Source: Candidatus Moraniibacteriota bacterium
GTDB taxonomy: Bacteria; Patescibacteriota; Minisyncoccia; Moranbacterales; UBA1568
Assembly: GCA_013334245.1 (NCBI GenBank)
Contig: JAAXXZ010000013.1
Span: forward strand, 1-33,603
DNA: 33,603 bases
Direction: 5' to 3'
Shown piece by piece: positions 1 to 33,603 of this stretch. Positions within the stretch are counted from its first letter, which is position 1, and each line of letters begins with the position of its first letter. The translations under genes were made by a program, and so were the position numbers. The notes below the pieces were generated by a model. It did not search any database. It had not been told where the DNA came from and saw only the letters and a program-made list of their open reading frames with translations.

Positions 1-1
1 C

Positions 2-124
2 GTCTCCACAAGAGCGTTGAAACGGGCGCAGCGTTCCCTGAACGGAAGACCGAGAAAAGTCTTGAAATTCGCAACGCCACAAGAGGCCTTAAATCAATTC
101 GTTGCGTTAGATTTTAGGAAGTAA
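2..124 (+). CDS. IS30-family transposase, C-terminal fragment (left edge)
   Basis: The reading frame is open from the window edge and ends at TAA 122-124, giving 40 residues. It contains the LNGRPRK block followed by TPQEAL, which matches the conserved C-terminal end of IS30-family transposases (LNxRPRKxLxxxTPxE). The catalytic DDE core lies outside the window. The same 40 residues occur inverted at the right edge. Family assignment rests only on this tail, but the motif is distinctive. In IS30 elements the inverted repeat lies close to the end of the gene, which fits the loss of identity between the two copies one base after the stop codon. Confidence 0.75.
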   Translation, partial: VSTRALKRAQRSLNGRPRKVLKFATPQEALNQFVALDFRK

Positions 125-125
125 G
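2..125 (+). repeat. terminal inverted repeat of the window, left copy (IS end)
   Basis: Positions 2-125 are the exact reverse complement of 33480-33603 (124 bp). Identity stops right after the transposase stop codon, so the inner boundary is the end of the insertion sequence. The outer boundary is just the window edge. Two inward-facing copies of the same IS, or an assembly break inside a repeated IS, would both give this picture. Confidence 0.9.
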
Positions 126-204
126 TTTAAAAAGACGGGAAAAGATACCAGTGAAATCTATATGAAAAACAAGCCCCTGTCAAAGATCCTTACTCATGAA
201 ATTG

Positions 205-236
205 AAAAAAGACCCCGTTTTCCGCAGGTCTTTTTT
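205..236 (-). terminator. rho-independent terminator of gene 257-883
   Basis: A perfect 10-bp stem (AAAAAAGACC / GGTCTTTTTT) with a 12-nt loop lies about 20 bp past the stop codon of the minus-strand gene. The A-tract on one side and T-tract on the other would let it work in both directions. It resembles the hairpin at 1011-1042. Confidence 0.8.
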
Positions 237-256
237 CTCTTCATCAACTTGAACGC

Positions 257-883
257 TCACGCGATCATGAGCCGGCACGCTCTTCGGGCGATTTCGGTGC
301 AGATGCGCGGGCATGCTGCCTGCCAGGTCTCATCCGTGAACAGCTCTGCCATGCGAAGAAAGTACGGGCTGACGTTCCTTCCGAACCATGGATACGCCTC
401 TTCATATCCCGACCTGTCCATGAACCGGGTATAATATCCTTCGTCATCGTGCGGCTCCAGTTTCATGGGGATTGTCAGAACTTGATGTTCCGTTACTGCA
501 CAATAGGCTGCACTCCAGATTCTGCTCGTCGTCGCTACAACGATACTCGACTTAGCGTTGGATTTCGACATGATCCGGAATGAGGCCCACGCCGCGGCTT
601 CGGAATTTGGAAAATCCCGCATCGGTCTGCTGAAATAGAAAGGCATGATAGAGACGGACAAGATGCTTCCGCTCTCACAGCCGAGGCGATTTTCGACCCG
701 TTCCGCAATCTCACTGGCAACGCGCTGCGTAACCGCATTCGGGTCCTCGTCGAGATCCGGAACGGGTTTCAGATCGTTCATGCCGACGTTGATCGGCCCG
801 ATGATTCCCCTGAGGTCAGCAACCGGTGACAAGGAATGACTCAGAACGAGATAGTTCGGTCCAAAATAGATTTGTTTCTTCAA
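257..883 (-). CDS. hypothetical protein, member 1 of a tandem pair
   Basis: This 208-residue protein matches no family I recognise. The start is TTG at 883: a strong AAGGAGG ribosome-binding site (891-898) lies 7 nt upstream, and longer in-frame extensions would run through the promoter. No signal peptide or membrane segment is evident. There is an Asp/Glu-rich stretch (PVPDLDEDP) near residues 42-50, and a SGSILSVSIMPFYF stretch that looks like a beta-strand core. The neighbour at 1106-1738 has nearly the same length (210) and a similar order of motifs (IYFGPNYLVLS versus EYIIGRYPYVLS at the start; IPMKLEPHDDE versus VPFKLRTDDE later; SPYFLRMAEL versus NPYSTFLIELA near the end). The two are probably distant paralogues. 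It has its own promoter and terminator and so is a single-gene unit. Function unknown. Confidence 0.75.
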   Translation of the reverse strand: MKKQIYFGPNYLVLSHSLSPVADLRGIIGPINVGMNDLKPVPDLDEDPNAVTQRVASEIAERVENRLGCESGSILSVSIMPFYFSRPMRDFPNSEAAAWASFRIMSKSNAKSSIVVATTSRIWSAAYCAVTEHQVLTIPMKLEPHDDEGYYTRFMDRSGYEEAYPWFGRNVSPYFLRMAELFTDETWQAACPRICTEIARRACRLMIA

Positions 884-938
884 GGGCGTACCCTCCTTCA
901 ATTTTAAATGACTGTTTGACGAAAAGACTAACCCAAAA

Positions 939-967
939 ACCATAGGGCAGAAATGGCGGAAAGTCAA
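939..967 (-). promoter_or_regulatory. promoter of gene 257-883
   Basis: On the minus strand TTGACT (962-967) is followed by a 17-bp spacer and TATGGT (939-944). The expected transcript start near 932 leaves a leader of about 50 nt carrying AAGGAGG. The hexamers and spacer are identical to those at 1790-1818 in front of the neighbouring gene. Confidence 0.7.
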
Positions 968-1010
968 TGGTACGGTCATGATATAGCCGGAATGCCCGCC
1001 CGAAAAATGC

Positions 1011-1042
1011 AAAAAGGACCCGCTTTTCGGAGAGCCCTTTTT
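1011..1042 (-). terminator. terminator of gene 1106-1738
   Basis: AAAAAGG (1011-1017) pairs with CCTTTTT (1036-1042), with an inner CCG/CGG pairing. It lies about 65 bp beyond the stop codon. Its layout, including an inner CCGAAAAGCGG on the minus strand, is like the terminator at 205-236 (GCGGAAAACGG). Confidence 0.7.
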
Positions 1043-1105
1043 GTTTACAACCGCGTGAACGGTACCCGCCGTTCGACTTCCGCGCACAAACACGTGACGG
1101 GACGA

Positions 1106-1738
1106 CTACGACAAGAGGTACCTGAACGAATCGACGATGCCCTGCTCGAGATAGAATCGTATATGGACCGGGTACTGCGCCAATTCGATGAGGAACGTGC
1201 TGTAAGGGTTGATCTTCGGTATACGGAAGCCTCTCGAGATAATCTCCTTCAGCTCATCGTCGGTTCTCAGCTTGAACGGCACGTCAATCCTCCTTACCGG
1301 AGCGAATACGGTCGGCTCGGTCGGATTCCTTGAAAAACAGACGGTGATGTGACAGGTAGCCATTGCACCGGAAATCGGCGGTGGCACCCATATGCCTCGC
1401 TTCGACCGATCCCCCTCCGCAGGTTCAAGAACCTTTCCGAACGAATGAGCCGTAAGAATCGTCTCGCCGAGGGAAACGACGACCTTGATCGCGACTATCC
1501 CGCCCCGAAGACCATACATCCTTCTCAGGCACTTTGCTTTCCGTTCGGCACCCATTTCCGCCAGACGTTCAGCGTTCATGCCCTTCACCTCGCGTACCAG
1601 GCTTTCGTCATACGCCGACGTATCGATATGGACAGGATTCGGCATATCCTGTCCCCGACGTACGAACAGTGGCACAAGCTCCCCTAAGGCCGAAAGCACG
1701 TAGGGATAGCGGCCGATGATATACTCGATCTTATCCAT
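1106..1738 (-). CDS. hypothetical protein, member 2 of a tandem pair
   Basis: This 210-residue protein is of unknown family. I chose ATG at 1738 because the start then lines up with that of the paralogue at 257-883, and because a TTGACT-N17-TATGGT promoter lies upstream at 1790-1818. A GTG at 1840, with GAGGAG in front of it inside the end of the permease gene, would give 244 residues; its extension would cover the promoter, so it is less likely. The protein has no clear membrane segment and looks soluble. A Lys/Arg/Glu-rich helix lies around residues 55-80, followed by alternating hydrophobic stretches. The ribosome-binding site is weak (ACAGAG). Base use is like the neighbours. Function unknown. 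Confidence 0.72.
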   Translation of the reverse strand: MDKIEYIIGRYPYVLSALGELVPLFVRRGQDMPNPVHIDTSAYDESLVREVKGMNAERLAEMGAERKAKCLRRMYGLRGGIVAIKVVVSLGETILTAHSFGKVLEPAEGDRSKRGIWVPPPISGAMATCHITVCFSRNPTEPTVFAPVRRIDVPFKLRTDDELKEIISRGFRIPKINPYSTFLIELAQYPVHIRFYLEQGIVDSFRYLLS

Positions 1739-1789
1739 GTCTCTGTCGGTTAAATTGTTGACGAACAAAACGAAAATGAATACGCCGGA

Positions 1790-1818
1790 ACCATATACTG
1801 ATTCCAGCAAAAAGTCAA
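1790..1818 (-). promoter_or_regulatory. promoter of gene 1106-1738
   Basis: The minus strand shows TTGACT (1813-1818), a 17-bp spacer and TATGGT (1790-1795), exactly as at 939-967. The leader after it (TTCGTCAACAATTTAA) resembles that of the other copy (TTCGTCAAACAGTCATTTAA). So this gene is probably transcribed separately from the permease operon upstream. Confidence 0.7.
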
Positions 1819-1842
1819 CGGTCAAGACTATCCGAAACACGA

Positions 1843-2619
1843 TTACATCTCCTCGGCGACGCGTGGTGCAAGACGTCGATAGGAAAACAGCCCGATGCAG
1901 AAGAACATGCCTACCGCGACAAAAAACAGGACGTTCTGCCAAGGATCGGGAAAGTGCGCGTTGATGAGCGACTCTTTGGAAAAGTGGATGATGAACGCGA
2001 TCGGATTGATCAGAAGAATCTGCTGGACCCAGACCGGCATCAGCTGAAGCGAATAGAAGACCGGGGTCGCGTAGAACAGGATCTGCAAGAGCACCTCCCA
2101 GATCATGGACAGGTCACGGAACCGCACATAAAGCGGAGCCGAGAGCAGCGCGAACGAAAGGACGATGACATAGATCAGCACGGAGTACAGCATGAAGAGC
2201 GCTATCGACCCGATGGACGGCAGGAACAGGTTCCAGGCGAAGAACGCGACCACGACGACCAGGTTCATAACATATATCATCGCGGCATTGAGCGTCGACG
2301 CCATGACGATCGTCCAGCGCGGTATGTAAATCTTGGTCACGAGCTGGGACTTGCCTACGAGCGACTGCATGCCAGCGCTCGTTCCCTCCGAAAAGAAGTT
2401 GAACATGAGGATACCGACGAGGAGTTGCAGGGAATAGTGTTCCATCCCCTGACCGCGTTGGGCAAATATCGACGAGAAGACGAAGTTGAGGATCGCGAAC
2501 GTGAGGAGCGGTTTGAGCAATGCCCAGATATAGCCCAAAAACGAGCCCTGATATCGGAGCTTGAAATCGGTCTTGGCGAGCATCCAGATGAGCTCGCGAT
2601 AATTCTCGTGCTGTCTCAT
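1843..2619 (-). CDS. ABC-2 type polysaccharide export permease
   Basis: This 258-residue inner-membrane protein is of the ABC-2/Wzm-TagG type that exports lipid-linked polysaccharides. Near the N-terminus it has the typical LAKTDFKLRYQGSFLGYIWALLKPL segment (RYxxSxLGxxWxxLxPL). About six membrane helices follow, with a charged YVRFRDL motif in the late cytoplasmic loop (RDL is conserved in this family) and NPIAFIIHFSKESLI near the end. Length is normal for the family. The partner ATPase (Wzt/TagH) is not adjacent, and the only ABC ATPase in the window (30678-31400) is of the MacB/LolD type. It sits at the end of a glycosyltransferase/epimerase cluster, consistent with export of a surface glycan. 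No clear Shine-Dalgarno site precedes the ATG. Confidence 0.9.
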   Translation of the reverse strand: MRQHENYRELIWMLAKTDFKLRYQGSFLGYIWALLKPLLTFAILNFVFSSIFAQRGQGMEHYSLQLLVGILMFNFFSEGTSAGMQSLVGKSQLVTKIYIPRWTIVMASTLNAAMIYVMNLVVVVAFFAWNLFLPSIGSIALFMLYSVLIYVIVLSFALLSAPLYVRFRDLSMIWEVLLQILFYATPVFYSLQLMPVWVQQILLINPIAFIIHFSKESLINAHFPDPWQNVLFFVAVGMFFCIGLFSYRRLAPRVAEEM

Positions 2620-2660
2620 GAATTACAGGCTAGCACGTACGGCGACCCCGGCGCAACCGG

Positions 2661-3365
2661 CTATGCCGACCGTCGTCGGGAGCGAAGGAAAAGGATGAAT
2701 GCGATCAGCCCGAAAAACGCGACGATCCCGAGTATGAGCGCCGTGATCGGGGCGGTTTTCGAAGCCGGTGCCGTCGATGCCGCCGGTGTCGCGTCCGGAA
2801 CGTTTTCGGGATATCTGCGGAGAAGCACTTCACTGGACTCCGCATCACTGATGACTCCCCCGTTCTGATCCAGAAGCTTTTCCGTTGCCGCGTCGAAGGT
2901 CTGTCCGGCTTTCCCGCAATCCGCCAGGCAGGTCTGACTGTTTTCCCCGGCATCGAACTGGCAGATACCGTCATTATTGCAGAGCGACATCGATGAAAGA
3001 TCCTTCGTCAGGATCGGCTCAACGACATTCATGCGAAAAATCTTCAGCGTCCTGGCATTCGGATAAAACGGCGTTTCAACTGAAAACGACGCGCTCGTCG
3101 CCTGGAACGATTTACGCTCCAGTTCGTCGCCTGCCGCATTGTAGTACGCTAGCTGAAAACTGCCCGACGAAGGCTGCTCGGAGTACGCCATGATGGAGAG
3201 CGTCTGCGCATGATCGACAATCACTCCCCCGGTCGATTCGTCGAATGTCAGGAAACCCTTCGAGGAATCGTATTTGAACTGCAGCTGATACGCGTCCGCA
3301 CACGCCGCCTGTCCGGGAACGAAGATGAGGAGCGACGCCAGGAACGGGAAAATGAGTTTCCGCAT
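2661..3365 (-). CDS. membrane-anchored surface protein with Cys-rich loop
   Basis: This 234-residue protein begins with a signal peptide (MRKLIFPFLASLLIFVPGQA) and ends with a transmembrane helix (about 206-226) followed by an Arg-rich tail (RSRRR). It would therefore face the outside with its C-terminus inside. Residues 30-120 look like a beta-rich fold. Next comes a short cysteine motif, CNNDGICxxxxGENxxTCxxDC. Similar C-x-N-G-x-C-x-x-GE-N-x-x-x-C-x-x-DC loops occur in secreted archaeal and CPR proteins, and this one probably forms disulfides. An Ala/Pro/Thr linker precedes the anchor. The spacing of 10 bp after the pilin fusion gene suggests one transcript and a role in the same surface structure. 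Function unknown. Confidence 0.75.
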   Translation of the reverse strand: MRKLIFPFLASLLIFVPGQAACADAYQLQFKYDSSKGFLTFDESTGGVIVDHAQTLSIMAYSEQPSSGSFQLAYYNAAGDELERKSFQATSASFSVETPFYPNARTLKIFRMNVVEPILTKDLSSMSLCNNDGICQFDAGENSQTCLADCGKAGQTFDAATEKLLDQNGGVISDAESSEVLLRRYPENVPDATPAASTAPASKTAPITALILGIVAFFGLIAFILFLRSRRRSA

Positions 3366-3375
3366 ATGGATAGCG

Positions 3376-4329
3376 TTAACACGAGTTGTAATAGTTCATC
3401 ACCCGGACGCAGTAATTATTCTCCCCACAACTTCCTGTAAGCCCTGCATTGTAGCATCCGGCAAGACTTTTCAGGCCGTTAGCATTGCATATGGAATATC
3501 GTTTGAAGTCCTTCAACATGGCTGCGCCACAGTTGATATCGAGCTGGATATTATTCTGCAATGCCGCACAGGTCTCCGCATCCGTGCCCGTCAATCCGCA
3601 AACCTTTCTTCTTCCGGGCGCCGTCACCTGGGAATAGCCGCAGGCGCCGGCAGATGAGCTGCTCTTATTGCACCCCTCTCCCCCTTGGATGATTGCCATC
3701 ATGAAGTTCGCTTCGATACCGCCCGTATTCGACTTGACTGCGTTCGCTATCGACGAGCTCGCCGGGCACGAACCCTGATTGCACGAGTAGTACCCCGATC
3801 CCGTTCCTGGCGTCCCGGTAACGGGCGTCCCGGTTGCTGTACCCCCGGTCCCAGCCACCATCTGTCCGCTCCTCGATGTCGCATTGCACGAGAACTCGTA
3901 CCCGTTCGCGCCCTTCAGCTGGGCTCCGACCCCGAGATCGTCGTTCGCGCTGAAGATATAGAACATGACCATGTTCACGATGAACCAGGCGAAGAGGATG
4001 AATATGATGCCGATAAGCGTGTTCTTTATGCCATTCTTGGCGGTCTCGATGAGCTTCGGGTTTCCGCCGGAAACGATATAGACGATTCCCATCGCCGTGA
4101 TGATCGCAAGACCGATGAAAAACATCACGTCGCGGATACGCGTGATAATGTTGGCGATACCGGTGATGAAATGACAGAGCGCGCAGGGAGTCGATGCGTC
4201 CCCGCAGGGCACCAAGCCCGCCGCGCTGACGGAATCGGGAAGAAACGAGAATGCGAGAACCGACAACAGGACGACTAGGGCGACTCGTGACGCTTTCGAT
4301 CGGATCATACGACTGGTTCGAATGTTCAT
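3376..4329 (-). CDS. TrbC/VirB2-like pilin fused to lysozyme-like (SLT) domain
   Basis: This protein has 317 residues from ATG 4329; an in-frame ATG eight codons later is an alternative. Order of parts: signal sequence (about 1-35); a segment starting CALCHFITGIANIITRI with two long membrane helices (about 55-125), typical of type IV secretion pilin/TrbC-like proteins; a Gly/Thr-rich linker (GTGGTATGTPVTGTPG); then about 125 residues resembling lytic transglycosylases. In the last part AIIQGGEGCN fits the catalytic-Glu helix, ACGYSQV fits the GLMQ motif, and AGCYNAG fits the AxxYNAG motif. Many cysteines suggest disulfides. Transglycosylases normally open peptidoglycan for secretion machines, so a fusion to a pilin-like subunit is sensible. 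It is probably cotranscribed with the surface protein downstream. Lytic activity is inferred. Confidence 0.72.
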   Translation of the reverse strand: MNIRTSRMIRSKASRVALVVLLSVLAFSFLPDSVSAAGLVPCGDASTPCALCHFITGIANIITRIRDVMFFIGLAIITAMGIVYIVSGGNPKLIETAKNGIKNTLIGIIFILFAWFIVNMVMFYIFSANDDLGVGAQLKGANGYEFSCNATSRSGQMVAGTGGTATGTPVTGTPGTGSGYYSCNQGSCPASSSIANAVKSNTGGIEANFMMAIIQGGEGCNKSSSSAGACGYSQVTAPGRRKVCGLTGTDAETCAALQNNIQLDINCGAAMLKDFKRYSICNANGLKSLAGCYNAGLTGSCGENNYCVRVMNYYNSC

Positions 4330-4403
4330 TTTTCGGTTTTCCGCAAAAAACGCGGGCACTTCATGGAATATCATACCATGACTCGACGTTTCACGAAAAC
4401 CGG

Positions 4404-5363
4404 TCAGGCGGAATAATACTCCCGATACCACGCGACGAATTTTGCGATTCCGTCGTCGATACGGGTCGTCGGCTCCCAACCGAGCCCGCGAAGCTTGGAA
4501 ATATCAGCGACCGTCCGAGTAACATCGCCTTGCTGCATCGGAAGCATGTTGAGTTCCGCCTTCTTTCCCGAATGCTTTTCTACGGCCGCGATATAATCCA
4601 TCAGCGCCTCATCCCGGTCACCGCCGATGTTCATGACGCTTCCCGGCGGCAGATCGGCGTCCAATGTCACGAGCGTTCCGGACACGATGTCGTCGATATA
4701 GGTGAAGTTGCGCCGCATATCACCCCCGTTGAAGAGGTCGATCGGCTTTCCTTCGACTATGTTCGCGACGAATTTGAACACGCCCATATCGGGTCGTCCC
4801 CATGGACCATAGACCGTGAAGAACCTGAGGCCGGTCGTCTTGATTCCATACACGTGCGCATACACGTCGGCGAGCAGTTCGGTCGCCTTTTTCGTGGCGG
4901 CATAGACTGAAACCGGATGTTCCACGGGATCGGATTCGGAAAACGGCACCTTGGCATTCTGTCCATATACTGACGACGAGGAAGCGTACACGAGGTGCCT
5001 CGCACCGTATTTCCTGGCGCATTCGAAAATGTTGAGCGTGCCCATGACGTTCACGTCCGCATACAGTTCGGGACGCTCAAGCGAGTACCGGACACCCGCC
5101 ATAGCCGCCAGATGAACGATCTTTTCAGGTTTTTCCGTCTCGAATACTTCGTCCAGGAACGCCTTGTCTCGGATATCGCCCTCATACAGCCGGAATTTCC
5201 CGGAATAGTCGCCGAGAAAAACCGAAATCCGATCCTGCTTGAGTTTCGGATCGTAATAGTCGTTGAAATTGTCCACGATGATCGGCGTATCCCCACGATC
5301 CATCAGGGCTTTGGAAACGGCCGATCCGATAAACCCGGCACCACCTGTCACAAGAATGTTCAT
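4404..5363 (-). CDS. NAD-dependent epimerase, UDP-glucuronate 4-epimerase type
   Basis: This 319-residue extended short-chain dehydrogenase has the Rossmann motif TGGAGFIGS (6-14), DIRD (63-66), SSSSVYG (128-134) and the catalytic YAATK (Y154, K158). FNDYYDPKLKxxR (33-45), MAGVRYSLERPELY and YGPWGRPDMG are hallmarks of UDP-glucuronate 4-epimerases (CapI/LpsL/GAE), which make UDP-galacturonate for surface polysaccharides. A UDP-glucose 4-epimerase activity cannot be excluded. Length is normal. It lies between a glycosyltransferase and the pilin fusion gene in the envelope cluster. There is no Shine-Dalgarno site; the start codon is preceded by a tandem CAATG-type word array. Confidence 0.9.
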   Translation of the reverse strand: MNILVTGGAGFIGSAVSKALMDRGDTPIIVDNFNDYYDPKLKQDRISVFLGDYSGKFRLYEGDIRDKAFLDEVFETEKPEKIVHLAAMAGVRYSLERPELYADVNVMGTLNIFECARKYGARHLVYASSSSVYGQNAKVPFSESDPVEHPVSVYAATKKATELLADVYAHVYGIKTTGLRFFTVYGPWGRPDMGVFKFVANIVEGKPIDLFNGGDMRRNFTYIDDIVSGTLVTLDADLPPGSVMNIGGDRDEALMDYIAAVEKHSGKKAELNMLPMQQGDVTRTVADISKLRGLGWEPTTRIDDGIAKFVAWYREYYSA

Positions 5364-5369
5364 ATGACC

Positions 5370-5404
5370 GCATTGTTGAATGGTTGCATTGCTTCATTGC
5401 TTGA
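5370..5404. repeat. short word array before the epimerase gene
   Basis: On the minus strand the words AAGCAATG, AAGCAATG, CAACCATT and CAACAATG follow one another, ending about 6 nt before the epimerase start codon. It is one of several such arrays in the window, each built from a different word. Confidence 0.55.
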
Positions 5405-5415
5405 TCGATACCTGG

Positions 5416-6642
5416 CTACTTTTTCAAGCTGTCGGACGAGGGGCCCATTTGACCGCGCTTGATCGCATCCTTCAGATATCCGACATACTCCGCGTCATCG
5501 GCGCTCGTCGTCACATACCGAGCAAGGGCCGTCTTACGCGCCTGCTCACCGATTCGACGACGAAGATCGGCATCAGCGATAAGCCGCCCGAGCTTCTCCT
5601 CCCACTCGGTTTCCGTCAAGGCGACGAAGCCGTCCACGCCGTCTCGGATCGCCTCACGGAAGGTCTGCGTTGCCGCGGCGACCGTCGGTACCCCGAGGAT
5701 ACCCGCCTCGAAAAATTTCTGTTCCGCCTTGCCTTCACAAAACGGATTACCGATCTCGAGAGGGGCGATGTTTATGTCTACGCCGGCGACGTTACCGAAA
5801 TGTTTCTTGCGTTCCACATAGTGCATGCGATCGATACGGTCCGAGAACGCGCCAAACGATCCGTCAAGCACAAGCGGCCCGACGATAAGGAGCCTCAGAT
5901 TCGTATGCTTCATGAGCAACCTCTGAAGCGCTCCGGTAATGGTCGAGAAATCCTTGTCGTGACCCGCGGCTCCACTGAAATATCCTATCGTAACGGATTC
6001 GCCCGTTCCGATTCTCAGTCGTTCCGAACGTATATCGAATAATGTCTCGACAGTCGTTACATCGGAAATCGGCAGGCGGTTCGGAACGATAATCACTTTC
6101 TTCCCCCGTTCCCGAAGCTTCTCGGCGAGGAACGAAGTCGTGGTCGTCGCCACCTTCACGTACGGGTCCGCGAGGATTTCACCCCCGACGCCGTTCTCGT
6201 ACAGTTTCCGTTCGAGAGAATTCATCACCCGCCAATAATCCATGTGTTTGAGGTACTTCGGATCATAGACAAGATCATCGGTCTCGAAAATGATTTCTTT
6301 CCCCTGCTTCTTGATCTCGGCGATGAGCTTAGCGACCGACGGAGTAAAAAGGACGCGATGAAAGACAAACACGGAAAATTTGTCCGCATACGAGGAGAGT
6401 CGCGGATTATCCTGAACGGTAACCGACGATGTGATACCGCGCAAACCGAGTTCCTCCGCCACGTGTTTCGTCCGAAAGCGGGCGCTATCCCCCACTCCGC
6501 CGGTAACGAAAAGCACGTCCGCCGGCCTCACGCGACCGAAGAGCGCGAGTCCCGCGGGTATGATCCGTTTCATGCCGTGAACCACGCCCTCACGTTTCAG
6601 GGTCTGCCAGGCCTTTCCGATTTTTATCAGGAGTAGTTTCAT
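5416..6642 (-). CDS. glycosyltransferase, GT4-like (GT-B fold)
   Basis: This protein has 408 residues from ATG 6642 (a TTG two codons earlier is possible). The N-terminal half contains DVLFVTGG and, near residue 120, IIFETDDLVYDP, as in group-1-like glycosyltransferases of surface polysaccharide clusters. The C-terminal nucleotide-sugar half has VTIGYFSGAAGHDKDF (about 215-230), LLIVGPL, and EQKFFEAGILGVPTVAA (about 300-316). The last contains the Glu that contacts the ribose/phosphate of the donor in GT4 enzymes. There is no signal sequence, so it should act at the cytoplasmic face. Acceptor and donor are not predictable. It sits in line with the epimerase and the second GT4 gene, from which it is separated by the inserted four-helix-bundle gene. 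Confidence 0.85.
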   Translation of the reverse strand: MKLLLIKIGKAWQTLKREGVVHGMKRIIPAGLALFGRVRPADVLFVTGGVGDSARFRTKHVAEELGLRGITSSVTVQDNPRLSSYADKFSVFVFHRVLFTPSVAKLIAEIKKQGKEIIFETDDLVYDPKYLKHMDYWRVMNSLERKLYENGVGGEILADPYVKVATTTTSFLAEKLRERGKKVIIVPNRLPISDVTTVETLFDIRSERLRIGTGESVTIGYFSGAAGHDKDFSTITGALQRLLMKHTNLRLLIVGPLVLDGSFGAFSDRIDRMHYVERKKHFGNVAGVDINIAPLEIGNPFCEGKAEQKFFEAGILGVPTVAAATQTFREAIRDGVDGFVALTETEWEEKLGRLIADADLRRRIGEQARKTALARYVTTSADDAEYVGYLKDAIKRGQMGPSSDSLKK

Positions 6643-6654
6643 ATACAAATTAAT

Positions 6655-6681
6655 CGCGAAACACGAAAGGCGAAAGGCGGA
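6655..6681. repeat. flanking repeat of the four-helix-bundle gene (left arm)
   Basis: The plus strand carries ACGAAAGGCGAA (6663-6674) followed by AGGCGG. The same 12-mer occurs inverted at 7186-7197 and again at 7200-7211, on the other side of the gene 6785-7171. The gene therefore lies between inverted repeats, inside a glycosyltransferase operon. Confidence 0.55.
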
Positions 6682-6784
6682 TTATGGGAAACGATTCATT
6701 ATTGAGTCGCGATATGCAGCAGGCGAAAGGAAATTGAGGCGGATGCGTTATTCATTCGTGAATTCGAAAAACGAACGCCTATAA

Positions 6785-7171
6785 CTATGACCTGACGTTA
6801 TTCTTTTTCTTCCTTACTTCCAAGTATTGTATGAATCCGCCGATTTGTGAAGCGATATCTTCCAGTTGACCGTTTACGGAAATGAATTCATCTTCGGTTA
6901 TATAATTGACCGCACGAGCTATATATAATTGGTTTCTCGCTTCACCGGTAGATCCTTTCGCTATCCTCAAATATCTCTGAAATTCATTACTATTGTTCTT
7001 CTCGAATCCTTCTACGACATTCGAGCTGATTGAAACGACCGCCCTCCTGATTTGGTCCCGAAGACCAAAATCCTTGCAAAAGTCAGGTCGCGCTGAAAGA
7101 TCATAGACGCGTTTTGTCACTTTCATGCTCGCCTGCCATACTGGAAAATCTTCAAACTTCTTTGCAGACAT
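6785..7171 (-). CDS. four-helix-bundle protein (S23/IVS-protein family)
   Basis: This 128-residue protein has the clear signature of the family known from intervening sequences in 23S rRNA genes and related to the Avd accessory proteins of diversity-generating retroelements: FEDFPVWQASMKVTKRVYDLS, then FGLRDQIRRAVVSISSNVVEGF, then EFQRYLRIAKGSTGEARNQL. The members form pentameric, basic helical barrels that probably bind nucleic acid; the cellular role is unknown. Length is normal. It interrupts a run of glycosyltransferase genes, is more AT-rich than they are, and has 12-bp inverted repeats on both sides. These features suggest it arrived as a unit. No reverse transcriptase is present in the window. 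Confidence 0.9.
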   Translation of the reverse strand: MSAKKFEDFPVWQASMKVTKRVYDLSARPDFCKDFGLRDQIRRAVVSISSNVVEGFEKNNSNEFQRYLRIAKGSTGEARNQLYIARAVNYITEDEFISVNGQLEDIASQIGGFIQYLEVRKKKNNVRS

Positions 7172-7180
7172 ACGAATATT

Positions 7181-8416
7181 CTAATTTCGCCTTTCGTAAT
7201 TCGCCTTTCGTAATATCTCAATATAGATCGATTCCAGTTTTTCTCCCGTCTTGTCCCAGGTGAATCCTTCCGCCCGGAGACGGTTTGCCCGACCGATATG
7301 GTCCCATGACTCGCGATTCCGGGCAAGCGTCACGATCGCCTCGGCCAGCGAATCGGAAGTCTTTTCTGCCGCATATGTGCCGCCGTCCCCAAGATAGTTC
7401 CGATTGTTCGGCGTATCGAAACAGACGACCGGCAGTCCGGCACCCAGGTACTGCAGCATCTTGCCGCTCGCCTGGCCGGTATCCTCGTGCTTCGGATCGA
7501 TCGCGATATCGCTCATTCCCAGGACATCCCCGATGGAAAAATACGGGAGAGGACTCACGACCGCGACCCGCTCACGGACGCCGTATTTCGATAGCAGAGG
7601 ATCGAGAAGGTTCCTTGGAAACCCGGCCAGCACGAAATGAAGCGCCGGCTCCGATCGAAGGGCGGCGGGAATGGCCTTCACGAGCGTCTCCACTCCCTTG
7701 TTCGGAATAAAGGCGCCGGTGTAGACGGCGACGATCGCGTACTCCCCGATTCCGTATTTTTCCCTGAAACGTTTCCGGTCGTCGGCCGGAAGATCGGGCA
7801 GATCGCGTGCGCCATCAAGAACCGTCTCCACCGCTCCTCCCCTCCTGATGGCCGAAATCTCTTCCGCACTCGACCACGAACTCGCGACGGCCGCATCGCT
7901 CATATCGTTGATCCACGTCTCCACCGCGCGGAATATACCCCGAAGCCAACTCCCCCGCAGATAGGCGTGGGAGACCATCTCGCGGGTCAGGCTTCCTTGA
8001 AAATCGGCAAGCAGTTTCGGCCGCTGGCCATGCAGTCGCAACAGCAGTAAGGCGACCCACGCGATGGCCACGCCTTCGTGATTGTGCGCATGGACGATAT
8101 CCGGACGGAACTCCCGCGAAAGCGTGTACGTCTTCCTGATAAGGAGCACATCGAGCACCAGCTTCTGCCAATCGGGTCCGGCCTCGAGCTTCCGGTACCA
8201 GAAAAGCAGTCTGCGAATGCGACGTACGTCGATTCCGGGATTCTCGTCCTCCGGGATATCGTTCCCATTGTGATACGTCGCGATCTTCACCTCGTGTCCA
8301 CGTCGGACAAGGGCACGTGCTTCCTCAAAGATCCGGATATGCATTCCGCGGTCAGCGAAAAACGGGGTCGGGGCGACCATGAGAATTTTCACCTTTTTTT
8401 CGGAATCGTGAGACAT
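7181..8416 (-). CDS. glycosyltransferase, GT4 family
   Basis: This 411-residue GT-B enzyme starts at ATG 8416. ILMVAPTPFFADRGMHIRIFEEARAL near the N-terminus and DIVHAHNHEG (about 105-114) form the acceptor-side domain. VYTGAFIPNKGVETLVKA (about 228-245) begins the donor-side domain, and HEDTGQASGKMLQYLGAGLPVV (about 318-340) contains the region where the GT4 Glu binds the sugar nucleotide. It probably adds sugars to a lipid-linked or surface glycan on the cytoplasmic side. The last eleven residues and the stop codon are encoded by the tandem word array upstream of the four-helix-bundle gene, so the native C-terminus may have been replaced. The gap to the Clp-like gene upstream is 70 bp. Confidence 0.88.
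   Translation of the reverse strand: MSHDSEKKVKILMVAPTPFFADRGMHIRIFEEARALVRRGHEVKIATYHNGNDIPEDENPGIDVRRIRRLLFWYRKLEAGPDWQKLVLDVLLIRKTYTLSREFRPDIVHAHNHEGVAIAWVALLLLRLHGQRPKLLADFQGSLTREMVSHAYLRGSWLRGIFRAVETWINDMSDAAVASSWSSAEEISAIRRGGAVETVLDGARDLPDLPADDRKRFREKYGIGEYAIVAVYTGAFIPNKGVETLVKAIPAALRSEPALHFVLAGFPRNLLDPLLSKYGVRERVAVVSPLPYFSIGDVLGMSDIAIDPKHEDTGQASGKMLQYLGAGLPVVCFDTPNNRNYLGDGGTYAAEKTSDSLAEAIVTLARNRESWDHIGRANRLRAEGFTWDKTGEKLESIYIEILRKANYERRN
7184..7213. repeat. tandem 14-bp word array (right arm)
   Basis: The plus strand reads TTCGCCTTTCGTAA twice in succession (7186-7199 and 7200-7213). It overlaps the 3' end of the glycosyltransferase gene and ends about 10 bp before the start of the four-helix-bundle gene. 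It is inverted relative to the arm at 6663-6674. Confidence 0.65.
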
Positions 8417-8486
8417 GTAACAGTTCGACAGTCGTATAAAAATCCTCTCAAGAAGGAAGCATATGAAACGGAAGTCCGCGTGACCG

Positions 8487-11009
8487 TCAGGCCAGGTCGG
8501 CTTCTTCGATCAGAAGGGTTCCTCCCCCGGACACCTCTCCCGAGATCACCTTTCGCGCGACCACGTCCTCGATATGGTCCTCGATATATCGGTTGAGCGA
8601 CCGCGCACCGAACACCGGTTCGTATCCCTTATGCACGATCGCCGACGGCACGTCCTGCGCGAACGTGACGGTGATGTTCTTCTGTTTGTGTATGCGCTCG
8701 GACAGCCGTTCCAGCTTTATGGAGACGACCTGTCCGAGTTCGCCGTCGTCCAACGGACTGAAGAAGATGATCCCGTCGAACCGGTTCATGAACTCCATCC
8801 GGAACGTACCGTTCTTGGCTATATCCGTAATGACCTCGTTTCTGGCCTGTTCCGGCGTTTCCCCGTGCCCGAGTAATTCGGAGATGAGCAGGGAACTCGC
8901 ATTCGACGTGGCGATGATGATGGACTTACGGAAATTGATCTTCTTTCCGAATCCGTCCGTCACGAACCCTTCGTCGAGCACCTGCAGGAACAGGTCGAGT
9001 GCCTTGGGATACGCCTTCTCGATCTCGTCAAGAAGCACGACGGAGAACGGATGTTCCTTCATCATGCCGGTAAGTCGTCCTTCGTCACGGGAAACACTCG
9101 AGCCGATAAGTCTCTCCACCGCGTCCGCGGCCTGGTATTCGCTCATATCAAGCCGGACCATGCGTTCCTCGTCGCCGAAATACGCCTCCGCCAAGGCTTT
9201 GGCCGTCTCGGTCTTCCCGACGCCGGTCGGCCCGAGGAACAGGAACGACCCGAGCGGTCGCTTCGGGTTCCCGAAACCTGCCCGGGCACGGCGAAGCGCC
9301 TCCGAAACCTGACGCACCGCTTCCGACTGGCCCACGACACGCTTGTGGAGAACCTCCTCGAGCCGAAGCAGTCGGTCCTTCTCGTCTTCGGCCAGCGCTC
9401 CGACGGGAACGCCGGTCTTCATGGCAACGAACGACGAAACCGTTTCCGGCGTTATGAACGGACCATCCGGTTCGCCCTGCCAATGAAGGAACGTCTCTTG
9501 CATAAGATCCAACGCCTTTTCGGGATATGGGACATCCCATTCGTACTGACCGGAAAGTTCGACGATGGACTGAAGCGCCTTCCAGGTGAAGACGGGCTCG
9601 AATCGTTCCGTCGCAACGAGCACGTTGAGCATGATGCGGAGCGTATCGCCGGCATCCGGCTCGCGAAGATAGACGGACTCGAAAAACTTCAGAACCTGCT
9701 CGTCCCGATGTGCCAACGTGTTGTACCGCCCGTTTCCGATGGTACCGATGACGCGGAACGACGGTGAAGCGAGAAACTCGGAAAAGATCGGCGCAAGGTT
9801 CGGTCGACCCGATTCCCCTCCCAGAAACACGTCCACGTTCTCAAGGACGAGAACCACGTTCCCCGCGTTCGCCGCCTCGTAAAAGAGCGACCGGATGAAG
9901 TTGTCGAGATCGAGACCCCGATTGACGGCGTCGCCGATCGCCACGCCGAGATCGAGCAGCAGCAGCCGCAGATGGCCGAATTCCGGAAGATCCCCTTCGC
10001 GTATCTTTCGCGCGAGCGCATGCACGAACGTTTTCTTCCCGATGCCGGGATCGCCGATCAGCAGGACGTTGTTCTGTCCGGGTCGCCGCATGACCAGCGT
10101 CGCGAGACGGAACTCGTCGTCCCGACCGAAGAGATGCGACTTCGAATATTCGGACCGATCCCCCTTGGAAAGGTCGATGCTGTACCTATCGAGATGGACC
10201 GTGAACCCGTATTGCCAGCCGCGACCGATCGGAACGGTCTTGCGCAGATTCTCCCAGAGGAACGGCTGATGTTCCTTCGCGCGGAATTCCGCCGCCAGAG
10301 TCTCGTAGGCGACGATCTCGTCGAACGTCTCGTTCGGGATATTCAGTTCCGCGAGACGCTTGGCAAGGGATTCGTCGCTCATCCAGTCGTCCGAGCGGAA
10401 CGAATCGGAAGAAATCCCGAGCCTCGCCAAAATACGGGGAAACCATTCCGACGAAAACAATTCCTTCCGATCGTGCGGCAGAACGATTTCCTCTCCGCGG
10501 AAGAGAACGATGAAAAGCGGGAAGAGCACCGACGGCGCCGCGACAAGCACGGCAATCGATTCGGCGGTCCCAAGCCTTCCATAAAGGACGAGTGACGCCG
10601 AAAGCCAAAGGAATATCGGAATGCCCAGAAACCAACCGGGAACGGCAAGCACCCCGACGACGACGGCGAGCGAAAGGAGGGCGGCACCGAACGCCAGAAC
10701 GCCCACACGGACGATGAGACCCATGACACGTGAAAAGACGTTCATGAGAAGCCGATTCAGCGTCTTCCCGATCTCGAGTCCGACCCAGTCTTTCGGAGAG
10801 ATGTCACGTTTCCAAGGAGAAATGAGCGTCGAGGACAATTCGGCGAAGTTGAATCGTCTGACCAGGTACAGAAGGATGTTTTTCCACGCGAAAATCAGGA
10901 GCCGCGGGCCCTTCACGAGATACCAGGAAAGCAGTGCGAATGGGAACATGATGATTGCTGTCGAAACGACACACGAACCGTTGCGTGCGACGGTACCCTT
11001 ATATCCCAT
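8487..11009 (-). CDS. membrane-anchored Clp/HSP100-type AAA+ ATPase
   Basis: This protein has 840 residues from ATG 11009; ATG 10949 is an alternative. The N-terminus has about four membrane helices (roughly 16-50, 97-143, 150-170) in place of a Clp N-domain, an arrangement seen in CPR ClpC-like proteins. The first AAA domain has GDPGIGKKT (319-327), where Lys replaces the Thr/Ser after the P-loop Lys, and VVLVLENVDVF, where the Walker B Asp-Glu is Glu-Asn; ATP hydrolysis there is doubtful. The second AAA domain is intact: GPTGVGKTETAKALA and VVLLDEIEKA, with the GARSLNRYIE sensor-2 region. It probably remodels membrane or envelope proteins. No ClpP is visible in the window. It is divergent from the GT-C gene, 66 bp apart. 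Confidence 0.88.
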   Translation of the reverse strand: MGYKGTVARNGSCVVSTAIIMFPFALLSWYLVKGPRLLIFAWKNILLYLVRRFNFAELSSTLISPWKRDISPKDWVGLEIGKTLNRLLMNVFSRVMGLIVRVGVLAFGAALLSLAVVVGVLAVPGWFLGIPIFLWLSASLVLYGRLGTAESIAVLVAAPSVLFPLFIVLFRGEEIVLPHDRKELFSSEWFPRILARLGISSDSFRSDDWMSDESLAKRLAELNIPNETFDEIVAYETLAAEFRAKEHQPFLWENLRKTVPIGRGWQYGFTVHLDRYSIDLSKGDRSEYSKSHLFGRDDEFRLATLVMRRPGQNNVLLIGDPGIGKKTFVHALARKIREGDLPEFGHLRLLLLDLGVAIGDAVNRGLDLDNFIRSLFYEAANAGNVVLVLENVDVFLGGESGRPNLAPIFSEFLASPSFRVIGTIGNGRYNTLAHRDEQVLKFFESVYLREPDAGDTLRIMLNVLVATERFEPVFTWKALQSIVELSGQYEWDVPYPEKALDLMQETFLHWQGEPDGPFITPETVSSFVAMKTGVPVGALAEDEKDRLLRLEEVLHKRVVGQSEAVRQVSEALRRARAGFGNPKRPLGSFLFLGPTGVGKTETAKALAEAYFGDEERMVRLDMSEYQAADAVERLIGSSVSRDEGRLTGMMKEHPFSVVLLDEIEKAYPKALDLFLQVLDEGFVTDGFGKKINFRKSIIIATSNASSLLISELLGHGETPEQARNEVITDIAKNGTFRMEFMNRFDGIIFFSPLDDGELGQVVSIKLERLSERIHKQKNITVTFAQDVPSAIVHKGYEPVFGARSLNRYIEDHIEDVVARKVISGEVSGGGTLLIEEADLA

Positions 11010-11037
11010 TCTACCTTCGGCACCCCGCTTTTGCAAA

Positions 11038-11066
11038 TTGAAAGGACTGCCGTTTTCGGATATACT
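11038..11066 (+). promoter_or_regulatory. promoter of the plus-strand glycosyltransferase operon
   Basis: TTGAAA (11038-11043), a 17-bp spacer and TATACT (11061-11066) form a near-consensus sigma-70 promoter. The start codon at 11076 begins only 9 nt after the -10 box, so the transcript would have almost no leader. The GGAG just before the ATG would probably not be transcribed from this promoter. Confidence 0.7.
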
Positions 11067-11075
11067 GGAGTCATT

Positions 11076-12839
11076 ATGAGACAAGGCACCGACTTTCACG
11101 AAGCCACCGTCCGCTATTCACTCGTCGCGCTCGGATTCGTCGTTTTTTTGTGGTCCACATACGCGTTCGCGACAGTGGGCGTTTTTTCGCACGCGGTCGT
11201 GATGTCGCTTGCGCTCGCCGCGTCTGTGGCACTCGCGATACTCCTTTTCCGCTGGCTTGCAGCTGAATCGCTCGTCGCGCGAGTCATATTCCTCCTCACA
11301 ATCGCATGCTCCGCGATTCTCCTGACCGGTACCAGCCCATCCATATATTCCGGTCGCGACCAGGGGTCGATCGCGGAAGCGGCTATAGAACTTTCCGAAA
11401 ACGGGCGTTTCGCGTTCTCCTCATCCTCGACGGAAACGTTCTACACGCTCTATGGCCGAGGTAAAGCCCTGAACTTCCCGGGTTTCTTCTATGGTACGGA
11501 CGGTTCCCTTCGCTCGCAGTTCCCGGGAAGCTACGTCGCGTGGGTCGGACTGTTTCATTCTCTCTTCGGACTATCGGGACTGATGACGGGAAACGGGGTG
11601 CTCCTGATACTTTCGCTGCTCACGATATTCGCGATCGTCAGGAACCTCGCGGACGAAGTCACCGCATCCGGGGCCTTTCTCGTCGCGGCGACCTCGTTCA
11701 TTCCCGCGTGGTTCGCGAAGTTCACACTGACCGAAAATCTCGGCCTCTTCCTGTTCCTCTCCCTCACGCTCGCTACCGTGCTCTTTCTGCAGTCACCCCG
11801 CAGGACGTTCTTCCTCACCGCACTTTTTTCCGCCATCCTTCTCGCCGTAACGCGGATCGAGGGCCTGCCGATTCTCGCGATTTCGATCGGCCTGCTCTTC
11901 GCGTCAAAACCGGCGAAATCTTTCCCGTTTTCACGATCGGTCATGACGAGATCCGCGACGCTTGTCGGAACGGCGGCAATCCTGATACTGGATTTCCTCG
12001 GAAACGTTACGCGGTACGCGTCCATCGCGAAGGCGCTGCTTCGTACCACGTCCGACTCCACTCCGGTTTCGATGCCGGGGTCCGACCTGATTACCGGCGC
12101 CGTCGCACTCTGGAGACTTTTCCTCCCGTACGGCCTCTTACTGACGATTCTTCTCGGCCTCGTCGGCATAGTCTTCCTTCTCGTCAAAAAAGACCGCATC
12201 GGGATCATCCCGGCGTTGCTCGCCCTTCCGACATTCCTCTATCTTATCGACCCGAACATCTCGTCGGACCACCCATGGATGCTCCGGCGGCTGATGTTCT
12301 CCGTGTGGCCGGCGTTGCTCATCTCGTTTTCGGTCGCGTCGACATCATTATTTTCCGAAAAAAACGAACTCGGAAGAAAAATCGTCATCGCGATCATGGT
12401 ACTCGTCGCGATCGTCGGTGCCGTCCCGACGATTTCCGTCCTCGGATTTTCGGAAAACCGAAAACTCCTCGAAGAAACGCGGCGCCTCGCCGACGCCGTC
12501 GGCCCGCGCGACCTTATCCTCGTCGACCGGGAGGCTACCGGAGACCCCTATGCTATCCCTGCGGGTCCGCTCCGTTTCCTGTTCGGAAAAAACGCGGCCT
12601 ATTTCTTCAACCCCGACGACTTTGCGAAAATACCGAAAGACCGGTACGATCACATATACCTGCTCGCTCCGGTCGACGGTTTCGAAAGGTGGAGCAGCCT
12701 GCCAGCCTCCTTCTCGCTCATTTCCGTATACTCGTTCGAAACGGAAAGGCTCGGGCCGCTTCCGCTCGACGATCCGACATTCCCGGATAAGACGTCCGCG
12801 ACGACCGATTCCCTTCTGTTCTCACTCGACCCGCTATGA
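11076..12839 (+). CDS. GT-C fold membrane glycosyltransferase (PMT/ArnT-like)
   Basis: This 587-residue protein has about 11-12 membrane helices and a soluble C-terminal domain (about 440-587). After the second or third helix the first external loop has SGRDQGSIAEAA (D95), matching the acidic motif of polyprenyl-phosphate-sugar-dependent transferases (PMT, ArnT, RgtA-like; D-x-x-x-Y/A-A-A). FPGSYVAWVGLFHSLFG and RIEGLPILA are also typical. Such enzymes move a sugar from a lipid-phosphate donor to a lipid or protein on the outer face of the membrane. ATG 11076 has GGAG 5 nt upstream and a good promoter at 11038-11066. It overlaps the next gene by ATGA (4 nt), so the two are coupled. Confidence 0.85.
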   Translation: MRQGTDFHEATVRYSLVALGFVVFLWSTYAFATVGVFSHAVVMSLALAASVALAILLFRWLAAESLVARVIFLLTIACSAILLTGTSPSIYSGRDQGSIAEAAIELSENGRFAFSSSSTETFYTLYGRGKALNFPGFFYGTDGSLRSQFPGSYVAWVGLFHSLFGLSGLMTGNGVLLILSLLTIFAIVRNLADEVTASGAFLVAATSFIPAWFAKFTLTENLGLFLFLSLTLATVLFLQSPRRTFFLTALFSAILLAVTRIEGLPILAISIGLLFASKPAKSFPFSRSVMTRSATLVGTAAILILDFLGNVTRYASIAKALLRTTSDSTPVSMPGSDLITGAVALWRLFLPYGLLLTILLGLVGIVFLLVKKDRIGIIPALLALPTFLYLIDPNISSDHPWMLRRLMFSVWPALLISFSVASTSLFSEKNELGRKIVIAIMVLVAIVGAVPTISVLGFSENRKLLEETRRLADAVGPRDLILVDREATGDPYAIPAGPLRFLFGKNAAYFFNPDDFAKIPKDRYDHIYLLAPVDGFERWSSLPASFSLISVYSFETERLGPLPLDDPTFPDKTSATTDSLLFSLDPL

Positions 12840-14002
12840 TCCTCTTCCGACCCTCCACGATCGTACCGGAACGATTTCGGTCCCGATACCGGCTGCTGCG
12901 CATTGCGCTGTTCGCTTCGTTCATCGTGGGAGCTTTCCTGTTCGCCTATCGGACGCTTTTTCCCTCACAAGAGTTTCTCTTCTCATTCAGCAACCCGGAA
13001 ACGGCGAAGAACACGCTCGAGGATCCCGTCGGGACCGACGGCACTTCACTTCGGAAGGGCCGGGTCGCGGCAGGCCAGACACTCCGTACCTTCGCAGGGA
13101 CGGTCGGTTCGTTTTCGTCCGCAAAAGTCAGGATCGTCCTTGAAAAGGATTCCCCCATCCCTTCCGACGGCAACCTGCGCATCTCGCTTCGAAAATCCTA
13201 TCGTTCATATTTCTTACCGGAAGGAGATCCCATACGTGTCATCCCGAAAGAACGGGGTCTCTCCGTGAACGGTGTCCCCTATCTTTTCCTGACGGACAAA
13301 CTGTATCCATTCGTCTCGGAGAGAGCTGCCGTCTCGCGCTTTCCGAAAGAAAAGATCCTCGCGGCCAGTGAGGAACTGCTGACGATATTCCCTCCGCAGG
13401 AATCGGGTGCCGGATTCCGGACGGGCGCCCTGCTTTCGGACGCGCAGGGCGTGTACGTCGTCGGCGGCGATACGAAGGCACACCCCATCGGCAGTACCGA
13501 GATCTTCGAGACGCTCGGATTCCACTGGAACGATGTCATCCCCGTCAGCGAGGAGGAGCTTGGATTTCATAAGCGGGGCAAGATCTTCCTCTTTGACGCC
13601 GCCCAGCCGGACGGCACCGTCTTCCACGACACCATGAAAAAGGGGTACTCGATCGTTCAAGACGGTATGCTCCTCCCGATCGAAAACCGAGAGTATCTCG
13701 ATTCGCTTCTCAAGGTGACCACGCCGATTGACGCGTCATCGAACTCACTCTCCATCGCCGCCACCTGCGTTCCCGAACGGACATTCTTTTCGTTCCTCAA
13801 TCCGAACTATGCCTGCGACGTGTCGCTCGATACCCTGAAATCGTTCCCGGGTGGAAGTTTTTCCGTCAGCCTGGACTCGAAGTCCGATCTTCATGCGGCA
13901 TCGTTGACGACCACGTTTTCGACGAAACCGGACCGAAGCAACTTTTCGCTCTTCCTACGCCAGATACGCGACCGATTCTCCGCCGCATACGGGAAACGAT
14001 GA
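12836..14002 (+). CDS. membrane-anchored extracellular protein with three internal repeats
   Basis: This 388-residue protein has one N-terminal membrane helix (about 22-42) and a large outside part. Three repeats can be seen, at about 144-185, 196-243 and 257-296. The best is GVYVVGGDTKAHPIGS followed by TEIFETLGFHWNDVIPVSEEEL. The shape is 'G-hydrophobic-x-x-x-G-x-x-x-PI-S, x-x-F-x-x-x-G-(F)-x-W-x-D-V-x-x-VS-x-x-EL'. Comparable repeats occur in many secreted CPR proteins. The rest is unfamiliar. There are two cysteines near the end (about residues 309-325). The ATGA overlap with the GT-C gene suggests it works with that enzyme, perhaps as its substrate or partner. Function unknown. Confidence 0.78.
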   Translation: MILFRPSTIVPERFRSRYRLLRIALFASFIVGAFLFAYRTLFPSQEFLFSFSNPETAKNTLEDPVGTDGTSLRKGRVAAGQTLRTFAGTVGSFSSAKVRIVLEKDSPIPSDGNLRISLRKSYRSYFLPEGDPIRVIPKERGLSVNGVPYLFLTDKLYPFVSERAAVSRFPKEKILAASEELLTIFPPQESGAGFRTGALLSDAQGVYVVGGDTKAHPIGSTEIFETLGFHWNDVIPVSEEELGFHKRGKIFLFDAAQPDGTVFHDTMKKGYSIVQDGMLLPIENREYLDSLLKVTTPIDASSNSLSIAATCVPERTFFSFLNPNYACDVSLDTLKSFPGGSFSVSLDSKSDLHAASLTTTFSTKPDRSNFSLFLRQIRDRFSAAYGKR

Positions 14003-14057
14003 CAAAGGACATCCGGGCAATGTCGGATACGGCACCGCCACACATACCGAAACGTCT

Positions 14058-14540
14058 ATGAAAAAGTCAGACGCGAAGAAAATATCCGGCCGCGCACGAA
14101 CACGGTTCGTACGGGTTCGAAACTTTCTGACGGCAACCCGCGAAAACGCGGCGTCGAAGGTACGGCCCGCGTTTCCGGTCCTGTACGCGCTTTTGTTGGA
14201 AACGACGGAGCTCGGCCTGTTCGCGTTCGTCGGACTCCTTACGATTGAGGCCGTGTTACCGGGAATCATCAGCATGCGCCTCAATATGTCTCTGCCATTC
14301 GCGGGAATCCTGATCATTTTTGCCGCGGCCGCGGCACTCGGAAGACGACTCGGGATCTCGTTCCCATTCGCTCCCGACAAAAAGAGTCCCCTGACCTGGA
14401 TCGGCATTTCCTGGCTCGCGTTCCTCCTGACCCTCTCGACGATACGCTTTCCCTACTGGTCCATACCGATCATCGTCGGCGGCATGTTCGCTGCCGCCCA
14501 CCTGTTCTGGAAACTGCTGTTCCGATCGGAAAAGATATGA
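14058..14540 (+). CDS. small integral membrane protein, unknown family
   Basis: This 160-residue protein starts with a basic cytoplasmic tail (about 1-40, rich in Lys/Arg). It has about four hydrophobic helices: around 45-70, 78-95, 111-125 and 130-150. No catalytic motif is visible and I do not recognise a family. It overlaps the Nudix gene by 4 nt (ATGA). A 55-bp gap separates it from the anchored repeat protein upstream. It may be a helper of the glycosyltransferase operon, but nothing in the sequence proves this. Confidence 0.65.
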   Translation: MKKSDAKKISGRARTRFVRVRNFLTATRENAASKVRPAFPVLYALLLETTELGLFAFVGLLTIEAVLPGIISMRLNMSLPFAGILIIFAAAAALGRRLGISFPFAPDKKSPLTWIGISWLAFLLTLSTIRFPYWSIPIIVGGMFAAAHLFWKLLFRSEKI

Positions 14541-14944
14541 AGGAGAGCATATCTGCCGTCGTCGCAGTCATCGAGCACAACGGTATGGTTCTCGTCGGGC
14601 GGAAGCGAGCCGAACCGAACCATGTCTTCGATGGCGCCTGGCATATCCCTGGCGGAAAGGTCGAACGGGACGAGACCGACGAACAGGCACTCCTCAGGGA
14701 GATGAACGAGGAGACCGGCCTTACGATATCCGTGCGTCGCTTCCTCGGGACAAGAACCGACACGACGAGCGGTGCCGTTGTCAGATGGTACCTGTGCTCT
14801 CCCGTGTCCGGTGAGGCTGGCGCCGGAAGCGATCTCGAGGAACTCAGATTCGTACCGAGAACGGCCGTCCGCGACGTCTGCGATCCGAAGGCGGTCGCCC
14901 TCTGGCCGAACGAGGTGGCCGCGTACCTCAACCCCCCGAAGTGA
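14537..14944 (+). CDS. Nudix hydrolase (MutT-like)
   Basis: This 135-residue protein has a complete Nudix box, G-x5-E-x7-REMNEETGL, at about residues 40-62 (GKVERDETDEQALLREMNEE). It therefore binds Mg2+ and hydrolyses a nucleoside diphosphate linked to another group. VGRKRAEPNHVFDGAWHIPGG in front of the box is typical of MutT/NudF-like members. The substrate may be an oxidised dNTP or a sugar nucleotide; its place among sugar-handling genes makes the latter possible. It is coupled to the membrane-protein gene upstream (ATGA) and is 10 bp from the transporter gene downstream. Confidence 0.9.
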   Translation: MKESISAVVAVIEHNGMVLVGRKRAEPNHVFDGAWHIPGGKVERDETDEQALLREMNEETGLTISVRRFLGTRTDTTSGAVVRWYLCSPVSGEAGAGSDLEELRFVPRTAVRDVCDPKAVALWPNEVAAYLNPPK

Positions 14945-14954
14945 CGCGAAACAT

Positions 14955-15806
14955 ATGACCGCATTGATCAGCTACCTCTATTATTTCGTGGCCGCAAGCG
15001 CCTCCCCGCTGCAACGGCGTTGGTTGGCTTCGAAAAAGAACGCCGACAACACCGGTCAGATCCACTTCGCCTTTCAGGTGACATCCGTGACCGTTCTCCT
15101 GAGCCTGTCGCTTCCGTTTTTCCAACCGTTCCGATTCGAGGGATCGCCCTTGACGCTGACGCTTCTCACCGCGCTCGCCGGGATGTTCGGTGCCGGCTTT
15201 TTCGTCAGTTCCTTTACCGCACAAAAGCACGTCGAAGCCGGAGTCTCGACCCTGGTAAACAATATCTACACGCCGGTCACAATCGTTCTCGCGTCGTTAT
15301 TCCTGAGCGAGCGCCTTACACGGATGCAGGTGCTGGGCACAGTGCTCCTGTTCGTCGGAATGGTGGTCGTATCCAAAAAGCACCGCATCGGAACGTTCCG
15401 ATTCGACAAGTATTTCCTCCTCATGGTCCTCTCGGGCATAACGCTCGGCATTTCCCTCACCGCCGAACGCGCGCTTCAAAAAATGACCGGATTTTCCGCC
15501 GGAACGATACTTTCGTGGTGGGCTCAGTGTGCTTTCCTCGGAATCGCGGCATTCATCGCCAAGGAAAAAAGTCCCTATTCCAAAAAAGACATAACGATTA
15601 CGGGAAGTCTGCGGTTCCTTCAGTCCCTTTCGTGGGTCATCCTCCTGTTCGCCGTCGGTAACCTCAGTCTTGTTTCCGCAGTCACGACGTTCAAGGTCGT
15701 CATCATATTCGTTTTCGCCGCGATCTTCCTTAACGAGCGTGAAGACCTGGTCCGCAAAATCATCGGGAGCCTCGTTTCGGTCGCCGGACTGCTGCTGATG
15801 CGGTAG
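14955..15806 (+). CDS. EamA/DMT-family membrane transporter
   Basis: This 283-residue inner-membrane protein has about ten helices in two similar halves, as in the drug/metabolite transporter superfamily. The ends of the halves show the typical pattern SLFLSERLTRMQVLGTVLLFVGMVVVS (first half) and AIFLNEREDLVRKIIGSLVSVAGLLLM (second half): a Glu-Arg after 'FLxE', then a Gly-rich last helix. The substrate cannot be predicted; members export small metabolites, and some flip sugar lipids. ATG 14955 lacks a Shine-Dalgarno site. It is the last gene of the plus-strand operon and ends 16 bp from the convergent GT4 gene. Confidence 0.88.
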   Translation: MTALISYLYYFVAASASPLQRRWLASKKNADNTGQIHFAFQVTSVTVLLSLSLPFFQPFRFEGSPLTLTLLTALAGMFGAGFFVSSFTAQKHVEAGVSTLVNNIYTPVTIVLASLFLSERLTRMQVLGTVLLFVGMVVVSKKHRIGTFRFDKYFLLMVLSGITLGISLTAERALQKMTGFSAGTILSWWAQCAFLGIAAFIAKEKSPYSKKDITITGSLRFLQSLSWVILLFAVGNLSLVSAVTTFKVVIIFVFAAIFLNEREDLVRKIIGSLVSVAGLLLMR

Positions 15807-15822
15807 GTTTTCCGACCCCCGA

Positions 15823-16938
15823 TCACCCCCTGATACAGTCGAGTGTTTTCTCCGCGCAGCGATCCCACGAAAACAGCTTGACCCGTTCGAGACCCTTTTG
15901 CCGAAGATCTTCCCGAAGCGCTTCGTCCGTCCACAGCATCGACAGCTTCTCCGCGATATCGGACTCACTGCGCGGATCCGCATACAGCGCCGCCTCGCCG
16001 CCGACCTCGGGCAGGCTTGAGGCGTTTCCCAATAACGCCGGCGTTCCGGAAGCGAACGCCTCGAGCGCCGGCAGACCGAATCCCTCGTACAGCGATGGGA
16101 ACGCGAAAAATCTTGCATTCCTGTACCAGACGGGCAACTCCCGAAACAACGCCTTACCTGTCCGGACGATGTCTTCCGCGAACGGACTCCGGTTCATACG
16201 ATCGAGTATGGCATCCGACAGCCATGCCTTCTCCCCGACGATGACAAGCTTCATGTCCGGATGATGTAACTTCGCCGACTCGAATGCGGATACGAGACGG
16301 ACCAGGTTCTTACGGGGTTGGATCGCACCGACATAGAGAATATACGAACCGGAGGTCAGTCCGTAGTGACCGAGGAGCGCGTCGCGCTCGTTCTCTGGCG
16401 GCTCGGCAGCGAAGAAATCGGCGTTCACGCCGTGATGTATGACCCGTATTCTTGAAGACGGAAGATCGGGGAAAAATCGGATGAGGTCGAGCTTGGTCGC
16501 CTCGGAAACGGCAATGATGCGCGATGCCTTTCGGACCGTGACCCCCAGAAGCAGGTTCAGCTTCGCGCGGGACGAGGCCGGAAACGTCTTGGGAAAATGA
16601 CGGAACGCGAGATCGTGTACCGTCGCGATTACTTCCGTTCCTTCCGGAGTCGCGACCGGGACCGCTTGAAGAGGAATGAACGCCCTATCCGGGCGGATAT
16701 CAAACAAGGCCTTCGCGAACGCGGTCTGCATCCACATGCGGTCACCGGGCAGAACGCGGAAATCGTAATTCGGAAAGGAAGGGGGCGTGAGCTCGGGATT
16801 GAACGAACCCCGATGGCAGATCAGGAAGCGGTCCGATTCCGATATGGTTCCGAATCGTCTCAGGAGCTCCAAAAGATACACCCGGGTCCCATCCACCCGT
16901 GTCGCGTCCAAATCGGCCGCCTGAATGGCAATCTTCAT
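15823..16938 (-). CDS. glycosyltransferase, GT4 family (mannosyltransferase-like)
   Basis: This 371-residue GT-B enzyme has VIATVHDLAFRHFP (about 104-117), RIIAVSEATKLDLIRFF (about 139-155), LYVGAIQPRKNLVRLVSAF (about 202-220) and FPSLYEGFGLPALEAFASGTP. The last holds the EGFGLPxLE (E-x7-E) motif that binds the sugar nucleotide. It resembles WbaZ/mannosyl- or rhamnosyltransferases of O-antigen type clusters, but donor identity is a guess. The start codon lies 4 bp after the UMP kinase stop codon, so the two are probably translated from one transcript. Confidence 0.92.
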   Translation of the reverse strand: MKIAIQAADLDATRVDGTRVYLLELLRRFGTISESDRFLICHRGSFNPELTPPSFPNYDFRVLPGDRMWMQTAFAKALFDIRPDRAFIPLQAVPVATPEGTEVIATVHDLAFRHFPKTFPASSRAKLNLLLGVTVRKASRIIAVSEATKLDLIRFFPDLPSSRIRVIHHGVNADFFAAEPPENERDALLGHYGLTSGSYILYVGAIQPRKNLVRLVSAFESAKLHHPDMKLVIVGEKAWLSDAILDRMNRSPFAEDIVRTGKALFRELPVWYRNARFFAFPSLYEGFGLPALEAFASGTPALLGNASSLPEVGGEAALYADPRSESDIAEKLSMLWTDEALREDLRQKGLERVKLFSWDRCAEKTLDCIRG

Positions 16939-16942
16939 ACGA

Positions 16943-17638
16943 TCATTTTATGACGGTCCCGGCGAATGTTTCTCCCGCCAGATACCGCGATACATTGCCA
17001 AGATCGCTTCCGGACATGATGGCGACTTCCATACCTTCTTCCTCGGCCAGCTTGGAGGCGATGGGATCGAACGGGGAATTCATTCCGGGATTCCATTCGT
17101 CACCAGAGAGTGCGCGGAACTCCGGCCAGGTCATTTTCTCGAACTTTTCGGCATCGGGATGCTCCCGAGGATCCCGATCGTACACGTAATCGATATTGGA
17201 CAGGTTCACGATGCGGTTTACGTCCAGATACTTTCCCAAGAGCGCCGCATCATAATCGGTGGAAAATCCAGGTCTCCATCCGGCGGCTATCAGCACCGGG
17301 CTTTTGGCTACATAGAAATCCTCCAAATCATGCGGATTCGTATTGATGCGCGGATACGCATGCTCGCGAAGGACGGTCCGAAGCAAGTGCGCGTTGAGAC
17401 GAGTCGAATGGATGCCGAGCCAGTCCTTGTCCTCGTCGGAAACCGGTGCCGCCTCGCCCGCCGCCTCGATATAGGCGCGCGCTGTCCTTCCACCGCCCGT
17501 AACGATGATGAACGTCCTCCCCTTCCCGATCTCGTCCATTATGAATTCCTTGAACGACCTCAGAAACCCCCAGTCGATTCCGTCCGGGACGATGAGGGAT
17601 CCGCCGAGGGAAATGATGACGCGTTCGGAATGATTCAT
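16943..17638 (-). CDS. pyrH: UMP kinase, archaeal-type amino-acid-kinase family
   Basis: This 231-residue protein has SLGGSLI (10-16), FIIVTGGGRTARAYI (about 43-57) and FSTDYDAALLGKYL (about 125-138), ending in IMSGSDLGNVSRYLAGE. These are features of the uridylate kinase branch of the amino-acid-kinase family, and the lack of insertions is closer to the archaeal type found in many CPR genomes than to E. coli PyrH. The role would be UMP + ATP to UDP, feeding UTP and UDP-sugar synthesis. A different amino-acid-kinase specificity cannot be ruled out. It shares a transcript with the GT4 gene downstream. Confidence 0.82.
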   Translation of the reverse strand: MNHSERVIISLGGSLIVPDGIDWGFLRSFKEFIMDEIGKGRTFIIVTGGGRTARAYIEAAGEAAPVSDEDKDWLGIHSTRLNAHLLRTVLREHAYPRINTNPHDLEDFYVAKSPVLIAAGWRPGFSTDYDAALLGKYLDVNRIVNLSNIDYVYDRDPREHPDAEKFEKMTWPEFRALSGDEWNPGMNSPFDPIASKLAEEEGMEVAIMSGSDLGNVSRYLAGETFAGTVIK

Positions 17639-17639
17639 A

Positions 17640-17664
17640 GGTCAGTGATCAGTCAACAGTCAGC
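17640..17664. repeat. short word array before the UMP kinase gene
   Basis: On the minus strand GACTGTTGACTGATCACTGACC lies directly before the UMP kinase start codon, built from repeats of a TGACTG/GTTGACT word. It is another member of the set of start-adjacent arrays. Confidence 0.5.
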
Positions 17665-17817
17665 ATGAAACAACGGACGGAGGACCCAATTCTATCACCA
17701 CAATTTCCGAATGTGGCACAAGCGGATATGAATCGGTGATACTCCGAAGAAATTAAAGCTCTGGTCCCTGCTTTCCTCATCAATTTCTTTCTCCTTGTCG
17801 TTTTCTGATGGCCGTAA

Positions 17818-17842
17818 CTTCTATCTGTTATGTGTTATCTAT
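17818..17842. repeat. short word array at the proS stop codon
   Basis: On the minus strand, AGATAACACATAACAGATAG follows and overlaps the proS stop codon and consists of repeated GATAAC/CATAAC words. The 200-bp gap down to the UMP kinase otherwise holds a weak CCACA-N9-TGTGG inverted repeat (17698-17716) and a possible TAGAAT -10 box. Confidence 0.4.
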
Positions 17843-19077
17843 TGATCGAAATATTTCACCAACCCGGAAATGCCGACCATCTCCGTTTCCTCCCCGGTAC
17901 GTCTCTTCACTTCAGCCTCGCCCGATTCCGCTGACCGTTTTCCGATCACGACACGATACGGGATGCCCAACAGGTCGCTGTCGGCGAACTTCTCCCCCGC
18001 GCGTGCGTCCCGGTCGTCGTACAACACCTCGATCCCAGCTTCCGTAAGCGCCGTGTAGACCTGCTCCGCCTGTTCGTCCGCTCCGAGCGATATCAGATGC
18101 GCCTTGAACGGCGCCACCGATTCAGGCCATACGAGCCCCTTTTCGTCGGCGAACTTCTCGATGACGATTCCCATGAGACGGGTGATGCCGATTCCGTACG
18201 ACCCCAGAATGACCGGCTTCTGACTTCCGTCGTCGTCCTTGAAGTACAACCCGAGCTGTTCACTCTTCGTTCCGCCGAAACTGAAGATATTTCCGACCTC
18301 GACCGACTTCACCTCCTCGAGAGACTCGCGGCTTACTCCGAGCTGCGACATGACCTCGTCGGTCAATACCTCCTGGTTGATCGCGATATTTTTTGCCCGA
18401 TCAAGATAAATGACATCCTCCCCGACCTCGGAAACGGTTTGGAATTCGTGACTGAACTGCGTGAAGGCGCCGCCGGACGCGAACGTCAGGAACGTGGAAT
18501 CGCCCAGCCCGACCCGGTCGAACACCCGAAGGTATGCCTCTATGACCCGGTCGTAGAACGCCTTATGATCCTCTTCCGTCCGACTGTACGAATACAGGTC
18601 CTTCATGACGAACTCCCGGCCGCGCATGATTCCGGATTTCGCGCGAAGTTCGTTTCGCAGTTTCGTCTGGAACTGATATCCGTATACCGGAAGATCCCGA
18701 TAACTCGAGATATAGCCGCGCATCATGTCCGTTATCGGTTCCTCGTGCGACCAGCCGAAACCGACTTGACCGCCGCTCTTCAACTCGGACTTGAACCAGA
18801 CGTCGACGTTCCTATCATCCCAACGATCCGTCCGTTCCCACAGCTCCTTCCGCTGAAGCGACGTCATGATGAATTCCTGGCATTCCAAGTCATTCATTTC
18901 TTCGCGGACGATGTCCTTGATTTTCTCCATGACTCGCAGACCGAGAGGCATATAGGCATACACGCCGGCCATTTCCTTGTGGACGTACCCGGCACGGATC
19001 AGAAGCTGGGCATTCCGGCTCTCCTCGTCCTTCGGCGCCTCTCGGCGCGTTTTGGTGAATAACTGACTCTGTCTCAT
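17839..19077 (-). CDS. proS: prolyl-tRNA synthetase, short form
   Basis: This 412-residue class II synthetase charges tRNA-Pro. The catalytic core is complete: WSHEEPITD (about 109-117), motif 2 as RNELRAKSGIMRGREFVMKDLYSYS (about 141-165), and motif 3 as LGSYGIGITRLMG (291-303). The C-terminal anticodon-binding domain follows (YDDRDARAGEKFADSDLLGIP). The usual bacterial enzyme has about 570 residues with a roughly 180-residue editing insertion between motifs 2 and 3. Here only a few tens of residues lie there (about 224-262), so the editing domain is missing. It has its own promoter at 19136-19164. Confidence 0.95.
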   Translation of the reverse strand: MRQSQLFTKTRREAPKDEESRNAQLLIRAGYVHKEMAGVYAYMPLGLRVMEKIKDIVREEMNDLECQEFIMTSLQRKELWERTDRWDDRNVDVWFKSELKSGGQVGFGWSHEEPITDMMRGYISSYRDLPVYGYQFQTKLRNELRAKSGIMRGREFVMKDLYSYSRTEEDHKAFYDRVIEAYLRVFDRVGLGDSTFLTFASGGAFTQFSHEFQTVSEVGEDVIYLDRAKNIAINQEVLTDEVMSQLGVSRESLEEVKSVEVGNIFSFGGTKSEQLGLYFKDDDGSQKPVILGSYGIGITRLMGIVIEKFADEKGLVWPESVAPFKAHLISLGADEQAEQVYTALTEAGIEVLYDDRDARAGEKFADSDLLGIPYRVVIGKRSAESGEAEVKRRTGEETEMVGISGLVKYFDQ

Positions 19078-19135
19078 ACGTTTTTTCGGTTACGGGTTTG
19101 AGAACGGTATCCGTCACGTGTCGAAGTTCCCATCC

Positions 19136-19164
19136 ATCATACCCGAACGGGTATTCCGGGTCAA
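19136..19164 (-). promoter_or_regulatory. promoter of proS
   Basis: On the minus strand TTGACC (19159-19164), a 17-bp spacer and TATGAT (19136-19141) match the consensus at 5 of 6 positions in each box. The expected leader is about 50 nt. The -35 box shares bases with the T-tract of the HtrA-like gene's terminator. Confidence 0.75.
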
Positions 19165-19187
19165 AAACCGCCCGGATATCCGGACGG
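19163..19187 (-). terminator. terminator of the HtrA-like gene
   Basis: On the minus strand CCG-T-CCGG, loop ATAT, CCGG-G-CGG is followed directly by TTTTT. The hairpin begins 34 bp after the stop codon of 19222-20412. Confidence 0.75.
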
Positions 19188-19221
19188 CCGATTTGATACG
19201 TCGTTCAAGCTGAAATGCGGA

Positions 19222-20412
19222 TCAAAACTGGACGGGAACGTTCATTTCCTTATCGTTCCGAAGGACCAGCAACTGCGCGAACTCCCCCTTCGACAATCGG
19301 CCGATCGCGGCCGAGAGCGGATTGTCGAGATTGATCTCGGTTCCGTTCACTGCGATTACGATATCGCCATAGCGTAAGCCGGCCTTATCGGCAGCCGATC
19401 CTGAAAGGACGGAAAGACCCGTCTTGCCTGATGGCGAAAATATGAGTGCACCTCGATCCCGGGAAACGACCCCGTTTCCCGCCGACGATGCCTTTGTCAG
19501 GGTCAGGTAGTAAGCGCCGAGCGAGGCCCGATCCGAAAGCGAGCCGGAAGTGGCGAGCCGCAACGAATCCCGGACGACATTCGAAGGAAGCAGGAAGAAC
19601 TTGTCCTTGCCGTCAAGCTCGACATCGCCGAACAATCCGACCATCTCGCCCCGGAAATTGACCGCGGGTCCGCCCAGATACGGCTCAGGGTTGGCGAGAT
19701 CCATTTCGAACACCCCCTCCCACTTCTCGGAGGACGCGACCGTCTTTCCGGACAGATTGAACAGCTTGTTCCGATTGCTGAGCACGCCGATGGAAAACCG
19801 GTTCTGATATTCCTCGTAGGCGTTTCCTATCGCGACCAGTTTTTTTCCGGGAACGGAATCGTCCGAATTCGCAAGGGATATCGCCGGAAAGTCGTTTCCG
19901 TCGATACGGAAAAATGCCAGGTTCGTCAGCCGGTCATACCCGACGAACGAAGCCTCATGGCTCGATCCGTCGTGAAGCAGTGCATGAAATGCCGCGGTCG
20001 TCGTCAGCGGCGTCTGACCGGACGGACCAGCCTCCTCCGCGAACGGATCGCCATACGTCACGATCATCCCGTCATTGGTCAGGAGAACGCCGGTACGACT
20101 CTTTCCTTCCTGAAAAACCGCCCCGGTCGAGCCTTTGGGAACCGCGGAGATGATGTTCACGACCGCGGTCGCCGGCTGCGAGACGATGGTATCGACCGAG
20201 TCATCCTCACGCACGATCAGTTGTTCCTTACGTTCGATGACCGTCGTATTGCCGACGATATTGCGAAAGACGTCCATTCGCGAAATCGACGGGAACGAAG
20301 CGAGCAAGTACGGGATCGCGCGGTCACGGAAAAAAATGCCGCCGAGACCGCCGACCACGAATACGAATACGGAAAATGCCGCGAACAGGAGTATTTTCTT
20401 AGTCTTTGACAT
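19222..20412 (-). CDS. HtrA/DegP-like trypsin-fold PDZ protein without catalytic triad
   Basis: This protein has 396 residues from ATG 20412; GTG 20436 gives 404 and lies where transcription should begin. It has an N-terminal membrane helix (about 6-28), a trypsin-like domain (about 75-290) and a PDZ domain (about 305-392, with GSAADKAGLRYGDIVIAVNG). Aligned by eye to DegP, the catalytic positions are all changed. The TNNHVV position reads TYGDPF (His to Asp122), the SDIALI position reads TNLAFF (Asp to Asn164), and the GNSGG position reads PYLGG (Ser to Leu246). The fold motifs around them (GVLLTNDG, LVAIGNAY, GGPAVNFRGEMVGL, LPSNVV) are kept. It should therefore be an inactive, membrane-bound chaperone or scaffold facing outside. 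Single-gene unit with promoter and terminator. Confidence 0.88.
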   Translation of the reverse strand: MSKTKKILLFAAFSVFVFVVGGLGGIFFRDRAIPYLLASFPSISRMDVFRNIVGNTTVIERKEQLIVREDDSVDTIVSQPATAVVNIISAVPKGSTGAVFQEGKSRTGVLLTNDGMIVTYGDPFAEEAGPSGQTPLTTTAAFHALLHDGSSHEASFVGYDRLTNLAFFRIDGNDFPAISLANSDDSVPGKKLVAIGNAYEEYQNRFSIGVLSNRNKLFNLSGKTVASSEKWEGVFEMDLANPEPYLGGPAVNFRGEMVGLFGDVELDGKDKFFLLPSNVVRDSLRLATSGSLSDRASLGAYYLTLTKASSAGNGVVSRDRGALIFSPSGKTGLSVLSGSAADKAGLRYGDIVIAVNGTEINLDNPLSAAIGRLSKGEFAQLLVLRNDKEMNVPVQF

Positions 20413-20442
20413 ACCGGAACGGTTGATGACCTGCACCGGACG

Positions 20443-20471
20443 AGTGTACCAGACGACGGGGAATACGGCAA
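20443..20471 (-). promoter_or_regulatory. promoter of the HtrA-like gene
   Basis: The minus strand has TTGCCG (20466-20471), a 17-bp spacer ending in TGG, and TACACT (20443-20448), an extended -10 element. Seven bases past the -10 box lies the G of an in-frame GTG (20436), so a leaderless transcript is possible. Confidence 0.6.
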
Positions 20472-20488
20472 GGGTCCGGGATTCGTCG

Positions 20489-21244
20489 TCAGACCTGGAT
20501 CCGCCAGGGCGACGTCGCCAAAAGAAGTCCGATAAGGGCGATAAACACGGAAAGATACATGAGTGTCCTTTTCCGCGAAATGGTTCCGAGAAACAGCGAG
20601 TTCGCCATATCCCACAATATGAAGAAGGACATGAGCGAGACGACCCCGGTCGCGAGATATCCGAACGGCCAGAACGAGATCGTCCATGAAATCTCTCCGA
20701 CCCCGAACGCGACGATGGAGGAATACAACGCCACCCTCCGCTTGTCGCCGTGCAGGGTGGAAGAAAGCGTCTGATATGCCGCGCCGAACGATCCGATGGC
20801 GAACGCGAACACGAGCGTCGAAAGGGGGACGGAAAAGTTCAGGTAAAAACCGAATGCCGCCGCGTAAAAGAAGAACAGTGCGGAAAGCATGGCTACCGAG
20901 AGCATGGAACGGGCCGTCCTATCTTTCGGCGCGAACCGGAGCCGATACAGCGCTAGGAACGCGACATAATACATGCCGGACGCAAGTACGGAAAAGACCG
21001 TTTTCTCTCCCGCATCGTCGACAAGCGACAAAACCGCCGGAGCCGAGAACGAAAGCAAGAGGGGGATAAAGCTGTTCCGCAGGCGTTTCGTTATCTTTTT
21101 CGCAGAAACGAGGGATAAGACCGCAAGCAAGGCCGCGGAAAAGACGTACCCGACCCAGAAAAGGTCATATTCGCGGGCCGCGACGAACTGCATCCCGAGG
21201 AAGAACGCGACCGACCAGAAAAAAATGGTGAAATGGAAGATCAT
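20489..21244 (-). CDS. integral membrane protein, unknown family
   Basis: This protein has 251 residues from ATG 21244 and is almost entirely hydrophobic, with about eight membrane helices (for example FHFTIFFWSVAFFLGMQFVAA at the start and YLSVFIALIGLLLATSPW at the end). Short charged loops (KKITKRLR, RLRFAPKDR, LHGDKRR) suggest topology by the positive-inside rule. No catalytic motif is evident. The start codon overlaps the stop codon of the small reading frame 21241-21405 by ATGA, and that frame overlaps the clpB stop in the same way, so this gene is probably read from the clpB transcript. That links it, by context only, to the heat-shock regulon. Confidence 0.75.
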   Translation of the reverse strand: MIFHFTIFFWSVAFFLGMQFVAAREYDLFWVGYVFSAALLAVLSLVSAKKITKRLRNSFIPLLLSFSAPAVLSLVDDAGEKTVFSVLASGMYYVAFLALYRLRFAPKDRTARSMLSVAMLSALFFFYAAAFGFYLNFSVPLSTLVFAFAIGSFGAAYQTLSSTLHGDKRRVALYSSIVAFGVGEISWTISFWPFGYLATGVVSLMSFFILWDMANSLFLGTISRKRTLMYLSVFIALIGLLLATSPWRIQV

Positions 21245-21405
21245 ACCGGAAGTCGTGACTGATGCCAGCGTACCAGGGAGTGACCCGGCAGGCAAGCCGG
21301 GATGTGGCACTCCCATGATTCGCGCATTTCATCGTCATCGCGAAAACCCGCGCTCCCGTCCTCGGCGACACGTCGAAGCAAATCAGCAACATCCGTCACA
21401 TTCAT
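21241..21405 (-). CDS. small protein (54 aa) coupled to clpB
   Basis: Between clpB and the membrane-protein gene lies a 54-codon frame. Its ATG overlaps the clpB stop (ATGA at 21402-21405) and its own TGA overlaps the next start (ATGA at 21241-21244). Two perfect 4-nt couplings support it as a gene. The product starts [17 protein letters not shown] and has an acidic DDDE segment, then [12 protein letters not shown] with two cysteines and two histidines that could bind a metal, and ends basic. The second half of the DNA also forms a strong hairpin (21276-21314), so the region may have a double role. No known family. Confidence 0.5.
21276..21314. repeat. strong imperfect hairpin inside the 54-codon frame
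   Basis: Outer arms GGGAGTG / CACTCCC (21276-21282, 21308-21314) and inner arms CCCGGC / GCCGGG (21284-21289, 21296-21301) surround the loop AGGCAA. No T-tract follows on either strand, so it is not a standard terminator. It could stabilise or attenuate the message between clpB and the membrane-protein gene. Confidence 0.65.
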
Positions 21406-24047
21406 GACTTCCGTTTCTTCCGCTTTTCTCCTGCTCCGAACGTGAATCCGTCTTTGCCGGCATCGACGGAAATTCCGGCGGCAGGAACCTTACCTTCGAT
21501 GACGGAAAGGGCGAGCGGATCGAGAATATCGCCCTGTATGACCCGCTTGAGCGGTCGGGCCCCGTAGAACGGATCGAATCCCCTTTCGGCAAGACGTTTC
21601 CGAGCCGCCTCGGTGAACGTGACGACGATGTCTTTCATGCCGAGCCGGTCCGTCACTTTGGCAAGCTCGAGGTCGACGATATGGCGAATGACATCCCGTG
21701 ACAAAGGATGGAAGATGACGATCTCATCGATACGGTTCAGGAACTCGGGACGGAAGGTTTCCCGAAGACTCTTCATGACTCTGTCGCGGATCGACTCCTC
21801 CGATAATTCCTCATCGCCCGCCTTCGGCCTTTTTTCACTGAACCCGAGCCGCTCCGCGCGGGCGAGCGTCTCGGATCCCACGTTCGACGTCATGATGATG
21901 ACCGTATTCTTGAAGGAGACCGTCCGCCCCTTCGCATCGGTCAGTCGTCCGTCGTCGAGGATCTGCAGCAGTATATTGAAGACGTCCGGATGCGCTTTTT
22001 CGATCTCGTCGAAGAGAACGACCGCATACGGTCGACGACGAACCTTTTCGGTCAGCTGCCCGCCTTCGTCGTATCCCACGTAACCCGGTGGCGAACCGAT
22101 GAGTTTCGCCGTGGAATGGGATTCCATGAACTCGCTCATATCGACGCGGACGAGCGACTTCTCGTCGTCAAACATGAAGCCGGCGAGTGCCTTGGCAAGC
22201 TCCGTCTTCCCGACGCCGGTCGTCCCGAGGAAAATGAACGATCCGATCGGGCGCCCCTCTTCCGACAGACCCGCTCGGGAACGCCGTATCGCGTTCGAGA
22301 CCGCCGCGATCGCCTCGTCCTGTCCCACGACCCGTTTCTTCAGTTCCGTTTCCATGTGCACGAGCTTCTTGGCCTCGGTCTCGAGCATCTTGGACACCGG
22401 TACGCCGGTCCACTTCGAGACGACCGCGGCGATATCCTCCTCCGTGATTTCCTCCTTGAGGATCGAGCCGGCCTGCTGCAGTTTCGACAGCTTTTTCTCC
22501 TCCGCGGAGAGCTCCTTCTGGATCTCCGGAATCTTGCCGTACCGTATCTCTGCCACCAGATCGAGCTCGCCACGGCGTTCGGCCATCTCTGCCTCGGACT
22601 TCAGGCGATCGATCTCCGCCTTGTGCGAGCGCAGTCCCGCGATCAAATCGCGTTCCCCCTTCCACTGGAGCGAGAGTTTCCCGGACGCTTCACGCAGGTC
22701 CGCAAGTTCACGATCGATTTCCACGGCCTTCCTTTTGGAACGATCATCCATATCCTTCTCAAGCGCGCGTTTCTCGATCTCGAGCCGACGGACATTGCGT
22801 TCCAAAGCGTCGAGCTCCGTCGGCAACGAGTCGATTTCCATGCGCCGCAGGGACGCGGCTTCGTCTATGAGATCGATCGCCTTGTCCGGAAGGAACCGGT
22901 CGCTGATGTAGCGCCGCGACAGCCGCACGGCCGCCACCACCGCGTCGTCCGTGATCCGGACGCCGTGATGCAGCTCGTACTTCTCCTTGATGCCCCGCAG
23001 GATCGCAATCGCGTCCTCCTCGGAAGGTTCCGAGACGAAGACCGGCTGGAACCGCCGCTCGAACGCGGCGTCCTTCTCGATGTATTTCTGGTATTCCTTG
23101 AGGGTCGTCGCGCCGATGGTCCGAAGCTTTCCGCGGGCAAGCGCCGGTTTCAACATGTTGGACGCGTCAAGCGCGCCATCGGTAGCACCGGCACCGACCA
23201 GCGTATGGATCTCGTCGATAAACAGGATGAACCGGTCCGCCGAGCGCTCCACCTCCTTCAACACCGACTTGAGCCGCTCCTCGAACTCGCCTCGGAACTT
23301 CGCCCCGGCAAGCAGCGAACCGAGATCGAGCGAGATGATTTCGCGCCCCTTCAGACTCTCGGGCACGTCACCCGAGACGATCCGCTGAGCCAGCCCTTCC
23401 GCGATCGCGGTCTTGCCGGTTCCGGCCTCGCCGATCAGCACCGGATTGTTTTTCGTCCGGCGGGACAGCACCTGCATGACGCGACGTATCTCCTCGTCCC
23501 GTCCGATGACCGGATCGAGCTTCTCTTCCCTCGCAAGCTTCGTCATGTTGACGGCATACTTGTCGAGCGCCTGATAGGACGACTCGGGCGTATCACTTTC
23601 GACCCGGGCCCCTCCACGGATTCCCGATAGTGCCTGAAGGACCTGATCGTAATCCGCGCCGTGCCTAAAGAGGATATCTCTCGAATCTCCCGGTATCGAC
23701 AGGAGCGCCAGCAACAGATGTTCCGTCGAAAGGTACGAGTCGCCGAGCTTCTTCATCTCCCGATCCGCCTCGTCGAACACTTTCGCGAGTACCGGCGAGA
23801 GATACAGTTGCGTCTGTCCGGTAGAGCCCTTCGGAAACGCGTCGATCGCATCAAGCGTCGCGCCCTTGATCGCGTCGAGATCCGCGCCGGACTGGGCAAG
23901 CGCCCCCGGCACGATCGAATCCTCCTGCAACAGAAGCGCGTACAGGAGATGCTCGGGACGGAATTCCGTATTCCCACGCGACAAAGCGTTTTCCTGCGAA
24001 TGTCGTACGGCCTCCTGACTTTTCTGGGTAAAATTGTTGATATTCAT
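21402..24047 (-). CDS. clpB: ATP-dependent disaggregase ClpB
   Basis: This 881-residue HSP100 chaperone dissolves protein aggregates with DnaK in the cytoplasm. Domains in order: double Clp N-domain (1-145); AAA1 with GEAGTGKT (206-213) and ILFIDEIHT (274-282); coiled-coil middle domain (about 405-530); AAA2 with GTTGVGKT (608-615) and [11 protein letters not shown]-terminal sensor-2 region [10 protein letters not shown]; and a basic tail (EKRKKRKS). The usual Pro of the second P-loop (GPTGVGKT) is Thr, a mild change. No ClpP-binding loop is evident, as expected for ClpB. A CIRCE operator and promoter lie upstream, so HrcA heat-shock control is likely. No Shine-Dalgarno site is seen at ATG 24047. 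Confidence 0.97.
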
Positions 24048-24099
24048 AGTTTTGAATAAGGAATTAAGAATATGGAATAGTGCCTGATCGGAACCGCCT

Positions 24100-24127
24100 G
24101 ATTCTTTATTCTTGATTCTTTATTCTT
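24100..24127. repeat. perfect 14-bp tandem duplication in the clpB leader
   Basis: GATTCTTTATTCTT occurs twice in direct succession. On the transcript (minus strand) it lies at the extreme 5' end of the predicted clpB leader. A looser set of similar words (ATTCTTAATTCCTTATTC) follows before the start codon. Confidence 0.7.
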
Positions 24128-24135
24128 CCGTACTC

Positions 24136-24164
24136 AATGTACACCCGAATCAAAAAATTAGCAA
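24136..24164 (-). promoter_or_regulatory. predicted clpB promoter
   Basis: The minus strand has TTGCTA (24159-24164), a 17-bp spacer and TACATT (24136-24141). The -35 box lies inside one arm of the CIRCE element, where HrcA binding would block polymerase. A TATAAG further upstream (about 24195-24200) is an alternative -10 box. Confidence 0.5.
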
Positions 24165-24184
24165 TCTCGGCACGAGAGTGCTAA
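24158..24184. promoter_or_regulatory. CIRCE operator (HrcA-binding site)
   Basis: TTAGCAATC, 9 bases, GAGTGCTAA. This matches the consensus TTAGCACTC-N9-GAGTGCTAA with one mismatch in the first arm. CIRCE is bound by the heat-shock repressor HrcA. It lies 111 bp before the clpB start codon. hrcA itself is not in the window. Confidence 0.92.
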
Positions 24185-24208
24185 TTGAAGATGGCTTATA
24201 AATGGCGT

Positions 24209-25474
24209 TTATTCCTTCCGAATAGCCTCCATCGGAGAAAGACGGGCTGCGCGAACCGCAGGGGAAAGACCGAACAGGATGCCGACCGCGATGGAAAAGC
24301 CCGCCCCGAGAAGCAGTGACTGAGGGGAAAGCACAAGCGAGACCGCGAATCCGGCCCTGCCGAGAAAAAACGAGGCAAGCCAGGAAAAACCTACGCCGAG
24401 CACTATCCCTATCGCCCCGCCGAGACCGGTGATGATAAGTGCCTCGACGAGGAACTGCGAAAGGATATCCGACGACTTCGCCCCGAGCGCCTTGCGCAGG
24501 CCGATCTCTCCGGTTCGCTCGGCGACGGAAACGTACATGACGTTCATGATGCCGACCCCTCCCACGACGAGCGATATGGACGTCAGCGCGATGAGCAGGA
24601 CACTGATCGTCCCGACGACATCCCCGAGCATCTTCTGCGCCTCGCGCGTCGAAGTGACCGCGAAATCATCGCGGGAAGGATCGGAGATGTCGTGTTCACG
24701 ACGCAGGGTTCTCGTGATGAGATCGACCGTCTCCGTCTCACGGGACGGATCGGCCATCCGGACCGAGATCATCTGTACGTGATCCACGCCGAGAACCTTT
24801 TTCTGAAGCGTCTGCACCGGAACGTACGCCATCGCATCGAGATCGAAGAACGCGGCCGATCCGCGTTTCGCGAGGACACCGATGACACGGTATCGCTCAC
24901 CGCGGATCGTGATCTGCTCCCCCACCGCATCGCGATCCCCGAAGAACGTCTCCTTGACCCCGCTCCCCAGCACCACGACTCGGGCAAGACTGTCATCCTC
25001 TTCGGCGCCGAAAAAACGGCCCGTCGCCAGTTTGGCGTTCGTGTCGACGGACATCTCGTCCGGTCCGGTCCCGAAAAGCATGACCTGCTTCCCGACCGAA
25101 CCGTAGGTCGCGCGCTCTTGACCGATGATTCCGGCATAGGACGCCTTCACGTTCGGCAACCTGTCTATCTTCTTCTCATCCGCGATAGTAAGCGTCGTGA
25201 TCTGTATGCCCTGCGCCAACCCTCCCGAGTTCTCGGTCGAGGTTTTTCCGGTATTCGGAACCTTCACCTCTATCTGGATGAGATCGCTCCCGAACGTCTC
25301 CACCATGCCGACGATATATCGTTTCACTCCGTCACCGAGAGACATGATCACGACGACCGCAAACACCCCGATAACCACCCCGAGCAGCGCGAACGCCGTC
25401 CGAGCCTTGTGCGTGCGTATCGTCCTGACCGCGAAGAGGAGCGGCCTGAGATAGGTTCTGGCGGGTATTCGCAT
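24209..25474 (-). CDS. MacB/FtsX-type ABC transporter permease (second copy)
   Basis: This protein has 421 residues from ATG 25474. It has the MacB permease layout: N-terminal helix (TAFALLGVVIGVFAVVVIMSLGDG, about 25-50), an outside MacB-PCD domain (about 55-290), then three helices with GGVGIMNVMYVSVAERTGEIGLRKALGA (about 311-340), ending SPMEAIRKE. Such permeases pair with a MacB/LolD-type ATPase and drive periplasmic or surface substrates by mechanotransmission. Its nearest ATPase is at 30678-31400. It lies 10 bp after the haem/ferric-reductase-like gene, suggesting a common transcript. The similar permease at 29267-30508 lies at the other end of this gene block. Confidence 0.92.
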   Translation of the reverse strand: MRIPARTYLRPLLFAVRTIRTHKARTAFALLGVVIGVFAVVVIMSLGDGVKRYIVGMVETFGSDLIQIEVKVPNTGKTSTENSGGLAQGIQITTLTIADEKKIDRLPNVKASYAGIIGQERATYGSVGKQVMLFGTGPDEMSVDTNAKLATGRFFGAEEDDSLARVVVLGSGVKETFFGDRDAVGEQITIRGERYRVIGVLAKRGSAAFFDLDAMAYVPVQTLQKKVLGVDHVQMISVRMADPSRETETVDLITRTLRREHDISDPSRDDFAVTSTREAQKMLGDVVGTISVLLIALTSISLVVGGVGIMNVMYVSVAERTGEIGLRKALGAKSSDILSQFLVEALIITGLGGAIGIVLGVGFSWLASFFLGRAGFAVSLVLSPQSLLLGAGFSIAVGILFGLSPAVRAARLSPMEAIRKE

Positions 25475-25484
25475 GATCGGGAAA

Positions 25485-26399
25485 TCAGGAAGAGGGAACA
25501 TCCGGGGAAGCCGGATCCGTACGGTGTTCCACACGGAAACGGCGAAGTCCGGGAAGAATGGAACGCGACACGATCCGGACGAAAATCAGGACGATCATGA
25601 TCGTCGCGGAAAGCGCGTAAATCACACGCATCCAGCCCTCCCTTGAATCGGTCCCGCTCATAAATCCGTGCAGAAGAAAAAGCGGGTATGCGGCAAAACT
25701 CGCATAATGCACGATCCGCCATGTCTTCGGCGGCATCTTCGAACGGTATTCCGCGGTGACGACCAGCAATACGATGAGATAAAACGCGACGATACCGAAC
25801 GCGATAGGAAGACGCAGATCGAACCCGGTCGCGGATACGGCGCCCTCGCGCGCGAAATGGAACGGGACCAGCGTGTCGAAAAATGACAATCCGAAGGCGC
25901 GATCAAACAACAGGCTCGCGAAGTGCGCTATGACCGCGAAAACGGACAGTATCGAAATCGTCCGATGAAACTCATACGCATCCGCCCCCGAAAATACCTT
26001 CTGAAAGGCTCTCGAACTGATGACGAGGCCGAACGCTGAAGACGCGGTCAGAAGGATGAACGCGAGTATGCCTGCCGCCCGGGAGAAAAACCAGGGGAAC
26101 TGCTCCGGCTTCCCGAGAATACCCGGATCGGAAAAATCCGACGCTTGCGGAATACGATCATCGGCATCCAAAGGGTCGGTGCCATTGATGACCTCTTGCC
26201 CGTCCGAGATGCCGTCACCGTCGGTATCCGCGTTGTTCGGATCCGTAAGGTACGTCGTAACCTCGCCTTCATCCGTAAGCCCGTCCGCATCGGTATCCTT
26301 CACCGCGGCGAAAACGGTGGAGGCGAGGGAGAAAAACACCGCGAGAAACAACGCGGCCACGAACGAAACCCTGACGAGACGATCAGTTTTTTTCATCAT
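25485..26399 (-). CDS. thrombospondin-type-3 repeat / ferric-reductase-like haem membrane protein
   Basis: This 304-residue protein has a signal peptide (to about 31), then two calcium-binding repeats (DTDADGLTDEGEV at 35-47 and DTDGDGISDGQEV at 58-70), and a six-helix membrane part (about 105-280) like the ferric-reductase transmembrane/YedZ (MsrQ) family. The four haem ligands are present: H145 and H159 in one helix, H231 and H244 in another, with spacings of 14 and 13. It should pass electrons across the membrane through two b-haems. No FAD/NAD-binding domain is attached. The gene overlaps the ApbE gene by 17 bp, linking haem and flavin chemistry. Confidence 0.85.
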   Translation of the reverse strand: MMKKTDRLVRVSFVAALFLAVFFSLASTVFAAVKDTDADGLTDEGEVTTYLTDPNNADTDGDGISDGQEVINGTDPLDADDRIPQASDFSDPGILGKPEQFPWFFSRAAGILAFILLTASSAFGLVISSRAFQKVFSGADAYEFHRTISILSVFAVIAHFASLLFDRAFGLSFFDTLVPFHFAREGAVSATGFDLRLPIAFGIVAFYLIVLLVVTAEYRSKMPPKTWRIVHYASFAAYPLFLLHGFMSGTDSREGWMRVIYALSATIMIVLIFVRIVSRSILPGLRRFRVEHRTDPASPDVPSS

Positions 26400-27339
26400 A
26401 CATATGGGGTTTCATGTATTCATTATACACCGTTTTCCCGTCCGACATAGTCATGAAAACGGCGGCACGACGATTCGTCGCGAAATCCAGTCCCCGTTCC
26501 CGTCCAAGGATACAGACGGTCTTCGCGATCACTTCCGCACGCGATACGGTCGCACCGACGACCGTCACGGATACCAGGTCGGTCCTGGCGCTGTTCCCGG
26601 TCCGCGGATCGATAAGATGATGTCGCGCCTCCCCCTCGACCGACCATCTCCGCCGATCCGTTCCAGATGTCGCCACCGCCATATCGTGGAGCGTAAGTAG
26701 GGCAGCTCTTCCCATTTCACCCGAAGGCTTGGCTATGTCGATTCCCCAAAAATCGTATCCGTTTTCAAGATCCGCCCCCGAAGCGTAGATATCGCCTCCC
26801 GCATCGACAAGAAAATCGGTATTCCCCCGCTCGCGCAGCATCCGGACGACCTTGTCGACCGCATACCCCTTCGCGATGCCGCCCAGGTCGATCCGGAGAT
26901 CGACCGGTTTTCGGACGACGCCGGATCCCGAATCGATGACCAGTTCACCGAACCCCGAATGACGTCCGACGTCGACCCTCGACGGTACGCCGAACGATGC
27001 CGTATCGAAACTGCCGGCATACCCCGACGATTCCAGGCATTCCAGAACGGATGGGTCGAATATTCCACCGGTCTCATCATGGAGCGAGACACTCTCGGCA
27101 AGGATATGCGCCATCTCGGACGACACCCGCATTTCCGAGGACCCGTTCAAGACCGAAAGTTCGCTATCCGGACGGAAACGACTGAATCGCGTTTCCACGT
27201 CCCGAAACACCGCGAACGAATCCTCGAGATCCCTCTTGAGATCGGCCTCACTCCTCGTTTCCGACACGATCTTCACGAAGATATCGGTTCGCATGATTTC
27301 CCCCGAAACCTCGCGTTCGACCGACCTAAACGCCTTCAT
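26383..27339 (-). CDS. apbE: ApbE-type FAD:protein FMN transferase
   Basis: This protein has 318 residues from ATG 27339 (a start at 27387 is possible). It attaches FMN from FAD to a Thr/Ser of target proteins. Motifs: VETRFSRFRPDSELSVLN (about 48-65), DLGGIAKGYAVDK (151-163), DAGGDIYASG (179-188), ATSGTDRRRW and HHLIDPRTG (240-248), as in ApbE/Ftp proteins. The metal-binding ADALAT segment is SRAEVIAK, with Glu for Asp. Most family members are exported; here no signal sequence or lipobox is visible, so location is uncertain. No [ST]GA[ST] flavinylation motif is visible in the neighbouring proteins. It overlaps genes on both sides. Confidence 0.92.
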   Translation of the reverse strand: MKAFRSVEREVSGEIMRTDIFVKIVSETRSEADLKRDLEDSFAVFRDVETRFSRFRPDSELSVLNGSSEMRVSSEMAHILAESVSLHDETGGIFDPSVLECLESSGYAGSFDTASFGVPSRVDVGRHSGFGELVIDSGSGVVRKPVDLRIDLGGIAKGYAVDKVVRMLRERGNTDFLVDAGGDIYASGADLENGYDFWGIDIAKPSGEMGRAALLTLHDMAVATSGTDRRRWSVEGEARHHLIDPRTGNSARTDLVSVTVVGATVSRAEVIAKTVCILGRERGLDFATNRRAAVFMTMSDGKTVYNEYMKPHMYDEKN

Positions 27340-27862
27340 ACGAGTCGATGATTCCGTTCCCGTTCCTATCCGCACTCCCTTCGACATAGGTCAGATCGTC
27401 GTCGTCATGATGAAGATCGAACGCGTCCGCGACCGAGTCGCCGTCCGTATCCGTAAAATATTCCTTCTGATGGCGTTTCGGATCCGGATCGATCGCATCC
27501 ACGAGACCGTCGCCGTCCGTGTCGGTCTGATATTCCACCGGTGTCACCAAAACCGTCTTCGATACCTGACGCGTTTCGTATCGGGTGACATAGGTCGTAG
27601 CGGTCTTCGTCGAGGAACTTGAACCGGTGCTGAAGACGGCGGAATCATCTTCATCTTCATCTTCATCTTCATCATCTTCATCATCTTTATCTTCATCATC
27701 TTCTTCTTCATTCTCGGCGCCGTCACCCAACACACGCGATCCAAATAACTGACTGATTGAAAGTGCTCGTGCCGGAGCGGAAACGAATCCGGATAGGCAG
27801 AAAAGAAAAAGCACGAGTACAAGAGAACCGAACTTCTGAAAACCGCTTTTCATAGGATTCAT
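27326..27862 (-). CDS. secreted acidic protein with calcium-binding repeats
   Basis: This protein has 178 residues from ATG 27862, which overlaps the previous stop as ATGA. Parts in order: signal/anchor helix (about 11-30); a stretch at about 50-73 that is nearly all Asp/Glu, encoded by a TCATCT-type simple repeat; a Ser/Thr-rich linker; a TRYETRQVSKTVLVTP segment; and three EF-hand-like/thrombospondin-3 loops (DTDGDGLVDAIDPDP, DTDGDSVADAFD, DRNGNGIIDSYEG). It should bind calcium outside the membrane. The same type of loop is fused to the haem protein two genes downstream, so the two may interact. Its 3' end overlaps apbE by 14 bp. Function unknown. Confidence 0.82.
   Translation of the reverse strand: MNPMKSGFQKFGSLVLVLFLFCLSGFVSAPARALSISQLFGSRVLGDGAENEEEDDEDKDDEDDEDEDEDEDDSAVFSTGSSSSTKTATTYVTRYETRQVSKTVLVTPVEYQTDTDGDGLVDAIDPDPKRHQKEYFTDTDGDSVADAFDLHHDDDDLTYVEGSADRNGNGIIDSYEGV
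27645..27715. repeat. hexanucleotide simple repeat (acidic run)
   Basis: The plus strand shows repeated TCATCT/TCATCA words; on the coding strand these read as GAT/GAA codons. Such tracts can change length by slippage in threes and so alter the acidic run without breaking the frame. Confidence 0.85.
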
Positions 27863-28254
27863 GACGTTTTGGTCGAACGCGTCGACTTGGTGGAAGAAGG
27901 TGCCACCGGGGTCGTCGTCTTCACCTGGACCGGAACGACCTCGTTCACGACCTTGGTGACCTGTTGCTGCCCCGACTTTACAAGATCGGGCTGTCTCGCA
28001 AGGAGATCTTCGTACTGCGCCTTGGAATCCGTCATCTGCTTGCGGAGTTTCTCGCGCTCGGCAGGAAGAGCCCCATAATACGCCCTCCGCGCCTCGTCGG
28101 AGGCCTGCAACCACGAGAGGAGGCTGGAAAGCTCCTCATTTTGCGACGCGATCCTCTTGCGCTGCTCGACGAACAGCACCGTAAACATGGCGCCTGCCAA
28201 CATGACGACCGCGAATGATATGGCCACCAACCTGATTTCCCATGATCTTTTCAT
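27859..28254 (-). CDS. small membrane-anchored coiled-coil protein with Ser/Thr/Lys tail
   Basis: This 131-residue protein starts at ATG 28254, with GGAG 5 nt upstream. One N-terminal membrane helix (about 8-28) is followed by a charged helix likely to form a coiled coil (about 30-85, EQRKRIASQNEELSSLL onward), then a Gln/Val-rich part and a low-complexity tail ending STKSTRSTKTS. The same kind of ending (T-K/R-T-S) is found on the small proteins at 28306-28511 and 28813-29082. It overlaps the next gene as ATGA. No known family; probably a scaffold or subunit in the envelope. Confidence 0.75.
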   Translation of the reverse strand: MKRSWEIRLVAISFAVVMLAGAMFTVLFVEQRKRIASQNEELSSLLSWLQASDEARRAYYGALPAEREKLRKQMTDSKAQYEDLLARQPDLVKSGQQQVTKVVNEVVPVQVKTTTPVAPSSTKSTRSTKTS

Positions 28255-28305
28255 AATGACTCCGATACGCGTTATGTTCCGTTTCCGGGCTCCGCCGACT
28301 GAGCC

Positions 28306-28511
28306 TCACGAGGTTCGCGTCGATCGGACCGTTTGCGGGACGGCCTTCTTCACCGTCACGGCGGCGGTCCCGGCCTGACCTGCCGCGGTTTTTTTCCAGC
28401 CCGATACCGATACTCCGAGATATATTCCGAGAAAGCCTATGCGGCTATACCCCCGATAACCATCCTCATGCCTGTCGAACTCTTCATGAGACCTGATGAA
28501 TGATTATTCAC
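28306..28511 (-). pseudogene. frameshifted small membrane protein with Ser/Thr tail
   Basis: From ATG 28487 the frame reads MKSSTGMRMVIGGIAA and stops at TAG (28437-28439). One base out of phase, the sequence continues as IGFLGIYLGVSVSGWKK, then a tail with KKAVPQTVRSTRTS and TGA at 28306-28308. Joined, these give a 60-residue protein: start, membrane helix, Ser/Thr/Lys tail. The tail matches the 89-residue neighbour (KTVVPQPTRTTKTS). The second part has no usable start codon before its helix. So a single-base loss near 28437, an assembly error, or a -1 frameshift are the options. A GTG at 28511 lies just after a strong promoter. Confidence 0.5.
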
Positions 28512-28518
28512 TGTCCAA

Positions 28519-28547
28519 ATTATACCAGTTGATCCGCTTCCTGCGAA
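28519..28547 (-). promoter_or_regulatory. strong extended -10 promoter inside the operon
   Basis: The minus strand has TTCGCA (28542-28547), a 17-bp spacer ending TGG and a perfect TATAAT (28519-28524). The GTG at 28511 starts 7 nt later, allowing a leaderless message. It would drive the genes from the frameshifted small protein to the second permease. Confidence 0.7.
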
Positions 28548-28557
28548 GATACTCTCC

Positions 28558-28794
28558 TCACCCTCTCGCGACGACGACCTCGGTCCGATTCGCCGCCTCC
28601 CTGCCGGACTCTTCCTCGGGTTCGATATCTTCCTCCACACTCTGATCGTTCAACGAGGAAACGGTTACGACCGAATCCCGCACATTCGGATGCCGCATCA
28701 CGGGACTCGAAGGGATGACGACGAGTGCCGACAAGAACACGGCCACCGATGAGACGATTATCCGTTTCCGTATCCGATGAATAGTCTTGTCCAT
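28558..28794 (-). CDS. small membrane-anchored protein, 78 aa
   Basis: A basic N-terminus (MDKTIHRIRKR) is followed by one membrane helix (about 12-28) and an outside part that becomes strongly acidic (EEDIEPEEESGRE, about 54-66), ending VVVARG. It lacks the Ser/Thr/Lys ending of its neighbours. The start is 18 bp after the 89-residue gene and has no Shine-Dalgarno site. Unknown family; the context suggests a subunit of the same envelope assembly. Confidence 0.6.
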   Translation of the reverse strand: MDKTIHRIRKRIIVSSVAVFLSALVVIPSSPVMRHPNVRDSVVTVSSLNDQSVEEDIEPEEESGREAANRTEVVVARG

Positions 28795-28812
28795 ATCGGC
28801 ACGGAATACTGA

Positions 28813-29082
28813 TTATGAAGTCTTCGTCGTCCGAGTCGGCTGCGGCACCACCGTCTTTGCCGTCGTTGTCGCGGCCGTATTCGACGATGTCGTTTTCGTA
28901 TCCGAAGTGGCCGCGACATTCGTCGGAGCGATCGGAACCGTCGCGGTCGAGCGCCGATCCGAATAACCGGCGCTCTTCGCGGCATCGGATCCCGAGTTTC
29001 CGATATTCGAAATGAGAATCAAAATCGATACGAACAACACTATCGATGCGACTGCCGAAATCGTGATGATGATACGCTTCAT
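28813..29082 (-). CDS. small membrane-anchored protein, 89 aa, Ser/Thr tail
   Basis: MKRIIITISAVASIVLFVSI begins one membrane helix (about 4-26), followed by about 60 residues rich in Ser, Thr and Ala, ending KTVVPQPTRTTKTS. The tail matches that of the frameshifted gene downstream and, more loosely, the 131-residue protein. The long Ser/Thr region could be an O-glycosylated stalk, as the window holds a PMT/ArnT-like GT-C enzyme; that is inference. The ATG overlaps the stop of the 44-codon frame upstream by ATGA. Confidence 0.68.
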   Translation of the reverse strand: MKRIIITISAVASIVLFVSILILISNIGNSGSDAAKSAGYSDRRSTATVPIAPTNVAATSDTKTTSSNTAATTTAKTVVPQPTRTTKTS

Positions 29083-29213
29083 ACCGAAGAATGGATCGGG
29101 TTATCTGCCGAAGAACGTTCCGATTTGAACATGTTCACCGTCATTTCGCCTGTCGCGTCCATCGGACGTTTCGTAATTCCGGCATGTTCGCGGAAGAAAT
29201 TCGTGAGGTCCAT
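29079..29213 (-). CDS. small protein, 44 aa, first of the small-protein run
   Basis: A 44-codon frame runs from ATG 29213 to TGA 29079-29081. Its stop overlaps the next start (ATGA at 29079-29082). The product begins MDLTNFFREHAGITKRPMD and ends NPIHSSV. It has no membrane helix. No Shine-Dalgarno site is seen, and the ATG lies right after the terminator's T-rich stretch. Support comes from the perfect coupling to the next gene and an absence of stops. It could also be a leader peptide that controls the operon. Unknown family. Confidence 0.4.
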   Translation of the reverse strand: MDLTNFFREHAGITKRPMDATGEMTVNMFKSERSSADNPIHSSV

Positions 29214-29239
29214 AAAATATAAGGATGATTCTATCATCC
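29214..29239 (-). terminator. terminator after the first MacB-type permease
   Basis: On the minus strand GGATGAT, loop AGA, ATCATCC is followed by TTATATTTT. The stem is 7 bp with a 3-nt loop and begins 27 bp after the permease stop codon. It may be partial, as genes on the same strand continue beyond it. Confidence 0.6.
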
Positions 29240-29266
29240 CTACTACGACCCCCGTCCGTCATGTTT

Positions 29267-30508
29267 TCACTCGTATCGCAATGCCTCTATCGGAGGTATT
29301 TTCGCCGCTTTCCATGCGGGATACAGCCCGAACAGGACCCCGATCAGGAATGATACGATGAACCCTATGGCAATCGACGATCCGGGAACGATGAACTCCC
29401 ATTCGTAGCCGAGTCGAGGGATGACCAGTGCCGCGACGAATGCGATACCGACCCCGAAAACGATTCCAAGTATCCCGCCCAATCCCGACACGAATCCCGC
29501 CTCTATCAGGAACTGAAGCATGATGTGATGGGGCCTCGCGCCGACCGCCTTCCGGAGTCCCACCTCGCGGATCCGCTGATTGACCGCGATAAGCATCGAA
29601 TTCATGATGCCGATCCCTCCGACCGCGAGCGATATCGATGCGATGGCCGTCAGGAAATATTTCAACACGTCCGTCACGCTGGAAAGTGTCTGCAGGGCCT
29701 GTTCCGTGCTTCGGACGGAAAAATCCGATTCCTCTCCGTCCTCCAGCTTATGCCGGTTCCGAAGCAGCGTCTCGATATCGGACTTGGCCGCATCGATATC
29801 CCCCGTGTCGTCGACTTTGGCGCGGATGAAGTTCAGATAGTCGATACCCAAGAGAATCTTCTGCGCGGTCCCGAGCGGAACATAGACGAGATTGTCGGGA
29901 TTCGAGAATGTGGATCCTCCGCGTGAAGCGAGCACGCCGACAACCCGAAACGGGATATCCTTTATGACGACCGTTTCCCCTATCGGGTTTCCGTTCGGGA
30001 ACAGGTCCGATGCGCGCGTCGCACCGAGCACGGCGATACGCGCCAGACTGCCCTCCTCTTCCGCGAAGAAAAACCGTCCGTCGGAAACGTCCATATTCTC
30101 GATGGAAACGACCTCCGGCGAGACTCCCTGAAAACTGGTCTGAATCGACACGCCCGGCGATTCTATGGAAGCGGACCCGGACACGTATCCGCTTACCGCG
30201 ACCAGGTTCGGGACATTGCGCTTTTCCCGCATCGCATCCAGATCGCCGTTTTTAAGGGTCGTAGTCACGATGCCGAGCGCCGACGCCGGCGGACCGTTTT
30301 CCTGCGATGCCCCCGGAAGTACGCCGACGAGGTTCGAACCCACCTTCGCCACCTGCGAAAAAATCAACGCCTGTGCCGACGCGCCGATAGACATGACGAG
30401 GATGACCGCCGCCACTCCGATGACTATGCCAAGTACCGTCAGAAAGAACCGCAGTTTCGCGGTGACCAGTGAACGGACGGCTATCTTTATCGGATCGGTG
30501 ATTTTCAT
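29267..30508 (-). CDS. MacB/FtsX-type ABC transporter permease (first copy)
   Basis: This 413-residue protein has MacB architecture: helix 1 (LRFFLTVLGIVIGVAAVILVMSIG, about 19-42), an outside domain (about 45-285), three helices with GGIGIMNSMLIAVNQRIREVGLRKAVGA (about 299-326), and the ending PPIEALRYE. It pairs naturally with the ATPase upstream (30678-31400), 169 bp away. It shares its layout with the permease at 24209-25474 but is clearly diverged from it, so the two may form a heterodimer as LolC/LolE do. The substrate is unknown; neighbours are small anchored surface proteins. The start codon follows a GTTGTAT word array and has no Shine-Dalgarno site. Confidence 0.93.
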   Translation of the reverse strand: MKITDPIKIAVRSLVTAKLRFFLTVLGIVIGVAAVILVMSIGASAQALIFSQVAKVGSNLVGVLPGASQENGPPASALGIVTTTLKNGDLDAMREKRNVPNLVAVSGYVSGSASIESPGVSIQTSFQGVSPEVVSIENMDVSDGRFFFAEEEGSLARIAVLGATRASDLFPNGNPIGETVVIKDIPFRVVGVLASRGGSTFSNPDNLVYVPLGTAQKILLGIDYLNFIRAKVDDTGDIDAAKSDIETLLRNRHKLEDGEESDFSVRSTEQALQTLSSVTDVLKYFLTAIASISLAVGGIGIMNSMLIAVNQRIREVGLRKAVGARPHHIMLQFLIEAGFVSGLGGILGIVFGVGIAFVAALVIPRLGYEWEFIVPGSSIAIGFIVSFLIGVLFGLYPAWKAAKIPPIEALRYE

Positions 30509-30514
30509 TTCGGA

Positions 30515-30547
30515 ATAACTGACAACTCACAACATACAACATACAAC
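30515..30547. repeat. word array before the first permease gene
   Basis: On the minus strand GTTGTATGTTGTATGTTGTG then AGTTGTCAGTTA leads up to the permease start codon. The unit is about 7 bp (GTTGTAT). It is one of the start-adjacent arrays. Confidence 0.6.
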
Positions 30548-30648
30548 GCCTCTCAACTCGTTTATGCGTGAACCCGTCAACGAAATAACGTTTACGATAC
30601 CGAAGAATACGGTTTATCTTCATTTCCGACATTCTGTAGTTCGGTTTT

Positions 30649-30674
30649 GATTCGAAATTCGTAATTCGAAATTC
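30649..30674. repeat. word array after the ABC ATPase gene
   Basis: The plus strand reads GATTCGAAATTC, GTAATTCGAAATTC. It lies directly after the stop codon of the ATPase gene. The rest of the 169-bp gap to the permease holds no convincing gene. Confidence 0.6.
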
Positions 30675-30677
30675 ACA

Positions 30678-31400
30678 CTATTTCAACGTCACCTCCCCGT
30701 CACCGGCGATTCTTCGGTTTACGACCGGTTCATCGGAAACGATGTAACCGTCCACGACCCGGATGATCCGCTTCGCATGTTCCGCAGTGATCGTTTCGTG
30801 CGTCACGAGTATGACCGTGTGCCCGGAATCGTTCAGGCTCTGCAGGATCCGCATGACCTGAAGCCCGGACTTCGAATCGAGGTTTCCCGTCGGTTCGTCC
30901 GCGAAGATGATGTCCGGATCGTTCACGAGCGCCCGTGCGATCGCGACGCGCTGTTTCTCCCCTCCGGAAAGCTGACCGGAGAAATACTTCGCACGGTGCG
31001 TCATATCGACCGCCGCGAGCGCGGCGGCTATCCGCTTGCCGTTCCGCTCGGTCGGATCGTCATCATACAAAAGCGGCAGTTCGACGTTCTCCTCGACCGT
31101 GGTTTTCGGCAACAGGTTGAACGCCTGGAACACGAACCCTATCCGCTTGTTCCGAAGTACCGCCAACTCGTTATCGGTAAGCTCCGTGACGTTTCGTCCG
31201 TCCAAAAGGTATTCCCCGCAATTGGCACGTTCGAGAAGGCCGAGGATATGCATCAAGGTAGACTTCCCGGAACCGGACGGTCCCATGATCGCCAGGAACT
31301 CCCCCTTCTCTACGGAAAATGAAACGTCGTGAAGCACGGACGTCTTCACGTCCTCGCTTTCATACGTCTTGCAGAGATCCTTTACGGTGATGAGCGGCAT
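30678..31400 (-). CDS. ABC transporter ATPase, MacB/LolD type
   Basis: This 240-residue protein has a complete nucleotide-binding domain: Walker [10 protein letters not shown] (40-48), Q-loop [10 protein letters not shown] (about 89-98), signature [15 protein letters not shown] (about 143-157), Walker [15 protein letters not shown] (about 162-175) and His-loop VTHE (about 199). The [10 protein letters not shown] wording is typical of the MacB/LolD/FtsE group. It would power the permease downstream and perhaps also the second one at 24209-25474. A promoter candidate lies at 31502-31510. The start codon follows a TTTCGACT word array. Confidence 0.95.
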
Positions 31401-31413
31401 GGGTAATAGTTAC

Positions 31414-31439
31414 AAGTCGAAAGCGAAAAGTCGAAAGTC
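31414..31439. repeat. word array before the ABC ATPase gene
   Basis: On the minus strand GACTTTCGACTTTTCGCTTT then CGACTT occurs 14 nt before the start codon, built from a CGACTTT/TTTCG word of 7-8 bp. Confidence 0.6.
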
Positions 31440-31501
31440 CAATACTTGGTCCGTGGTCAAGTCTTCGGTTATACGGGGTCGCTTCTGAGCTTTACGCCCC
31501 T

Positions 31502-31510
31502 ATTGTAGCA
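31502..31510 (-). promoter_or_regulatory. extended -10 element before the ABC/small-protein operon
   Basis: The minus strand reads TGCTACAAT, an extended -10 box with 5 of 6 consensus bases. No good -35 box is seen. It lies between two 7-bp inverted arms (CGGGGTC/GACCCCG at 31474-31480 and 31529-31535), which may be chance. The leader to the ATPase start would be about 95 nt. Confidence 0.5.
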
Positions 31511-31553
31511 CACCAAACCCGATCCTCTGACCCCGCAAAAAACAAAGACTTTC

Positions 31554-32297
31554 CTAAAATTCCAGCAGGAGTGGCAAATGGTCTGAGTACGGGGTATCGA
31601 CTACCGTCGCGGTCTTCACAGCCATGTCCGGAGAGACAAAACCATAGTCGAGCCGATAAACGAGCCCGGCAACTTCGAACCCATTATACGAGAATGGTTT
31701 GGTCGCCCACGTCTTGTGAAAAAAATCCGGCCCGGCATGCCGGAGTATCCCGGAAATGCCGGTTACGATATCCGATTCGGGTGGCACGTTGAGGTCGCCC
31801 GTAAAGATGAAGCGTTCCGTCCGGTCCCGAAGGATTTCCATCAGCCGTTCGGCCTCGGCCTCCTTCGCCGCATTCGGGACGAACCGGTCGGTATACGACA
31901 TATGTGTCGTACCGACGGTCAGCCTCTTCCCGTCGACATCAAGAACGACTTCGACGTAGACTCTTCCCTCCTTCGAATAATCCAGTGCCTCCCCGTCCGG
32001 TTCCTGCGGGTCCTGAATACAGTGGTGGTGTGAATCCAGGATCGGGTAGCGACTGAAAATCCCGTTGCCGAATTCCTGCCGTCGACCGTCCGAAATCTCG
32101 TCCTGCGCCGATTTGAAAAAATACCCGAACCCGAGACCCTCGGCGATATACCGCGGCCGGTCGGATTTCGGGTCGCCCGGTGAACGATCCGCCACGAGTT
32201 CCTGCAGGCAGACGATATCCGGATCGATCCCCCTGATCGTCTTCAGGATATTCGAGATATCTTCCCTATGCCAGACATTCCATTGCAGCACTTTCAT
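31554..32297 (-). CDS. endonuclease/exonuclease/phosphatase family protein
   Basis: This 247-residue metal-dependent hydrolase has all the conserved blocks: QWNVWH (5-10), CLQELV (about 30-35, metal-binding Glu), GTTHMSYTD (about 129-137), FTGDLNVPPES (about 164-174, Asp and Asn), YRLDYGFV (about 217-224) and SDHLPLLLEF (238-247, catalytic Asp-His). There is no signal peptide, so it is probably cytoplasmic. Substrates of the family range from DNA to phosphoinositides and sphingolipids; none can be chosen here. It lies 64 bp after the nucleotidyltransferase-like gene. Confidence 0.92.
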   Translation of the reverse strand: MKVLQWNVWHREDISNILKTIRGIDPDIVCLQELVADRSPGDPKSDRPRYIAEGLGFGYFFKSAQDEISDGRRQEFGNGIFSRYPILDSHHHCIQDPQEPDGEALDYSKEGRVYVEVVLDVDGKRLTVGTTHMSYTDRFVPNAAKEAEAERLMEILRDRTERFIFTGDLNVPPESDIVTGISGILRHAGPDFFHKTWATKPFSYNGFEVAGLVYRLDYGFVSPDMAVKTATVVDTPYSDHLPLLLEF

Positions 32298-32361
32298 AAC
32301 GTTTCAGTGAAAAACGAACGCCTGACACGACTCCCCGACTCCACGCCAGACAACCGTTTCA

Positions 32362-32880
32362 TCATATCCGATGACGTTCCACGTATCCTTTCAGGAATTC
32401 CCGGTCGAATTCCTGATGCTCGCCCGAGAGGTGCTCCTTGTATTCGAGCAGCACCCGCGGATGCATGAGCGTCACGGTCACGCCCTCTGCCTCCTTCCGC
32501 ACGTCGGGCCACTTCCCGTAGATTTCCTTGTTTTTGATCCACATCGAATCGTCCTTGTCCCGCATGAGGAGCGTATCGACATCGGTCAGGTCGATATCCT
32601 GCCCGTGATATGAGAGCGACAGCGTCTCACAGTCCCACTTCTCATTCAAATAATGCTTCGGCCCCGCGACGATGTGTTCACGCACGAGCGGAACGATGAC
32701 CGGGAAATATTTCCCCGAAAGCGAGATGTCGATATCCTTCACCGGCCGCCCGGACCCGTACAGGTGCGCCGCCAACCCGCCCCCGATCCGGTACGGGATT
32801 CCGTTTTCATCCAGGATCCCGACGATCCACTTCAGCGCTTCGACGAGTTTTGGAGACCCGTTAAATAATCTTATAGCCAT
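32362..32880 (-). CDS. nucleotidyltransferase-fold protein
   Basis: This 172-residue protein has the pattern of minimal nucleotidyltransferases: RIGGGLAAHLYGSGRPVKDIDISL (about 31-54), with the Gly pair, the Arg and a D49-x-D51 metal site, and a later acidic GQDIDLTD (about 93-100) that can supply the third carboxylate. Relatives include aminoglycoside adenylyltransferase-like and AbiEii-like proteins. The C-terminal HPRVLLEYKEHLSGEHQEFDREF helix is typical of uncharacterised small members. The target is unknown. Its ATG shares one base with the stop of the upstream truncated gene (TAATG). The first few codons already lie in the AT-rich segment. Confidence 0.75.
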   Translation of the reverse strand: MAIRLFNGSPKLVEALKWIVGILDENGIPYRIGGGLAAHLYGSGRPVKDIDISLSGKYFPVIVPLVREHIVAGPKHYLNEKWDCETLSLSYHGQDIDLTDVDTLLMRDKDDSMWIKNKEIYGKWPDVRKEAEGVTVTLMHPRVLLEYKEHLSGEHQEFDREFLKGYVERHRI

Positions 32881-33479
32881 TATGAATTTCCTAAATTCGA
32901 CTTGTTATTAATCTCAGATAGAAAACTTTTTGCCAACATCACCAGATATTCCTGAGCTTTTCCGTTTGTTTGACTGAGATATTGATCAAATAGGCTTTTA
33001 GCTTTTAATATATCGCCTCGTTTTTTATAGGCTAAGTATCCAATCCAAAAATACAGCTGGGTCTTTTCTGGTTCTTTTTTAAGAAGGTCTCTATTAAATA
33101 CTTCAACCTCATCTAATGTGCTATCCTCTCTTTCATATCTTTGATTATTTATCTTCCGACACATCGCATATGCATCTTTATACTCTCCATTCCAAAACTT
33201 TAGAAAAGCCCAATTATACCGCCACTCAAGCTGTCCCTTGATTGACAATCGTTTTGCTTGCTTTATGGCTGAAAATGAAGCCTCTACGTTAGAATTATAC
33301 AGGAATTCATAAACAGATTTAGTTAATGAAACAGGATAGCTTCTTGGGTTGTTCTGTTCTGCAATTCTTAAGTAGTTCAGTGCCTCATTTTTATTGTTAT
33401 TTATACAGTGAATGCGTGAAATCAAGTATGCTTCGTTTGAAATAATAAGAGGAAGTTTTTTCTCAATCGCTTTTAGCTT
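32880..33479 (-). CDS. TPR-like helical protein, 5'-truncated by the IS
   Basis: The frame is open from the IS junction at 33480 to TAA 32880-32882, giving 199 residues without a proper start codon (a TTG at 33425 would give 181). The product is all-helical, with pairs of helices spaced like tetratricopeptide repeats (NEALNYLRIAEQNNPRSYPVS; AKSLFDQYLSQTNGKAQEYL). It is clearly more AT-rich than the rest of the window and uses codons such as AAA, AAT and TTA. So it was probably acquired separately, and its beginning was lost when the IS30-type element inserted. Probably a protein-interaction domain; the original function is unknown. Confidence 0.65.
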   Translation of the reverse strand, partial: KLKAIEKKLPLIISNEAYLISRIHCINNNKNEALNYLRIAEQNNPRSYPVSLTKSVYEFLYNSNVEASFSAIKQAKRLSIKGQLEWRYNWAFLKFWNGEYKDAYAMCRKINNQRYEREDSTLDEVEVFNRDLLKKEPEKTQLYFWIGYLAYKKRGDILKAKSLFDQYLSQTNGKAQEYLVMLAKSFLSEINNKSNLGNS

Positions 33480-33603
33480 CTTACTTCCTAAAATCTAACG
33501 CAACGAATTGATTTAAGGCCTCTTGTGGCGTTGCGAATTTCAAGACTTTTCTCGGTCTTCCGTTCAGGGAACGCTGCGCCCGTTTCAACGCTCTTGTGGA
33601 GAC
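33480..33603 (-). repeat. terminal inverted repeat of the window, right copy (IS end)
   Basis: Exact reverse complement of 2-125. Identity ends one base beyond the transposase stop codon, next to the truncated TPR-like gene. Confidence 0.9.
33481..33603 (-). CDS. IS30-family transposase, C-terminal fragment (right edge)
   Basis: Same 40 residues as the left-edge copy, with the LNGRPRK block and stop TAA at 33481-33483, reading inward. Cut by the window edge. Confidence 0.75.
   Translation of the reverse strand, partial: VSTRALKRAQRSLNGRPRKVLKFATPQEALNQFVALDFRK

Follow-up and report, generated by a model that had tools for sequence, protein, structure and literature searches.

A non-cutting HtrA-like protein of Moranbacteria and its constant neighbour DUF5656, a putative envelope quality-control pair in Patescibacteria

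The window analyzed here, a 33,603-nucleotide stretch of DNA from a Candidatus Moraniibacteriota genome, encodes a non-cutting HtrA that is maintained under selection and whose most constant companion is the membrane protein DUF5656. We consider it slightly better than an even bet (probability of about 0.55) that this membrane-anchored non-protease (pseudo-HtrA, or dead HtrA) is the outward-facing partner of DUF5656 in an envelope protein quality-control unit, with catalysis handed to a second HtrA. The features behind this reading were established at the level of sequence: a dead active site, a retained HtrA fold with its PDZ domain and membrane anchor, purifying selection, adjacency to DUF5656, and a separate active HtrA. 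We infer the molecular function of the pseudo-HtrA, including a complex that would bind unfolded envelope proteins or signal their presence. The host group consists of ultra-small candidate-phyla bacteria.

The pseudo-HtrA gene lies on the minus strand in a frame that is open for 404 codons from its GTG and for 396 codons from the ATG at 20412, the latter being the start to which the residue numbers of an earlier sequence-only reading correspond. Pfam searches of the product identified Trypsin_2 (PF13365, E 7e-15) and PDZ_2 (PF13180, E 2e-9), a PDB sequence search returned DegQ, HhoA, and DegP chains, and the NCBIfam models for active HtrAs scored far under their cut-offs. The AlphaFold model, built from an input of 76 homologues (pLDDT 88), comprised a trypsin barrel preceded by an N-terminal helix and followed by a PDZ domain; among PDB structures, DegP, MucD, and DegQ matched it best (E about 1e-21 to 1e-22). 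The HtrA/Deg fold, a trypsin-like double barrel followed by a PDZ domain, was thus found by both Pfam and the model, in agreement with the sequence-only reading, which had described retained fold motifs and a PDZ domain and had proposed a structural comparison. The polypeptide ends after the PDZ domain, and the membrane partner is encoded as a separate gene. The juxtamembrane motif is conserved across the dead family, with no counterpart seen in the order's active paralogues. The residues named earlier at the His, Asp, and Ser sites were recovered in the same places by alignment to 31 intact paralogues using ATG numbering (Table 1).

Table 1. Features of the pseudo-HtrA locus and its neighbours, in window coordinates.
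Feature	Coordinates	Strand	Basis or remark
Pseudo-HtrA gene	19222..20436	-	GTG start 20436; likely ATG start 20412, 396 aa
N-terminal helix, residues 3-39, membrane anchor	20296..20406	-	Model helix and hydrophobic sequence
Juxtamembrane motif NTTVIERKEQLIVRED, residues 55-70	20203..20250	-	Dead-family consensus NVTVINKTEQVxVKED
Asp122 at catalytic His position	20047..20049	-	Alignment to 31 intact paralogues
Asn164 at catalytic Asp position	19921..19923	-	Alignment to 31 intact paralogues
Leu246 at catalytic Ser position	19675..19677	-	PYLGGP replaces PGNSGGP
PDZ domain core, PF13180, residues 334-394	19231..19413	-	Pfam
DUF5656 gene	20489..21316	-	Partner gene with about 9 transmembrane helices; probably starts at ATG 21226 with MIFHF, as relatives do
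Sigma70-like promoter site ahead of DUF5656	21240..21268	-	Weak, 9 of 12
ClpB disaggregase gene, conserved neighbour	21402..24047	-	TIGR03346 above cut-off
Proline--tRNA ligase gene	17839..19077	-	Neighbour in the window's family only; promoter-like site 19164-19136
Intrinsic terminator	19163..19189	-	GC-rich hairpin then U5, -22.5 kcal/mol over a 56-nt stretch

The strongest clue, which the sequence-only reading overlooked, is the near-obligate pairing with DUF5656 within a cluster that also holds an active HtrA, ClpB, and a parvulin PPIase. Within the order, the arrangement seen most often is, on one strand, DivIC-like gene, parvulin PPIase, active HtrA, ClpB, DUF5656, and dead HtrA. DUF5656 was located directly upstream of the dead HtrA in 74 of the 75 evaluable named loci, and in the single exception (L078) it was found elsewhere in the same genome. 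The assignment of this neighbour to PF18900 (28.3 bits) exceeds the Pfam cut-off of 23.3. Structure prediction rendered it with high confidence as approximately nine membrane helices, and a fold search with it gave no match to solved structures (best E 0.17). As a separate observation, one species within this genus (L256, G002 contig C31) has DUF5656 parted from the dead HtrA and placed between ClpB and an MreB-like gene; the genus is that of the window.

DUF5656 and the dead HtrA are probably carried on one transcript, as no promoter-like site was present in the 52-76 bp gap between the two genes, the nearest upstream site (21268-21240) precedes DUF5656, and a hairpin with U5 follows the dead HtrA. 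The promoter of its own that had been attributed to the pseudo-HtrA gene was therefore left unsupported; the terminator attributed to it corresponds to the stable hairpin listed in Table 1. The adjacent proline--tRNA ligase gene probably does not belong to the unit. Its product is a short form of prolyl-tRNA synthetase (412 aa) that full-length models match in two pieces; the inserted editing domain is probably missing.

The distribution of the pair was surveyed in genomes of which many were fragmented, with mechanical ORFs as gene calls. The dead copy and the active HtrA were both found in nearly all of 38 genomes drawn from the genus, family, and order, and almost all named relatives belong to Candidatus Moranbacteria/Moraniibacteriota. 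When 286 genomes sampled evenly across the class (20 of the same order, Ca. Moranbacteria, and 266 others) were searched, the dead-family profile scored at least 461 bits in 20/20 same-order genomes, which all contained DUF5656 as well, and above 261 bits in none of the 266 others. DUF5656 itself was detected in 50 of these 266 genomes from other orders. For 24 of the 45 loci fetched there, a short PDZ-less HtrA-like gene was observed close downstream of DUF5656 or its ClpB context, and these 24 genes have neither the His nor the catalytic Asp.

A search of the phylum by DUF5656 alone, blind to its neighbours, revealed that DUF5656 occurs across Patescibacteria, and 53 loci outside the class were examined. 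The next gene was an HtrA in 41 of them, with the triad intact in 10, degenerate in 30, and in one (L248) present as its three letters but with an altered GNSGG motif; the other 12 loci had no adjacent HtrA, and families with only an HtrA-ClpB-DUF5656 arrangement were also encountered. Trypsin_2 genes were then counted in 40 of the genomes outside the class that carry a DUF5656-linked HtrA. A live linked HtrA was the only Trypsin_2 gene of the genome in 8/10 cases, whereas a degenerate one (29 genomes plus that of L248) was accompanied by a separate strong HtrA in 29/30, of which 28 had a verified triad and one was apparently broken. The contrast corresponded to a Fisher p of 5e-6, uncorrected for relatedness among genomes that span about 20 families and are not phylogenetically independent. 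As judged from gene content, two states therefore replace each other across the phylum: in one, DUF5656 accompanies a live HtrA and the genome has no other trypsin-like gene; in the other, it accompanies a dead HtrA, and a separate live one is present. The exchange of live for dead copies suggests a link between DUF5656 and the HtrA scaffold rather than its catalysis.

In the proposed mechanism, a single live HtrA would ancestrally have performed both jobs, and once cutting had passed to a second HtrA, the copy bound to DUF5656 would have decayed to a scaffold. The dead HtrA and DUF5656 would bind each other, possibly via the juxtamembrane TVINKTEQ motif, and the barrel and PDZ domain would remain able to bind client segments that are unfolded or C-terminal. 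The complex, itself making no cuts, may hold such clients and pass them to the active HtrA and the parvulin PPIase, or it may report them. The PDZ domain is missing from many relatives, and thus PDZ-based client binding cannot be universal. More tentatively, and at a little under even odds, DUF5656 and a membrane-anchored HtrA may form an ancient two-part complex of Patescibacteria with a proteolysis-free core function, in which the HtrA is catalytic only while it is the sole HtrA of the cell and its triad is lost when a second HtrA does the cutting, so that live and dead versions coexist.

The host genome contains one other Trypsin_2 gene, located on contig C31 next to a parvulin PPIase and a DivIC-like gene. 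Its triad is intact, which answers the question raised with the sequence-only reading of whether an active HtrA exists elsewhere in the genome. The dead copy could instead be a regulatory subunit of this enzyme, mixing into or docking on its trimers and switching cutting on or off as in the MamO-MamE system. We regard this as unlikely, although it can draw on the clustering of the active HtrA with the dead gene in most genomes, on the triad being intact in 65/65 active paralogues, and on the requirement of MamO, which has no triad of its own, for MamE-dependent proteolysis (PMC4794232). Rate covariation left over with the active HtrA (partial r 0.24) also favours it; the value for the dead HtrA with DUF5656, beyond ClpB and HtrA, was 0.39 (Mantel p 0.0015). 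The dead HtrA is tied more tightly to DUF5656, which stays adjacent in the window's genus while the active gene is on another contig. The dead copy is further without the long inserted loop of the active paralogue, and its activation loops differ throughout.

The neighbouring ClpB and parvulin PPIase, together with the chaperone and protease roles described for HtrA proteins (PMC12826053), would also suit a free-standing membrane-tethered holdase chaperone that shares nothing with DUF5656 except a stress operon. However, the operon mates ClpB, PPIase, and ProS vary, whereas DUF5656 is directly adjacent phylum-wide, and we give this explanation a small chance.

The substitutions proved to be kept by relatives, a check that had been named for the sequence-only reading. 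Among 87 non-redundant dead orthologues, the catalytic His was retained in none, the catalytic Asp site was mostly Asn, the Ser site was Val, Ile, or Leu in 76, and position 194 was Tyr or Phe in 70. The oxyanion Gly193 has also been lost across the dead family, and the pseudo-HtrA accordingly lacks both the His-Asp-Ser triad and the glycine that characterize an active (S1C) enzyme. An intact triad elsewhere in the protein would have spoken against a pseudoprotease and was looked for; no column of a 76-sequence alignment of the dead family contained an invariant or nearly invariant His, and there is thus no sign of a relocated triad, which we consider ruled out. A protease with a rebuilt active site is very improbable for the same reason, since the His site is never His, Gly193 is lost, and the Ser site is mostly hydrophobic; in its favour, a Ser at position 195 is kept in 2/87 sequences in the order and 5/24 of the short relatives.

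The dead copy is under strong purifying selection, with dN/dS values within the genus (about 0.08-0.19) as low as those of the active HtrA (0.13-0.29), in line with the earlier description of an intact gene. A decaying pseudogene, to which the loss of all three catalytic residues might point, is ruled out by a dN/dS near 0.1, frames intact in the great majority of genomes examined, and conserved motifs. With no His at the catalytic position in any orthologue, strong purifying selection, and an active HtrA elsewhere in the genome, the pseudoprotease proposed from the sequence alone is strongly supported.

In phylogenetic trees, the dead family and the active family of the order each formed a clade, and for this reason descent of the dead copy from a recent duplication of the HtrA of that order is not favoured. 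Dead copies from inside and outside the order grouped against active ones with a support of 90, which is not conclusive, and a tree grouping the dead and active families of the order was not rejected (p-AU 0.456). The trees neither showed nor rejected that all dead DUF5656-linked HtrAs descend from one origin (p-AU 0.505). The split between DUF5656-linked and other HtrAs (99.6) is confounded with class membership, as the live-linked rows are all from outside the class.

The pseudo-HtrA shares the trypsin barrel, the PDZ domain, and the envelope-side location with the active HtrAs DegS, DegP, DegQ, and MucD (MEROPS S1C), and its N-terminal anchor resembles that of DegS; it differs from them in having neither the catalytic triad nor the oxyanion glycine. 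The magnetosome pseudo-HtrA MamO cannot activate MamE without its multi-pass TauE-like membrane domain at the C-terminus, and the coupling of the dead HtrA to a membrane protein recalls this domain (PMC4794232). Both systems keep a degenerate HtrA in one cluster with an active one, with the oxyanion Gly193 replaced and a non-catalytic role (PMC4794232). Such a cluster was found in the majority of the order's genomes; the window's genus has its active gene on another contig. MamO, in contrast, is specific to magnetite formation; its Ser is replaced by Thr, it has a di-histidine metal site, and its membrane domain is fused, whereas the pseudo-HtrA has all three catalytic residues replaced, no conserved His, and a membrane partner, DUF5656, that is a separate gene found phylum-wide. 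The surface di-histidine metal-binding motif was absent, as no nearly invariant His occurs in the 76 sequences. By the features compared, the pseudo-HtrA is not a MamO, and by analogy it may have a similar working mode. Plant Deg/HtrA proteins, as portrayed in the part of the source cited here, likewise retain protease domains with mutated triads, namely AtDeg16 and the second domain of AtDeg7, the latter serving trimerisation; they are eukaryotic, and that part describes no multi-helix membrane partner (PMC3473262).

Within the library searched, nothing relevant was retrieved on DUF5656 (PF18900), Moranbacteria proteases, or HtrA in Patescibacteria/CPR; the DUF5656-HtrA link is described in the present work. 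The protease and non-protease roles of HtrA are thought hard to separate. Evolution appears to have split them here, with one gene cutting and the other keeping a non-cutting job tied to the uncharacterised DUF5656, and the pairing suggests that this non-cutting job is old. The outcome is a function hypothesis for DUF5656, a phylum-wide set of live and dead HtrAs for comparison, and, for organisms that can seldom be cultured, a testable picture of envelope quality control.

Several other arrangements of DUF5656 were observed. In one family of the class (f40), the gene after DUF5656 is threonyl-tRNA-synthetase-like (L197, L198, L204) or CTP-synthase-like (L205) and not HtrA-like. In family f14, the active HtrA is directly followed by a shortened (~164 aa) DUF5656-like gene (L208:3777-4271, L212:1211-1705, L220:4108-4605, L224:4378-4872). 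Outside the class, DUF5656 is in three loci directly followed by a gene matching the parvulin-PPIase profile (87-102 bits) instead of an HtrA (L263:2178-3131, L271:2650-3708, L280:2463-3578). Several genomes (f138 and others) harbor a second, more divergent DUF5656 paralogue a few kb away (L253:3425-4393, L255:7883-8785).
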